Shown here: positions 1-64,000 of the stretch, piece after piece
Layout of the letters: every line of letters starts with the position of its first letter
Numbering within the stretch: the stretch's first letter is position 1
Origin: an uncultured Bacteroidota bacterium
GTDB lineage: Bacteria; Bacteroidota; Bacteroidia; Chitinophagales; Chitinophagaceae
Assembly: GCA_903851465.1 (NCBI GenBank)
Contig: CAINOI010000062.1
Coordinates: 1-64,000 of the forward strand
Reading direction: 5' to 3'
DNA length: 64,000 bases
Position numbers and translations under genes: made by a program
Notes under the pieces: model-generated
The model's database searches: none
Told to the model about the DNA's origin: nothing
Seen by the model: only the letters and a program-made list of their open reading frames with translations

Positions 1-2
1 AA

Positions 3-116
3 GAATTAGGCCCAGAGATGAAGAGCACAGGAGAAGCCATCCGCTTTATCAAAGACTTACGCGATCCTTATTTCAGAACCTTGTACAAAGAGCGTTCTAT
101 GAATCTTTCAAGATAA
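3..116 (+). CDS. carB: Carbamoyl-phosphate synthase large subunit, C-terminal fragment (5' end outside window)
   Basis: Open frame from the window edge: ELGPEMKSTGEAIRFIKDLRDPYFRTLYKERSMNLSR, stop TAA at 114-116. LGPEMKSTGE is a CarB-type C-terminal motif. Confidence 0.6.
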   Translation, partial: ELGPEMKSTGEAIRFIKDLRDPYFRTLYKERSMNLSR

Positions 117-119
117 ATT

Positions 120-149
120 AAAAAGCCCTTAATTTCTTAAGGGCTTTTT
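120..149. terminator. Bidirectional intrinsic terminator
   Basis: Perfect 13-bp inverted repeat aaaaagcccttaa-tttc-ttaagggcttttt, A-tract on the left and T-tract on the right, between convergent genes. Confidence 0.85.
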
Positions 150-187
150 CAATGTCATAGGATTTTCTTAAAACCTTATATCGTTAA

Positions 188-260
188 ATTTAAAATATAG
201 TACCCCGAGAGCGATATCGGTTCTTTCCGCTTGAGCGCGAGGGGTAGCTATATTTTAAAT
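188..260. repeat. Long imperfect inverted repeat around a 34-nt spacer
   Basis: Left arm atttaaaatatagtacccc (188-206); right arm ggggtagctatattttaaat (241-260), complementary except for one inserted base. Confidence 0.7.
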
Positions 261-273
261 GTTAGAAATGGAA

Positions 274-1650
274 TTATAAGTTCGTTCCGTACTGGTCAAT
301 TAAATAAATCACCGCCGCCATATTCACCGCACCTAATAATAGTTCACGCTTGTTTACATTTTCAAATACATCTGTTTTAGCATGGTGTAAATCAAAATAG
401 CGTTGACTATCAGGAACCAATCCTGCAAGTACAATAGATGCATTGACATTCTTTAATGGGCCAATATCAGCGCCACCGCCACCTGCTGTAATTTCAGTAC
501 CATAAGGTTTTAATAAATTAGCCCATTGTTGGAATTTTTTAAACTGCTCAGGGCTTGTTGCACTGATACCTATCGCTCTTGGTGTAAATCCACCTGCATC
601 ACTTTCTAAAGCAAAAACATGTTTTTCATTATTTTGTTTTGCAAGTTCTGCATACTTAGCGCCACCTTTTCCACCATTCTCTTCGTTTGCAAATAATACA
701 AAACGAATGGTTCTTTTAGGCTTATAGTTCAAGGCTTTCATGGTGCGTAAAATTTCCATCGTTTGTACAATCCCAGCGCCATCATCATGTGCACCTTCGT
801 TCACATCCCAACTATCTAAGTGACCACCAACAGTGATAATTTCATTTGGAAACTCAGTACCTTTGATTTCTGCCACGACATTGTTTTCATCTGCATCAGG
901 CAAAAAGAAACCATAGGTTTGCATTTGCACACGCAGTTGCTTGTTTCTAGATTGATTCCAAACTCTTTTGGCATCATTTGGACCTAGTGCCACAGCAGGA
1001 ATTTTTGGATACGCTTCGTCATACACCATTGTACCAGTATGCGGTGCGTTATCAGTAGCTGTACTTAAAGAATGAATCATCACGCCTACTGCGCCATATT
1101 TAGCGGCTCTGCTAGCACCAGATCGGCGATACACGCCTGACTCTCCGTATGCTTTAAAAGTTTGAATCGTAGTTGGATCAAATTGACTATGGAAGTAAAC
1201 AATCTTCCCTTTTACTTCGTCTTTTCTTTTTTCAAGTTCATCAAAATTAGCTACTGCTAATAATTCTGCTTCAATTAAACCATTGCTTGATAAAGAATTT
1301 CCTAATGCAAATACTTCTAACTTTTCTATCATTGGTTTGCCATCTGCAGCAACCACTGCACTAAAATCTTTACCGCCTCTTTGCCAATTGGGTGTTTTAC
1401 ATGCTTGCATAACTACCTTGTCAGGCTTAAATGATTCCATATGTTGTTTGCCCCAAATGGCTGCATTTTGTTGTTGAGGAGAACCTGCTAAACGTCCACC
1501 AATCGACTTGGTTAACTCTCTTAATAAGTCATAAGCTTTACCATTTTTCATGATCTCGTCGGACATCATTTTAATAGTAGTGCTATCTGTTTTTGATTGC
1601 GCCTGTAACATCAATGGAAGGGCAAAAAGGAAAAGGAAAATTTTACGCAT
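274..1650 (-). CDS. Secreted M28-family (carboxypeptidase Q-like) zinc metallopeptidase
   Basis: Signal peptide MRKIFLFLFALPLMLQAQ; GGHLDSWDVNEGAHDDGAG, FANEENGGKGG and HHAKTDVFENV metal/catalytic motifs. Confidence 0.9.
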   Translation of the reverse strand: MRKIFLFLFALPLMLQAQSKTDSTTIKMMSDEIMKNGKAYDLLRELTKSIGGRLAGSPQQQNAAIWGKQHMESFKPDKVVMQACKTPNWQRGGKDFSAVVAADGKPMIEKLEVFALGNSLSSNGLIEAELLAVANFDELEKRKDEVKGKIVYFHSQFDPTTIQTFKAYGESGVYRRSGASRAAKYGAVGVMIHSLSTATDNAPHTGTMVYDEAYPKIPAVALGPNDAKRVWNQSRNKQLRVQMQTYGFFLPDADENNVVAEIKGTEFPNEIITVGGHLDSWDVNEGAHDDGAGIVQTMEILRTMKALNYKPKRTIRFVLFANEENGGKGGAKYAELAKQNNEKHVFALESDAGGFTPRAIGISATSPEQFKKFQQWANLLKPYGTEITAGGGGADIGPLKNVNASIVLAGLVPDSQRYFDLHHAKTDVFENVNKRELLLGAVNMAAVIYLIDQYGTNL

Positions 1651-1741
1651 AATCGGCTTGTTTTAACTTTCAAATAATTTATTAAATATAACTAAACTTT
1701 GTCGATTTTTTAGTTGTTCTTTGTAGTCACAATAGCTCAAA

Positions 1742-2878
1742 ATGAAGATCGGAATAGTTTGTTATCCTACATTTGGTGGTAGTGGCGTCTTAGCCACAGA
1801 ACTTGGAAAAGCTTTAGCAGATAAAGGACATGAAATCCATTTTATCACCTACCAACAACCGGTTCGTTTAAATGGCTTTCACGAAAATATATTTTACCAC
1901 GAGGTAAGGGTGCCTACTTATCCCTTGTTTGACTTCCCTCCCTATGAATTAGCATTGGCAAGTACCATGGTGGATGTCATTTTAAACCATGACCTAGATT
2001 TGATCCATGCACACTATGCGATTCCTCATGCTTCTGCTGCTTATACTGCTAAGCAAATTGTGAAACAAAAAACTGGCAGACTAGTACCAGTCATTACTAC
2101 TTTACATGGCACAGATATCACATTGGTTGGTCGAGATAAAACTTACGAACCAGTAGTCACTTTTTCTATCAATGAAAGTGATGCCATTACTGCTGTTTCT
2201 GAAAACTTAAAGCAAGAAACTTTAAAACATTTTGAGATTCGCAAAGAGATAGAGGTGATTCACAATTTTGTGGACTTAAAAAGATTTAATAAAAAACCAT
2301 TGGCTGCTTTTAAAAAAGTAGTTGCTGCACATGACGAAAAAATTGTGGTGCATGCATCCAACTTTAGAAAAATTAAAAGGATTGGGGATGTGATGGAAAT
2401 TTTTAAAAATATTCACGCAGCCACGGCTTCTAAATTATTGATGGTGGGCGATGGCCCAGAACGTCCTATTGCTGAGGACTTAGCAAGACAGTATGGTATT
2501 GAGTCAGATGTTCGTTTCTTAGGGAAGCAAGAACAGATGGAAGATATTTTAGCTGTGAGTGATTTATTCTTATTGCCTTCTGAATATGAAAGTTTTGGCT
2601 TAGTTGCATTAGAAGCAATGGCTTCCAGTGTGGCAGTGATTAGCTCCAATGCTGGAGGATTAGGTGAAATCAATATAGATGGAAAAACAGGCTACACTGC
2701 AAATGTGGGTGACGTAGCTACTATGAGCGAAAGAGCCATTCAACTTTTAAATGATGATGCGCAACTAAAAGCCTTTAAGCACAATGCTTTAGAGCAGGCT
2801 AAATTATTTGACATTCACCATATCATTCCGATGTACGAAAATTTGTATCGTCGTTATTGCAGGACTGGAGATTGCTAA
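1742..2878 (+). CDS. bshA: N-acetyl-alpha-D-glucosaminyl L-malate synthase (bacillithiol biosynthesis, GT4)
   Basis: MKIGIVCYPTFGGSGVLATELGKALADKGHEIHFITYQQPVRL, typical BshA N-terminus; GT4 ESFGLVALEAMA motif. Confidence 0.92.
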   Translation: MKIGIVCYPTFGGSGVLATELGKALADKGHEIHFITYQQPVRLNGFHENIFYHEVRVPTYPLFDFPPYELALASTMVDVILNHDLDLIHAHYAIPHASAAYTAKQIVKQKTGRLVPVITTLHGTDITLVGRDKTYEPVVTFSINESDAITAVSENLKQETLKHFEIRKEIEVIHNFVDLKRFNKKPLAAFKKVVAAHDEKIVVHASNFRKIKRIGDVMEIFKNIHAATASKLLMVGDGPERPIAEDLARQYGIESDVRFLGKQEQMEDILAVSDLFLLPSEYESFGLVALEAMASSVAVISSNAGGLGEINIDGKTGYTANVGDVATMSERAIQLLNDDAQLKAFKHNALEQAKLFDIHHIIPMYENLYRRYCRTGDC

Positions 2879-2918
2879 ATTTATTCGACGACCAATTGTA
2901 GTTGAATGATTGATTCAA

Positions 2919-4112
2919 TTATAAAGATTGGTCAATACTTTCAATGATTTTTTGCACAGCGATTTTTAATTCTTCCATCGTAATACTCAATGGTGGCGCT
3001 ATTCTAATACGATCTTCAGCAAATAAGAACCAATCTGTGATGACCCCATTGACTACACAGTTCGCTGCAATTTTTTGGGTCAATGCAGCCGTTTCAAATT
3101 GCAAAGACATCCAAAGTCCTTTATGATGTTTGTTCAAGATGGCTGGATGTGTTAATGCATTTACCAAATATTGCTCTTTTGCTTTGACCTCATCCATCCA
3201 ACCCGATTCAAGCAATACTTCTAAGCCTGCATTTCCAGCAGCACATGCAACAGGGTTTCCACCAAAAGTAGTGATATGGCCTAATACAGGATTATAAGTT
3301 AAAGTACCCATCATGGCTGGAGAACTAATAAATGCCCCCAATGGCAAACCTGCTCCCAATGCTTTTCCTGTCAATAAAATATCAGGTATAACCCCATATT
3401 GTTCAAAAGCAAATAAGCTGCCTGTTCTACCAAAACCAGATTGAATTTCATCAAAAATCAATAAAATACAAAGGGCGTCACATTTAGTTCTTAATGCTTT
3501 TAACCATGCAGCAGATGCAGCTGTAATACCAGTTTCGGCTTGCACAGGTTCTACCATCACACAAGCAACATGATGATCTATCAATTCAATGTCCTCCAAG
3601 TTATTGTACCTAAGATGCAATACATCTGGTAATAATGGACGATAAGCATTCCTAAAATATTCGTCCCCCATTACACTCAAAGCCCCTTGTGTACTGCCAT
3701 GATATGCCCCATCAAATGCAATCATTCTGGTGCGCTTTGTAACACGCTTCGCCAATTTCATAGCACCCTCTGCCGCTTCTGCGCCACTATTGGTAAAATA
3801 AATGGATTGCAAATTTTCTGGCAATAAAGACAATAAAGTTTTTGCATATTGCACCTGCGGTGATTGAATGAATTCCCCATACACAATCACATGCATGTAC
3901 TGTTTAATTTGTTGTTCTATCGCAGCAATCACTTTTGGATGACTATGTCCAATATTACAAACACTAAATCCTGCAATCATATCGATATAAGCTTTGCCTT
4001 CTGTGTCATGAATATAAATGCCTTCGGCACGAGTGACCTCTAGCCCAATGGGCTTAGGTGAGGTTTGTGCTAAATGCTGTAAAAAAAATTGTCTATTGTT
4101 TAATCTGGACAT
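2919..4112 (-). CDS. Class III PLP-dependent aminotransferase; start trimmed to MSRLNNRQFF
   Basis: FTNSGAEAAEGAMKLAK, LLIFDEIQSGFGRTG, GKALGAGLPLGAFI. The listed ORF start (4310) would overlap the divergent carbonic anhydrase gene. Confidence 0.88.
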   Translation of the reverse strand: MSRLNNRQFFLQHLAQTSPKPIGLEVTRAEGIYIHDTEGKAYIDMIAGFSVCNIGHSHPKVIAAIEQQIKQYMHVIVYGEFIQSPQVQYAKTLLSLLPENLQSIYFTNSGAEAAEGAMKLAKRVTKRTRMIAFDGAYHGSTQGALSVMGDEYFRNAYRPLLPDVLHLRYNNLEDIELIDHHVACVMVEPVQAETGITAASAAWLKALRTKCDALCILLIFDEIQSGFGRTGSLFAFEQYGVIPDILLTGKALGAGLPLGAFISSPAMMGTLTYNPVLGHITTFGGNPVACAAGNAGLEVLLESGWMDEVKAKEQYLVNALTHPAILNKHHKGLWMSLQFETAALTQKIAANCVVNGVITDWFLFAEDRIRIAPPLSITMEELKIAVQKIIESIDQSL

Positions 4113-4146
4113 TCGGTATAAATTGCAGTACAAAAGTCGCATTTTT

Positions 4147-4689
4147 ATGGCAACCATACTACCTGTTAACGGAAAAGAACCCCAAATTGGTGAAAATTGT
4201 TTTATTGCACCCAATGCCACCATTGTGGGTGAAGTCAGCATGGGGGCAGATTGTTCTGTATGGTTCAATGCCGTGATTCGCGGCGATGTGCATTTTATCA
4301 AAATGGGCAATAAAGTGAATGTGCAAGATGGTGCTATTATTCATTGTACTTATCAAAAACACCCCACTAATATTGGTAACAATGTATCAATTGGCCACAA
4401 TGCCATGGTGCATGGTTGTACCATTCATGACAATGTATTAATAGGCATGGGCAGTATTGTGATGGATGCCTGTGTGGTCCACTCCAATGCGATTATTGCA
4501 GCTGGGGCAGTGGTATTAGAAGGCACGATTGTAGAAGCTGGAAGTATTTATGCTGGCGTACCTGCAAAAAAAGTGAAGATGGTTTCGGAAGATTTAATTC
4601 ATGGAGAAATTAATAGAATCTCTAATAATTATGTCAAATATGCATCTTGGTTTGGCGATTATAACGATGCACCTCATACGACCAAGTAA
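4147..4689 (+). CDS. Gamma-carbonic anhydrase / hexapeptide acyltransferase-fold protein
   Basis: MATILPVNGKEPQIGENCFIAPNATIVGEVSMGADCSVWFNAVIRGD...IGHNAMVHGC: left-handed beta-helix hexapeptide repeats with His ligands. Confidence 0.9.
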   Translation: MATILPVNGKEPQIGENCFIAPNATIVGEVSMGADCSVWFNAVIRGDVHFIKMGNKVNVQDGAIIHCTYQKHPTNIGNNVSIGHNAMVHGCTIHDNVLIGMGSIVMDACVVHSNAIIAAGAVVLEGTIVEAGSIYAGVPAKKVKMVSEDLIHGEINRISNNYVKYASWFGDYNDAPHTTK

Positions 4690-4707
4690 GTGGACGAATA
4701 AAGTAGT

Positions 4708-5634
4708 CTAGTATTTTTTTTCTTCGATCCCATGCCATAAATCCACATAACTAAAAAAGCGTGCTTCAGATATGATGCCTTTTTCTACAGCCGCTTTCAC
4801 CGCACATCCTGGCTCATTGATATGTTGGCAATTGTTGAATTGGCAACCCTGCATTTTAGCACGCATTTCAGGAAAATATTGCGCCAATTCTTCCTTTGCT
4901 AAATTCACCAATCCTAATTCACGCATACCCGGTGTATCAATCACAGCGCCACCTCCAGGATAATCATACATTTGCGCAAATGTAGTCGTATGCATACCTT
5001 TTCCACTCCATCCACTCACCTCTTGTGTGGTTAAATCAAGGTGTGGAAATAAATAATTGATTAAAGAAGATTTACCAACACCACTATGTCCACTGACTAA
5101 GGTGGTTTTGTTTTTTAATAAATCATGCAATGGCTCTAAGCCTATTTTTTGCTCAATACTAATCAACAATACTTTATACCCAACCGCCTGGTACATCTCC
5201 TCTAATTCTGCAAACCTTTCTAATTCTTCGGGACCATATAAATCTGCTTTGTTAAACACAATAATTGCAGGAATATGAAACGCTTCACAAGAAACTAAAA
5301 AACGGTCTATAAAGCCTTGGGATGTCTTAGGAGATTTTAATGTTGCTAATAAAATAGATTGATCCATATTAGAGGCAATAATATGTTGTTGCCTTTTATT
5401 ATGGGGAGACTGTCTAGCTACATAATTGTCTCTTTCTATAATTTGGTGAATCATCACCGCCTGCTCTACATCCTCCTCCATGGCGCATTCCACCCAATCT
5501 CCCACTGCAATTGGATTGGTAGAAGTGATGGCATCCAATTTAATCACCCCCTTAATGCGGGCTTGACAAAATTGGCCATTTTCCAGCTTTAAACTGTACC
5601 AACTACCTGTAGATTTATAGATCCTTGCTTTCAT
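4708..5634 (-). CDS. rsgA: Ribosome small subunit-dependent GTPase A; start trimmed to MKARIYKSTG
   Basis: Circularly permuted GTPase: NKADL, GHSGVGKSSLIN, DTPGMRELG, then a C-terminal Zn knuckle CQFNNCQHINEPGC. Confidence 0.93.
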   Translation of the reverse strand: MKARIYKSTGSWYSLKLENGQFCQARIKGVIKLDAITSTNPIAVGDWVECAMEEDVEQAVMIHQIIERDNYVARQSPHNKRQQHIIASNMDQSILLATLKSPKTSQGFIDRFLVSCEAFHIPAIIVFNKADLYGPEELERFAELEEMYQAVGYKVLLISIEQKIGLEPLHDLLKNKTTLVSGHSGVGKSSLINYLFPHLDLTTQEVSGWSGKGMHTTTFAQMYDYPGGGAVIDTPGMRELGLVNLAKEELAQYFPEMRAKMQGCQFNNCQHINEPGCAVKAAVEKGIISEARFFSYVDLWHGIEEKKY

Positions 5635-5640
5635 GAAAAA

Positions 5641-5648
5641 CGAAGATA
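5641..5648 (-). promoter_or_regulatory. Putative -7 element TATCTTCG, 6 nt upstream of rsgA ATG
   Basis: Reverse complement TATCTTCG resembles the Bacteroidota TAnnTTTG -7 consensus. Confidence 0.35.
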
Positions 5649-5670
5649 AACAAAGCATCCACAAAATCAA

Positions 5671-5678
5671 TATCTTTG
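5671..5678 (+). promoter_or_regulatory. Putative -7 element TATCTTTG, 4 nt upstream of ubiE ATG
   Basis: Exact TAnnTTTG match. Confidence 0.5.
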
Positions 5679-5682
5679 CTTT

Positions 5683-6426
5683 ATGAGCGAATTTGAACAC
5701 GATAAAATAGTGCCCTATGCAGCAAGTACTGCTGCCAAAAAAGAACAGGTTGCCACTATGTTTGATCATATTGCGAAAAGGTATGATTTTTTAAACCGCT
5801 TTTTAAGCTTGGGGATTGACCAGGGCTGGCGTAAAAAAGCCATTGCTAATTTTGGCCAACAAAAAATGAACCATTTATTAGATATCGCTACAGGAACTGC
5901 GGATATGGCTTTGATGGCGGATAAAACAATTGCACCAAAAAAAATTACTGGGATTGATATTTCCGAGGGCATGATGCAATACGGAAGAATAAAAATTGCA
6001 GACAAAGGATTAAGTGACCGCATTCAATTAATTACTGGCGACAGCACTGCGATTCCTTTTGAAGATGAAACATTTGATGCAGCCATGGTGGCTTTTGGAG
6101 TTCGTAATTTTGCCAATTTAGAGAAAGGATTGAGTGAAATTTATAGGGTGTTACAGCCAGGCAGTAAATTGGTTATTCTAGAATTTTCTCAGCCTAGTAG
6201 TTTTTGGTTCAAACCCATTTATCAATTCTATATGAATTGGATCACACCAACCATTGGCAAACTATTTTCAGGCAATAGAGCTGCCTACCAATATTTAAAT
6301 GATAGTGTCATTGCTTTTCCAGAAGGTAGTGCTTTTATCCATATTTTTGAACAAGTTGGTTTTAAACAAGTCATTCAAAAAAAATTAACCTTAGGCATAT
6401 GCAGTATTTATTGCGGAATAAAATAA
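5683..6426 (+). CDS. ubiE: Demethylmenaquinone methyltransferase
   Basis: MFDHIAKRYDFLNRFLSLGIDQGWRKKAI, LDIATGTADMAL, VAFGVRNFANLEKGLSEIYRVLQPG. Confidence 0.94.
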   Translation: MSEFEHDKIVPYAASTAAKKEQVATMFDHIAKRYDFLNRFLSLGIDQGWRKKAIANFGQQKMNHLLDIATGTADMALMADKTIAPKKITGIDISEGMMQYGRIKIADKGLSDRIQLITGDSTAIPFEDETFDAAMVAFGVRNFANLEKGLSEIYRVLQPGSKLVILEFSQPSSFWFKPIYQFYMNWITPTIGKLFSGNRAAYQYLNDSVIAFPEGSAFIHIFEQVGFKQVIQKKLTLGICSIYCGIK

Positions 6427-7193
6427 GCTACTTATTCATAAGCTTGTGTATTAGCAGTGCTGCGATAGCACAGAGGGATGAAGTGTTTCAACCTGATCAC
6501 GACGAACTTCCCTATTATTTTGGGATGAGCATTGGATTTAGCAATAACTATTTAGCGTTTAATAGGGCAAATCGTTTTTTGTCCACAGTCTCCACTTCAA
6601 ATATTGGGGATCCTTATAGTATTATTGAAATTAATCCAATCAATAATCTCTACTACAATCTTGGACTTGTTGGTACTTTAAGATTGACCAAACATGTTTT
6701 ATTAAGAGCTAACCCCACTTTATTAATTATTGGGACAAAGAATGTCATTGATTTTAAGGTGAAGAGAACGCCAAACTTGAGTCAAAAATTAAATGTATCC
6801 TCTAGTATTATTCATTTGCCGCTTGCATTGAAGTTTCAATCCGACAGGTACAACGGGTTTAGGTATAATAATATCATGCGACACTATTTATTGGTGGGCG
6901 GAAAATTTGATTTTGACTTAGCTAGCAATAAAGCAGGTAAAATTACCACGCCGTCTACAGGCATTTCGGTTTTGCCCATCACTTACCCAAGTGTGTTAAA
7001 AGGAACCGATTTAGGGGCTGAAATTGGCGTTGGAGTAAGCTTTTACCTAAGGTATGCTACTATTTCTCCTGAAGTTAAATTTAGTTATGGACTTAAGGAC
7101 TTACATCAATTAAATGGCACCTACCCATTGATGAATACCTTAGATAAAGTGAGTTCTAATTTTGTCTATTTCACGATTCATATAGAAAACTAA
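6399..7193 (+). CDS. porT: PorT-like outer-membrane beta-barrel protein (type IX secretion)
   Basis: Signal peptide plus LPYYFGMSIGFSNNYLAFNRANRF...; located directly after ubiE, a context known for porT/sprT in Bacteroidota. Confidence 0.8.
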   Translation: MQYLLRNKISYLFISLCISSAAIAQRDEVFQPDHDELPYYFGMSIGFSNNYLAFNRANRFLSTVSTSNIGDPYSIIEINPINNLYYNLGLVGTLRLTKHVLLRANPTLLIIGTKNVIDFKVKRTPNLSQKLNVSSSIIHLPLALKFQSDRYNGFRYNNIMRHYLLVGGKFDFDLASNKAGKITTPSTGISVLPITYPSVLKGTDLGAEIGVGVSFYLRYATISPEVKFSYGLKDLHQLNGTYPLMNTLDKVSSNFVYFTIHIEN

Positions 7194-7203
7194 AATACTT
7201 TTT

Positions 7204-8544
7204 ATGTCAAACTACTTGATTAAAAATGCTACGATTATTAATGAAGGAAGTCGTTTTGTTGGGGATGTATTAATAAAGAACGGTAGGATTGAAAAAATAG
7301 CAAGTAAAATTGAAACTTCGAACGCAGTTGAAGAAATCAATGCTGAGGGGCAATTTCTTTTACCAGGAGTGATAGATGATCAAGTGCATTTTAGAGAACC
7401 AGGTTTGACCCATAAAGCCAATATCTATACCGAAGCAAAAGCAGCGGTTGCTGGCGGCACCACAAGTTTTATGGAAATGCCCAATACCAATCCTCCTGTA
7501 TTTACACAGGAACTACTAGAAGATAAATACAAAATTGCAGCATCAAACGCTTTAGCCAACTACTCTTTTTTCATGGGCACTTCTCAGGATAATGTAGAAG
7601 AGATTTTAAAAACCAATGCCAAGAAAAATGATGTTTGTGGTGTTAAAATATTCATGGGATCCTCTACCGGTAATTTATTAGTAGACAACCCCATTGTCTT
7701 AGAACGCATTTTTGAAGGATCTGAATTATTAATTGCGACACATTGTGAGGAAGAGGCTATCATTAAAAAGAATAAGGCCAATTTAGAAGCAACTAAAGCT
7801 ATTTTAGAACCAAGCGATCACCCCATTATCAGGGATGTGGATGCTTGCTTTGAGTCTTCTTTTAAAGCCATCCAACTAGCAAAAAAGTTTGATACAAGAT
7901 TGCATATTTTGCATATTAGCACTGCCAAAGAATTACAATTGTTTTCTAACCTTAAACCATTGGCAGAAAAACGCATTACTGCAGAAGTCTGTGTGCATCA
8001 TTTACATTTTACTGCCGACGATTATGCTACAAAGGGTAATTTAATCAAGTGTAATCCAGCCATTAAATCAGCAGAAAATAGAACTGCATTATGGGAAGGC
8101 TTATTAAATGACCAATTAGATATCATTGCTACTGATCATGCGCCACATACCTGGGAAGAAAAGCAAGAGGCTTATGTAAATGCACATGCAGGATTGCCCT
8201 TGGTGCAGCATGGCTTGATGCTGATGCTACAATATGTTCATGAAGGCAAACTAAGTATGGAAAAAATGGTGGAGAAAATGAGCCATGCCGTTGCCACTTG
8301 TTTTCAAATTAAAGAGAGAGGATTTATTAGGGAAGGCTATTATGCAGATTTAGTGCTTGTAAAAGAATTGCCTTACACAGTGACTAAAGACAATATATTG
8401 TACAAATGCGGATGGAGCCCATTTGAAGGCACCCAATTTCCTTATAGTATTCAATCTACTTTTGTCAATGGGCACCTGGTTTACCATCAGGGTCAGTTCA
8501 ATGAGGCACAAAAAGGAAGCAGAATGCAGTTTACAAGAAGTTAA
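7204..8544 (+). CDS. pyrC: Dihydroorotase
   Basis: GVIDDQVHFREPGLTHKANI, THCEEEAII, HILHIST, ATDHAPHTWEEK. Confidence 0.93.
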   Translation: MSNYLIKNATIINEGSRFVGDVLIKNGRIEKIASKIETSNAVEEINAEGQFLLPGVIDDQVHFREPGLTHKANIYTEAKAAVAGGTTSFMEMPNTNPPVFTQELLEDKYKIAASNALANYSFFMGTSQDNVEEILKTNAKKNDVCGVKIFMGSSTGNLLVDNPIVLERIFEGSELLIATHCEEEAIIKKNKANLEATKAILEPSDHPIIRDVDACFESSFKAIQLAKKFDTRLHILHISTAKELQLFSNLKPLAEKRITAEVCVHHLHFTADDYATKGNLIKCNPAIKSAENRTALWEGLLNDQLDIIATDHAPHTWEEKQEAYVNAHAGLPLVQHGLMLMLQYVHEGKLSMEKMVEKMSHAVATCFQIKERGFIREGYYADLVLVKELPYTVTKDNILYKCGWSPFEGTQFPYSIQSTFVNGHLVYHQGQFNEAQKGSRMQFTRS

Positions 8545-9864
8545 ATGCAGGTAGATAAAACGACGATACTTGATATTGGAATTTTAGATAACAATGAATC
8601 TAAAGGACTGGCCAGTCATTTAGATTTTTGTAAAACAAATGGCGGTAAAGCGCAATGGATGCAGCTTATCACTTCTCCACTAGACACCAAGTATGCTATT
8701 GAAACAAGGCAATCTGTCTTACAGATTTTTATAGCAGAGCAAGCTTTTTTGGACCAAATGAAAATTTCCAATGGGACTTGTTTGGTCATTGATCAATTTT
8801 ATGGAACTGGTTTTACATCCATTCCTAAGCATATCAGTTTCACAAGCGCCTATTGGTATCAGTTTTGGAATAAAACAGATTATGCGCTGATTGCCTATTC
8901 CGTGCAACACTTAGTCACTTTTATTCAAGCATTAGACCAGTGGCTTAAAGTATTTGAGCCTTATTCAAATAACACGGTCTTGAATGCATTGATAGTGCCT
9001 ATCAAAAAACAAATAACAAAATTAGATTGTCTCAACTGTAATAGTGATCAATTAAAAAAGGATCCTCAAGCGGTATTGCAATTGGGCTATTTTTTTTATT
9101 ACCAATATAAAACACAGATAAAAAATTTACAGCAGCTTTTTTATGAGGTAGATGCCTATCATAGTATGGCTAAAGCGATGCAGGAATACCATTTCAGTTT
9201 CCCTGAATGGGTCGACCAAGATCGCCCTATGATTGAATTTGAGGACGCAGTGCATCCTTTGGTAACCAATGCAGTAGGAAATAATTTAAACTTACGATCT
9301 GAATCGGGTTTTTTATTTTTAACAGGTGCAAATATGGCGGGCAAGAGCACTTTCATTAAGACGGTTGGGCTACTTGCATACCTAGCACATATAGGAATGG
9401 GTGTGCCTGCAAAAAAATGTAAGCTCAGTATTCTAGATGGGTTAATCACTAATTTAACTGTTACAGACAATGTACTTAAAGGAGAAAGTTATTTCTTTAA
9501 TGAGGTGCAACGAATCAAGCATACTTTAACACAGGTCATGGATGGAAAAAAGTATTTAGTGCTCATAGATGAATTATTTAAAGGCACGAATATCATTGAT
9601 GCAATGAAGTGTAGTACAAAAGTGATTGAAGGTTTACAAGCTTTAAAACAATCCTTATGTATTTTATCTACCCATTTATATGAAATTAGCGAACCGCTTA
9701 AGGTCTACCCCCATATTCAATTTTGTTATTTTGAAACCTCGGTCATCAACAAAGCATTGCTTTTTAATTACACTTTAAAAGAAGGGGTAAGCCAGGATAG
9801 GCTTGGCTACCTTATTTTAGAAAGAGAAGGTGTGGTGGATTTAATTGACCGTATAAATACTTAA
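8545..9864 (+). CDS. MutS-related ATPase lacking an obvious mismatch-recognition domain
   Basis: Walker A LTGANMAGKSTFIKTVG, Walker B YLVLIDELFKGTN; 439 aa only. Confidence 0.85.
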   Translation: MQVDKTTILDIGILDNNESKGLASHLDFCKTNGGKAQWMQLITSPLDTKYAIETRQSVLQIFIAEQAFLDQMKISNGTCLVIDQFYGTGFTSIPKHISFTSAYWYQFWNKTDYALIAYSVQHLVTFIQALDQWLKVFEPYSNNTVLNALIVPIKKQITKLDCLNCNSDQLKKDPQAVLQLGYFFYYQYKTQIKNLQQLFYEVDAYHSMAKAMQEYHFSFPEWVDQDRPMIEFEDAVHPLVTNAVGNNLNLRSESGFLFLTGANMAGKSTFIKTVGLLAYLAHIGMGVPAKKCKLSILDGLITNLTVTDNVLKGESYFFNEVQRIKHTLTQVMDGKKYLVLIDELFKGTNIIDAMKCSTKVIEGLQALKQSLCILSTHLYEISEPLKVYPHIQFCYFETSVINKALLFNYTLKEGVSQDRLGYLILEREGVVDLIDRINT

Positions 9865-9900
9865 ATACGGTTTCAATTTTTTACTATTTTTCAAAGAAAC

Positions 9901-11445
9901 ATGCTCGTAAAAACCAGAGGCGCCTCTTTATTTGGCACGGATGCCATTGGCATACAGGTGGAAGTCAATGTGAGTATGGGTCAAGGCTATTGTATTGTTG
10001 GACTTCCAGATATGGCGGTGAAAGAAAGTTTACACCGAACAGAAATTGCGATCAAGGCCAACGGATTTCAAATGCCGAGAACAAAATTGGTCATCAACTT
10101 AGCACCAGCTGATATCAAAAAAACGGGTCCGGCTTTTGATCTCCCCATTGCCATTGGTATCCTTGCCGCATCGGACCAAATTGTCAATTCAAAAGTATTA
10201 ACAGACTACTTAATGATGGGTGAACTTAGTTTAAATGGCGCACTTCAGCCAATTAAGGGAGTGCTTGCTATGGCCATCTATGCTAAAGAAGCTGGATTAG
10301 AAGGATTGATTATTCCAACAACAAACGCAGCTGAGGCATCCCTCATTGAAGGGCTTAAAGTATATGGATTTGACCACCTCAACCAAGTCACTCAATTTTG
10401 CAACGATCCAGCATCCTTTCATCCTTTTCAACAAAAAGATGCAGACCAAGAGACAACTCCAATCAATTACCCCGTAGACTTTGCTTTTATCAAGGGACAG
10501 TTTCAAGCAAAAAGAGCAATCGAAATAGCAGCTGCAGGAGGACATAATTTAATCATGGTTGGGCCACCAGGGGCCGGTAAAACATTGCTTGCAAAAACAA
10601 GTATAAGCATCCTGCCTGAAATGAGCCATGCGGAAATGCTAGAAACTAGTAAAGTGTATAGCTTAACAGGTAAACTATCAGCTAAGTCTGGACTGATGCA
10701 TACGCGTCCGTTTAGAAATCCACATCATTCCTTATCAGCTATTGCATTGGTGGGTGGCGGATCCATACCTCAACCAGGTGAAATATCTATGGCACATAAT
10801 GGTGTGTTATTTTTAGATGAGTTACCAGAATTTAGTAGAGCTGCAATCGAAATTTTACGCCAACCCATGGAGGCAGGATTTGTTAGTATCTCAAGATCTA
10901 GGCAAACTGTTGCGTTTCCTTGTAGATTTATGCTTTTTGCCTCGATGAATCCTTGCCCTTGTGGTTACTTTAATCATCCACAAAAAGCCTGCTCTTGTAG
11001 TCCTAATAGTGTAAGAAAATACCTACATAAAATTTCAGGGCCACTGTTAGACCGGATTGATTTACAAATTGAGGTTGTCCCTGTAAGTTATGAAGCACTC
11101 ACAACCCATACCATTATAGAAAATTCATTCACCATTCGTAACAGGGTGCAAATTGCTAGAGGGATACAATTGGAACGCTTTAAACAGCGACCAGGTATCA
11201 ATACAAATGCCCAAATGCAATCTTTAGACTTAAAAGAATGGGCACAATTAGATGAAGCATCCGCAAAATTATTGAAAATAGCCATGGAGCAATTCCACCT
11301 GAGTGCAAGAGCCTATGATAGAATCATTAAAGTAGCAAGAACAATAGCAGATTTAGAGGGGTCAAAAGACATTCAAAATCAGCATATTAGTGAATCTATT
11401 CAATACAGGATGCTCGACAAAACCGCATGGGGTCAGTCCTATTAA
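9901..11445 (+). CDS. YifB/ComM-family Mg-chelatase-like AAA+ ATPase
   Basis: GIQVEVNVSMGQGYCIVGLPD, MVGPPGAGKTLLAK, RPFRNPHHSLSAIALVGGG, FASMNPCPCGYF. Confidence 0.94.
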   Translation: MLVKTRGASLFGTDAIGIQVEVNVSMGQGYCIVGLPDMAVKESLHRTEIAIKANGFQMPRTKLVINLAPADIKKTGPAFDLPIAIGILAASDQIVNSKVLTDYLMMGELSLNGALQPIKGVLAMAIYAKEAGLEGLIIPTTNAAEASLIEGLKVYGFDHLNQVTQFCNDPASFHPFQQKDADQETTPINYPVDFAFIKGQFQAKRAIEIAAAGGHNLIMVGPPGAGKTLLAKTSISILPEMSHAEMLETSKVYSLTGKLSAKSGLMHTRPFRNPHHSLSAIALVGGGSIPQPGEISMAHNGVLFLDELPEFSRAAIEILRQPMEAGFVSISRSRQTVAFPCRFMLFASMNPCPCGYFNHPQKACSCSPNSVRKYLHKISGPLLDRIDLQIEVVPVSYEALTTHTIIENSFTIRNRVQIARGIQLERFKQRPGINTNAQMQSLDLKEWAQLDEASAKLLKIAMEQFHLSARAYDRIIKVARTIADLEGSKDIQNQHISESIQYRMLDKTAWGQSY

Positions 11446-11452
11446 TATGTGC

Positions 11453-11818
11453 TTAATATTGGCCAGTGGTCAGCATCACTAAAGTACATGCTTCTATCGT
11501 AGTTATATTGGCGGCATGTGCTAATTCCACTAAAACTGGATTTTCAGTTCCCGGATTGAAAATGATTCGCGCAGGTTTTAGCGCAATAATCTGATCATAA
11601 TATTCGGCTTGTGCAGCTGGACCTAAATATAAAGTCAAACTAGCGATGGATCCAGGACTAGGCCAGTCTTGCAGAATCGATAAAGATTGGATCATGCCTT
11701 TTTTAATACCATATGGATAGACTGCATGTCCTTTTTCTAACAACATAACAGTAGCCATATAACTGTATCTTTCTGGATTGGGCGATGCCCCTAAAACCAT
11801 GGTAACACTTGTTTGCAT
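11453..11818 (-). CDS. CoA-binding (Rossmann) domain protein
   Basis: LGASPNPERYSYMATVMLLEKGHAVYPYGIKKG...NPGTENPVLVELA matches the CoA_binding_2 pattern. Confidence 0.82.
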   Translation of the reverse strand: MQTSVTMVLGASPNPERYSYMATVMLLEKGHAVYPYGIKKGMIQSLSILQDWPSPGSIASLTLYLGPAAQAEYYDQIIALKPARIIFNPGTENPVLVELAHAANITTIEACTLVMLTTGQY

Positions 11819-11918
11819 AAAACAAATCTATTATTAAAAATTTAAACTGTTTTTATTTTGTTACAATAAAAGAATGTAATTTTATAAAAATAAACAATCC
11901 TTAAAAAAACATAAGATT

Positions 11919-12326
11919 ATGGCAAGCAAGAAAAAAGCAAAAGCAAAAAAAGTAGTCGCTAAGAAAGCAACTGCTAAAAAAGCAACCCCAGCTAAAAAGA
12001 AGACAGCTCCTAAAAAAGCAGTGGCAAAAAAAGCAGTAGCAAAGAAGGCACCTGCTAAAAAGAAAGTAGTAGCGAAAAAGGCGGTAGCGAAAAAAGCACC
12101 TGCTAAAAAAGTAGCTCCTAAAAAAGCAGTAGCAAAGAAGGCACCTGCTAAAAAAGTTGTTGCAAAAAAAGCAGTAGCGAAAAAAGCAGTAGCAAAGAAG
12201 GCACCTGCTAAAAAGAAGACTGCTCCTAAGAAAGTGGCAGCTCCAACTGTAGCACCTGTGGTTGCACCGGTTGTTTCACCTACACTTTTCGAAACGCCAG
12301 GTACTGATAACACTCCAACAGCTTAA
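11919..12326 (+). CDS. Lysine/alanine-rich histone H1-like DNA-binding protein
   Basis: [28 protein letters not shown]...([10 protein letters not shown])n, Hc1/H1 C-tail-like composition; acidic/Pro C-terminus. Confidence 0.8.
12024..12220 (+). repeat. Internal near-exact DNA repeats (unit aaaaagcagtagcaaagaaggcacctgctaaaaa)
   Basis: The 30-nt block aaaaagcagtagcaaagaaggcacctgcta is present at 12121 and 12181 (60-nt offset) and again near 12030-12058. Confidence 0.85.
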
Positions 12327-12343
12327 TTAAAATAGCTTATTAT

Positions 12344-12369
12344 AAATCCCGCTTTATGCGGGATTTTTT
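12344..12369 (+). terminator. Intrinsic terminator after the H1-like gene
   Basis: aaatcccgc-tttat-gcgggattt followed by T-tract. Confidence 0.85.
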
Positions 12370-12392
12370 ATGTCAACAAAAAATAAATACAT

Positions 12393-14816
12393 ATGCGCAA
12401 GATTCTTGTATTGCTAGCTATTCCATTTTTTGGTTTTTCTCAAATTGGAACCATTGCCGAGAAAACAAAAAATATGGAATTGAAAAAAGGGTTTTATGAT
12501 TTTTATTGGGACAATGCAAATGGAAAAATTTATCTAGTTGTAGATAAATTAAATACGCCATTTTTGTATGTCAATTCATTGCCTGCTGGCTTAGGATCCA
12601 ATGATATTGGGCTTGACAGAGGTCAATTAGGCGATTCAAGAATTGTCTACTTTAACAGAGTGGGTAAAAAATTATTCTTAACACAGCCTAATTTAGACTA
12701 TAGAGCTGTTACCAATGACAAAAGAGAACAAAAAGCAGTTGAACAATCTTTTGCGCAATCTATCTTATTTAATTTTACAATCGAAGCCGAGGAAGTAAAT
12801 GCAACTGATCCATCGATGAATAAAATTTTAATTGATGCGACTAGCTTCTTTTTAAGAGATGCACACGGCGTGGTAGATAAAATCAAGCGCGCAAGACAAG
12901 GTACCTATTCTATTAACGAAAATAGATCTGCTATTTATATTCAAAACACAAAGAACTTTCCTAAAAATGCAGAGTTCGAAGCGACTGTGACATTTGTTGG
13001 AGGATCAGACGCTGGAAGATTGGTGCAATCAGTCACGCCCTCTCCAGAAGCAATTACAGTTAGAATGCATCATAGTTTTGTAGAATTACCAGACAACAAT
13101 TACACAGCAAGAAAATATGATATTAGAAGTGGCTTTTTTGGCACGAGTTATTTTGATTACAGTTCAGACATAAGCGAACCAATTCAACAAATGGTAATCA
13201 ATAGACATCGTTTACAAAAAAAAGATCCTAACGCCGCTATCAGTGAAGCTGTTAAACCAATCATTTATTATTTAGACAATGGTACGCCTGAACCAATTCG
13301 TTCTGCATTATTAGAAGGTGGAAGATGGTGGAACCAAGCTTTTGAAGCAGCTGGATATAAAAATGCATTTCAATTGTATATCCTTCCAGACTCTGCAGAT
13401 CCAATGGATATTCGTTACAATATGATCAATTGGGTACATCGTTCTACAAGAGGATGGAGTTATGGGGCTTCTGTGGTAGACCCTAGAACCGGGGAAATTA
13501 TTAAAGGTCAAGTGTCACTAGGTTCTTTAAGAGTAAGACAAGATTATTTAATTTTTGCAGCTTTGCTATCACCGTATATAACAGGAAAGCCTGTTTCAGA
13601 GGAAATGCGCAAGGCAGCAATTCACAGGTTAAGACAACTTTCGGCACATGAAATTGGACATACATTAGGTTTACAACACAATTATGCTTCTAGCTTCAAC
13701 GACAGGGCTTCGGTGATGGACTATCCGCATCCTAATATTTTTGTAAATGAAAAAGGCGCTTTGGATTTCTCTAAAATTTATACAGACGAAATTGGTCTTT
13801 GGGATAAACGCGCCATCACTTTTGGTTACCAAGATTTTCCAAAAAGTACCAATGAAGCATCTGCATTGAATCAATTATTAGAAGAGAATTCAAAAAATGG
13901 ATTGCAATTTATTGCCGATGCAGACGCAAGAGCAGCAGGCGGTATGCATCCTAATGCGCATTTATGGGACAACCAACCTGATGCAGTAGATGGCTTATTA
14001 CAAACTTTTGCTGTTCGTACTAAAGCAATGCAACAATTTGGCGAGGATGCGGTGAAAGTAGGTACACCGTTGGCACAACTAGAAGACTACCTTGTACCAG
14101 TATACAATTACCATCGATATCAATATGAAGCAGTTACAAAATTAATTGGTGGTGTGAATTACCAATATAGTGTTAGAGGAGACAAAAATCAAATTCAACC
14201 TACTATTCTAAATAATGCTTTACAACAAAAAGCTTTGAATGCTGCTTTGTCTTGTTTAAGCCCAAGCTTCTTAGCTATTCCTGAAAACATTTTACAACTG
14301 ATTCCTCCAAGACCGCCAATGTACTATGGCGTAGGAGAATTATTTACAAAAAGAACTGGATTAAGTTTTGATGCTTTGTCTCCATCAGAAGCCTTGGTAG
14401 ATTTTGAATTGTCTTTCTTATTCAATGCAGAAAGAGCCAATCGATTAGTACAAAATAAGGCAAGAGCAGGCAGTATGGGATGGGACAATGTACTTGATGC
14501 AATATTAGATAAGACATGGTATGCGCCAGCTGTATCTGGCTTAGCGGGTTCTATTCAATTACAAACACAACAACAAACTTTAAGCTGGTTGATTGGCATG
14601 AGTCAAAGTAGCGATGCCAATTTTGAAGTAAAAAGTATTTGTGCAAATAGATTGAATAAATTGAAATCAAAATTAACCAGTCTATCCATCAGTAATCCTA
14701 AACTAGCAGGGCATTATCAATATGCAATTAGCAGAATCGATGATCCTGAAGATATCATCCTTCCTAAACCTGTAGTCATTCCTCCAGGTGCACCAATTGG
14801 ATGCGATTTAAATTAA
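12393..14816 (+). CDS. Secreted zinc-dependent metalloprotease (DUF5117/DUF5118-type)
   Basis: Signal peptide; HEIGHTLGLQHNYASSFNDRASVMDYP extended zincin motif with Met-turn-like VMDYP. Confidence 0.88.
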   Translation: MRKILVLLAIPFFGFSQIGTIAEKTKNMELKKGFYDFYWDNANGKIYLVVDKLNTPFLYVNSLPAGLGSNDIGLDRGQLGDSRIVYFNRVGKKLFLTQPNLDYRAVTNDKREQKAVEQSFAQSILFNFTIEAEEVNATDPSMNKILIDATSFFLRDAHGVVDKIKRARQGTYSINENRSAIYIQNTKNFPKNAEFEATVTFVGGSDAGRLVQSVTPSPEAITVRMHHSFVELPDNNYTARKYDIRSGFFGTSYFDYSSDISEPIQQMVINRHRLQKKDPNAAISEAVKPIIYYLDNGTPEPIRSALLEGGRWWNQAFEAAGYKNAFQLYILPDSADPMDIRYNMINWVHRSTRGWSYGASVVDPRTGEIIKGQVSLGSLRVRQDYLIFAALLSPYITGKPVSEEMRKAAIHRLRQLSAHEIGHTLGLQHNYASSFNDRASVMDYPHPNIFVNEKGALDFSKIYTDEIGLWDKRAITFGYQDFPKSTNEASALNQLLEENSKNGLQFIADADARAAGGMHPNAHLWDNQPDAVDGLLQTFAVRTKAMQQFGEDAVKVGTPLAQLEDYLVPVYNYHRYQYEAVTKLIGGVNYQYSVRGDKNQIQPTILNNALQQKALNAALSCLSPSFLAIPENILQLIPPRPPMYYGVGELFTKRTGLSFDALSPSEALVDFELSFLFNAERANRLVQNKARAGSMGWDNVLDAILDKTWYAPAVSGLAGSIQLQTQQQTLSWLIGMSQSSDANFEVKSICANRLNKLKSKLTSLSISNPKLAGHYQYAISRIDDPEDIILPKPVVIPPGAPIGCDLN

Positions 14817-14825
14817 TAAAAAAAA

Positions 14826-14853
14826 TCGAGGGACTCGTTTATGGGTCCCTCGA
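14826..14853 (-). terminator. Terminator hairpin
   Basis: tcgagggac...gtccctcga; A-tract on its left gives a U-tract on the minus strand. Confidence 0.65.
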
Positions 14854-14873
14854 AAAAATCATTATAGTAAAAT

Positions 14874-14907
14874 AAAAAAGCGCTTAAATTTTCTTAAGCG
14901 CTTTTTT
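14874..14907. terminator. Bidirectional intrinsic terminator between convergent genes
   Basis: aaaaaagcgcttaa-attttc-ttaagcgctttttt, perfect 14-bp arms. Confidence 0.85.
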
Positions 14908-14908
14908 A

Positions 14909-16546
14909 TTACGCTAACATTCTCAGTGGTTCTTCTAATAAGCTCTTAAGTGTTTGTAAGAAAGCAGATCCTGTTGCACCATCCACTACTCTGTGGTCAC
15001 AACTTAAAGTTACATTCATCACATTACCTGGTACAATTTGACCATTTTGAACAACTGGCTCTTGTGCAATACCTCCTACTGCTAGGATACAAGCATCTGG
15101 TGGGTTAATGATTGCAGTGAATGAATCTATTCCAAACATACCTAAATTAGAAATGGTAAATGTACTTCCTTCCCAATCTGCTGGTTGTAACTTTTTATCT
15201 TTTGCTTTTTTAGCAAACTCTTTTACAGATCCGCTGATTTGAGTCAATGATAATCCGTCAGCAAATCTTAAAACAGGCACCAATAAACCTTCGTCTACTG
15301 CTACTGCAATACCAATATTTACATGATGGTTTTCTCTGATAAAATCTCCCATCCAACTGCTATTTACTTTTGGATGTTGTTTTAATGACAATGCTGTTGC
15401 TTTCACAATCATATCATTGAAACTAATCTTTGCAGTGGCAGTTTCATTCAATAAGGCACGTGCTTTAATTGCCGCGTCCATATTGATTTTCATTGTTAAG
15501 TAAAAATGTGGCGCTGTGAATAAACTTTCACTTAAACGCTTCGCGATTACTTTGCGCATTTGAGATACTGGCGTATCTACAAAACTTACAGTTCCAGCAG
15601 GCGCTAAAGCCAGCATATTAGATGCATTGCTAGATGACTGAGCTGTTGAAGCAGCAGCACCTGGCGTATAATTTTCTAAATCTGTTCTGGTAATTCTTCC
15701 ATGCTCTCCTGTGCCTTTCACAAATTTTAAATCAAAGCCTTTTTCCTTTGCAATTTTTTTCGCTAAAGGAGAAGCAAAGATTCTTCCTTCATTTACGACC
15801 TCTGTTGAAGAAGGGGTCACTGAAGTTGAAGCTGCAGGTGCAGATGCTGTTTGTGCAGCAGGCGCTGGTGTTGCTGCGACAGTTGTTGCTGCAGCTCCGC
15901 CTTTTATTGCGGCAACAATTGGTGCAATTTCCAAACCTTGTTGTCCAATGATACAAAGTAAATCATTCACTAAAATCTTTTCACCTGCCTTAGCACCTTG
16001 GTATAATAAAATTCCATCTTTATAAGATTCCAATTCCATCGTTGCCTTGTCGGTTTCGATATCTGCTAATACTTCTCCTTTTTTAACGGTATCTCCAATT
16101 TGCTTATGCCATCCTGCAATCACCCCTTCAGTCATGGTATCGCTCAATCGCGGCATCAATACCACTTCTTCCATTGCTGAAACATCTACAGCAGCCGTCG
16201 TGGATGCAGGAGCTGTTGCCGGTGTTGCTGATGCAACTAATGCTTCAACCGGAGCTGATGCATTTCCTCCACCTGTGTTTTGTGCAATTAAAGCAGTCAC
16301 ATCTTCACCTGCTTTTCCAAAAATGGCCAATAAATCGTTTACTTGTAATTTGCCACCACGAGGTGTGCCTATATGTAATAAAACACCATCTTGATAGCTT
16401 TCCAATTCCATGGTTGCCTTATCCGTTTCTATTTCGGCTAATAAATCACCTTTTTTTACGGTATCCCCCACATTCTTGTGCCATGCCGCAACAACACCTT
16501 CAGTCATGGTGTCACTTAAACGGGGCATTAATATTACTTCTGCCAT
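14909..16546 (-). CDS. aceF: Pyruvate dehydrogenase complex E2 with two tandem lipoyl domains
   Basis: Two copies of (V)LMPRLSDTMTEGV...ETDKATMELESY, E3-binding domain IFASPLAKKIAKEKGFDL, catalytic SCDHRVVDGATGSAFLQTLK. Confidence 0.93.
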   Translation of the reverse strand: MAEVILMPRLSDTMTEGVVAAWHKNVGDTVKKGDLLAEIETDKATMELESYQDGVLLHIGTPRGGKLQVNDLLAIFGKAGEDVTALIAQNTGGGNASAPVEALVASATPATAPASTTAAVDVSAMEEVVLMPRLSDTMTEGVIAGWHKQIGDTVKKGEVLADIETDKATMELESYKDGILLYQGAKAGEKILVNDLLCIIGQQGLEIAPIVAAIKGGAAATTVAATPAPAAQTASAPAASTSVTPSSTEVVNEGRIFASPLAKKIAKEKGFDLKFVKGTGEHGRITRTDLENYTPGAAASTAQSSSNASNMLALAPAGTVSFVDTPVSQMRKVIAKRLSESLFTAPHFYLTMKINMDAAIKARALLNETATAKISFNDMIVKATALSLKQHPKVNSSWMGDFIRENHHVNIGIAVAVDEGLLVPVLRFADGLSLTQISGSVKEFAKKAKDKKLQPADWEGSTFTISNLGMFGIDSFTAIINPPDACILAVGGIAQEPVVQNGQIVPGNVMNVTLSCDHRVVDGATGSAFLQTLKSLLEEPLRMLA

Positions 16547-16672
16547 AGGTAAAAAGCTAATTTGTAATTGAGTGGTGAAATTACGCTAAAAATGTATTTT
16601 TTCCCACCGAATTAGGCAATTTTATAGCAAATAAGGTCAAATAAAGCCAGATAAAAGAAATTCTTAGATGGC

Positions 16673-18124
16673 TCACTGACCTTGTGCTAAGCTATACGCT
16701 TTTTTGTCACCCCACATGTTCAATATTTCAATTGAACTAATTGTAAAATCTTTAGATAGCGCACTATATAAATTCAAGATATCTGCTTGGGTAAGTGGAC
16801 TAGCTGCATCTGTTTCGAATCTAAGACGGAATTGGTTCACTAGATTGGTGAAAACAGAACCTGTTGGCCAAACCTGTGTACCTCTATTGGAAATAGTCAC
16901 CAATTTTAATTGATCTTTTTCATGCATTATAGCAAGTGCAGCCAACTCATTTGGTTGTAATGTGCTTTCAATAAAGAAATCTGCTCCTAAAATTTTATGA
17001 GGTTCATTTTTTGAACTTAACAACATTGGATTTTTTGAGATTGCACTATTGGTAGGCACAAAATCAAAGTCTTTTAAACTTGGTCTTGGATGATGTGATG
17101 GTTGTTTACCAAAATTGTCTATGATCGCTTTTGCAAAAACAGTTGTATTCACAGAGGGGATGGACTTATCTCCAAAATCACCAGTATGTATGCCCGACTC
17201 CAAAGTAAACAATAATGCATTTTCAATCATCACTGCTTTTTCCATCATCCCCAAATGGCGCAACATATTCAATCCGCTTAATAATAATGAAGTAGGATTC
17301 GCAATATTTTTACCTGCAATATCTGGTGCAGTACCATGAACTGCTTCGAAAATTGAAATATGATCGCCAATATTTGAAGATGGCGCAAATCCAAGCCCAC
17401 CAACCAATCCAGCGCACAGGTCACTCACAATATCACCTTGTAAATTTGTTAAAACAATCACATCAAATAAGTCTGGACGACTTACCAATTTCATACATAA
17501 ATCATCTACAATTACATCGTCTGCTTTTAAATTTGGATATTCTTTTGCAATCTCATTAAATACTTCTAAGAATAAACCATCCGTTAATTTCATGATATTG
17601 GCCTTGTGTCCACATGTAATTCTTTTTGCACCTTTCTTTTGTGCCATTTCAAATGCATAACGAATCACTTGTTCACTTCCGCCTCTGGTAATAAATCTTC
17701 TTGCAATCGCTACATCTTGTGTTAACATGTGCTCAATGCCTCCATAAGTATCCTCAATATTTTCGCGTACAATGGTTAAATCAATATTGATACCCGCTTT
17801 ACTAAAAACCGTATCTACCCCGCTTAAGGTTTGAAATTTTCTGTCGTTCGCGTAGGTGTTCCATGTTTTTCTCGCAGTCACATTCACACTCTTTACGCCC
17901 TTCCCCTTTGGCGTTTCCATTGGACCTTTAAAAAGGACGCCCAATTGTTCAATCGCATCCTTGGCTTCTGGCGTCATCCCATTGCTAAAACCTTTGTCAA
18001 ATACCCATTTACCCATGTCTACATATTGGTATTCCAACGGCAATTTAGCAGCATCGAATATGCCAATAACAGCTTCCATAATTTCTGGACCGATTCCGTC
18101 ACCTTTAGCTACAGCTATCTTCAT
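16673..18124 (-). CDS. icd: NADP-dependent isocitrate dehydrogenase (long form with C-terminal extension)
   Basis: MKIAVAKGDGIGPEIMEAV, TIVRENIEDTYGGIEH, TNLQGDIVSDLCAGLVGGLGFAPS, FEAVHGTAPDIAGK; 483 aa. Confidence 0.85.
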   Translation of the reverse strand: MKIAVAKGDGIGPEIMEAVIGIFDAAKLPLEYQYVDMGKWVFDKGFSNGMTPEAKDAIEQLGVLFKGPMETPKGKGVKSVNVTARKTWNTYANDRKFQTLSGVDTVFSKAGINIDLTIVRENIEDTYGGIEHMLTQDVAIARRFITRGGSEQVIRYAFEMAQKKGAKRITCGHKANIMKLTDGLFLEVFNEIAKEYPNLKADDVIVDDLCMKLVSRPDLFDVIVLTNLQGDIVSDLCAGLVGGLGFAPSSNIGDHISIFEAVHGTAPDIAGKNIANPTSLLLSGLNMLRHLGMMEKAVMIENALLFTLESGIHTGDFGDKSIPSVNTTVFAKAIIDNFGKQPSHHPRPSLKDFDFVPTNSAISKNPMLLSSKNEPHKILGADFFIESTLQPNELAALAIMHEKDQLKLVTISNRGTQVWPTGSVFTNLVNQFRLRFETDAASPLTQADILNLYSALSKDFTISSIEILNMWGDKKAYSLAQGQ

Positions 18125-18182
18125 TTTAGTCAGTTTTATTGGTAAAAGGGATGTTTGTAAATACGATTTGCAAACGATGCCG

Positions 18183-18190
18183 CAAAGTTA
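18183..18190 (-). promoter_or_regulatory. Putative -7 element TAACTTTG upstream of icd
   Basis: Exact TAnnTTTG match on the minus strand, 58 nt from the start codon. Confidence 0.35.
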
Positions 18191-18305
18191 GGTGAGTTCC
18201 TGCTGCTTTAAAAAAAATAGCCCCTTTTTTTAGGCAAGCTGAGTAAAATATTTCCTAATTTTATCCCGCAGTATACTCTGCAAGTTACTTTTGATCAGAT
18301 TGGTC

Positions 18306-18692
18306 ATGATTTCTACAATTTCAGAAGGAATAGAAGTAAGTGTTGAAACCTTTTACCAAAAAGATTACAGCAACCCTTTACAGCAAGATTTTATGTTTGC
18401 TTATCGCATTACTATCGAAAACCATAATTCATTTCCAGTAAAACTACTGCGTAGATTCTGGGAGATATTTGATAGCAATGGAGAGCATAGAGTGGTTGAA
18501 GGCGAAGGCGTGGTAGGAGTTCAGCCATTAATTATGCCAGGTAAACAATATCAATATGTTAGTGGTTGTAATTTAAAAACTGAATTAGGTAAAATGCAGG
18601 GGTATTATAACATGGAAAATATTGAAAACAGGGAAGCGATACAAGTTAAGATTCCTGCATTCAAAATGATTGCACCGGTTAAATTAAATTAA
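18306..18692 (+). CDS. apaG: ApaG-domain protein
   Basis: GIEVSVETFYQ...FAYRITIENHNSFPVKLLRRFWEIFDSNGEHRVVEGEGVVGVQPLIMPG. ATG at 18306 preferred over TTG at 18291. Confidence 0.92.
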   Translation: MISTISEGIEVSVETFYQKDYSNPLQQDFMFAYRITIENHNSFPVKLLRRFWEIFDSNGEHRVVEGEGVVGVQPLIMPGKQYQYVSGCNLKTELGKMQGYYNMENIENREAIQVKIPAFKMIAPVKLN

Positions 18693-18735
18693 GCTGTAAG
18701 GTTAGGCTTCAATTTATTCAATTAATTTTTTAGAG

Positions 18736-19746
18736 CTAAAAATCAATTTCAGCTTGATCAAAGATCGTCTTTGCTGGTGTTTTCAATAATCGATTGAGGT
18801 CATTTTTTGAGGCATCATCTTGTTGTTTCATCCAAGATTTTACAATTTTATAGCCAATATATTTACCTACATTTCCGGGTATAGCCTCTCCAAAATAATC
18901 ATTATAAGGCGCTTCTTTTAAGATTGAAGCGGTCAAATTTGGATCCACTGAAAAAAGCCTGTTTTGGGTAGATAAAAAAGTCCATATATCTCCTTTATTT
19001 TCTTCAATGGCTTTTAACTGATTTCCTGTGTAGCCCAATAACAGTGTATCTGAAGCAGTTGGTAAACATTGGCTTAGAATGTATTGACGCTTTCCAATTT
19101 CAATCATTTGTTCAATTAACTGCTTTCCATTGATTGCAATAGGGTCATAGTCGTTCAGTATATTTTGTATAGAATGTACTACAATATATTCTGGTGCAAA
19201 CTGACGGCTAATATAGCTTGGATAGATGGTATTAATTTGTTCGGAATAATACCAGCTTGATGTAGCACCCATATACAATTGTAAGCCGATTGCAAGACCC
19301 TCTTTTGTAACTACATTTCCGTAGGTTTCTAGTGGCCCGATAAAATAAATTAATTGCTTTGGCAAACTATATGTTGGAAAGTAATAATGGAATCTTTTAA
19401 AGGCTGCTGCTATTTCAGGCGTCGATTTTTTGGATGCTTGAACTTTTTTTGTTGCTTGATAGATAGGGAGATAGGCTTTATAAAAAGCCAATATTTTTTT
19501 TGACTCCTTTTTTGAAGACAACATTAAAATTTGGCTAAAATAATCTGCTGAAAATTGAGGATATGCTTGGACTAATTTGGCTAAATCAGACTCAAAATGC
19601 AAGCTGTCCATGGCAAAAAAGGCACTATCAAATTGCATTGCTTTAATTGTTGGTGTTGCCGAGTCTACCACAGGATCTTGAGGTGCCGTATTACAGCCTA
19701 CAAGTGCAAGTAGAACCAATCCATACAATAAACGAGTTAAGCGCAT
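18736..19746 (-). CDS. gldB: GldB-like gliding-motility lipoprotein
   Basis: Lipobox LVLLALVGC; QFDSAFFAMDSLHFESDLAKLVQAYPQFSADYF; located beside nadE, as in other Bacteroidota. Confidence 0.82.
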   Translation of the reverse strand: MRLTRLLYGLVLLALVGCNTAPQDPVVDSATPTIKAMQFDSAFFAMDSLHFESDLAKLVQAYPQFSADYFSQILMLSSKKESKKILAFYKAYLPIYQATKKVQASKKSTPEIAAAFKRFHYYFPTYSLPKQLIYFIGPLETYGNVVTKEGLAIGLQLYMGATSSWYYSEQINTIYPSYISRQFAPEYIVVHSIQNILNDYDPIAINGKQLIEQMIEIGKRQYILSQCLPTASDTLLLGYTGNQLKAIEENKGDIWTFLSTQNRLFSVDPNLTASILKEAPYNDYFGEAIPGNVGKYIGYKIVKSWMKQQDDASKNDLNRLLKTPAKTIFDQAEIDF

Positions 19747-19749
19747 CCT

Positions 19750-19757
19750 CGAAAGTA
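19750..19757 (-). promoter_or_regulatory. Putative -7 element TACTTTCG, 3 nt upstream of gldB ATG
   Basis: Minus strand reads TACTTTCG-AGG-ATG. Confidence 0.4.
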
Positions 19758-19789
19758 CAAAAAAAGCGAGGTTATTTCTTTTAAAAACC

Positions 19790-19797
19790 GACCTTTG
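19790..19797 (+). promoter_or_regulatory. Putative -7-like element GACCTTTG, 4 nt upstream of nadE ATG
   Basis: GACCTTTG-gtac-ATG; one mismatch to TAnnTTTG. Confidence 0.35.
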
Positions 19798-19801
19798 GTA
19801 C

Positions 19802-21484
19802 ATGAAAATTTGTATCGCCCAACAGAATTATCATATTGGCAATTTCGAGGCCAACACAAAGCAGATTATAGATGCTATTGAGAGTGCAAAACATCAAGGA
19901 GCTGATTTGATTTTATTTAGCGAAATGAGTGTTTGTGGTTATCCCGCGAGAGACTTTGTGGAGTTCAATGATTTTATCAATCAATGTTATGCTAGTGTGG
20001 ATGCCATTCGAAAAGTGGCAGACACCATTGGTGTATTGATTGGCGCACCTGCGCACAATACCAATGAGAAAGGGAAGGTATTATACAATGCGGCGTTCTT
20101 TTTATACGATCAAAAAATTCAAGCAGAGATTCATAAAACATTACTGCCTACTTATGATGTCTTTGACGAGAATCGATATTTTGAACCAGCAAGCGAATGG
20201 AAAGTAGTCCCTTTCAAAGGAAAGCAGTTAGCGATTACAATCTGTGAAGACATATGGAATCTTGGTGATAACCCATTGTACACCATTTGTCCAATGGATC
20301 AAATGATGCAGCAGTCACCAGATATTTTACTCAATCTGAGTGCATCCCCATTTGACTATACCCATGACGAAGATCGTAAAGCCACCATTAAATCGAATGT
20401 GGTTAAATATAAAAAGCCATTGTTCTATTGCAACGCTATTGGAAGTCAAACAGAAATTGTTTTCGATGGTGCTTCTTTAGTCTTTGATAAGGATGCTAAC
20501 TTATGTGGTGCTTTACCCATGTTTGAATCTGCAATGCAAATTTTTGAATGCAATGATGATGGCACCATCAATGCCCCAATTCTTGAACCTGCGGCATCTG
20601 TTCCAAGTAAGGAATTGAATCCTGCTAAATTAATACCTGCATTAAATATTGACCAAGTATATAAAGCATTGGTCTTAGGTGTAAAGGATTATTTTAATAA
20701 GATGGGTTTCCAAAAAGCAATTATTGGATCCTCTGGAGGGATTGATTCCGCTGTAACCCTTGCCATTGCTTGCGATGCGCTTGGTAAAGAAAATGTATAC
20801 GCTATTTTAATGCCTTCACCCTACTCCACTGCGCATTCTGTAGAGGATGCTGTTGAGTTAAGTAAGCACTTAGGTAATCCATATGATATCCTTCCTATTA
20901 AAGAAGTGTATGAAAGTTTTTTACAAACCTTGAAGCCTATTTTCAAAGACATGCCTTTTTCTTTAGCAGAAGAGAATATCCAAAGCAGATCAAGAGGGAA
21001 TATCTTGATGGCCATTGCTAATAAATTAGGTTATGTTTTATTGAACACCTCTAATAAAAGTGAATTAGCAACAGGCTATGGTACATTGTATGGTGATATG
21101 GCTGGCGGATTAGGTGTACTAGGTGATTGTTATAAATTACAAGTATATGAATTAGCCAACTATATTAATTCAACAAAAGCAGTCATCCCTAAAAATATTA
21201 TTGAAAAAGCACCAAGTGCAGAATTAAGACCAGATCAAAAAGACAGTGATAGCTTACCAGACTATGCCATACTGGATCAAATATTATATCAATACATTGA
21301 AAAACGCGCAGATCCTGCAAATATTAAAGCGCTAGGATTTGACGAAGTATTGGTAGATCGTACTTTGAAAATGGTGAACACCAATGAGTATAAACGCAAT
21401 CAATTTTGTCCTATTATTCGGATATCACCAAAAGCATTCGGCGTGGGAAGAAGAATGCCTATTGTTGGAAAATATTTAAATTAG
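19802..21484 (+). CDS. nadE: Glutamine-dependent NAD+ synthetase
   Basis: N-terminal nitrilase domain (SEMSVCGYPARDFVE, ICEDIW) plus C-terminal SSGGIDSAVTLAIA and STSNKSE-like NTSNKSELATGYGT. Confidence 0.94.
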   Translation: MKICIAQQNYHIGNFEANTKQIIDAIESAKHQGADLILFSEMSVCGYPARDFVEFNDFINQCYASVDAIRKVADTIGVLIGAPAHNTNEKGKVLYNAAFFLYDQKIQAEIHKTLLPTYDVFDENRYFEPASEWKVVPFKGKQLAITICEDIWNLGDNPLYTICPMDQMMQQSPDILLNLSASPFDYTHDEDRKATIKSNVVKYKKPLFYCNAIGSQTEIVFDGASLVFDKDANLCGALPMFESAMQIFECNDDGTINAPILEPAASVPSKELNPAKLIPALNIDQVYKALVLGVKDYFNKMGFQKAIIGSSGGIDSAVTLAIACDALGKENVYAILMPSPYSTAHSVEDAVELSKHLGNPYDILPIKEVYESFLQTLKPIFKDMPFSLAEENIQSRSRGNILMAIANKLGYVLLNTSNKSELATGYGTLYGDMAGGLGVLGDCYKLQVYELANYINSTKAVIPKNIIEKAPSAELRPDQKDSDSLPDYAILDQILYQYIEKRADPANIKALGFDEVLVDRTLKMVNTNEYKRNQFCPIIRISPKAFGVGRRMPIVGKYLN

Positions 21485-21487
21485 CGT

Positions 21488-22711
21488 ATGAAAAACAAAA
21501 CGATGATTTGCTTAGCTAGTGTTTTACTTTTTTTAAGTTTAAATACAGTGGCCCAAAAAACAGCACCCATTTTACCAGGTGCCTATCAAACTGCAGCATA
21601 CATGCCGCTTTTAAAAAATAAAAGAGTGGGATTGTTTACGAATCATACAGCTACAGTAGGCAAAAAACATTTGATTGATACCTTGCTTGCAAGCGGGATT
21701 CAAATACAAAAAGTATTTACACCTGAACATGGTCTTAGAGGTACTGCGGACGCTGGAGAAAAAACCAAAGACGGCATAGATGAAGCAACAGGTGTAAAAA
21801 TTGTTTCGCTCTATGGAAAAAAATATGGGCCAAGTGAAGCAGATCTGATGGATGTAGATGTGCTAGTATTCGATATCCAAGATGTGGGTACCCGTTTTTA
21901 TACTTATATCTCTTCCTTGCAATATTACATGGAAGCGGCATGGGCCAATAATAAGCCCTTGATCATTTTAGATCGTCCTAATCCAAATGGCCACTATGTA
22001 GATGGACCTGTGTTAGAAAAACCATTTAGTAGTTTTGTTGGTAAGAAGCAGATCCCCACTGTATATGGCATGACCATTGGTGAATACGCTACAATGTTAG
22101 AAGGTGAAAAATGGTTGACTGCGCCAGCAGATAGCAATATCAATAAAGCAGCAATTCCGCTTCAATTTACAGTGATTGGATGTAAGAATTATGACCACAA
22201 ATCCATGTATACTTTCAATATTGCACCGTCACCAAATTTGCCAGACATGAATGCCATTTATTGGTATCCAACCACCTGTTTAATTGAAGGGTCGGTAATG
22301 AGCGAAGGTCGTGGTACTGCTCATGCATTTGCGCACATTGGCCATCCAAGTATCAAAGGCAAAAGTTTTAGCTTTATTCCTGGACCAAGAACGGGCGCAA
22401 TGAGTTCTAAATTATATGGACAAACTTGTTATGGATGGGATTTAAGCAAGCAACAAGCACCTAATAAAATTGATCTAGATTTAATCATCGAAATGTACCA
22501 AGCTTTCCCTGTAAAAGATAGTTTTTTTATTGAGCCTAAATCAAAATTAGCCACAGACTACTTCTTTAATAAATTAGCAGGTAACGCTTTATTGATGGAA
22601 CAATTAAAATCAGGCGCATCTGCCGCAAGCATTAGAGCTAGTTGGCAACCAGGTTTAACTGCTTTTAAATTAATGCGTAAAAAATATTTATTGTACAAAG
22701 ATTTTGAATAG
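21488..22711 (+). CDS. Secreted DUF1343 protein (NamZ-like exo-beta-N-acetylmuramidase family)
   Basis: KRVGLFTNHTATVGKKHLIDTL, FTPEHGLRGTADAGE, DIQDVGTRFYTYISSLQYYMEAA, LDRPNPNG, SEGRGTAHAF. Confidence 0.88.
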   Translation: MKNKTMICLASVLLFLSLNTVAQKTAPILPGAYQTAAYMPLLKNKRVGLFTNHTATVGKKHLIDTLLASGIQIQKVFTPEHGLRGTADAGEKTKDGIDEATGVKIVSLYGKKYGPSEADLMDVDVLVFDIQDVGTRFYTYISSLQYYMEAAWANNKPLIILDRPNPNGHYVDGPVLEKPFSSFVGKKQIPTVYGMTIGEYATMLEGEKWLTAPADSNINKAAIPLQFTVIGCKNYDHKSMYTFNIAPSPNLPDMNAIYWYPTTCLIEGSVMSEGRGTAHAFAHIGHPSIKGKSFSFIPGPRTGAMSSKLYGQTCYGWDLSKQQAPNKIDLDLIIEMYQAFPVKDSFFIEPKSKLATDYFFNKLAGNALLMEQLKSGASAASIRASWQPGLTAFKLMRKKYLLYKDFE

Positions 22712-22757
22712 GCAATATAATATCAAAATCAAATGAATGAATTTCATTTTACTACAG

Positions 22758-22791
22758 AAAAAAAGGTCCCGATAATTCGGGACCTTTTTTT
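22758..22791. terminator. Bidirectional intrinsic terminator
   Basis: aaaaaaaggtcccga-taat-tcgggaccttttttt. Confidence 0.9.
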
Positions 22792-22823
22792 ATAAGCAAA
22801 CAATCTATATAATAACATTCCAA

Positions 22824-25800
22824 TTATCCACCAATAATTGGAATAGCCAATTGATGTACTGTATCATTTAATTTTTTAACGCCTGTTTTCTTCAGCGTAT
22901 CAAGCTTATTGAATTCAGCATCTACTTGTCCTTTTAACAATTCATACACTGCTTGTACTTGTTGTGTTGGAGCTATGTAGCCTGATGCTGCAGATTCAAA
23001 TACACCAGCAATTTTGTCGTCTAAGCGAATAGGGAAATTTAATACATCCTGTCCGCTCTTTGCTTTTGTTTGATGCAATGCTTCTTCGATTGAAGTTAAG
23101 CTAGCCAACACTTCCTTTGCTTGTTTTTGGAAGGAAGAATCTTTTGTTTTCTTCTGAAGCATATTAATTTGTGTACGCAATTCTTTGATGCTCTTTAGAT
23201 TTTTCATAATGTCACTGAAAGTGCCAGCTACTTTTAACAAGAATTGTTCTTGTGCTTTTAAATCTGCATCTGATACTTTATAATTTGGATCAGCCACAAT
23301 TGTAAATGGCATTTCGCTCACTGTTTGATCAATAGTCACTTTTGCAGTGTATTTACCTGGAGCAGCCAAAACAGGGCTCGTAGAACCATTCCAAAGAATC
23401 AAACCAGGCTCTGGTTTTTCAGCTTCTTTATGGTAGATATTCCAAACAAAACTTTGTAACCCAGCCTCAGTGCTTGGTCCACCTGGTTCAGAATGATTAA
23501 TTGTTTTAATCACTTTTTTCTGATCATCTAAAATACTAATCATGACTCTAGTAGAATCAGATTCAGATCCATATGCTTTCCAATATTTGATCACCACGCC
23601 TTTAGCAGGATTCATGCCTACATTCCCTGGCATACTTACAGATACACCACGTCCTCTTCTACCACCCATTTGTGGAGGTACACGATAAGTATTAGCAATA
23701 GGGAATACTTGACTTGCAGTAGGCGCAGGTTGGAAGTTTTCGACAAATGATAAGTCATCTAAAATATAAATACTTCTTCCTTGTGTTCCCACAATCAAGT
23801 TTTGATCTTTGATCAATAAATCAGTGATTGGTGTTACAGGAAGATCTAATTGGAAACGCTCCCAAGAGGCACCATCATTGATAGATAAATACAATCCATA
23901 CTCAGTCCCAGCAAATAAGACACCTGCTTTTCTTGGACTTGCAACAATTGCTCTTGTAAAGTGCATTGGATCTATTCCATTCGTGATTTTTGTCCATGTA
24001 GCACCATAGTCTGTCGTTTTGTAGATATAAGGTGCAAAGTCATCTAATTTATACCTTGTTCCAGCAAAATAAGCAGTTCCTTTTCTGATTGGATCTACTT
24101 CTACTCTATTCCACATCATCCATTTTGGCGCATCTTTTGGTGTTACATTTGCCCATGTTTTACCACCATCTTTACTTATACTAATCACACCATCATCACT
24201 ACCTGTCCATAATAAATCTTTTTCAACTGGTGATTCAGCCGCAGTGAAAATGGTACAATAATATTCTACACTCGTGTTGTCTTGTGTAATTGGTCCACCA
24301 GAACTTTTTTGTTTTGTCTTGTCGTCCGTCGTTAAATCTGGAGATAACATAGCCCAGCTTGCACCTTCATTTTCAGTAGAAAATAAATGGTTACCTGCTG
24401 TGTATAATTTTTTAGGATTATGTGGGGAGAAGAAGATTGGATGATTCCATTGGAAACGATATTTCATCGCTTCTGCACCCGCACCCATTGGATTATCAGG
24501 CCACACGTTGATTGTTCTATTTTCGCCTGTTTTATGGTCATATCTTGTGATTAAGCCGCCATAAGATCCACCATACACAATATCACTATTCAATGGATCA
24601 GCAACAATATAGCCACTCTCACCACCTGCAGTAACATCAAAATCGCTTTCGCCAATGAATGCACCATAAGTGCTTGACTTAATTCTGAATGCCGAATTAT
24701 CTTGTTGCGCAGCTAAAATGCGGTAAGGGAAACTATTATCAGTACTCAAACGATACACTTGTACAGTTGGCTGATTCATTAAACTACTCCAGTTTCTTCC
24801 TGCATCCATACTCACTTGTGCACCACCGTCGTCTGATACAATCATTCTTTTTCCATTCTTAGGATCTATCCATAAATCATGGTGATCACCATGTGGTGTT
24901 CTTAAAGAAGTAAAGTTTTTACCACCATCGGAAGACACCATAAAGTTTACATTAGGACAGTATACTTTATTTTCGTCTGCTGGATCAACAAATACTTTGG
25001 TATAATACCAAGCGCGTTGACGAATATTATTATCACTACTTGCTAATTCCCAAGATTTTCCTGCATCGTTTGAAACATACAATCCACCATTCGCATTTTC
25101 AATCAATGCATACAATTTATCGGTATTTGATTTTGCCACTGCAACACCTACGATACCCCAAACACCTTTAGGTAATCCTTTATTGTTTTTAATAGATTCC
25201 CATGTATTTCCACCGTCTGTACTTTTATACATACCAGAGCCTGCACCACCACTTTCTAAACTATAAGGCGTACGAATCAATTCCCAAGTACCAGCATACA
25301 TAATATCTGGGTTACTTGGATCAATGATTAAATCACTCGCACCAGTTTGTGGATTCACATACAATACTTTTTTCCAGGTAGCGCCTCCATCTAAACTTTT
25401 GTACACGCCTCTGTTTTCATTTGGTCCAAATAAATGACCCATCACAGCAGCCCAAACTATGTCTGGATTTTTTGGATGCACAATCAAACGCACAATATGA
25501 CGAGCTTCTTTTAAGCCAATGTTCTTCCATGTCTTACCATCATCTGTTGACTTCCACATACCCTCTAAACCTTCGCTTACATTACCGCGCATAGAGTTCT
25601 CTCCTTCGCCTACATAAACGATAGATTCATTCGATGGCGCTATTGCAATGGCACCAATCGTCCCACCAAAATAACCATCAGAAATATTTTTCCAGTTATT
25701 ACCCGCATCGGTTGTTTTCCAAACGCCTCCGCCAGTTGCACCCATATAAAAAGTATTTACATCAGCATAGGAGCCAACACCAGCTGCAGCGCGACCGCCT

Positions 25801-25961
25801 CTGAACGGGCCCACGAGTCTAAAACTTTGTGCTTTAATAATTGGGTCTTGGGTCAATTCAACTGCCTTGATTGGCTCCGTTGATTTTTTCTTTTGCGCTT
25901 GGGTAGGACTTACTGAAAGCAGTCCAACCAATGCTACAAATACAAAAAGTATTTTTTTCAT
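22824..25961 (-). CDS. Secreted BNR/Asp-box (VPS10/sortilin-like) beta-propeller protein
   Basis: Signal peptide; about 11 S/T-x-D-x-G-x-x-W/F Asp-boxes (TTDAGNNW, STDDGKTW, SLDGGATW, STDGGNTW, etc.). Confidence 0.85.
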   Translation of the reverse strand: MKKILFVFVALVGLLSVSPTQAQKKKSTEPIKAVELTQDPIIKAQSFRLVGPFRGGRAAAGVGSYADVNTFYMGATGGGVWKTTDAGNNWKNISDGYFGGTIGAIAIAPSNESIVYVGEGENSMRGNVSEGLEGMWKSTDDGKTWKNIGLKEARHIVRLIVHPKNPDIVWAAVMGHLFGPNENRGVYKSLDGGATWKKVLYVNPQTGASDLIIDPSNPDIMYAGTWELIRTPYSLESGGAGSGMYKSTDGGNTWESIKNNKGLPKGVWGIVGVAVAKSNTDKLYALIENANGGLYVSNDAGKSWELASSDNNIRQRAWYYTKVFVDPADENKVYCPNVNFMVSSDGGKNFTSLRTPHGDHHDLWIDPKNGKRMIVSDDGGAQVSMDAGRNWSSLMNQPTVQVYRLSTDNSFPYRILAAQQDNSAFRIKSSTYGAFIGESDFDVTAGGESGYIVADPLNSDIVYGGSYGGLITRYDHKTGENRTINVWPDNPMGAGAEAMKYRFQWNHPIFFSPHNPKKLYTAGNHLFSTENEGASWAMLSPDLTTDDKTKQKSSGGPITQDNTSVEYYCTIFTAAESPVEKDLLWTGSDDGVISISKDGGKTWANVTPKDAPKWMMWNRVEVDPIRKGTAYFAGTRYKLDDFAPYIYKTTDYGATWTKITNGIDPMHFTRAIVASPRKAGVLFAGTEYGLYLSINDGASWERFQLDLPVTPITDLLIKDQNLIVGTQGRSIYILDDLSFVENFQPAPTASQVFPIANTYRVPPQMGGRRGRGVSVSMPGNVGMNPAKGVVIKYWKAYGSESDSTRVMISILDDQKKVIKTINHSEPGGPSTEAGLQSFVWNIYHKEAEKPEPGLILWNGSTSPVLAAPGKYTAKVTIDQTVSEMPFTIVADPNYKVSDADLKAQEQFLLKVAGTFSDIMKNLKSIKELRTQINMLQKKTKDSSFQKQAKEVLASLTSIEEALHQTKAKSGQDVLNFPIRLDDKIAGVFESAASGYIAPTQQVQAVYELLKGQVDAEFNKLDTLKKTGVKKLNDTVHQLAIPIIGG

Positions 25962-26010
25962 AATTGAAATTTATAATGAATAATCCTTGTTTAAATAGTT
26001 AAAATAACGA

Positions 26011-26028
26011 GCCCTCCGATTGGAGGGC
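26011..26028. terminator. Hairpin between the tandem propeller genes
   Basis: gccctcc-gatt-ggagggc. Confidence 0.55.
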
Positions 26029-26035
26029 TTCGTCT

Positions 26036-29000
26036 TTATTTAATAGCTTCTACTTCTTTGAATTTCTTGATTGGTGTTGCTTCTACTAATTTTCTGAAGT
26101 CTGCCCAGTCTTTAGCAAAGAATGCATTCACTTTTGTAACAACATCATCAGCTGCCACTTTCGCTTCAGCAATAGCACGATCTTCTTGCGCACCTGGCAG
26201 AGAAGTCTTACCCATCACAAGCATACTTGCATTTCGAATAATACCTATTGGTGTAATAGTTGGCACGGTACCATAACCTTGCTTCTCTTGCTTTTTGCCC
26301 ACCATCATTTCTTTTAAGTTTTTCACTTTTTCAGTTACGACTTTGTGCACTTTATTTAAGCTGTCCACACCTTTATCTTTTTTATCTTTCCACTCAGCTT
26401 TCAATTGTGTTAAAATTAAATCTGCATCATCTAATTGGTCTTGTGCTGCATTGTATTTATCTGCAACCAATTGCAATTGATTTAATAATTGATCTTGCGC
26501 AAGTACCACTTCGTTTCTGCTAGGTATTCTTGGATCATCGGCCACTTCAACCATCGCTGAATCTTTCCAATTACCAGCAGTAACAACTACTTTGTATTTA
26601 CCAGGCAATACATCTCTACCAGTGAACTCTCTATCTTCTGAAGGACTTGCATCAGCTGCACCCTCTGCCATTCTTCTTCCAAATCCACCGCCACCAGTTT
26701 TTGGTGCACCAGCGCCTCTTTTTCCTTTTTGTTCAAAACCCCAATAGCTTCTATTTAAACCTGATGAATCTAATTTAACATTCAAATTTCTAATCACATT
26801 ATCCATTGCATCTTTAATTTGCACTTTTGCTTTTTTCACAGTATCTGTTGAGTAAATTGAAATTGGCATGCCTGTTGGCTTATTTGGTGCATCCCACATA
26901 CCCCATGTACTCCACTCATAAGGTGAATTCTTGATAGATAAATTGATTGCTGTTGGAGGGACACTCATAAAGAATTTAGCAGTTTGTGCTTTTGCTAATT
27001 TTCTTAAAGGTCTGATATCATCTAATATCCATAAACTTCTTCCAAATGTAGCGATGGCTAAATCTGCTTCTCTGTCTTGAATGGCAAAATCATAAGTTGA
27101 TACAGATGGATATCCGTTTTTCCATTGCTGGAATTGAACACCATTGTCTAAACTCATGTACATGCCTTGTTCTGTTCCAACAAAAATTAAATTTGGTTCA
27201 GTTGGATCTTGCAATACAGTTAATGCATAACCTGTGACTTTCTTTTCATCCACCATTCTATTCCAAGTTTTACCAGCATCCATAGATCTAAAAATATAAG
27301 GTGCAAAATCACCTTGTCTATAATTATTTACCACTACAAATACTTCATTTGCATTGTAGGCAGATGTTCTAATTTGAGGGATCCAAGCACCTTTAGGTAA
27401 ACCAGTAATATTGGCTGTTACATCTGTCCAAGTTGACCCACCATTGGTTGTCATTTGAACTTTACCATCGTCTGTACCAATATAGATTAACCCTTTTTGT
27501 ACCGCACTTGGTGCAATACAAATAATGGTACAAAAGTTCTCGGCACCAGTGATGTCAATACTTAATCCACCATTGTCTCTTTGGTCAATTTTAGCGCTAT
27601 CGTTGGTTGTTAAATCTGGAGAAATAATATCCCATGCAGCCCCTTTATTGCTACTCTTATGTAAAAATTGAGAACCGAAATAAATTGTTTTCTTATCAAA
27701 AGGATCTTGTGCAATCGCAGCATTCCAGTTAAAACGTAATAATGTTTTTGCATCTGGAGCTGGTGGTTTGATGGAAGAAGATTGTCCTGTTACAGTGTTG
27801 TATCTTCCTACGCTACCACCTTGACTCATTGCATACACCCAATTCGCATCTTCTGCATCAGGCATTGCATCAAATCCATCTCCACCCCATAAATTATCCC
27901 AATCAAAATTACGAATACCACCTTGCGTAGTAGTATAGGCAGGGCCTCTCCAAGAACCATTGTCTTGCATACCTCCCATTACATGATAAGGAATTTCATT
28001 ATCTACATTCACATGGTAAAATTGTCCTACAGGAATTTTTTCATCAAACATCCAAGTTTTTCCACCATCACGGGTGATACCTATACCACCATCATTTCCG
28101 TCAATGATGTATTTATTATCGGTTGGATGAATCCAAAATGCATGGTGATCTGGATGGATGCCACTGTAAGGAATAATGGTTTCAAAATTCTTTCCACCAT
28201 CAATACTTTTTTGAACTGTTTGACTGATATACCATAATGTATTTTCATTCAATGGATCGCTTATAATATCTTGAAAATAGAAAGGACGATTGTCAACAAT
28301 TGCTTTTTGTCCGTTCACTAATTTCCAAGAGTAGCCACCATCTTCACTCTTATATAATCCACTTTTCTTTGACTCTACCAATGCATAGACCACATTTGGA
28401 TTTGAACGGCTAATCGTAATACCTACACGGCCTAAATCGCCATCAGGTAATCCATGTTCTTTTCCTAATTTGGTGAAATTTTTACCACCATCAATCGTCA
28501 TGTATAATCCACTTCCCTTTCCACCACTTTCTAAATGATATGGATTACGGTAGTGGTGCCACATCGCAACAAATAATTTATTAGGATTAGATGGATCCAT
28601 GATCATATCACCAGGACCAGATGTGTCATTGGTGAATAAAATTTGATTCCATGTATCTCCTCCATCTGTTGTTTTGTATACACCTCTATTTTTACTTTGA
28701 CCATAAGGATTACCAATCGCACCAGCATACACTGTGTTAGGATTAGTTGGATCAATGATGACTCTATGGATATTTCTAGTTAACTCTAAACCCATGCGCT
28801 TCCAAGTTCTACCTGCATCCATTGTTTTATAGATACCTTCTCCGATACTGATTGAGTTTCTTGGATTACCTTCTCCAGTTCCTACCCAAACAACGCTTGG
28901 GTTAGATTGCTGTATAGCTAATGCACCAATATTTAAAATAGGTTGTTCGTCAAAAACTGGCGTCCAACTCACACCTGCATTGCTTGTTTTCCAAACACCG

Positions 29001-29245
29001 CCCGATGCAGCGCCAATCCAGATATTATTTGGATTCGCTACTTCAGCATCAATGGTCGTAACACGTCCACTCATACTTGCTGGTCCAATATTTCTTGGCT
29101 TCCAATCTTTAAATACTTTATTGATGTCTACTTTTTCTGTAGTCGCTACTGGAGCAGCTGCTGCTTTCTTTACTTTTTGCGCACTTGCTTGACTCATTGT
29201 CAAAACAGATGCCAAAAGCATAGAACCAAGGGTAATAATACGCAT
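26036..29245 (-). CDS. Secreted BNR/Asp-box (VPS10/sortilin-like) beta-propeller protein, paralogue of the downstream gene
   Basis: Signal peptide; about 11 Asp-boxes (TSNAGVSW, TMDAGRTW, TTDGGDTW, etc.); same architecture as 22824..25961. Confidence 0.85.
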   Translation of the reverse strand: MRIITLGSMLLASVLTMSQASAQKVKKAAAAPVATTEKVDINKVFKDWKPRNIGPASMSGRVTTIDAEVANPNNIWIGAASGGVWKTSNAGVSWTPVFDEQPILNIGALAIQQSNPSVVWVGTGEGNPRNSISIGEGIYKTMDAGRTWKRMGLELTRNIHRVIIDPTNPNTVYAGAIGNPYGQSKNRGVYKTTDGGDTWNQILFTNDTSGPGDMIMDPSNPNKLFVAMWHHYRNPYHLESGGKGSGLYMTIDGGKNFTKLGKEHGLPDGDLGRVGITISRSNPNVVYALVESKKSGLYKSEDGGYSWKLVNGQKAIVDNRPFYFQDIISDPLNENTLWYISQTVQKSIDGGKNFETIIPYSGIHPDHHAFWIHPTDNKYIIDGNDGGIGITRDGGKTWMFDEKIPVGQFYHVNVDNEIPYHVMGGMQDNGSWRGPAYTTTQGGIRNFDWDNLWGGDGFDAMPDAEDANWVYAMSQGGSVGRYNTVTGQSSSIKPPAPDAKTLLRFNWNAAIAQDPFDKKTIYFGSQFLHKSSNKGAAWDIISPDLTTNDSAKIDQRDNGGLSIDITGAENFCTIICIAPSAVQKGLIYIGTDDGKVQMTTNGGSTWTDVTANITGLPKGAWIPQIRTSAYNANEVFVVVNNYRQGDFAPYIFRSMDAGKTWNRMVDEKKVTGYALTVLQDPTEPNLIFVGTEQGMYMSLDNGVQFQQWKNGYPSVSTYDFAIQDREADLAIATFGRSLWILDDIRPLRKLAKAQTAKFFMSVPPTAINLSIKNSPYEWSTWGMWDAPNKPTGMPISIYSTDTVKKAKVQIKDAMDNVIRNLNVKLDSSGLNRSYWGFEQKGKRGAGAPKTGGGGFGRRMAEGAADASPSEDREFTGRDVLPGKYKVVVTAGNWKDSAMVEVADDPRIPSRNEVVLAQDQLLNQLQLVADKYNAAQDQLDDADLILTQLKAEWKDKKDKGVDSLNKVHKVVTEKVKNLKEMMVGKKQEKQGYGTVPTITPIGIIRNASMLVMGKTSLPGAQEDRAIAEAKVAADDVVTKVNAFFAKDWADFRKLVEATPIKKFKEVEAIK

Positions 29246-29331
29246 ATGAACTTTATTTTCTTTTTAAAATAATGAAGTTCTAAGCTATTGAATTTTACCC
29301 AAAAATCAATAAAAAATGGATGAACGTTATT

Positions 29332-30507
29332 TTAGAGTTTTTCTATGATGCCGGCCACCCCCTGGCCTCCACCCACACAGGCTGTAACAATGCCAAAACG
29401 CTTATTTAAGCGCTCTAAGTCATTGATTATCTGTACAGTTAACTTGGATCCAGTGCAACCCAAAGGATGACCTAAAGCAATTGCACCGCCATTGATATTG
29501 ACTTTAGCTTGGTCTAATCCTAACGTTCTTATGACAGCTAAGGCCTGAGAAGCAAAAGCTTCATTGAGTTCAAAAAGGTCTATTTGGTCTAAGGTCATGC
29601 CTGCTTGCTTCAATACTTTTGGCACAGCTTCAATAGGTCCAATCCCCATGATTCTTGGATGCACCCCAGCCACTGCGCAGTTCACCAATCTTCCTATTGG
29701 CTTAAGTCCTAAAGATTGCATTAAACGATCACTCATCACCACCACAAAACTTGCACCGTCACTTGTCTGTGAGGAGTTGCCCGCTGTCACGCTTCCTTTC
29801 ACTGCAAAAGCTGGTTTTAATTTTGCTAAAGCCTCTAAAGTCGTGTCTGCACGAACACCTTCATCTGTGTCCACTGTAAAGTTGCGTGTAGCTTTTTTAT
29901 TGTTTTCGTTGATATAAGTTTCTGAAATTTCAATTGGCAAGATGCCTTTTTTGAAATAACCATTGTCAATAGCTTGTTTCGCTTTTTGATGAGAAGCCAA
30001 TGCAAATGCATCTTGATCTTCTCTACTAACAATGTATTCATTGGCCACCGCTTCGGCAGTTAAACCCATCGATAAATAATAATCTGGTTCGTCTTTTGCA
30101 ATGGAATAAGCGGGCACTGTTTTCCAACCTGCAGTAGGCACCATTGACATCGATTCTGTACCTCCTGCAATGATGCAATCTGCCATACCTGTTCTGATTT
30201 TTGCAGTTGCCATCGCGATACTTTCTAGCCCGCTTGCACAATAGCGATTGATGGTGATACCAGGCACTTCTATTCCCAACGCTTTTGCTGCAATGATTCT
30301 TCCAAATTGCAAACCCTGTTCTGCTTCGGGCACTGCATTGCCCACAATTACATCGTCAATTAATTTGTATTCTAAGGATGGCAAGGATTTCATTAAGCCC
30401 TGAATGAGTTCAATGGCTAATTCGTCGGAACGCATAAAACGGAACCCCCCTTTTTTACTTTTAGTCACTGCTGTTCTAAAACCCGCTACGATATAAGCTT
30501 CTTGCAT
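29332..30507 (-). CDS. Acetyl-CoA C-acyltransferase (thiolase); start choice uncertain (30507 or 30531)
   Basis: [64 protein letters not shown]-like, CVGGGQG. Confidence 0.92.
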   Translation of the reverse strand: [391 protein letters not shown]

Positions 30508-30582
30508 AAAAAAGTCTTTAATTGATGCCATAAATGTAGGCTTTTTTATAAACAGTTGTTTATGCAACTAAATATTTCATTG

Positions 30583-30590
30583 TAAATTTG
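30583..30590 (+). promoter_or_regulatory. Putative -7 element TAAATTTG, 4 nt upstream of pyrD ATG
   Basis: Exact TAnnTTTG; TAAATTTG-aggc-ATG. Confidence 0.5.
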
Positions 30591-30594
30591 AGGC

Positions 30595-31629
30595 ATGATC
30601 TATCCAATAATCAGAAACACCCTGTTTTTACTCCCTCCTGAAACAGCACACGAGGTCTCCATGAAGGGTTTAGACTTAGCAGCTGCATTACCTGTATTCA
30701 ATACATTATTGCGAAACCATTTTAATGTACAAGACGGAAGTTTATCTAAGACTGTTTTTGGTTTGCATTTTCCCAACCCTGTGGGACTTGGTGCGGGATT
30801 TGATAAGAACGCTTCACATTTAGATGCATTGGAACTCTTAGGTTTTGGATTTGTTGAAATTGGCACTGTGACGCCTAAACCACAAGCTGGTAATGCCAAG
30901 CCTAGATTATTTAGACTCACAGATCAACAAGCTTTAATTAATCGCATGGGATTTAACAACGACGGTGTAGAAGCCATTGCAAAAAGATTAAAAGAAAGAA
31001 AATCAAACAGCCAATCCAAATTAATTATTGGCGGTAATATTGGGAAAAATAAAGTCACCGAAAACCAAGATGCATGGAAAGATTATTGCACCAATTTTTC
31101 AGGACTAGAAGAAGTAGTAGATTATTTTGTGGTGAATGTAAGTTCTCCTAATACACCCGGTCTTCGTGAACTACAAGAAAAAGAAGCCTTGAGAAAAATA
31201 TTTTCTGAACTACAACTGATCAATCAACATAACAAACCTATTCTATTAAAAATAGCACCAGATTTAGAAAAAAGTGCATTGGACGATATCATTGCATTGA
31301 CTTCGGAAGTAAAGATTGACGGATTGGTATCAAGTAATACCACATTGGATCGTAGCCTGTTGAATCCTAAGAATACAGCACTTGCAAATGCTATAGGTGC
31401 GGGCGGGTTGAGTGGACAACCATTACTTACAAAATCGAACCAAGTATTAGATTATCTATACAAAGGCATTGGTGAAAGACTACCGATCATTGCAAGTGGT
31501 GGAATTTTTAAACCAGCAGATGCAAAAGCAAAATTGGATGCAGGTGCAAGTTTAGTGCAAGTATGGACTGGCTTTATTTATGAAGGTCCTGCGATTGTAA
31601 AAAATATATTGGAAGCGCTCAAAAAATAA
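30595..31629 (+). CDS. pyrD: Quinone-dependent (class 2) dihydroorotate dehydrogenase
   Basis: PPETAHEVSMKGL, FPNPVGLGAGFDKNA, FVEIGTVTPKPQAGNAKPRLFRL, NVSSPNTPGLRELQ. Confidence 0.94.
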   Translation: MIYPIIRNTLFLLPPETAHEVSMKGLDLAAALPVFNTLLRNHFNVQDGSLSKTVFGLHFPNPVGLGAGFDKNASHLDALELLGFGFVEIGTVTPKPQAGNAKPRLFRLTDQQALINRMGFNNDGVEAIAKRLKERKSNSQSKLIIGGNIGKNKVTENQDAWKDYCTNFSGLEEVVDYFVVNVSSPNTPGLRELQEKEALRKIFSELQLINQHNKPILLKIAPDLEKSALDDIIALTSEVKIDGLVSSNTTLDRSLLNPKNTALANAIGAGGLSGQPLLTKSNQVLDYLYKGIGERLPIIASGGIFKPADAKAKLDAGASLVQVWTGFIYEGPAIVKNILEALKK

Positions 31630-31639
31630 AATTTATTTC

Positions 31640-32293
31640 ATGTTGACGATACACAGTTTTTGTTTCAATGCATTTCAGGAAAATACTTATGTCCTATACA
31701 ATTCCGAAAAAGAAGCCATCATTATTGACCCAGGTTGTTATTTAAAACATGAGCAAGCGCAACTAGCGAACTTCATTAGTGAAAAAAATTTAACACCAAC
31801 CTTGCTACTCAATACGCATTGTCATTTAGACCATGTGTTTGGTAATAATTTTGTAAGTGAGACTTATGGATTAACTGCTTTGTTTCATCAGAAAGAACAA
31901 GCAGTCATTGACCGCTTACCCGAAGGTGGTGCAAGATGGGGTGTGCCTACTGAAGCATACAAAGGAAAAGTCCAATACATACAACAGGATGAATTGATCC
32001 ATTTTGGAAAAGATGTGTTCAAGGTATTAGAGACACCGGGGCATTCTCCAGGTAGTGTATGTTTTTACCATGAAACACAAGATTTTTTGATAGGCGGAGA
32101 TTTGATTTTTAAAGATGGTGTTGGAAGAACCGATTTGCCAGGAAGCAATCCATTAGATTTAATCAAAAGTATCCAAACGCAGATCTTCCCATTACCCGAT
32201 ACCATGACCATCTATTCGGGCCATGGACCAGAAACCACCTGGGGTAGAGAGAAAAAAGCCAACCCTTATATCTTGCATTTAATGAAGGGCTAA
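31640..32293 (+). CDS. MBL-fold hydrolase (glyoxalase II-like)
   Basis: NTHCHLDHVFGN, TPGHSPGSVCFY, IGGDLIFKDGVGRTDLPGS, YSGHGPETT. Confidence 0.88.
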   Translation: MLTIHSFCFNAFQENTYVLYNSEKEAIIIDPGCYLKHEQAQLANFISEKNLTPTLLLNTHCHLDHVFGNNFVSETYGLTALFHQKEQAVIDRLPEGGARWGVPTEAYKGKVQYIQQDELIHFGKDVFKVLETPGHSPGSVCFYHETQDFLIGGDLIFKDGVGRTDLPGSNPLDLIKSIQTQIFPLPDTMTIYSGHGPETTWGREKKANPYILHLMKG

Positions 32294-32397
32294 GCGACTT
32301 GCTAAAAGTGTATTATTAAACGGGGTAGTTAACAATTAATTAATACGGCACTATCTTAGTCTTATGCTTATTAAAAGGTATTTTTACAATATACATT

Positions 32398-33081
32398 ATG
32401 GAAATTAATCCGATCAAAATACTCATTGCAGACGATGAACCAGATATCATCGAAATTATAAGCTTTCACTTAAATAAAGCAGGATATGAAGTTGAATCTG
32501 CTAAAGATGGAAGTGAAGCCATTGAGAAAGCAAAAGCATTTAATCCAGATTGTATCATTTTAGATGTGATGATGCCAAAGCGAAATGGATTTGAAGTATG
32601 TGAATATTTAAGAAGTAATAAACAATTTGACAAAACATTAATTGTATTATTAACTGCACTAAATGACGAAGCATCTCATATCAAAGGTTTAGAATTGGGG
32701 GGAGATGATTTTATCAATAAACCAATTAGTCCAAAAGTGCTTGTAAGCAGAATCAGTGCTTTGTTCAGAAGAATACAACCTGCTAACACTGAAACTAAGA
32801 CCTTAAATATCAAAGACCTTGTTATAGATTCAGAACAATACAAAACGGTGTTAAACGGCGTAGTACATGTATTGGCTAAAAAAGAATTTGAATTACTCTA
32901 CTTATTAGCAGCCCAACCTGGTCGGGTGTTTTTAAGAAATGAGATTTTATCTCAGGTTTGGGGGAACGATGTGATAGTTGGGGATAGAACCATTGATGTA
33001 CATATTAGAAAGATAAGGGTGAAATTAGGCATTGACTGTATTACAACTGTAAAAGGTGTAGGATACAAATTTGACTATTAG
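32398..33081 (+). CDS. OmpR/PhoB-family response regulator
   Basis: ILIADDEPDIIEII, CIILDVMMPKRNGFEVC, FINKPISPKVL; winged-helix VWGNDVIVGDRTIDVHIRKIRVKLG. Confidence 0.93.
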   Translation: MEINPIKILIADDEPDIIEIISFHLNKAGYEVESAKDGSEAIEKAKAFNPDCIILDVMMPKRNGFEVCEYLRSNKQFDKTLIVLLTALNDEASHIKGLELGGDDFINKPISPKVLVSRISALFRRIQPANTETKTLNIKDLVIDSEQYKTVLNGVVHVLAKKEFELLYLLAAQPGRVFLRNEILSQVWGNDVIVGDRTIDVHIRKIRVKLGIDCITTVKGVGYKFDY

Positions 33082-33139
33082 TCAGAACAGCTGACTCAAC
33101 TCATTCAACTGATTCAAAGGTGATTTAAAAAGATTTGAA

Positions 33140-33147
33140 TACCTTTG
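33140..33147 (+). promoter_or_regulatory. Putative -7 element TACCTTTG upstream of the histidine kinase
   Basis: Exact TAnnTTTG, 28 nt before ATG. Confidence 0.35.
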
Positions 33148-33175
33148 TTTTACAGTTCTTCTGTTCAATTACAAC

Positions 33176-34216
33176 ATGTTTAAAAATAAAAACCTTTCGC
33201 CAAAGCAACTGGCCTTGCTTACTGCCTTATTGATGTCAAGCTTGATTGCGTTGAGTGTATTTGTATTGATTACAAATTGGAAATTACTGTTGGCCTATTT
33301 CATTGCTTGTTTTGTTGTCATTTACCTACTAGTCTACCAAATACTTGAATTTTTTATTTATAGAAAAATTAAACTTATTTATAAGTTGATCTCTTATACC
33401 AAGGCCAGTAAAAGAGAAGAAGCCTTTCAAAAATATTTATTGCCTCAAAAAGGCATTGACGAAGTAAGAGAAGATGTGGAGCATTGGGCTGCACAAAAAG
33501 CAGATGAAATTCAGCAATTGCAATCCAATGAGCAATTTAGAAAAGAATTTCTACAAAATCTTTCTCATGAAATTAAAACACCCATTTTTGCAATTCAAGG
33601 TTATTTAGAATTGTTAGCAGATGGTGCGGTTGAAGATCCAACACTTAGCAAAAAATTCATTGGTCAGGCCGAAGCGAATGTTCAACGGCTAGTTGGTCTT
33701 TTAAATGATGTTGACGTGATCACCAACTTGGAAATCAATAAGGAGCCTATTCTAAAACAGCATTTTATAATTCAGGATATTGTTGTAGAAGTTGCACAAA
33801 ATCTGAATGTCAAATTGTTGAAAAAAAACATTCAATTTCATTTTAAAAAAGGGAGCGAATTACCAATTGAAGTTTTTGCAGATAAAAATAAAATTTATCA
33901 AGTCTTAGTGAATGTCTTTTCCAATGCGGTTAAATATGGAAAAATTGATGGAGAAATTATTGCAAGTGTCTACCTATTGGACGATAAAAAAGTGTTGATT
34001 GAGATTAGCGACAATGGTATTGGCATAGAAGAATCTCATATCCCAAGATTGTTTGAGCGTTTTTACAGAACGGACGACGCAAGAAGCAGAGACATTGGTG
34101 GTTCTGGACTAGGCTTGGCAATTTGTAAACATATTATTGAAGCGCATGGTGAAAACATCCATGTAAGAAGTCAACAAAATGTAGGAACGACCGTTGGATT
34201 TACCTTGACTCAATAG
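33176..34216 (+). CDS. Membrane sensor histidine kinase
   Basis: Two N-terminal TM segments; H-box FLQNLSHEIKTPIFAIQGYLE; N-box; DNGIGIEESHIPRLFERFYRTD; GSGLGLAICKHI. Confidence 0.93.
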   Translation: MFKNKNLSPKQLALLTALLMSSLIALSVFVLITNWKLLLAYFIACFVVIYLLVYQILEFFIYRKIKLIYKLISYTKASKREEAFQKYLLPQKGIDEVREDVEHWAAQKADEIQQLQSNEQFRKEFLQNLSHEIKTPIFAIQGYLELLADGAVEDPTLSKKFIGQAEANVQRLVGLLNDVDVITNLEINKEPILKQHFIIQDIVVEVAQNLNVKLLKKNIQFHFKKGSELPIEVFADKNKIYQVLVNVFSNAVKYGKIDGEIIASVYLLDDKKVLIEISDNGIGIEESHIPRLFERFYRTDDARSRDIGGSGLGLAICKHIIEAHGENIHVRSQQNVGTTVGFTLTQ

Positions 34217-34271
34217 CATTTTGATTCTTTTTCCCTAATAATTTCGTTTCTTTGTATTCTAAAAATTTTTA

Positions 34272-35288
34272 ATGCAAACTATTCTAGTTACCGGTGGTTG
34301 TGGATTTATAGGCGCTCATACAATTGTTGATTTAATTGAAAATGGATTCAATGTCATCTCCGTCGATAATTTATCTAGAGCATCCGATACCTCTTTATTA
34401 GGTATCGAAAAAATAACTGGTAAAAAAATTACAAATTATAAAGTAGACCTAACTGATAAGGAAGCAACAGAAGCCGTTTTTATAGCTAACCCTGGCATTG
34501 TGGGTATCATTCATTTCGCAGCTTACAAAGCAGTTGGAGAATCTGTTGAAAACCCTTTAGATTATTACGAGAACAATATTAGCTCCCTCGTACATTTATT
34601 ACAGATGGCTGTTAAATACAACGCCCCACATTTTATCTTCTCTTCTTCTTGTACGGTGTATGGCAACCCAGATACCATTCCTGTAACAGAACATACACCA
34701 TTGCAGACGGCGGCTTCTCCATATGGCGCCACCAAGCAAATGGGAGAAATCATTGTGAAGGACGCAGCATTCGCACATCCATTATCTACCATCTTACTTA
34801 GGTACTTTAATCCAGTTGGTGCACATCCTTCTACTGCTATTGGAGAATTGCCTATCGGCCGACCACAAAACTTAGTGCCCGCTATTACGCAAACCGCTAT
34901 TGGTAAATTACCAAAGATGCAAGTACATGGCAATGATTACGATACCCGAGACGGATCTTGTATCAGAGACTATATCCATGTATGTGATATTGCACATGCG
35001 CATACACTTGCCATTCAATATTCCTTGAAAAACAATCAGTCGAATAGCTGCGAAATTTTTAATCTTGGAACTGGGAACGGCATTACAGTATTAGAGGCCA
35101 TCCATGCGTTTGAAAAAGTAAGTGGGGTGCCCTTAAACTATGAGATTGGACCTCGTAGAGCAGGAGATATTGTTTCTATTTATGCCAATAATGACCATGC
35201 AGTCAAACAATTAGGTTGGCATTGTAAATATGATTTGGAAGACATGATGCGCACTGCTTGGGAGTGGGAACAAAGCTTAGCGAATTAA
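34272..35288 (+). CDS. galE: UDP-glucose 4-epimerase
   Basis: [52 protein letters not shown]. Confidence 0.93.
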
Positions 35289-36349
35289 TGCTGTACCAAC
35301 ATTTTTTCTGCATTCTCTGCCATTTGTAATGCTTCAATGAATTCTTCGATTTCTCCATTGACGACTGCATCCAAATTATAAGAAGTTACATTCACACGGT
35401 GGTCTGTAACCCTTCCCTGTGGCCAGTTATAGGTTCTAATCTTAGCACTTCTATCACCCGTGCTCACTAATGTTTTACGGTGTCTTGAAATTTCGTCTTC
35501 TTGTTTACGTACTTGTTCTTCAAATAATTTTGTACGCATCATACCCATTGCTTTTTCACGATTACCTAACTGTGAACGCTCTGTTTGACAAATAATCACT
35601 GTACCTGTTGGAATATGCGTCAACATCACTTTGGTCTCAACTTTATTTACATTCTGTCCACCCGCACCACCACTTCGTGCAGTTTCCATTTTCACATCTG
35701 CTGGATTCAATACAAAGTCTACTTCCTCTGCTTCTGGCATCACTGCCACTGTTGCAGCAGAAGTATGAACTCTACCTTGTGTTTCTGTACTCGGTACTCT
35801 TTGCACACGATGAACCCCACTTTCAAATTTCATGGTGCCATATACATCTTCCCCTGTTACTTCTAAAATGACTTCCTTGTAGCCACCTACAGATCCTTCA
35901 CTCTCACTTGCTACTGCAACTTTCCAGCCTTTTTTCTGACAATACCTTGTGTACATGGTCAATAAATCTCCTACAAATAAACTTGCTTCATCTCCACCTG
36001 TTCCAGCTCTTAATTCAATGATGGCATTCTTATCATCCTGCGGATCTTTTGGAATCAATAATTTAGTCAACTCTTTTTCTAATGCTTCTTTTTCTTCCTC
36101 TAGTGCAGGCATTTCCATTTTTGCCAATTCACGCATATCTGCATCATCTCCATTTAAAGACTCTTTTGCAAATTTATGTTCCGCCAACACCTTCACATAG
36201 CGCTCATAAGGAATAACAATCTTTTCTAAAGAACGGTATTCCTTGCTGAACTTACCAAATTCAGATTGGTTATTGATGATCTCTGGATTGGTCAAAGCCA
36301 CCCCAACCTGGTCGAATCTAGCTTTTATGGCTTCTAATTTATCTAACAT
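35285..36349 (-). CDS. prfA: Peptide chain release factor 1; start trimmed to MLDKLEAI
   Basis: [55 protein letters not shown]; PxT-class anticodon loop and GGQ. Confidence 0.94.
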
Positions 36350-36366
36350 AGTCGTTTTTCTGTGGG

Positions 36367-36374
36367 CAAAAATA
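36367..36374 (-). promoter_or_regulatory. Putative -7 element TATTTTTG upstream of prfA
   Basis: Minus strand TTGACAACTAAAATAGC-TATTTTTG, 17 nt before ATG. Confidence 0.45.
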
Positions 36375-36408
36375 GCTATTTTAGTTGTCAATTAAAAGGA
36401 TCCCACCC

Positions 36409-37566
36409 ATGAAATACTTATCTGTCCTATTTTGCGCAATCAGCATCACAGGATTTAGCCAAAAAATTCACTATAAATCCATCTTAGTAGATACCCACAA
36501 TGACGCACCTACCGCATGTATCGAAAAGAAAGTAAGTTTTGACCAAGACTTGACCGGCATCAATCATTCCGATTTAAAAAGATTCAAGGAAGGCGGATTG
36601 GATTATCAGTTGTTTTCTATTTGGTGTGATGGTGAAAAAGTGAATCCATATGCTTGGGCCATGCGTGAAATGGATACGATAGATGCAGTGGCTGCTAGAA
36701 ATCCAGATAAAATGGTGGTGGCTAAAGATTGGAAGACAATTCAATCTGCTTTAAAAGCTGGAAAAATTGTCGCACAATATGGTGTAGAAGGTGGACACAT
36801 GATCGAAGACGATATCAATCGATTGGATACTTTTTATAACCGTGGTGTAAGGTATATGACATTGACTTGGAACAATTCACCATCATGGGCAAGTTCACAT
36901 GCAGACGAAAAAAGTTCAAAATACACAGGGCAAAAAGGACTCATTGATTTTGGAAAACAAATCATCCAAAGAATGAATCAATTAGGCATCATTGTAGATG
37001 TGTCTCATGTAGGAGAAAAAACTTTTTGGGATGCGATTAATACTACTACAAAACCTGTCATTGCATCTCATAGCAATGCCTATAATATTTGTCCTGTATC
37101 TAGAAATTTAAAAGACGAGCAAATTAAAGCTATAGGAAAAAATGGTGGTGTAATTTGTTTGAACTTTTTTTCTGGATTTGTGGATAGTAATTTCAGCAAA
37201 AAAGATATGGCATTTAGAAAAGCACATAGTGCAGAAATAGATTCCTTATTGGCTACAGGTATACAAAGAGAATACGCTTTCACAATGCTATCGGATAAAT
37301 ATAAAACAGAAAGCGAAGCTATTAAGCCAACGATTGAACAATTGATGCAACACTTTGATCATATTGTTAAATTGATTGGGATTAATCATGTGGGCATTGG
37401 ATCAGACTTTGATGGGATTAATTCAGCACCACAAGGCTTGAGCACTGTATTGGATTATCCTAATTTCACCAAAGCATTGATTGCTCGAGGTTATTCCAAT
37501 AAGGATATTAAAAAAGTATTGGGAGGGAATTTCCTTAGAGTCTACAGAATGAATAACCCTGATTAA
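36409..37566 (+). CDS. Secreted membrane-dipeptidase-family (M19) peptidase
   Basis: VDTHNDAPTA, GVEGGHMIEDD, VDVSHVGEKTFWDAI, HSNAYNICPVSRNL, GIGSDFDGI. Confidence 0.92.
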   Translation: MKYLSVLFCAISITGFSQKIHYKSILVDTHNDAPTACIEKKVSFDQDLTGINHSDLKRFKEGGLDYQLFSIWCDGEKVNPYAWAMREMDTIDAVAARNPDKMVVAKDWKTIQSALKAGKIVAQYGVEGGHMIEDDINRLDTFYNRGVRYMTLTWNNSPSWASSHADEKSSKYTGQKGLIDFGKQIIQRMNQLGIIVDVSHVGEKTFWDAINTTTKPVIASHSNAYNICPVSRNLKDEQIKAIGKNGGVICLNFFSGFVDSNFSKKDMAFRKAHSAEIDSLLATGIQREYAFTMLSDKYKTESEAIKPTIEQLMQHFDHIVKLIGINHVGIGSDFDGINSAPQGLSTVLDYPNFTKALIARGYSNKDIKKVLGGNFLRVYRMNNPD

Positions 37567-37623
37567 AATCTGTCGGGTTATTAAACTTCTTGATTAAAGC
37601 TTTGTCAAATAACAAAGACAAAT

Positions 37624-38199
37624 TTGAAAAATAATATTATACTATTATCCGCCTTTATGTTGTTTATTAGTTGTCAAAAAACAACTACTACAAATAGCAA
37701 CACAAGTGTTTCAAATATTGGAACAAGCCCAACTGTAGCTAACCAAATAAAATTCAGCGGAAATGGGTTTATTCATAATGGACTCTATCCTAAATTATAC
37801 ACATGCGATAGTTTAGGTGTTTCCCCTGGTTTGCAATGGTCTAATGCTCCAAGTACTACTACAAATTACGCCATTACGATGTATACTATACCTCCTACTG
37901 GAGATAAGCATGTATACCTAGTGCTTTATAATATTCCAGCTACAGCCATTTCCATACCTGACAATTCCAAATCGATTGGAATCTTCGGCATAAATACAGT
38001 GGATGGAAAAACGACCTATACCCCTCCTTGTTCTCAAGGACCAGGGGCAAAAATTTATGTTTTAACAGTATACGCATTAAATGCCCTACCCACTTTTTCA
38101 GTACCTTCTAACCAGGTTACCATGGCTATTTTACAAGCTAGTATGAAAAATAAGATTGTGGACAGTGCAGTCATGAGTGTCACTTATACAAGATCTTAA
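37624..38199 (+). CDS. PEBP-family (YbhB/YbcL-like) lipoprotein, TTG start
   Basis: Lipobox FMLFISC; Thr/Asn/Ser-rich linker; YTCDSLGVSPGLQWSNAP...VYLVLYNIPATAISIPDN...YTPPCSQGPGAKIYVLTVYAL. Confidence 0.82.
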   Translation: MKNNIILLSAFMLFISCQKTTTTNSNTSVSNIGTSPTVANQIKFSGNGFIHNGLYPKLYTCDSLGVSPGLQWSNAPSTTTNYAITMYTIPPTGDKHVYLVLYNIPATAISIPDNSKSIGIFGINTVDGKTTYTPPCSQGPGAKIYVLTVYALNALPTFSVPSNQVTMAILQASMKNKIVDSAVMSVTYTRS

Positions 38200-38201
38200 T
38201 T

Positions 38202-39605
38202 ATGAAAAATCTACACTACTTTTTTATTGCAACCTTGTTTTTATTAAGCACAAAAGCAATGGCCCACGAGGGCGGACATTATGCTAATGGTAAAGACATC
38301 GTTTTGAATACATGGAAGTTACAATCGGGCCAGTTGATTCAAGGCAATTTTTCATTTGCCAAAGATGATAAAATCTTTCTTGAACAAGAAGGTGGCCAGA
38401 TCAAGTCTATCTATATCAATGATCTAAGTGTTCAAGATCAAAAATTAGCAAGATTCAAGATTGCGCGATACGCACAATTAAATGATGCATATTTGAATAC
38501 AAGTCAGGATACAAGTTATCCTCTATCAAATTTTCTCCCATTATGCATCATCGGTTTATTATTATGGCTTGTTTACACATTCAATAAAGAACTGATTCAG
38601 ATTTATATTTTAAATTCAAAAATTGGGTCAGCAGCTTTTAGTGTGTGTTTTATTTTTTCCGTTTTAATTGCTTGTAGTAAATCAACCACTACTAATTCAA
38701 ATACGACGACGACTAACCCTATAGTGATTCCAATTACGGTGACCATCCCTAAAACTAGTTTTGGGTTTATGGATTCCGCATTTGCCGCATTTAAACCTAG
38801 TATTAGTACGAGCTGGGATGATACCTATTTTTATATTGCATCTACTGGAATACCTAATCACAATATGATGATTGGTATTACAAATTGGCAACAACAAGTA
38901 CCAATCACTCAACCATATAATGGAACAAATAGTTGGTCTATACCCTTACAACCAGCTTATGCAACCACTCCATTAAGTACTAAAACCAACTTAATGAAAG
39001 GGGCAGTTGCGGTGGCAGTGAATGGGATACCCATTTTTAATGCTTTAAATAATAGAGGAGAGGATTCTTATAAAATTGGGGAATTGGATAATTGGGGAGG
39101 GCATTGTGGAAAAGGGGATGATTATCATTATCATGCTGCACCTATGCATTTATCTACTTTAAATGGCCTCAAGCCTATCGCATTTGCAGTAGATGGTTTT
39201 CCGGTGTATGGATCAAAAGAACCTGATGGAGCGAGTATGATTGCCCTGGATACTTGTCATGGACATAATGGAACAAATGGCCTATATCATTATCATGGAA
39301 CAACGGATTACCCTTATGTAATTGGTGCTTTAAAAGGTAAGGTTACACTTGACCCAAATACAACTGCACCAGAAAATCAAGTGATACCACAAGCATTTAC
39401 AAAACCTGTTCGCCCAGCTACTAGTCCATTAAGCGGAGCAGCAATCACAGATTTTACAGCTGTAGGAACAAATGGTTACTTGCTAACTTACAAAAGAGGT
39501 GCTAAAAATGGATATATAAAGTATAGTTGGGATCTAAATAATAAATATACTTTTATCTTGACAGATACTTCAGGCAATGCTGTTACAAATACCTATCAGC
39601 GGTAA
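38202..39605 (+). CDS. Chimeric SHD1-like / TM / internal-lipobox / YHYH-domain protein
   Basis: N-terminal LNTWKLQSGQLIQGNFSFAKDDKIFLEQEGGQIKSIYINDLSVQDQKLA; internal SAAFSVCFIFSVLIAC-SKSTTTNSNTTTTNP; KGDDYHYHAAP and GLYHYHGTTDYPY. Confidence 0.8.
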   Translation: MKNLHYFFIATLFLLSTKAMAHEGGHYANGKDIVLNTWKLQSGQLIQGNFSFAKDDKIFLEQEGGQIKSIYINDLSVQDQKLARFKIARYAQLNDAYLNTSQDTSYPLSNFLPLCIIGLLLWLVYTFNKELIQIYILNSKIGSAAFSVCFIFSVLIACSKSTTTNSNTTTTNPIVIPITVTIPKTSFGFMDSAFAAFKPSISTSWDDTYFYIASTGIPNHNMMIGITNWQQQVPITQPYNGTNSWSIPLQPAYATTPLSTKTNLMKGAVAVAVNGIPIFNALNNRGEDSYKIGELDNWGGHCGKGDDYHYHAAPMHLSTLNGLKPIAFAVDGFPVYGSKEPDGASMIALDTCHGHNGTNGLYHYHGTTDYPYVIGALKGKVTLDPNTTAPENQVIPQAFTKPVRPATSPLSGAAITDFTAVGTNGYLLTYKRGAKNGYIKYSWDLNNKYTFILTDTSGNAVTNTYQR

Positions 39606-39630
39606 GCCGAATGCTTTTAGATTTTTAAAA

Positions 39631-41622
39631 TTAGAACTTAAGTAGACGTTCCATCATTTCTTCTAAGCGGTCATTGGCCATGTATTGCTTTTCCAATGTT
39701 TTATTGAAAGGGATGGGTGTGTCTAAAGATGCGCAACGCATAATCGGTGCATCTAAATGTTGAAAGCAATGCTCTGCTACCCATGCACTAATCTCTCCAC
39801 CAATACCACCCGTTAAATTGTCTTCGTGCAAGAGCATCAATTTGCCTGTTGCTTTTACCGCCAATTCAATTGCAGTATAATCCAATGGTGACAAGGTTCT
39901 TAGATCTAGTATATAAATAGACTGATCCGCATGTGCTTGCTGATAGGCTTTAGCCCAAAGTACGCCCATACCATAGGTGATGATAGTGGCGTCTGTACCT
40001 GCTTGAACAATATGTGCTTTACCAATTTCAATTTGATACATGGCATCTGGAATTGCCTCCTCGATACTTCTGTACAAAGCTTTATGTTCAAAATATAAAA
40101 TAGGATTTGGTTCTGCTAGTGCAGCAATCAATAATCCTTTTGCATCTGTTGGATTAGATGGGTACACCACTTTCAATCCTGGCACATGTGTGAACCATGC
40201 TTCATTGGATTGCGAATGAAAAGGACCTGCGCCCACACCACCGCCTGTTGGCATACGCACTACCACGTCGGCATTTTGCCCCCAACGGTAATGCATCTTT
40301 GCTAAATTATTGACGATTTGATTAAAGGCGACGGTCACGAAATCTGCGAATTGCATTTCCACAACCGACTTCATGCCTTCCATGCTTAACCCTAGTGCAG
40401 CACCAACAATCGCACTTTCGCAAATAGGTGTATTTCTAATTCTTTGTTTTCCAAATTGATCTACAAATCCTTCTGTGATTTTAAACGCCCCACCATATTC
40501 AGCAATATCTTGACCCATGATGATCATCTCTGGATATTTTTCCATTGACTGTCTCAATGCATCACTGATTGCTTCTATAAATCTTTTATTCGTTTTTTGT
40601 GTTGACTCAACCAAACTAAAATCTGGAATGGTGCTTTCTGGAATCGGCGCAAATACATCCACTAATTCGTCAGCAATTGAAGGCTCAAAAGTTTCAGGCT
40701 CCATTGCTTTTCTCAGATCCGCTTCCATTTGTTCTTTGAATTGGTTACGGATATCTGCAACTTGCATTTCGGTAAGTACATTTTCTTGTACTAAAAATTG
40801 CTCGTAATTTTTGATTGGATCTTTCAAGGACCAGGTTTCCATCAAATGCTTTGGTACATATTTGACACCGCTTGCTTCCTCATGTCCACGCATTCTGAAT
40901 GTATCACATTCAATCAAATAAGGTTTCTGTTGATTAATACAATAATCGCGTACCCCTTTTACAGTTTGATATACTTCTAAAATATTATTACCATCAATAC
41001 GAATCCCTTCCATCCCGTAGCCCTTTGCACGGTCTACTAAATGATCACATTTATATTGCTCATTCGTTGGTGTACTCAAGCCATACCCATTGTTTTCAAT
41101 GATAAAAATAACCGGCAAATCCCAAACAGCAGCCACGTTCAAAGCTTCGTGAAAATCACCTTCGCTTGTTCCACCATCTCCAGTGAATGCCATGCTTGCT
41201 TTTAACTGACCTCTTTGTTGATAGGCTAATGCAACGCCATCCGCAATCGCTAATTGAGGCCCTAAATGAGAAATCATCCCACATACATGGTGTGCTTTAC
41301 TACCAAAATGAAAACTTCTTTCTCTTGCTTTGCTATAACTACTTCTGTCGCCTTGCCATTGCTTGAATAAATCTGTCAAAGGCATTTTGCGTGAAGTGAA
41401 TACCCCTAAATTTCGGTGCAAAGGCATAATCCATTCGGTTGGATCCATCGCTAATGTAGCGCCCACTGCAATTGCTTCTTGCCCAATACCACTAAACCAT
41501 TTGCTGATTTTTCCTTGCCTAAGTAAGACCAACATTTTCTCTTCAATCATTCTTGGCCATAAAATGGACTCGTATAAATGAATCAATTCCTCGTTACTTA
41601 GACTACCGCGTTTATATTCCAT
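39631..41622 (-). CDS. 2-oxoacid dehydrogenase E1, fused alpha and beta subunits
   Basis: N-terminal E1alpha (GDGGTSEGDFHEALNVAAVWDLPVIFIIENNGYG, TPP motif) and C-terminal E1beta (GQDIAEYGGAFKITEGFVDQFGKQRIRNTPICESAIVGAALG). Confidence 0.92.
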   Translation of the reverse strand: MEYKRGSLSNEELIHLYESILWPRMIEEKMLVLLRQGKISKWFSGIGQEAIAVGATLAMDPTEWIMPLHRNLGVFTSRKMPLTDLFKQWQGDRSSYSKARERSFHFGSKAHHVCGMISHLGPQLAIADGVALAYQQRGQLKASMAFTGDGGTSEGDFHEALNVAAVWDLPVIFIIENNGYGLSTPTNEQYKCDHLVDRAKGYGMEGIRIDGNNILEVYQTVKGVRDYCINQQKPYLIECDTFRMRGHEEASGVKYVPKHLMETWSLKDPIKNYEQFLVQENVLTEMQVADIRNQFKEQMEADLRKAMEPETFEPSIADELVDVFAPIPESTIPDFSLVESTQKTNKRFIEAISDALRQSMEKYPEMIIMGQDIAEYGGAFKITEGFVDQFGKQRIRNTPICESAIVGAALGLSMEGMKSVVEMQFADFVTVAFNQIVNNLAKMHYRWGQNADVVVRMPTGGGVGAGPFHSQSNEAWFTHVPGLKVVYPSNPTDAKGLLIAALAEPNPILYFEHKALYRSIEEAIPDAMYQIEIGKAHIVQAGTDATIITYGMGVLWAKAYQQAHADQSIYILDLRTLSPLDYTAIELAVKATGKLMLLHEDNLTGGIGGEISAWVAEHCFQHLDAPIMRCASLDTPIPFNKTLEKQYMANDRLEEMMERLLKF

Positions 41623-42389
41623 TAGTCTTTAGAATTCAACTTGCTCAATAATTTCAAAATTTCTAAGTACAACCAAACCAAGGTGACTAGTAAACCAAAA
41701 GCGCCATACCATTCCATGTATTTTGGCGCACCCATCTCTGCTGCTTTTTCGATCGAATCAAAATCTAATAATAAATTCAACGCAGCAATACCCACAATGA
41801 ATAAGCTAATACCAATACTCAATGGAGAACTATCAAAAGCAAAACCCATTTCAAAACCAAACATGCCTGCAATCCATACAATCAAATAAAATAAACCAAT
41901 GCCCATGGTAGCGGACATGATAATGGATCTTAATTTATTAGTTACAGTAATGATTCTGAAATTATATAAGAAGAACATCGCCACTGCCACACCTAAAGTT
42001 AAACCTACAGCATGTAAAATAATATTTGGATAACTATTAGCAAACATGGCATTAAAAAATGCACTAATTCCACCTATGAATAATCCTTCTAAAATACCAT
42101 ATGCTGGTGTGATATATCCAGCCCATTGCGGCTTAAACATCACGACCAATGCCAATACCAATCCGCCGATTGCACCAGCAATCATTAAAGTGGTTGCCGT
42201 GTTTGTATTGCCTTCTGCATAAACGTTCCAAACGTACATAGCCGAAGCCATCACCATCAATAATAAGAAACCGAATTTGTTAATTGTACCACGTACACTC
42301 ATTGTGCCAAATGCATTGGCATTGTCATGTAATGACTTGTCAAATATTTTTTCTGTTAAGGTTGGATTACCTGTTTTAAATGCTGACAT
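41622..42389 (-). CDS. Bax inhibitor-1 / YccA-family membrane protein
   Basis: Seven hydrophobic segments; GAIGGLVLALVVMFKPQWAGYITPAYGILEGLFIGGISAFFN, C-terminal LLDFDSIEKAAEMGAPKYMEWYGAFGLLVTLVWLYLEILKLLSKL. Confidence 0.92.
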   Translation of the reverse strand: MSAFKTGNPTLTEKIFDKSLHDNANAFGTMSVRGTINKFGFLLLMVMASAMYVWNVYAEGNTNTATTLMIAGAIGGLVLALVVMFKPQWAGYITPAYGILEGLFIGGISAFFNAMFANSYPNIILHAVGLTLGVAVAMFFLYNFRIITVTNKLRSIIMSATMGIGLFYLIVWIAGMFGFEMGFAFDSSPLSIGISLFIVGIAALNLLLDFDSIEKAAEMGAPKYMEWYGAFGLLVTLVWLYLEILKLLSKLNSKD

Positions 42390-42460
42390 AATTTTAAATT
42401 TTTGCTACTATAAAAATACAAAATTGCAACGAAACGCCGTCTTTATTAATTGTTAATCCT

Positions 42461-43297
42461 TTATTTTTTCAAGCCAGGATACGCATCTAAACGAGCAAAT
42501 TGGTATTGATTGCCAGATTTGAGCAAATGGATGAATTCAAGAAGCTGCGCAGAATCGGCTTCGTTTCTAAACATATGATCGTGCATTAAGACCACTAAAT
42601 GATTCCTTGTTTTATAGGCTTGCTGGGCAAACATACTATCCACCATCTTGGCCATATAAGCTGCAGATTGAATAGGACGTCCCCTTTTAGTATAATTCCA
42701 TTCTATGTCCCATCCTACGACATTGAATCCGGCACTATCTAATTTACGAAGTAATGGTCGAACCATTTTACTTGAGAATTGAATACTGTCGGTTCTCCAT
42801 CCATTGTTACCGGGCAATCGAACAATATTATTCGTTGTTTTTAAAACATCCGCTGCATATATAAAATCAGCTAATGCCGAATCTGGTTGATTGTAAAACT
42901 GCACATATTTACCAGAAGTATGCGTGAAACTGTGGTTGCTTAATAAAAATAAATCGGGGCGACTAAGTATACGATTGTATAATTTCTTCCCCCAATTTGA
43001 CCTGGATTGGTGTAATCCAATTTGAAAAAAAGATGCTTGTACATTTTCATTTTCACAGATAGAAATACATGCCGAAGTACCAAACAAGGGTCCATCGTCA
43101 AAGCTTAGGTATATGTATTTGGTGTTACTATCCAATGGACTTTTTGAGAATGGCTGTTCTTGCAGAATTGTTTGCGCAATTGGTTGTCCTGACTGTCTTA
43201 TTGCTGGCGCAATAGCACTGTACCAAAGCATAAAACATTGGCTAATCAGGTAAAAAAGGGACCAGATGGACATAAAACATTGATATTGAAGGCGCAA
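42461..43297 (-). CDS. Polysaccharide deacetylase-family (NodB-fold) protein
   Basis: YLSFDDGPLFGTSACISIC, LLSNHSFTHTSGKYV, RLPGNNGWRTDS, LMHDHMFRNE. Confidence 0.85.
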   Translation of the reverse strand: MRLQYQCFMSIWSLFYLISQCFMLWYSAIAPAIRQSGQPIAQTILQEQPFSKSPLDSNTKYIYLSFDDGPLFGTSACISICENENVQASFFQIGLHQSRSNWGKKLYNRILSRPDLFLLSNHSFTHTSGKYVQFYNQPDSALADFIYAADVLKTTNNIVRLPGNNGWRTDSIQFSSKMVRPLLRKLDSAGFNVVGWDIEWNYTKRGRPIQSAAYMAKMVDSMFAQQAYKTRNHLVVLMHDHMFRNEADSAQLLEFIHLLKSGNQYQFARLDAYPGLKK

Positions 43298-43356
43298 ACT
43301 TAAACAAGAAATCAGAATAATCCGATAAAAGATGTGGTTTTAGAGTCGATGCATTG

Positions 43357-43364
43357 TAACTTTG
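43357..43364 (+). promoter_or_regulatory. Putative -7 element TAACTTTG upstream of korA
   Basis: Exact TAnnTTTG, 17 nt before ATG at 43382. Confidence 0.45.
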
Positions 43365-43381
43365 TTATCCAATTGATACAT

Positions 43382-45226
43382 ATGCAAGAAGAAGTTGTTT
43401 TACAGGATGTCGTAATCAAATTTGCTGGTGACAGTGGTGATGGAATGCAGTTAACCGGCCAGCAATTTACCAATAATACCGCCTTACTAGGAATTGATTT
43501 AGCGACTTTTCCAGATTTCCCTGCGGAGATTAGGGCCCCTATCGGTACCCTGCCAGGGGTGAGTGGATTTCAAATACACTTTAGTTCAAATCCAGTATAC
43601 ACCCCAGGTGATACCTGTGATGTATTAGTGGCGATGAATGCTGCTGCGTTGAAAGTGAATTTGAAAGGCTTAAAAAAAGGCGGAAAAATTATTGCGAATA
43701 TAGAAGGATTTGATGCAAAAAATTTAAGACTAGCCGCCTATCCAGAAGGGATTAATCCTTTGGAGGATGGCAGTTTAGATGGTTATGAATTAACCAAAGT
43801 GGACATTACAAAATTGACAAGAGAAGCATTAAAGTCCAATACAGAATTAGGTACCAAAGAACGTGATCGCGCAAAGAACATGTTTGTACTTGGTCTAATT
43901 TATTGGTTGTACAATAGAAACTTAGACAATACCATTGATTTTTTAGAAGAGAAATTTGGCAAGAAAGAAAATATATTAAAGAGCAATATTGATGTCTTGA
44001 AAGCAGGATATTACTATGGTGAAACTGCTGAATTATTCAATGCTAGGTATAAGGTGGAGAAATCAAAGATGGAGCCAGGTACTTACAGAAGTATCATGGG
44101 GAATCAAGCATTATCAATGGGTTTAATTGCAGCTTCACAAAAAAGTGGTCTGCCTTTATTCCTTGGATCTTATCCAATTACACCAGCTTCTGATATCTTA
44201 CACGAATTGAGTAAGTACAAAAACTTTGGCATTAAAACTTTCCAAGCAGAAGATGAAATAGCTGGTATCACTGCTGCAATAGGTGCAAGCTATGGTGGAT
44301 CGATTGGTTTAACAACTACCTCTGGACCAGGTATGGCATTAAAGACCGAAGCAATTGGTTTGGCGACGATGTTAGAAATTCCTTTGTTGATTATCAATAT
44401 ACAAAGAGGTGGACCATCTACAGGCTTACCAACTAAAACAGAACAAAGTGATTTGATGCAGGCTTATTATGGTCGTAACGGAGAAGCGCCTATTCCTGTA
44501 TTAGCTGCATCTACACCAAGCGACTGTTTCTTTATGGCTTTTGAAGCAGTGAAAATTGCTTTACAACATATGACACCTGTGATACTTTTAAGTGATGGAT
44601 ACATTGCCAATGGTGCAGAGCCATGGAAATTCCCTGCTGCGGCAGACTTGCCTGCGATTGAAGTCAAATTCAAAACAAGCTTAGCAGAAGGTGAAGAAAA
44701 ATTCTTGCCTTATAAAAGAGATGAAAAATTAGCAAGACCATGGGCTGTTCCAGGTACTGCAGGATTAGAACATCGTATAGGTGGAATCGAAAAACAACAT
44801 GAAACAGGTAATGTAAGCTACGATCCAGAGAACCATGAATTCATGGTAAAAATGAGACAAGCAAAAGTAGATAAAATAGCAGACTACATTCCATTACAGA
44901 CGATAGACAGTGGTGCAGAAAAAGGAAAAGTATTGGTACTTGGATGGGGTTCAACTTATGGTACAATTAAAAGTGCTGTATTACAATTACAAAGTCAAGG
45001 TAAGGCTGTAAGCCATGCCCACATTAAGTATATGCGACCTTTTCCAAAAAATTTAGGCGAAATTTTAGCTGGGTTTGATACCATCTTGATTCCAGAAATT
45101 AACAATGGTCAATTGATTAAAATTATCAGAGACCAATATTTGGTCGATGCAAAAGCCTATAATAAAATCATGGGTATTCCAATTACAAAACAAGAATTGA
45201 TCACTGCGATAGAATCTTACTTATAA
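43382..45226 (+). CDS. korA: 2-oxoacid:ferredoxin oxidoreductase, fused gamma/alpha subunit
   Basis: VIKFAGDSGDGMQLTGQQFTNNTALLG; YPITPASDILHELSKYKNFGIKTFQAEDEIAGITAAIGASYGGS. Confidence 0.88.
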   Translation: MQEEVVLQDVVIKFAGDSGDGMQLTGQQFTNNTALLGIDLATFPDFPAEIRAPIGTLPGVSGFQIHFSSNPVYTPGDTCDVLVAMNAAALKVNLKGLKKGGKIIANIEGFDAKNLRLAAYPEGINPLEDGSLDGYELTKVDITKLTREALKSNTELGTKERDRAKNMFVLGLIYWLYNRNLDNTIDFLEEKFGKKENILKSNIDVLKAGYYYGETAELFNARYKVEKSKMEPGTYRSIMGNQALSMGLIAASQKSGLPLFLGSYPITPASDILHELSKYKNFGIKTFQAEDEIAGITAAIGASYGGSIGLTTTSGPGMALKTEAIGLATMLEIPLLIINIQRGGPSTGLPTKTEQSDLMQAYYGRNGEAPIPVLAASTPSDCFFMAFEAVKIALQHMTPVILLSDGYIANGAEPWKFPAAADLPAIEVKFKTSLAEGEEKFLPYKRDEKLARPWAVPGTAGLEHRIGGIEKQHETGNVSYDPENHEFMVKMRQAKVDKIADYIPLQTIDSGAEKGKVLVLGWGSTYGTIKSAVLQLQSQGKAVSHAHIKYMRPFPKNLGEILAGFDTILIPEINNGQLIKIIRDQYLVDAKAYNKIMGIPITKQELITAIESYL

Positions 45227-45227
45227 T

Positions 45228-45262
45228 AAAAAAGCGCTTCGATTTTTCGGGGCGCTTTTTTT
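45228..45262 (+). terminator. Intrinsic terminator after korA
   Basis: aaaaaagcgcttcg...cggggcgcttttttt (stem includes G-U pairs). Confidence 0.8.
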
Positions 45263-45278
45263 ATACATTCAAGTTGTC

Positions 45279-45956
45279 TTATATCTTAGATGCCTTTATC
45301 TTAGCCTCTTTTTTCTTAGCTTCTTTTTCATCGTATTTACAAAATTCAGTGATGCCACAAGTGTTGCATTTTGGACTTCGGGCCAAACAAGTATACCTGC
45401 CATGTAAGATGAGCCAGTGGTGTGCTTTATGGACTAATTCAGAAGGTATATTTTTGATTAACACTTTTTCTACTGCTAGTGGTGTGGTTGCTGTCATTGG
45501 CACCAGCCCAATTCTTCTACTCACTCTAAACACATGCGTGTCCACCGCCATATTGGGCTGCTGATCAATCACACTGGTTATCACATTTGCTGTTTTTCGG
45601 CCCACACCTGGCAATTGTATCAGCTCAGGGATGGTCATTGGCACAGTTCCATCAAATTTGGAAAGCAATAATTGACTTGTGCCAATTAAATGTTTTGTTT
45701 TAGAGTTGGGATAAGAAATACTTCGAATAAAAGGAAATAAATCGTTGAAACTAGCTTTGGACATCGTTTCCGGATTGGGATATTTTTCAAATAAAGCTGG
45801 TGTAGTTAAATTCACCCGTTTGTCGGTACACTGCGCAGATAGAATCACAGCGACTAATAATTGAAAGGGATTGTCGTAAGTCAATTCAGTTTCAGCTACA
45901 GGTACATTGGCTAAAAAATAATCAATGACTCCTTGATAACGTGCTTGTTTTTTCAT
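45279..45956 (-). CDS. nth: Endonuclease III
   Basis: LVAVILSAQCTDKRVNLTTPALFEKYP, LPGVGRKTANVI, VDTHVFRVSRRIGL, C-terminal Fe-S CLARSPKCNTCGITEFC. Confidence 0.94.
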   Translation of the reverse strand: MKKQARYQGVIDYFLANVPVAETELTYDNPFQLLVAVILSAQCTDKRVNLTTPALFEKYPNPETMSKASFNDLFPFIRSISYPNSKTKHLIGTSQLLLSKFDGTVPMTIPELIQLPGVGRKTANVITSVIDQQPNMAVDTHVFRVSRRIGLVPMTATTPLAVEKVLIKNIPSELVHKAHHWLILHGRYTCLARSPKCNTCGITEFCKYDEKEAKKKEAKIKASKI

Positions 45957-45968
45957 GCAAAGAAATAC

Positions 45969-46292
45969 TTATTTTTTCTGCTCTGCACTTTTTGCAAATG
46001 TGTCTTCAAATAAATAGACTTCCTCGCCTTCTCTTTTTAAAAGATAGCGCTCTCTTGCGTATTTTTCTACTGCACCAGGATTACTTTGTAGATTATTCAA
46101 CTGCTCTTGTGTAGTAGAAATTTCTTTCTCATAATATCCTTTTGCTTGTTCTAATTTCTCCAATTCAGCTGCTCTATCTCTTTGAAGAAAAAAATTGCGT
46201 TGATCAAAAAAAAGCATCCATAATACAAAAGCCAAGCAGGCTATAAAATAGCGGTTGGCTACAAATGGAATTATTTTTTTCAATACTTGCAT
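45969..46292 (-). CDS. Septum formation initiator family protein (FtsB/DivIC-like)
   Basis: Short N-terminal TM followed by coiled coil; PGAVEKYARERYLLKREGEEVYLFE. Confidence 0.82.
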   Translation of the reverse strand: MQVLKKIIPFVANRYFIACLAFVLWMLFFDQRNFFLQRDRAAELEKLEQAKGYYEKEISTTQEQLNNLQSNPGAVEKYARERYLLKREGEEVYLFEDTFAKSAEQKK

Positions 46293-46348
46293 AGTAAAAG
46301 ATTCTCCTAAAATTAGCATAGTTATTAGAATACGCCAATAATAATTAC

Positions 46349-46375
46349 AAAAAAAAGAGCCCCAAAATGGGGCTC
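46349..46375 (-). terminator. Intrinsic terminator downstream of eno
   Basis: gagcccc-aaaat-ggggctc with A-tract to the left (U-tract on minus strand). Confidence 0.75.
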
Positions 46376-46398
46376 CATATAAAACAATCTAGATTGAC

Positions 46399-47745
<1,347 letters not shown>

Positions 47746-47760
47746 TTACACCCATTTTTT

Positions 47761-48465
47761 TTAATGGGTAAGCAATTTGAAAATTTCTTCTAAACTTGCT
47801 TCTTTCGTCAGAGATTCAATAGATTGATTGGCGACTAGCTTCCCTTGGTGTAAAACTAACACCCTATCTGAAATAGCGGCCACCTCTTGTAAAATATGGG
47901 ATGAAAATAAAATCATGGCATGCGCACTGAGCGTTTGAATCAAGCCTCTAATTTCTATTAACTGATTTGGATCCAAACCAGCAGTGGGTTCGTCTAATAA
48001 AATCAACTCTGGCTTATGTAAAATCGCTGCCGCAATCCCCACTCTTTGCTTAAATCCTTTGGATAAGAAGCCTATCTTTTTTTGTTGCATGGATTGCAAT
48101 CCCGTTTGTTCAATCACCTCTTGTATTCTTGTAGTTGGGGATGGAATGGCATGCACATTCGCTAAAAAATTTAAATACTCCAGTACATATAAGTCTTCAT
48201 ATAAAGGATTGGATTCTGGTAGGTAGCCTATCTTTTTTTTGAAGGCAACTTCATCTTTTTGGACATCGACTCCCGACAACTGAATGGATCCAGTATCGGG
48301 ACTAAGACAGCCTGCAATCATTTTTAAAGTTGTGCTCTTCCCTGCACCATTTGGTCCGAGAAAGCCCACAATCTCTCCTGGCTGAATGGTAAAATTCAGC
48401 GGCTCAACTGCTTGGAATTGATCAAATTTTTTGGATATGGCTTGTACATTCAATGACATACTCAA
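47761..48465 (-). CDS. ABC transporter ATP-binding protein (GldA-like, short)
   Basis: GFLGPNGAGKSTTLKMIAG, IGYLPESNPLYEDLYVLEYLNF, LILLDEPTAGLDPNQ. Confidence 0.88.
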   Translation of the reverse strand: MSMSLNVQAISKKFDQFQAVEPLNFTIQPGEIVGFLGPNGAGKSTTLKMIAGCLSPDTGSIQLSGVDVQKDEVAFKKKIGYLPESNPLYEDLYVLEYLNFLANVHAIPSPTTRIQEVIEQTGLQSMQQKKIGFLSKGFKQRVGIAAAILHKPELILLDEPTAGLDPNQLIEIRGLIQTLSAHAMILFSSHILQEVAAISDRVLVLHQGKLVANQSIESLTKEASLEEIFKLLTH

Positions 48466-48475
48466 AAGTAAAGCA

Positions 48476-48727
48476 TTATTCTAGATCTTGAGAACTTGCT
48501 GGTAATTGATCGTACTCCCCTTTAAATGCATAGTAGCCAAAAATGAAAAAGCCAATACAAATGGGTGTAAAGATGGTAAGGATAATCCCCCATTGTAAAA
48601 TCACATTGGATTTAGTCATCACACTAGCAGTCGCCATTTTTTGTATGGCCTGGGATGCTAAAAACCAAATAATAGCTGGTGCTACAATCATCCATACCAA
48701 CCCTAGTATTTTTTTTATTGTATTCAT
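48476..48727 (-). CDS. Small two-TM membrane protein
   Basis: 83 aa: two hydrophobic segments (LGLVWMIVAPAIIWFLASQ, ILQWGIILTIFTPICIGFFIFGYYAF) and a soluble C-tail; immediately downstream of the MFS gene. Confidence 0.75.
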   Translation of the reverse strand: MNTIKKILGLVWMIVAPAIIWFLASQAIQKMATASVMTKSNVILQWGIILTIFTPICIGFFIFGYYAFKGEYDQLPASSQDLE

Positions 48728-48737
48728 ATTTATTTTT

Positions 48738-50438
48738 TTAGTCCATGACCTCCTTGTCCACCTTATTGGTTAAATAGATGACCCCAATGAATAAACAAAT
48801 AGATGCAACTGCTATTGGATACCATAACCCTGCAAGCGGATCCCCAGCAGGATTGTCTGCAGTTTTTGTAAACTCTACAATCAAGGTGCCCAAAAAAGGC
48901 ACCAAGCCGCCAAACACGCCATTGCCAATATGATAAGGCAGTGACATAGAAGTATAACGAATTTTAGTTGGAAACATTTCTACCAAGAATGCTGCAATTG
49001 GACCATACACCATGGTGACATATAAGATCTGTACAAAAACCAACCAGATTAAATGCCAATAGGTTGCTTTGTCCAATGTTTTTTCAACCAATATACTTGG
49101 TTTTAGAGCGGCAGCTGCAATCGTCACTACAGCCGTTTTAGTTGCATCTAAAATAATCCCTTTTGCAGGTTTTAATTTGAGTTTAATGGTGTCTAGTTTT
49201 GTTGCGTCTAGTGCATTGGCTTGGGTATATTGAATACTCCCAGCACTTGCGTCCACCACCATATTTGCTAAATGTAAAGTATCCGTTTTGGTATAACTAA
49301 ATACAGCGCCATCTGTATAGGCTGTATCAAATTTTTGTACTACATACAATTTAGTGCCATCTTTTGCATCAACAATGGCCAACTTTTCTGAAACAACCGT
49401 ATGCACTAGATCAATTTTTTCAGTTCTGTTTTTTGCATTTGTCGCGTCTAAAAAATATTGGTAAATAGGCCTGTAGGTTAGGATTCCTGCGAGCATCCCC
49501 AACATCATAATCCATTTTCTTCCGATTCTGTCACTTAGATAACCAAATACCACAAAGAAAGGCGTGGCAAATAATATGGCCCAAAGCATTAAATTTCTAG
49601 ACTGAATAAATTCAACTTTACAAACAGTCTCAATAAAACTTTGTGCATAAAACTGTCCAGTATACCAAATCACACCCTGCCCCATCACTGCACCAAACAA
49701 AGCCAATAAAACCATTTTAAAATTGGCTTTATGCCCAAAACTTTCTTTTAAAGGATTGGTAGAAGTTTTGCCTTCTGATTTTAATTTAGTGAACATAGGT
49801 GATTCACTCATTTTCATCCTTATGATAATGGACACCCCTACTAAAATAATTGACAACCAAAATGGATACCTCCAACCTCCCCATTCTGCGCTAAATGCCT
49901 CTACACCTTGATTCGATCTTATCAATATAATCACACCCAATGCCAAAAATAAGCCCAAAGTAGCTGTGGTCTGAATCCAACTTGTCCAGAAACCTCTTCT
50001 ATTTGCAGGTGCATGTTCTGCGACATAAGTGGCAGCCCCGCCGTATTCTCCTCCCAAAGCCAATCCTTGTACCAATCTTAAAATCAATACTAAGATGGGT
50101 GCTGCCCAACCAATGGTTGCAAAACCGGGGACCAAGCCAATGGCAAAAGTAGAACCACCCATCAAAACTAAAGTCAATAAAAAAGTATACTTACGACCAA
50201 TCAAATCTCCTAATCTTCCAAACACCAATGCGCCAAATGGTCGCACAATAAAGCCTGCAGCAAAAATGGCGAGGGTGCTTAAAAGCGCCGAAGTGCCTGC
50301 ATCTGAAGGGAAAAACTGTTTTGAAATAATGGTGGCCAACATGCCAAAAATGTAAAAATCATACCATTCAATTAGGGTGCCCACAGAAGAAGCGCCAATC
50401 ACCAAACTAATTTTACTAGGCTTTATATCCAAACTCAT
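48738..50438 (-). CDS. MFS transporter, metabolite:H+ symporter (MHS)-like, with large extramembrane insert
   Basis: GTLIEWYDFYIFG, FIVRPFGALVFGRLGDLIGRKYTF, GLALGGEYGGAATYVAEHAPANRRGFWTSW; about 125-aa hydrophilic insert around residues 332-458. Confidence 0.9.
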   Translation of the reverse strand: MSLDIKPSKISLVIGASSVGTLIEWYDFYIFGMLATIISKQFFPSDAGTSALLSTLAIFAAGFIVRPFGALVFGRLGDLIGRKYTFLLTLVLMGGSTFAIGLVPGFATIGWAAPILVLILRLVQGLALGGEYGGAATYVAEHAPANRRGFWTSWIQTTATLGLFLALGVIILIRSNQGVEAFSAEWGGWRYPFWLSIILVGVSIIIRMKMSESPMFTKLKSEGKTSTNPLKESFGHKANFKMVLLALFGAVMGQGVIWYTGQFYAQSFIETVCKVEFIQSRNLMLWAILFATPFFVVFGYLSDRIGRKWIMMLGMLAGILTYRPIYQYFLDATNAKNRTEKIDLVHTVVSEKLAIVDAKDGTKLYVVQKFDTAYTDGAVFSYTKTDTLHLANMVVDASAGSIQYTQANALDATKLDTIKLKLKPAKGIILDATKTAVVTIAAAALKPSILVEKTLDKATYWHLIWLVFVQILYVTMVYGPIAAFLVEMFPTKIRYTSMSLPYHIGNGVFGGLVPFLGTLIVEFTKTADNPAGDPLAGLWYPIAVASICLFIGVIYLTNKVDKEVMD

Positions 50439-50450
50439 ATTTTATTATTT

Positions 50451-50463
50451 AATTGCTGCAATT
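50451..50463. promoter_or_regulatory. Palindrome AATTGC-T-GCAATT in the divergent MFS/acs intergenic region
   Basis: Perfect 6-bp arms with a one-base centre. Confidence 0.4.
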
Positions 50464-50491
50464 CAAGTTAATTCAATCAACTTAAAAAATG

Positions 50492-50499
50492 TAAATTTG
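50492..50499 (+). promoter_or_regulatory. Putative -7 element TAAATTTG upstream of acs
   Basis: Exact TAnnTTTG, 14 nt before ATG 50514. Confidence 0.45.
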
Positions 50500-50513
50500 G
50501 AAGACTAATTTTA

Positions 50514-52463
50514 ATGCTAACTATGTCTTATCCCTACCAAATTAAAGACCTTGCAGGCTACCACGAGGCCTACCAAAAAAGTATTCAAGATCCGGATGCG
50601 TTTTGGGGCGAAGTTGCTGAAAATTTTACATGGCATAAAAAATGGCATAAAGTAAGTGATTGGGATTTTAAAACGGCTTCTGTAAAATGGTTTGTGGGTG
50701 GCCAATTAAATATCACTGAAAATTGTTTGGACAGACACTTGGCGACGATGGGCGATAAGCCTGCCATCATTTGGGAGCCTAATGATCCAGAAGAACAACA
50801 CCGTATATTAACTTATAAGCAACTGCATTTAAAAGTATGCCAGTTTGCGCAAGTGCTATATAATAATGGCGTAAAAAAAGGAGATCGTATTTGTATCTAT
50901 ATGGGTATGATTCCTGAACTAGCCATTGCAGTATTGGCCTGTGCAAGAATAGGCGCAATCCATAGTGTGATTTTTGGCGGCTTCTCTGCACAAAGTATTG
51001 CAGATAGATTAGACGATGCGAAAGCCAATTTCATTATCACCTGCGACGGCGCTTTTAGAGGCGCTAAAGATATCCCATTAAAAGCAGTGATAGACGACGC
51101 TTTAATTGGCAACCATACTGTTCAGCATGTGATTGTTTGCACAAGAACTGGAACAGCAGTATCGATGTTAAAAGGGAGAGATCTTTGGTGGGAAGATGAA
51201 ATTAAAAAAGTGGAAGCGCAGGGTATTCAATTTGTGCCAGCAGCAATCATGGATGCCGAAGATCCTTTATTTATTTTATACACATCTGGCTCTACAGGAA
51301 AACCTAAAGGCGTAGTGCATAGTGTGGCAGGCTATATGGTTTATACCAATTATACTTTTGTAAACACATTCAATTATAACCCCAATGATTTATTCTTCTG
51401 CACTGCAGACATAGGATGGATTACAGGGCATAGCTATATTGTATACGCGCCATTAAGTGCAGGTGGCACTTCCATGATGTTTGAGGGCATACCTACTTTC
51501 CCAGATGCAGGTAGATTCTGGGATATCATTGACAAATTCAAAGTGCAAATTTTATATACAGCACCCACTGCCATTCGATCATTAATGGGTTTTGGATTAG
51601 GTCCAGTGAAAGGGCATGATTTAAGTAGCTTAAAAGTTTTAGGTACAGTTGGCGAACCCATCAATGAAGAAGCATGGAATTGGTACAACGAACATATTGG
51701 AAAAAATAAATGTCCTATTGTGGACACTTGGTTTCAAACAGAAACGGGCGGCATCATGATCTCCAATATGGCTGGTATCACACCAGGCAAAGCAGGCTGG
51801 GCCACTTACCCAATGCCTGGCATTGAACCCATTTTGGTAGATGATAAAGGAGTAGAAATTACAACGCAAGATCTGGAAGGCATGTATCGCGGAAACCTAT
51901 GTATCAAACAAGCTTGGCCTGCAACCATCAGAACAACTTATGGCGACCATGAAAGATGCAGGACCAATTATTTTGCGACCTATGATAATTTATATTTTAC
52001 GGGCGACGGTGCTTTTAGAAACGAAGCAGGTCAATTTAGAATCACAGGGCGTGTAGATGATGTATTAAATGTGAGCGGCCACAGGATTGGTACTGCCGAA
52101 GTTGAAAATGCCATTAACATGCACGCTGGAGTAATAGAGAGTGCCGTGGTGGGCTATCCACATGATATCAAAGGACAAGGCATTTATGCCTATGTGATTT
52201 ATACAGGCTCACACGCACAAGACACCCATGGCACTGCCGAAATGATTCGAAAAGACATTCTACAAACAGTGACAAGAATCATTGGACCAATCGCCAAGCC
52301 GGATAAAATTCAATTTGTTACTGGTTTACCTAAAACAAGATCTGGGAAAATCATGCGTCGAATTTTAAGAAAAGTGGCGGAAGGTGAATTAAATAATTTA
52401 GGCGATACTTCTACCTTACTTGATCCTGCCGTAGTAGATGAAATTGTCAAAGGCGTTGTATAA
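50514..52463 (+). CDS. acs: Acetyl-CoA synthetase (start 50514 or 50523)
   Basis: LFILYTSGSTGKPKGVVHS, TADIGWITGHSY, DTWFQTETGG, YFTGDGAFRNEAGQFRITGRVDDVLNVSGHRIGTAEVE, PKTRSGKIMRRILRK. Confidence 0.95.
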   Translation: MLTMSYPYQIKDLAGYHEAYQKSIQDPDAFWGEVAENFTWHKKWHKVSDWDFKTASVKWFVGGQLNITENCLDRHLATMGDKPAIIWEPNDPEEQHRILTYKQLHLKVCQFAQVLYNNGVKKGDRICIYMGMIPELAIAVLACARIGAIHSVIFGGFSAQSIADRLDDAKANFIITCDGAFRGAKDIPLKAVIDDALIGNHTVQHVIVCTRTGTAVSMLKGRDLWWEDEIKKVEAQGIQFVPAAIMDAEDPLFILYTSGSTGKPKGVVHSVAGYMVYTNYTFVNTFNYNPNDLFFCTADIGWITGHSYIVYAPLSAGGTSMMFEGIPTFPDAGRFWDIIDKFKVQILYTAPTAIRSLMGFGLGPVKGHDLSSLKVLGTVGEPINEEAWNWYNEHIGKNKCPIVDTWFQTETGGIMISNMAGITPGKAGWATYPMPGIEPILVDDKGVEITTQDLEGMYRGNLCIKQAWPATIRTTYGDHERCRTNYFATYDNLYFTGDGAFRNEAGQFRITGRVDDVLNVSGHRIGTAEVENAINMHAGVIESAVVGYPHDIKGQGIYAYVIYTGSHAQDTHGTAEMIRKDILQTVTRIIGPIAKPDKIQFVTGLPKTRSGKIMRRILRKVAEGELNNLGDTSTLLDPAVVDEIVKGVV

Positions 52464-52465
52464 AT

Positions 52466-52498
52466 AAAAAAAGCCTCGATACAATCGAGGCTTTTTTT
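52466..52498. terminator. Bidirectional intrinsic terminator between convergent genes
   Basis: aaaaaaagcctcgat-aca-atcgaggcttttttt. Confidence 0.9.
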
Positions 52499-52517
52499 AT
52501 TGTTATCAATTAGATAA

Positions 52518-54020
52518 TTATTGTTCCATTAAACTTTTTAATTTCTTAGATAAGAAGAAAAGAATAATTGATGCGATACCTGCCATAAATACAAAGAACA
52601 TAAAGAACTCATGCAGGTTGGTGATTTGATAACCAGCAAAAGAAGTTGTTTTACCATTTTCTGGATACAAGGTACTAAATACACCTGCTAATTTATTGGC
52701 AAATGCATTGGCTGTAAACCATACTGCCATTAATAAAGAAGCGAATTTAAGTGGGGCTAATTTATTGAATAAAGAAAGTCCAATTGGCGATAAACAAAGC
52801 TCCCCAAAAGTGTGCATCATGTACATACCTATCAACCAAATCATACTCACTTTCACACCTGTCCCAACGCCATTCACTCCTGTGGCAATCCATAAATAAC
52901 CCAATGCCAATAACATTAAACCCATCGCCATTTTAAATGGAGAAGAAGGTTCTCTTTTCGCTTTACCTAATTTAATCCAAATCCATGCCACCAATGGTGC
53001 AAGAGCTACTACAAATATGGAATTTAAAGATTGAAAGAAGCTTGTTGGCACCACATAAAATCCTAAATCGCGCTGCGTATTTTCAGAGGCAAAAAAGGTA
53101 AGTGATGCACCCGCTTGTTCAAATGCACTCCAGAAAAAGATCACAAAGAAGGACACTGTAAACAATACTGCTACTTTCTTTTTTTGGATTCCATCTAATG
53201 AGGTATCAGAGAATATGATAAAGGCAATTAATAAGATACAACCAATCAATAACCAGAATAAATAACTCACTACTTTAATATCAATATACACCAACGCGAT
53301 TGTTAAAAGAGAAAGTAAAAACAGTAACCCAATCATGACTGGAATTTTTTGCAACATTTTTGGTGCTTCTTTTGGCGCATCTCCTATTGATGTCCCTTCC
53401 GCGTCTACTAAATATTTTTTCTGAAACATCATTTGTGTAATCACACTTAAAAGCATGGCTATCCCGCCTGCTAAAAAAGCCCATTTGAAGTCTCCATTAT
53501 TCCCTGTGTCACCAAAAAAGCCACAAACAATAGGTCCAAGCGCACCACCTGTGTTGATGCCCATATAAAAAATGGTATATGCTGCGTCAATTTTTGAGTC
53601 CCCTTTTTTATATAATTGCCCCACCATACTTGAGATATTTGGCTTGAAAAAACCATTCCCTGCAATCATACAACCCAAACCAGTATAAAAAAGCGGCATT
53701 GCAAGTGCGGCATTATCATAAAAATGACCGCAAAAAAACAAGACAAATTCACCAATGGCCATGACCAATCCTCCTGCAATAATTGAGCGTTTGTTCCCCC
53801 AATACCTGTCTGCGATATAGCCTCCTAATAAAGGTGTTAAGTAAATCAACCCTGTATAACTTCCGTATACTTGTGATGCATCTATTTGATTAAAAGCCAT
53901 TGCTTTTACTAAAAACAAGACCAATATGGCACGCATACCATAATAGTTAAATCGCTCCCACATTTCTGTAGCGAATAAAACATAAAGTCCTTTTGGATGC
54001 TGTTGTGTCGTTGTAGACAT
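52518..54020 (-). CDS. POT/PTR-family peptide:H+ symporter; start trimmed to MSTTTQQHPKG
   Basis: ATEMWERFNYYGMRAILVLFL, GGYIADRYWGNKRSIIAGG, FYMGINTGGALGPIVCG, FWSAFEQAGASLTFFA. Confidence 0.93.
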   Translation of the reverse strand: MSTTTQQHPKGLYVLFATEMWERFNYYGMRAILVLFLVKAMAFNQIDASQVYGSYTGLIYLTPLLGGYIADRYWGNKRSIIAGGLVMAIGEFVLFFCGHFYDNAALAMPLFYTGLGCMIAGNGFFKPNISSMVGQLYKKGDSKIDAAYTIFYMGINTGGALGPIVCGFFGDTGNNGDFKWAFLAGGIAMLLSVITQMMFQKKYLVDAEGTSIGDAPKEAPKMLQKIPVMIGLLFLLSLLTIALVYIDIKVVSYLFWLLIGCILLIAFIIFSDTSLDGIQKKKVAVLFTVSFFVIFFWSAFEQAGASLTFFASENTQRDLGFYVVPTSFFQSLNSIFVVALAPLVAWIWIKLGKAKREPSSPFKMAMGLMLLALGYLWIATGVNGVGTGVKVSMIWLIGMYMMHTFGELCLSPIGLSLFNKLAPLKFASLLMAVWFTANAFANKLAGVFSTLYPENGKTTSFAGYQITNLHEFFMFFVFMAGIASIILFFLSKKLKSLMEQ

Positions 54021-54073
54021 AATAAATCGTTTATTTAATTGGTACAAAATAATAAAATCCCTTCAATAAATTT

Positions 54074-54081
54074 TACTTTCG
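54074..54081 (+). promoter_or_regulatory. Putative -7-like element TACTTTCG upstream of purD
   Basis: TAnnTTCG variant, 19 nt before ATG. Confidence 0.35.
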
Positions 54082-54100
54082 TGCTGCAATCACCTTAATT

Positions 54101-55387
54101 ATGAATATTTTACTTATTGGTTCTGGCGGAAGAGAACATGCATTGGCTTGGAAAATAGCCCAAAGCTACCATTGTGATCATTTGTATATCGCACCGGGTA
54201 ATCCAGGCACAGCTGCTATTGGCGCCAATTTACCGATTGCCATAGACGATTTTGATGGATTGAAGCAGGCTGCCATGACCCACCAAATTGACATGATCAT
54301 TGTTGGACCAGAAGAACCACTTGTAAAAGGTATTTATGACTTTTTTGCAAATGACCCTTTAACAGCTGCCATCAATGTGATTGGGCCATCTGCAGCAGCA
54401 GCCCAATTGGAAGGAAGTAAAGCCTTTAGCAAGCATTTTATGCAAAGGCACCAGATCCCAACTGCTGGATATGCCGAATTTACCATTGACAACTACGAGG
54501 AAGGAAAACAATATATCACCACACATAGCTTACCAATTGTCTTAAAGGCAGATGGGCTAGCCGCTGGAAAGGGCGTGATTATTGCAACAACGCACCAAGA
54601 GGCATTGGAATGTTTTGAGGCCATGTTGCAACATAAACAATTTGGTACAGCTAGCGCTAGAGTGGTGATTGAGGCATTTTTAACAGGGATAGAAGTCAGC
54701 GTTTTTGCGCTTACCGATGGTAAAAACTACCAAATCATAGGACACGCAAAAGACTACAAACGAATAGGAGAAGGCGATACAGGCCTAAATACGGGAGGAA
54801 TGGGTTGTGTAAGCCCAGTGCCATTTATGGATGATGCTTTTATGAAAAAAGTGGAAGAAAAGATTGTTCGTCCAACAATCGAAGGCATTGCCAAGGAAGG
54901 ATTGGTCTATAAAGGGTTTGTCTTTTTTGGCTTAATGAACTGTGATGGGGAACCTTCTGTTATTGAATACAATTGTCGTTTAGGAGACCCTGAAACCGAG
55001 GTCATTCTACCCCGCTTACAAACTGACTTAGTCAGCATTTTAGCAGCTACAGATAATGGCACATTAGAAGACGTAAATATTGAATACAATGATGGTGCTT
55101 TTGCTACCGTGATGGCGGTAAGTGGCGGCTATCCTGGTGACTACCAAAAAGGGTTTCCAATTAGCGGAATAGACCTTGTATCTAAAACATCCAAAACGAC
55201 CCTATTCCAAGCTGGGACTGGGTTTAAGGAAGATGTAATTGTGACCAATGGAGGTCGAGTTTTAACTGTCACGGCTCAAGGAAATACGATTTCAGAAGCA
55301 GTTGAAACTTCAACAAATGCATTGGGTCTGATTCAATTTGAAGGCATGAATTTTAGAAAAGATATTGGCTACGAGTTCAAGGCGTAA
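54101..55387 (+). CDS. purD: Phosphoribosylamine-glycine ligase
   Basis: MNILLIGSGGREHALAWKIAQS, GPEEPLVKGI, LKADGLAAGKGVIIA, GLNTGGMG, EYNCRLGDPETEVILPRL. Confidence 0.96.
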   Translation: MNILLIGSGGREHALAWKIAQSYHCDHLYIAPGNPGTAAIGANLPIAIDDFDGLKQAAMTHQIDMIIVGPEEPLVKGIYDFFANDPLTAAINVIGPSAAAAQLEGSKAFSKHFMQRHQIPTAGYAEFTIDNYEEGKQYITTHSLPIVLKADGLAAGKGVIIATTHQEALECFEAMLQHKQFGTASARVVIEAFLTGIEVSVFALTDGKNYQIIGHAKDYKRIGEGDTGLNTGGMGCVSPVPFMDDAFMKKVEEKIVRPTIEGIAKEGLVYKGFVFFGLMNCDGEPSVIEYNCRLGDPETEVILPRLQTDLVSILAATDNGTLEDVNIEYNDGAFATVMAVSGGYPGDYQKGFPISGIDLVSKTSKTTLFQAGTGFKEDVIVTNGGRVLTVTAQGNTISEAVETSTNALGLIQFEGMNFRKDIGYEFKA

Positions 55388-55390
55388 ACA

Positions 55391-55412
55391 TTGTTGATAG
55401 TCCTTGTTGATA
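55391..55412. repeat. Direct repeat ttgttgata x2 (13-nt period) upstream of mreB
   Basis: ttgttgata at 55391-55399 and 55404-55412. Confidence 0.6.
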
Positions 55413-55504
55413 ATTATTCTTAGACATTTTTTAAAAAGCTTTGTAGTTCAAGGATTTTAGATGATTTTTGCATCATTCCAATGAACGTAAAATACTGAAC
55501 GAAT

Positions 55505-56530
55505 ATGGGCTTATTTAACTTTTTCACCCAAGAGATTGCAATGGACTTGGGCACCGCAAATACATTAATCATCCACAATGACGAAGTGGTCGTAAACGAA
55601 CCTTCAATTATTGCCTTGAATAGGAATAATATGAAAGAGGTTTTAGGTGTTGGGAAAAAGGCATTGTTGATGCACGAAAAAACGCACGAAAGTATTAAAA
55701 CAGTTCGTCCATTAAAGGATGGTGTAATCGCCGACTTTAACGCTGCAGAATTGATGATTCGTGAGTTGATGAAAATGATTTATCCAAAGAAGCCATTGTT
55801 TCCACCAAGTTGGAGAATGGTGATTTGTATTCCCTCTTCAATTACAGAAGTAGAAAAAAGAGCTGTTCGTGATAGTGCTGAACAAGCAGGCGCAAAAGAA
55901 GTATACATGATTCACGAACCTATGGCTGCGGCATTGGGTATTGGTATTGATGTTGAAGAGCCAGTAGGAAATATGATTATTGATATTGGAGGTGGTACAA
56001 CAGGTATTACGGTGATTGCATTAGCAGGTATTGTTTGTGATCAAAGTATTCGTGTAGCTGGTGATGAATTTACAGCAGATATCATGGAAGCATTAAGACG
56101 TTACCATAGTTTATTAATTGGTGAGCGTACTGCAGAACAAATTAAAATACATGTTGGCGCCGCATTAAAAGATTTAGACAATCCGCCAGAAGATATGCCA
56201 GTCAATGGTAGAGACTTAGTAACAGGAATTCCAAAACAAATCATGGTGTCATACCAAGAAGTAGCTGAGGCTTTGGATAAAAGTATTTTCAAAATCGAAG
56301 AAGCAATTTTAAAAGCATTAGAGACAACACCTCCAGAACTTGCTGCAGACATCTATCGTAGAGGTTTATACATTACAGGTGGTGGATCGCTTTTAAGAGG
56401 TTTAGACAAAAGATTGAGTGCAAAAATTAAATTACCAGTTCATGTAGCTGACGATCCTTTAAAGAGTGTTGTCCGCGGAACAGGCATTGCATTGAAAAAC
56501 TACCAACGTTTTCCATTCATTATGAGATAA
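55505..56530 (+). CDS. mreB: Rod shape-determining protein MreB
   Basis: MDLGTANTLI, VRPLKDGVIADFNAAELMI, VEKRAVRDSAEQAGAKEVYMIHEPMAAALGIGI, IDIGGGTTGITVIAL. Confidence 0.96.
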   Translation: MGLFNFFTQEIAMDLGTANTLIIHNDEVVVNEPSIIALNRNNMKEVLGVGKKALLMHEKTHESIKTVRPLKDGVIADFNAAELMIRELMKMIYPKKPLFPPSWRMVICIPSSITEVEKRAVRDSAEQAGAKEVYMIHEPMAAALGIGIDVEEPVGNMIIDIGGGTTGITVIALAGIVCDQSIRVAGDEFTADIMEALRRYHSLLIGERTAEQIKIHVGAALKDLDNPPEDMPVNGRDLVTGIPKQIMVSYQEVAEALDKSIFKIEEAILKALETTPPELAADIYRRGLYITGGGSLLRGLDKRLSAKIKLPVHVADDPLKSVVRGTGIALKNYQRFPFIMR

Positions 56531-56536
56531 TTACTA

Positions 56537-57391
56537 ATGAAGAATATCATTGGCTTTATACGACAGAACTATACTTTTTTTAGCTTCCTGATACTTCAAA
56601 TAGTATCGTTGGTAATGTTGTCTTCTTTCAGTAAATCACATCAAACATTTTTTGGTAATTGGAACAATGCCGTTGCCGGAAAAGTAAACTCTTATTACAA
56701 TGAATGGGCTTACTTTTTTGATTTAAAAGCAACCAACGAAAAATTAGTGGCAGAAAATGTAGCACTAAGAAACGAACTTGTTCAAAATTTTGTGCCATAT
56801 GATACCAGTGTAAAATCTGGTACGTTGATTTTAAGAAAAGATAGTTTAGAAAAAACTAGAAAATTCTTTTACTATCCAGCCAAAGTGGTAGGCAACAGCT
56901 TCACCCTTCAAAAAAATTATATTACTATTGAACGCGGGTCTTTACAAGGTGTTAAAAAAGACATGGCTGCAATAAGTCCTGATGGATCCATTGTAGGTGT
57001 GGTGGTGGAAGTGAATGACAACTACAGCAAAATCATGAGCTTATTGCATCGAAATAGTAAAGTAAGTGCGATGTTGAAAAAAGATCGAATAGCTGGAAGT
57101 ATGGAATGGGACGGGAAGAGTCCTGATGTTTTATCATTAAAAAATATTTCAAAGAGTGCCTCTCCTAAAATTGGCGACACTGTTTTAACTAGTCCATACT
57201 CGTCTAGTTTCCCTGCGCAATTGATGATTGGTAGAGTAACGAGTATTATCAAAGACCCTTCAAGCAATTTCTTGACTTTGAATATAAAATCAGCTACCAA
57301 TTTCTACAATTTAGAATTTGTATACTTAGTTGAAAATAAAAGAATGGAGGCACAAGCTAATATTGAACAAAAGGGGGAAGGCAATGACTAA
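56537..57391 (+). CDS. mreC: Rod shape-determining protein MreC
   Basis: N-terminal TM, coiled coil, AKVVGNSFTLQKNYITIERGSLQGVKKDMAAISPDGSIVGVVVEVNDNYSKIMSLLHRNSKVSA. Confidence 0.92.
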   Translation: MKNIIGFIRQNYTFFSFLILQIVSLVMLSSFSKSHQTFFGNWNNAVAGKVNSYYNEWAYFFDLKATNEKLVAENVALRNELVQNFVPYDTSVKSGTLILRKDSLEKTRKFFYYPAKVVGNSFTLQKNYITIERGSLQGVKKDMAAISPDGSIVGVVVEVNDNYSKIMSLLHRNSKVSAMLKKDRIAGSMEWDGKSPDVLSLKNISKSASPKIGDTVLTSPYSSSFPAQLMIGRVTSIIKDPSSNFLTLNIKSATNFYNLEFVYLVENKRMEAQANIEQKGEGND

Positions 57392-57905
57392 TCTTTTAAA
57401 AAATATTGCCAGATTCATTTTATTCTTATTGATACAGATTATCATTTTGAATGAAATTCCACCCATTCATCAATTTATAACACCCTATTTATATTTTATT
57501 TTTATACTTTGGTTGCCATTTGGCAACAGTAGAATAGCAACCACCTTATTGGGTTTTGCGCTTGGATATACATTAGATATGTTTACCAATACCCCAGGAC
57601 TTCATGCAGCGGCAGCTACATTGATTGGTTACCTTAGACCAACTATTTTGAATATTCTTTTAGCGCAGGAAGCATCAGAGGAATTGACAAAAGAACCAAG
57701 TATTGGTACTATGGGATGGGGACCGTTTGCATTTTACATTTTTTCACTCACATTCATCCATCACTTTTATTTAGTGTTATTAGAGTGGTTGCAATTTGGC
57801 AACTTTAGCTATTTCATAGGAAAAGTATTTTTTACAAGTCTCATGAGTATCCTACTAATTTTACTAGTAGAACTCTTACTGAACAGAAGGAAGCTAAAAA
57901 GATAA
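57384..57905 (+). CDS. mreD: Rod shape-determining protein MreD; start trimmed to ATG 57384
   Basis: Polytopic membrane protein between mreC and mrdA; overlaps the mreC 3' end by 8 nt. Confidence 0.82.
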   Translation: MTNLLKNIARFILFLLIQIIILNEIPPIHQFITPYLYFIFILWLPFGNSRIATTLLGFALGYTLDMFTNTPGLHAAAATLIGYLRPTILNILLAQEASEELTKEPSIGTMGWGPFAFYIFSLTFIHHFYLVLLEWLQFGNFSYFIGKVFFTSLMSILLILLVELLLNRRKLKR

Positions 57906-57908
57906 TAC

Positions 57909-59987
57909 ATGTCAGTATACAATCAGAATCGAGGAGGCATCATTCAAATTATCATTGGTACTATTTTTTTCCTAATTGTTGGTCAATTGGTGAGTCTTCA
58001 AATTGTATCCAATAAATATAAATTAGCTGCTGACAATAACGCCATCTTTCGAAAGATTGTTTACCCTGACCGTGGTATTATTTATGATCGAAAAAAGAGA
58101 GCACTACTAGAAAATACCATTAGTTATGACTTAGTCGTGATCCCTAATGAGGCTAAAGGAGTGGATACAGCTGCATTATGTGCAATCCTACAAATTGATA
58201 AAGCAGAATATAGCAAAAGAATTGTTGAAGCAATTATAAAAAATACAAGGGTGAAGGCTGGCGTCTTTGAGCCATTTTTAACGGCCGAGATTTACGCACA
58301 ATTAAATGAAAACTTATACCGTTTCCCAGGTTTTTCTTTATCAGAACGTTCCATTAGAAGCTATCCTTATAATACAGCTGCACTTGTATTGGGCTATGTG
58401 GCAGAAGTAGATGTGAAATTTTTAAAGGAGCATGAATCAGAAGGGTATGAGATGGGGGATTATGCAGGCATGATCGGATTAGAAAAAAATTATGAAACGG
58501 TATTGATGGGCCAAAGAGGTGTAAAGCGTTTTTTAAGAGACAATAAAGGGAAAATACAAGGCCCTTATGAAAAAGGAGAATTTGATACCGTTGCTGTTGC
58601 AGGAAAAAATTTATACACCAGTGTGGATGTTCAAGTGCAACAACTAGCAGAAAAATTATTGCAAAATAAAATAGGGAGTGCAGTTGCCATCAATCCTAAA
58701 ACCGGAGGAGTGATTGCGATGGCCTCTAGTCCAGGGTATAACCCGAATTTATTAACTGGTAGTCAAAGAAGAAAAACAATTGGCAGGTTGCTTTTAGATA
58801 CATCAAGACCACTTTATAATCGAGCGATTAAAGGACAATATCCACCTGGTTCCACCTTTAAACCCTTGGGTGCGTTGATAGCTTTAGATGAAGGATTGAT
58901 CACGCCTAATTACGGCTATAATTGTTTTGGATCTTATGGCGCTTGCGGTGACCCAAGAAAATGTGAACACCATAATGCTGGACACGCTGCGAATCTACAA
59001 TTGGCTTTAGCTTATTCTTGTAACTCTTATTTCTTACAGGTATTTAGAATGGCTATTGACAATCCAAAATATAAATCTGCTAAAGGCGGATATGTAAAGT
59101 GGAAAGAATATATGAATGCTTTTGGATTCGGACGAAAACTTGGTGTAGACTTGCCAAGCGAAAACAAAGCGAATATTCCAGACACTGCACAATACAATAA
59201 AGACTTTGGTAATCCAAGGTATTGGAATAGCTGTTATATGTTAACACTTGGAATTGGTCAAGATAGAATGACCGCAACCCCTTTGCAATTAGCCAATTCA
59301 ATGGCATTCATTGCAAATGAAGGCTATTATTATACCCCCCATTTTGTCGATAGTATTGAATCTGAAACCCAAGAAGAAGCAGCTCAATTAGCGCCTTTTA
59401 GAAAAAAACAAAAAGTCACAAAAATTCCAAAGGAATACTTTGATGTGATCAAAGAAGGAATGCATGATGTAACAGTGTATGGAACTGCAGCGTTTATTAA
59501 AGTACCTGGTCATGAATACTGTGCTAAAACTGGAACAGCACAAAATCCACACGGGAAAAACCACTCCTTATTTGTTTGCTTTGCACCAAAAGACAATCCT
59601 AAAATTGCAGTGGCAGTCATTGTAGAAAATGCAGGTTACGGAGCTACTTGGGCTGGACCAATTGGTGGATTATTGATGGAGCAATACTTGAATGACACAC
59701 TCACAAAAGAAAGTCAATTGAAAGCGGATAACCTTGCTCAAGTTGATTTAATGCCACAAGCTATTAAAAATTGGTACGCCCAGCATAATAAGTCTGCTTA
59801 CCTCACCCCTATCGAGTATAATAACGACGAATTATCAGACATTTGGGATATGGAGATGTTATCAGAAGGTGTGGTGAAAACAAAAACAAAAGATACAGCA
59901 CCTCCTGCGCCATTGCCTAACACAGATAAAACGAATAAGGATAGCTTGCTACCTAATACAGATAAAAAGAAAAGGCTCAATCCATAA
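57909..59987 (+). CDS. mrdA: Penicillin-binding protein 2
   Basis: PDRGIIYDRKKRALLEN, YPPGSTFKPLGALIAL (SxxK), SCNSYF (SxN), KTGTAQNPHG (KTG). Confidence 0.94.
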   Translation: MSVYNQNRGGIIQIIIGTIFFLIVGQLVSLQIVSNKYKLAADNNAIFRKIVYPDRGIIYDRKKRALLENTISYDLVVIPNEAKGVDTAALCAILQIDKAEYSKRIVEAIIKNTRVKAGVFEPFLTAEIYAQLNENLYRFPGFSLSERSIRSYPYNTAALVLGYVAEVDVKFLKEHESEGYEMGDYAGMIGLEKNYETVLMGQRGVKRFLRDNKGKIQGPYEKGEFDTVAVAGKNLYTSVDVQVQQLAEKLLQNKIGSAVAINPKTGGVIAMASSPGYNPNLLTGSQRRKTIGRLLLDTSRPLYNRAIKGQYPPGSTFKPLGALIALDEGLITPNYGYNCFGSYGACGDPRKCEHHNAGHAANLQLALAYSCNSYFLQVFRMAIDNPKYKSAKGGYVKWKEYMNAFGFGRKLGVDLPSENKANIPDTAQYNKDFGNPRYWNSCYMLTLGIGQDRMTATPLQLANSMAFIANEGYYYTPHFVDSIESETQEEAAQLAPFRKKQKVTKIPKEYFDVIKEGMHDVTVYGTAAFIKVPGHEYCAKTGTAQNPHGKNHSLFVCFAPKDNPKIAVAVIVENAGYGATWAGPIGGLLMEQYLNDTLTKESQLKADNLAQVDLMPQAIKNWYAQHNKSAYLTPIEYNNDELSDIWDMEMLSEGVVKTKTKDTAPPAPLPNTDKTNKDSLLPNTDKKKRLNP

Positions 59988-59990
59988 ACT

Positions 59991-61340
59991 ATGGCATCTA
60001 ACTACGATAATAATTTTTCTAAAGGCACAGACCTTGCTGTGATTGTTTTATATATGCTCATGGCCTGTATTGGCATCCTTGCCATTTTCATGGTTGAATA
60101 CAACCCCAGTACAAATTGGATAACAAGTTTTTTAAGTGGCAAAACAAGCTATAGCAAACAATTCTTTTTTTTAATTTTTTGTTCCTTTGTGGGGGTATTT
60201 ATTTTATTAATGGATAGCAAGGTTTTTACAGCATTAGCAAACATCCTTTTTGCAAGTGGTCTATTTTTAATGTTGGCTACTTTTGTGATTGGAAAAGAAA
60301 TAAATGGTTCTAAAAGCTGGATACCCATTGCAGGTGGATTTAATTTACAACCTGCAGAATTATGTAAAATTTTTACCGCACTCGCTTTAGCTAAATTTAT
60401 ATCAAGGCCAGAAACTGATTTTACAAAATTAAAATCCCATTTAATAGCTGGGGCCATGATTGCTATGCCAGCAATACTATCCATTGGTCAACATGAATTA
60501 GGTCTTGCCTTGGTATACAGTGCATACGTATTTGCTATGTATAGAGAAGGCCTGCCGCCAGTCATATTGATTGTATTGCTTTCATTCGCCATATTAGTTA
60601 TAGCTACTTTATTGTTAGATCCAACCCTTTTGGCTATTATTTTAACGATCATTGCAGGACTCATTTTATTGTATTTTGGCAAGCGTTTAAAACGTAATAA
60701 ACAAATCATCATTGTCATATTAAGCATTTGGATGATTAGTGTTGGTACTGTTCGTTTTGCAGTACCTTATATTTTTAACAATGTTTTAGAATGCTATCAT
60801 TCAACAAGGATATATAGCATGCTTGGAAAAGATTACGATTGTAGTTTGAATCAAAAAGCAGCCGCTAGTTTAGCTGAAAGTGGCAAAAAAAGTAGAAAGC
60901 CAGACGACTATAATGTGAAGCAAAGTAAAATTGCCATAGGCTCTGGTGGATTTTGGGGAAGAGGCTTTTTAAAGGGCACGCAAACCAGGGGTAAATATGT
61001 GCCTGAACAAAATACAGACTTCATTTTCACCTCTATCGGAGAAGCATTTGGATTTGTAGGCACATTTACCTTTTTAGGATTGTATTTATTTTTCTTGTTC
61101 AGACTCATCCGTATTGCAGAAAGACAAAGAAGTACCTTCTCTAGAGTGTATGCCTATAGCGTTGTTGGAATTTTCTTTTTTCATATTGCTGTCAATATTA
61201 GCATGACCATTGGTTTATTCCCTGTAGTGGGTATCCCATTGCCTTTAATTAGTTATGGCGGATCTTCCTTACTAACTTTTACTGCATTGGTATTTATTTT
61301 ACTAAGATTGGATGCAGATAGACAAATGGTACTTCGATAA
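59991..61340 (+). CDS. rodA: Peptidoglycan polymerase RodA (SEDS family)
   Basis: GSKSWIPIAGGFNLQPAELCKIFTALALAKF, YVPEQNTDFIFTSIGEAFGFVG, VVGIPLPLISYGGSSLLT. Confidence 0.94.
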   Translation: MASNYDNNFSKGTDLAVIVLYMLMACIGILAIFMVEYNPSTNWITSFLSGKTSYSKQFFFLIFCSFVGVFILLMDSKVFTALANILFASGLFLMLATFVIGKEINGSKSWIPIAGGFNLQPAELCKIFTALALAKFISRPETDFTKLKSHLIAGAMIAMPAILSIGQHELGLALVYSAYVFAMYREGLPPVILIVLLSFAILVIATLLLDPTLLAIILTIIAGLILLYFGKRLKRNKQIIIVILSIWMISVGTVRFAVPYIFNNVLECYHSTRIYSMLGKDYDCSLNQKAAASLAESGKKSRKPDDYNVKQSKIAIGSGGFWGRGFLKGTQTRGKYVPEQNTDFIFTSIGEAFGFVGTFTFLGLYLFFLFRLIRIAERQRSTFSRVYAYSVVGIFFFHIAVNISMTIGLFPVVGIPLPLISYGGSSLLTFTALVFILLRLDADRQMVLR

Positions 61341-61343
61341 TTG

Positions 61344-61351
61344 TATTTTTG
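61344..61351 (+). promoter_or_regulatory. Putative -7 element TATTTTTG, 4 nt upstream of the MBL-fold gene ATG
   Basis: Exact TAnnTTTG; TATTTTTG-cagc-ATG. Confidence 0.45.
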
Positions 61352-61355
61352 CAGC

Positions 61356-62099
61356 ATGCGTATTCATCCATTATCAGAAGGCAGTTTTAGCATTGATCAA
61401 ACCAAAGTATTTGTTCCATTTGATACCCAAAGAGAACAAATACAAGATCGTCCCAAAGGAAGCATTCTTGTGGAGATTCAGCCATTTGTAGTCATTACTG
61501 AAAAAGATATTATTTTATTGGATACAGGCTTGGGGTATATGAATAAGCAAGGGGTCTTGCAAATACACGAAAATTTAATGGCATTGGGCATCAATCCAAG
61601 TTCGGTGACCAAAGTGTTTATGAGTCACTTACATAAGGACCACGCTGGAGGAATGAGCTATGTGGATGCGACCACTCAAGAGCGTTATGTGAGCTTTCCT
61701 TATGCTACCTATTATGTTCAGCAAAGAGAATTTGAATTGGCCATGAGCAATCCTACCGCCTCTTATATTAAAGAACAGTTTGAATTCTTAGCAGATTTTT
61801 CAAAAGTGGTTTGGCTAAGTGATGATCAAGGTGTGATTGATGATAGCATTCATTATTTGCTTACAGGCGGACATTGTCCTTATCATCAAGTGGCTTGGAT
61901 CAAAGAGGACAATGAAATCTTTTTCTTTGGTGCAGATGTAGCGCCGCAATTACAACAAATTAAATCAAAGTTCGTAGCCAAGTATGATATGGATGGAAAA
62001 TTGGCTATGGAATGGAGACAAAAATGGTGGGAGCAAGGACAAGCAGAAGGATGGCAATTTGCATTTTACCACGATATCAAACATCCATTGTTTAAATAG
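61356..62099 (+). CDS. MBL-fold metallo-hydrolase; start trimmed to MRIHPLSEG
   Basis: FMSHLHKDHAGGMSYV, LLTGGHCPYHQVAWI, FFGADVAPQ. Confidence 0.85.
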   Translation: MRIHPLSEGSFSIDQTKVFVPFDTQREQIQDRPKGSILVEIQPFVVITEKDIILLDTGLGYMNKQGVLQIHENLMALGINPSSVTKVFMSHLHKDHAGGMSYVDATTQERYVSFPYATYYVQQREFELAMSNPTASYIKEQFEFLADFSKVVWLSDDQGVIDDSIHYLLTGGHCPYHQVAWIKEDNEIFFFGADVAPQLQQIKSKFVAKYDMDGKLAMEWRQKWWEQGQAEGWQFAFYHDIKHPLFK

Positions 62100-62694
62100 C
62101 ACCTTGGTCCTTCCATTGCCATAAATGCAAACAGGCATAACTGCTATAGGGTTTATACTTACTTGAAATAGCCAACATCTTGGTATGCAATTCCTTCTTG
62201 GTCTCATATTTGATTTTGTACAATTTTGTCATGGCTTGTTGTATACCTAAATCATCCACAGCAAAGACATCTTCTTGACCCAAACTAAATAACATTAACA
62301 TTTGGACCGTCCATTTGCCTACTCCTTTAATTTGCGTTAATAAATCTATAATGGCTTCTGGCTCCATCGCATACAATTGCTTGTCGGTGAGCTTATTTGC
62401 AATAAAAAATTCAGCGACATTTTGGATATAATGTACTTTAGATTGACTCAATCCAATGGATCTAAGTTGGTCATTGGTACACGCCAACACTTGCGCGCAA
62501 CTAGGCTCCTTGCCATCAAATAAAGCAATAAAACGACCAAAGATAATGGCAGCCACTTTCGTACTCAATTGCTGGCTAATGATACTTGCCATCAAACGAA
62601 CAGGGGTATTTTTTCTTTTTTTGATGGTATGGTTCGCCTCTGCTAACAAAGGGGCAAATTTTTTATCTTTTTTCAAGTGTAATTGATATTCCAT
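62092..62694 (-). CDS. DNA-3-methyladenine glycosylase II-like (AlkA/HhH-GPD)
   Basis: LMASIISQQLSTKVAAIIFGRF, IKGVGKWTVQMLMLFSLGQEDVFAVDDLGIQQAM. Confidence 0.9.
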   Translation of the reverse strand: MEYQLHLKKDKKFAPLLAEANHTIKKRKNTPVRLMASIISQQLSTKVAAIIFGRFIALFDGKEPSCAQVLACTNDQLRSIGLSQSKVHYIQNVAEFFIANKLTDKQLYAMEPEAIIDLLTQIKGVGKWTVQMLMLFSLGQEDVFAVDDLGIQQAMTKLYKIKYETKKELHTKMLAISSKYKPYSSYACLHLWQWKDQGAI

Positions 62695-62757
62695 GGTTGC
62701 AAATTAAGCTGAAATACTTATTTTGAGTTAAGTTTTATCAAACTAAACATAAAAACT

Positions 62758-63183
62758 ATGCTAAAGAAATTACTCTTTTTGTTACTTGTATTGTTTACAC
62801 AAAATGCATTTGCACAAAATAAAGACAAACAAGAAATTTTAAAATTATTATCCGCACAAGTTGAATTTTGGAATAAAGGGGATGTGAACCAATTCATGCA
62901 AGGCTATTGGGAAAATGATAGTTTAATGTTTGTTGGGAAAGATGGTGTGACTTACGGATATAATAAAACCCTAGCGAACTATAAAAGGAATTACCCTGAC
63001 AAGGCCAATATGGGTGAACTAAAATTTACACTATTGTCCGTGCAACCTTTAGACAATCAATATTATAGTGTCATTGGAAAATGGGAGCTCATCAGATCAG
63101 TTGGTAATGTGAGCGGGCATTACACGATACTACTCAAAAAAATAAATGGGCAATGGAAGATCATTTTAGATCATAGTAGTTAA
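62758..63183 (+). CDS. Secreted NTF2-like (DUF4440/SnoaL-type) protein
   Basis: Signal peptide MLKKLLFLLLVLFTQNAFAQ; LLSAQVEFWNKGDVNQFMQGYWENDSLMFVGKDGVTYGYNKTLANYK...GHYTILLKKINGQWKIILDHSS. Confidence 0.85.
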   Translation: MLKKLLFLLLVLFTQNAFAQNKDKQEILKLLSAQVEFWNKGDVNQFMQGYWENDSLMFVGKDGVTYGYNKTLANYKRNYPDKANMGELKFTLLSVQPLDNQYYSVIGKWELIRSVGNVSGHYTILLKKINGQWKIILDHSS

Positions 63184-63199
63184 TACAGTAGACCAAGAT

Positions 63200-63430
63200 T
63201 TAAGGCGTAAAACCAATTGGGTCCTTCCATGTTTTGTAGAGTAAAAATAAATAGACTCCTGTACTAAGTATTAAGAAAAAATAATACAGGTAATTAAACC
63301 ATTGCCAGTCTGCTTCCACAAATGCATAGCCAAGCATAATACCCAATGTAGAATTGAGCCCCATCCATACCAGCGTAAAGCCAATGGTTCTGGATATTCT
63401 ATATAAAAAGGCCATTACTTCTGGATCCAT
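63200..63430 (-). CDS. Small two-TM membrane protein
   Basis: 76-aa ORF with two hydrophobic segments; start codon overlaps the stop of the M23 gene (TAATG). Confidence 0.6.
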   Translation of the reverse strand: MDPEVMAFLYRISRTIGFTLVWMGLNSTLGIMLGYAFVEADWQWFNYLYYFFLILSTGVYLFLLYKTWKDPIGFTP

Positions 63431-64000
63431 TAGTCTAAGCTTTGTTTATTTGCTGCTGCTTCTTTTAATAAACGATCAAATTGAGCAGGGGTTAGATCAT
63501 TAAAGAAATAATAGACAGGGTCTACTTTAGCACCTCGTTTAATCACTTCGTAATGCAAATGTGATCCTGTACTCTTACCTGTACTACCAACATAGCCAAT
63601 CACTTCTCCCCTTTTCACAGACTGCCCCACCCTTGCTTTTACTCGAATCATGTGTGCATATAAAGTTTGGAAACCATAGCCATGGTTGATGACCACTTTG
63701 TTTCCATAACCGTCTGTATTGAATCCTGCTATTTGCACCACACCATCTGAAGTAGCATATATTGGCGTACCAGTAGGCGCAGAAAAATCTAAACCTGCAT
63801 GCAACCTAAAGTCTTTGTACAATGGATCTATTCGATATCCAAAACCAGAAGCAACTCGTTTCATATTTTTATTACTCACTGGTTGAATGGCTGGAATGGC
63901 TCTTAACAATTTTTCTTTATTTTTAACCATCACAGTGATTTCTGTAAAAGATTGGTCTTGAAAAGACATCCTTAAACTTAAATTATTCAATTGATTGCGC
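63430..64000 (-). CDS. M23-family metallopeptidase (5' end outside window)
   Basis: GFGYRIDPLYKDFRLHAGLDFSAPTGTPIYATSDGVV, GSTGKSTGSHLHYEV; frame stays open to the window edge beyond TTG 63990. Confidence 0.9.
   Translation of the reverse strand, partial: RNQLNNLSLRMSFQDQSFTEITVMVKNKEKLLRAIPAIQPVSNKNMKRVASGFGYRIDPLYKDFRLHAGLDFSAPTGTPIYATSDGVVQIAGFNTDGYGNKVVINHGYGFQTLYAHMIRVKARVGQSVKRGEVIGYVGSTGKSTGSHLHYEVIKRGAKVDPVYYFFNDLTPAQFDRLLKEAAANKQSLD

Follow-up and report, generated by a model that had tools for sequence, protein, structure and literature searches.

A conserved lipobox inside an SHD1-YHYH protein of Bacteroidota suggests cleavage of the product into a membrane-anchored half and a lipoprotein half

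The gene at positions 38,202 to 39,605 (forward strand) of the window, that is, of the whole 64,000-nucleotide stretch of DNA from an uncultured Bacteroidota bacterium that was analyzed, encodes a protein with a complete-looking lipoprotein signal at the junction of two modules. The strict conservation of this internal lipobox in dozens of distant relatives suggests that the product is cut into a membrane-anchored half and a lipoprotein half. In the reading that we favor, to which we assign a probability of roughly two in three, the gene would encode a polyprotein, and the split would take place at the inner membrane: SPase I would form the N-terminus, Lgt and LspA would act on the internal lipobox, and a YHYH lipoprotein would be freed.

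Results

Architecture of the protein

The open reading frame (38202-39605, +) encodes 467 amino acids with no internal stop codon. The sole Pfam match of the product is the YHYH domain (PF14240; residues 244-339, E 4.5e-19, 69.6 bits vs a gathering cut-off of 25). With the aid of an AlphaFold2 model made from a 61-row family alignment (mean pLDDT 86.8), the protein can be divided into a signal peptide, an SHD1-like domain, a first transmembrane helix (TM1), a positively charged loop, a second transmembrane helix (TM2) with the lipobox, a low-complexity linker and the YHYH domain, in this order. The features of the gene and of its upstream neighbor are as follows.

37624..38199, +, PEBP-family lipoprotein gene with a TTG start (Pfam PF01161, E 3.4e-15), separated from the downstream YHYH gene by 2 nt
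38202..38264, +, Sec signal peptide (residues 1-21), with SPase I predicted to cut between AMA and H22; AlphaFold2 helix 2-14
38265..38495, +, predicted periplasmic N-half: mature start HEGGH, then the SHD1-like domain (residues 37-98); beta domain and long helix in the AlphaFold2 model
38523..38582, +, TM1, residues 108-127; AlphaFold2 helix 108-127
38583..38621, +, short predicted cytoplasmic loop, the n-region of the internal signal; K/R-rich across the family
38622..38672, +, TM2, residues 141-157, the h-region of the internal lipoprotein signal; AlphaFold2 helix 140-158, ending exactly at Cys158
38673..38675, +, Cys158 (codon TGT), predicted Lgt acceptor, with the predicted LspA cut immediately before it
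38676..38759, +, low-complexity linker SKSTTTNSNTTTTNP..., residues 159-186; disordered (pLDDT <50 at 162-175)
38760..39605, +, YHYH half, residues 187-467 and stop; PF14240, predicted metal-dependent hydrolase; core pLDDT about 95

The positions that the preliminary description of this DNA had given for the signal peptide, the module, the transmembrane helix and the lipobox agree with the open reading frame and the model, and the presence of two modules in one frame is supported by the open frame, the Pfam YHYH match and the AlphaFold2 structure.

The SHD1-like nature that had been proposed for the first module is supported as well. The Pfam profile of SHD1 (SLA1 homology domain 1, PF03983) found 8 matches among 23 N-halves (best E 1.7e-5) and none in the window protein itself, and Foldseek aligns the N-half model with the SHD1 structure of SLA1, 2hbp (prob 1.00, rmsd 1.5 over 50 aa, TM-score (target) 0.66, E 0.097); Sm-like Hfq chains match too. 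Unlike known SHD1 domains, the N-half would be periplasmic, and it carries an invariant N-terminal His: at the SPase I site of the aligned relatives, Ala occupies position -1 in 95 of 100 rows and His position +1 in all 100. A second His, four residues further (AHEGGH, residues 21-26, at 38262-38279 of the window), is present in 73 of 78 rows without a T9SS tail vs 1 of 22 T9SS rows. The N-terminal His pair is a possible copper-binding site of the histidine-brace-like kind.

Relatives and age of the fusion

We scanned 84,980 genomes with the family alignment and kept the best 80 loci as nearest relatives; 78 of these encode both halves. The records come from Chitinophagaceae, Cytophagaceae, Spirosomataceae, Flavobacteriaceae and Saprospiraceae, with a single one from Ignavibacteria, and include isolate genomes, among them Emticicia aquatilis, Aquimarina pacifica and Flavobacterium sp.; the gene is described as one of freshwater Bacteroidota bacteria. 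The two halves are co-inherited: distances of the N-half correlate with those of the C-half (Mantel r 0.69, 0 of 2000 permutations). Among close relatives, dN/dS is 0.11-0.21 in the SHD1 part and 0.04-0.09 in the YHYH part. The fusion is old: purifying selection acts on both halves, and neither has been lost from the two clades described below (Cys and T9SS). A local chimera, a sequencing or assembly artefact or a decaying fusion, for which the frameshift between the halves in one MAG might speak, is contradicted by the common architecture of the 78 records including isolates and by the selection on both halves, and its probability is next to negligible; the local chimera and the artefact can be dismissed on these grounds. 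In that MAG (L099:7970-9312) the N-half and the C-half lie in different frames, through a frameshift or a sequencing error. In two other loci (L010 and L011, from G278 and G011) the match is restricted to the last ~130 aa of the YHYH gene and contains stop codons; these are decayed copies.

The preliminary description had envisaged a YHYH lipoprotein fused behind an SHD1-like membrane protein. The two modules, the SHD1-like character of the first and the lipoprotein signal stand; the local or recent event does not. It had further named, as the finding that would tell against it, a full-length architecture common to most homologs with a plain transmembrane helix at this place: the architecture is indeed common to most relatives, but the lipobox is conserved in most of them. 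With an N-half profile, no convincing separate N-half gene was detected in 298 family genomes, where all strong matches are frames joined to YHYH, apart from one at a contig end; a YHYH half alone exists in L128 (see below). As to the direction of the fusion, rooting with standalone YHYH lipoproteins that are ~33% identical places the outgroup on a very long branch (2.3 changes per site), which leaves two readings side by side: a lipoprotein gene may have joined behind a membrane protein, or a lipobox may have arisen in situ in a transmembrane hairpin.

Conservation of the internal lipobox

In the window protein, VLIAC (lipobox LIAC, ending in Cys158) is a canonical fit, so that the complete-looking lipoprotein signal claimed for the module junction is borne out by the motif and, in relatives, by conservation of the Cys. 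Cys158 is kept in 73 of 101 tree rows, in which the residue at -1 is always A (64) or S (9) and the remaining TM2 positions are variable (entropy 2.3-3.3 bits); 66 of the 73 fit a PROSITE-type lipobox pattern. Positions +1 and +2 are mostly K/S and K/T; the C-K/S-K preference is shared by N-terminal lipoproteins encoded at these loci. In the loop that precedes TM2, K/R far outnumber D/E (family means 3.15 vs 0.44), which gives TM2 the orientation of a lipoprotein signal. The control set, 868 other ORFs from related loci, yielded 52 internal Cys residues after TM-like stretches; the full signature was found in three, all of them ordinary N-terminal lipoproteins with an over-long ORF start, and no other internal lipobox of the Cys158 type is present among these ORFs. 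The internal lipobox of the window protein is thus more than chance.

The signal of the window protein resembles those of other bacterial lipoproteins, the substrates of Lgt and LspA, in its positive n-region, hydrophobic helix, LIAC lipobox and polar low-complexity linker. It differs in place: it occupies residues 141-158, behind an exported domain and a transmembrane helix, so that the Cys of the precursor is residue 158 rather than N-terminal; only L128 carries the signal at its N-terminus. Alternatively, two proteins could be made from one frame if translation also started inside the gene, shortly ahead of TM2, rather than by proteolysis; the C-half would in that case be made as an ordinary lipoprotein, the form seen in L128. 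An in-frame ATG 15-32 codons before the Cys is, however, found in 16 of 73 rows (0.22), below the background of 0.28, and none is suitably placed in the window protein, so that we regard internal initiation as highly improbable.

A natural fission and hairpin-less forms

L128, from the same order, encodes no N-half: the gene starts with MPSLLKLYLFAFLLIYSVVACKKSEK... at the equivalent of TM2, and the product is an ordinary lipoprotein. Its YHYH core is nested inside the Cys clade, beside N-half-bearing sequences from Saprospiraceae (SH-aLRT 99). This form indicates that the internal segment is able to serve alone as an N-terminal lipoprotein signal. Three other proteins (L095, the first copy in L059, and L177) have SHD1 joined directly to YHYH without the hairpin, which indicates that function is also possible with the two halves left joined in a single compartment.

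The hairpin-less fusions, together with the members that have neither the Cys nor a sorting tail (see below), are compatible with an uncleaved protein in which an inner-membrane hairpin would keep SHD1 and YHYH next to each other on the periplasmic side, with Cys158 kept for a disulfide, packing or metal. We consider this unlikely. The Cys is kept with A/S at -1 and C-K/S-K-S/T after it, as in the N-terminal lipoproteins encoded at these loci; in L128 this segment serves as the N-terminal signal of a lipoprotein; and the T9SS tail of the sister clade would be senseless on a domain tethered to the inner membrane. Even less probable, in our assessment, is that Lgt diacylates Cys158 without a cut by LspA, the acyl chains merely strengthening the anchor of the full-length protein. 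Lgt and LspA act in sequence, and LspA could be inefficient on an internal signal; against this, the restriction to A/S at -1 matches what cleavage needs, and the loss of the N-half in L128 implies no need for attachment.

A sister clade with a sorting tail

One clade, comprising 23 of the 101 tree rows (SH-aLRT 100), has mostly Phe in place of Cys158, and nearly every member ends in a T9SS sorting tail. The T9SS type A sorting domain (TIGR04183) was matched in 7 of 9 Cys-less proteins tested. No match was obtained for L116, whose tail is of another kind, or for L140, which is tail-less and lies outside the T9SS clade. The tail of the Cys-less L116 is PKD-like, and L110:643-2199 is identical to it in sequence. 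The window protein, with its lipobox, contains no TIGR04183 domain, in contrast to the sister clade, whose members are tailed like type A cargo. In the set with class-level additions (123 full-length rows), Cys and tail never occur together (0 of 123): by pattern, 80 rows have the Cys without a tail, 30 the tail without the Cys and 13 neither, five of the last (L132, L137, L139, L141 and L176) being T9SS-like by eye; the absence of the tail from Cys-clade proteins is a matter of alignment and pattern. Given that the split between Cys and T9SS corresponds to a single branch, this exclusivity does not reflect many independent events. Five tree rows, from about three lineages, have neither device (L083, L103, L140, L142 and L143), so that neither is strictly required. 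A tail or a lipid anchor can move the YHYH half only if this half is severed from the transmembrane hairpin; hence both forms of the protein argue for processing.

Genomic context and possible function

The PEBP gene is a probable operon partner of the YHYH gene. In 55 of the best 80 loci, the BLAST family that contains the PEBP protein has a member adjacent to the YHYH gene or in its vicinity, always on the same strand; a stricter count by PEBP motif gives 39 of 72 loci with both neighbors covered. L059 encodes a one-frame SHD1-YHYH-PEBP fusion protein. The adjacent gene and the fusion link PEBP to the system. The likeness that had been noted between the linker of the window protein and the mature start of the PEBP lipoprotein (QKTTTTNSNTSVSN) holds at the protein level and fails in the codons, which differ (Ser AGC vs TCA, and several synonymous Thr/Asn changes). 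Copying of the linker from the PEBP gene was rejected in view of these differences, convergence being the more likely source; similar linkers are generic among lipoproteins of related loci.

Other neighbors recur. In 28 loci (L040, L048, L053, L059, L067, L069, L111 and others), metallophosphoesterase genes that resemble purple acid phosphatases are found no more than three genes away from the YHYH gene. SCO1-like genes with MORN-repeat lipoproteins (L052, L055, L056, L087, L088 and L099) and multicopper-oxidase-like genes (L070, L097, L098 and L100) are also found near YHYH genes, and possibly indicate a link to copper.

The C-half is a clear member of the YHYH family, in which standalone lipoproteins occur. 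These paralogs, ~33% identical, begin at their own lipobox, unlike the window subfamily with its SHD1 hairpin half in front; one of them is encoded in the genome of the window (L002, G000:C33:118022-118753; 33% identical). No PDB structure matched the YHYH fold at E<=0.001, a search of PHROGs gave nothing, and the one match among viral models (E 6.9e-8) was rejected for poor geometry (rmsd 22). For the YHYH domain, the activity of a Zn-binding hydrolase has been predicted (PMC7824862). The YHYH half might tentatively be viewed as a periplasmic or outer-membrane metal-dependent hydrolase that works with PEBP. The lipoprotein export signal of Bacteroidetes needs acidic residues directly after the Cys (PMC5080379); at least two D/E follow the Cys in just 13 of 73 Cys rows and none in the window protein (CSKSTTT), which makes a periplasm-facing lipoprotein more likely than a surface-exposed one in the organism of the window.

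Discussion

The cleavage that we favor would proceed as follows. SPase I would remove the N-terminal signal peptide, leaving a periplasmic SHD1-like part whose N-terminus is His. TM1 and TM2 would form a hairpin around a positively charged cytoplasmic loop, and both sequence and model place TM2 like the signal peptide of a lipoprotein. Lgt would then lipidate Cys158, and LspA would cut before it; LspA normally meets N-terminal signals, and its access to an internal signal within a hairpin is an assumption. The YHYH half would be freed as a diacylated lipoprotein able to leave the inner membrane through Lol, while SHD1 and the hairpin would remain there. The freed half might act as a metal-dependent hydrolase together with the co-encoded PEBP lipoprotein, and translation from one reading frame would yield equal amounts of the inner-membrane partner and the exported lipoprotein. 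In the sister clade, where the lipobox Cys is replaced, mostly by Phe, the T9SS tail would deliver the YHYH half, a cut by SPase I after TM2 being assumed. With somewhat less confidence, though still as the better bet, we take the protein for a polyprotein matured by signal peptidase II, whose internal signal would at once be the second arm of a hairpin, a lipid attachment site and a release site; the sister clade would have exchanged the single Cys position, its T9SS tail taking over the sorting.

A partial precedent is fbcH of Bradyrhizobium, the precursor of cytochrome b/c1, where cleavage at an internal signal sequence turns the product of one gene into two proteins of the envelope; the cut, by SPase I, falls between two respiratory subunits. 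The present gene would likewise give two envelope products through an internal signal sequence of a single bacterial gene, with predicted cleavage; its internal signal is of the lipoprotein type, and its products are unrelated. In the open-licence literature searched, we found no description of an internal lipobox processed by LspA, and to our knowledge searches for lipoprotein signals are confined to N-termini. With an internal lipobox that is strictly conserved, a class of lipoproteins escapes annotation pipelines, and Lgt and LspA are probably able to act on the second helix of a hairpin. The exchange of the Cys for a T9SS tail offers an unusually clean natural experiment on the sorting routes of Bacteroidota, and the conserved link to PEBP places two enigmatic families, YHYH and the bacterial PEBP proteins, in a context that can be tested. 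If our reading is true, bacteria would use the lipoprotein pathway for polyprotein processing, whereby one gene supplies an inner-membrane protein and an exported lipoprotein in equal amounts.
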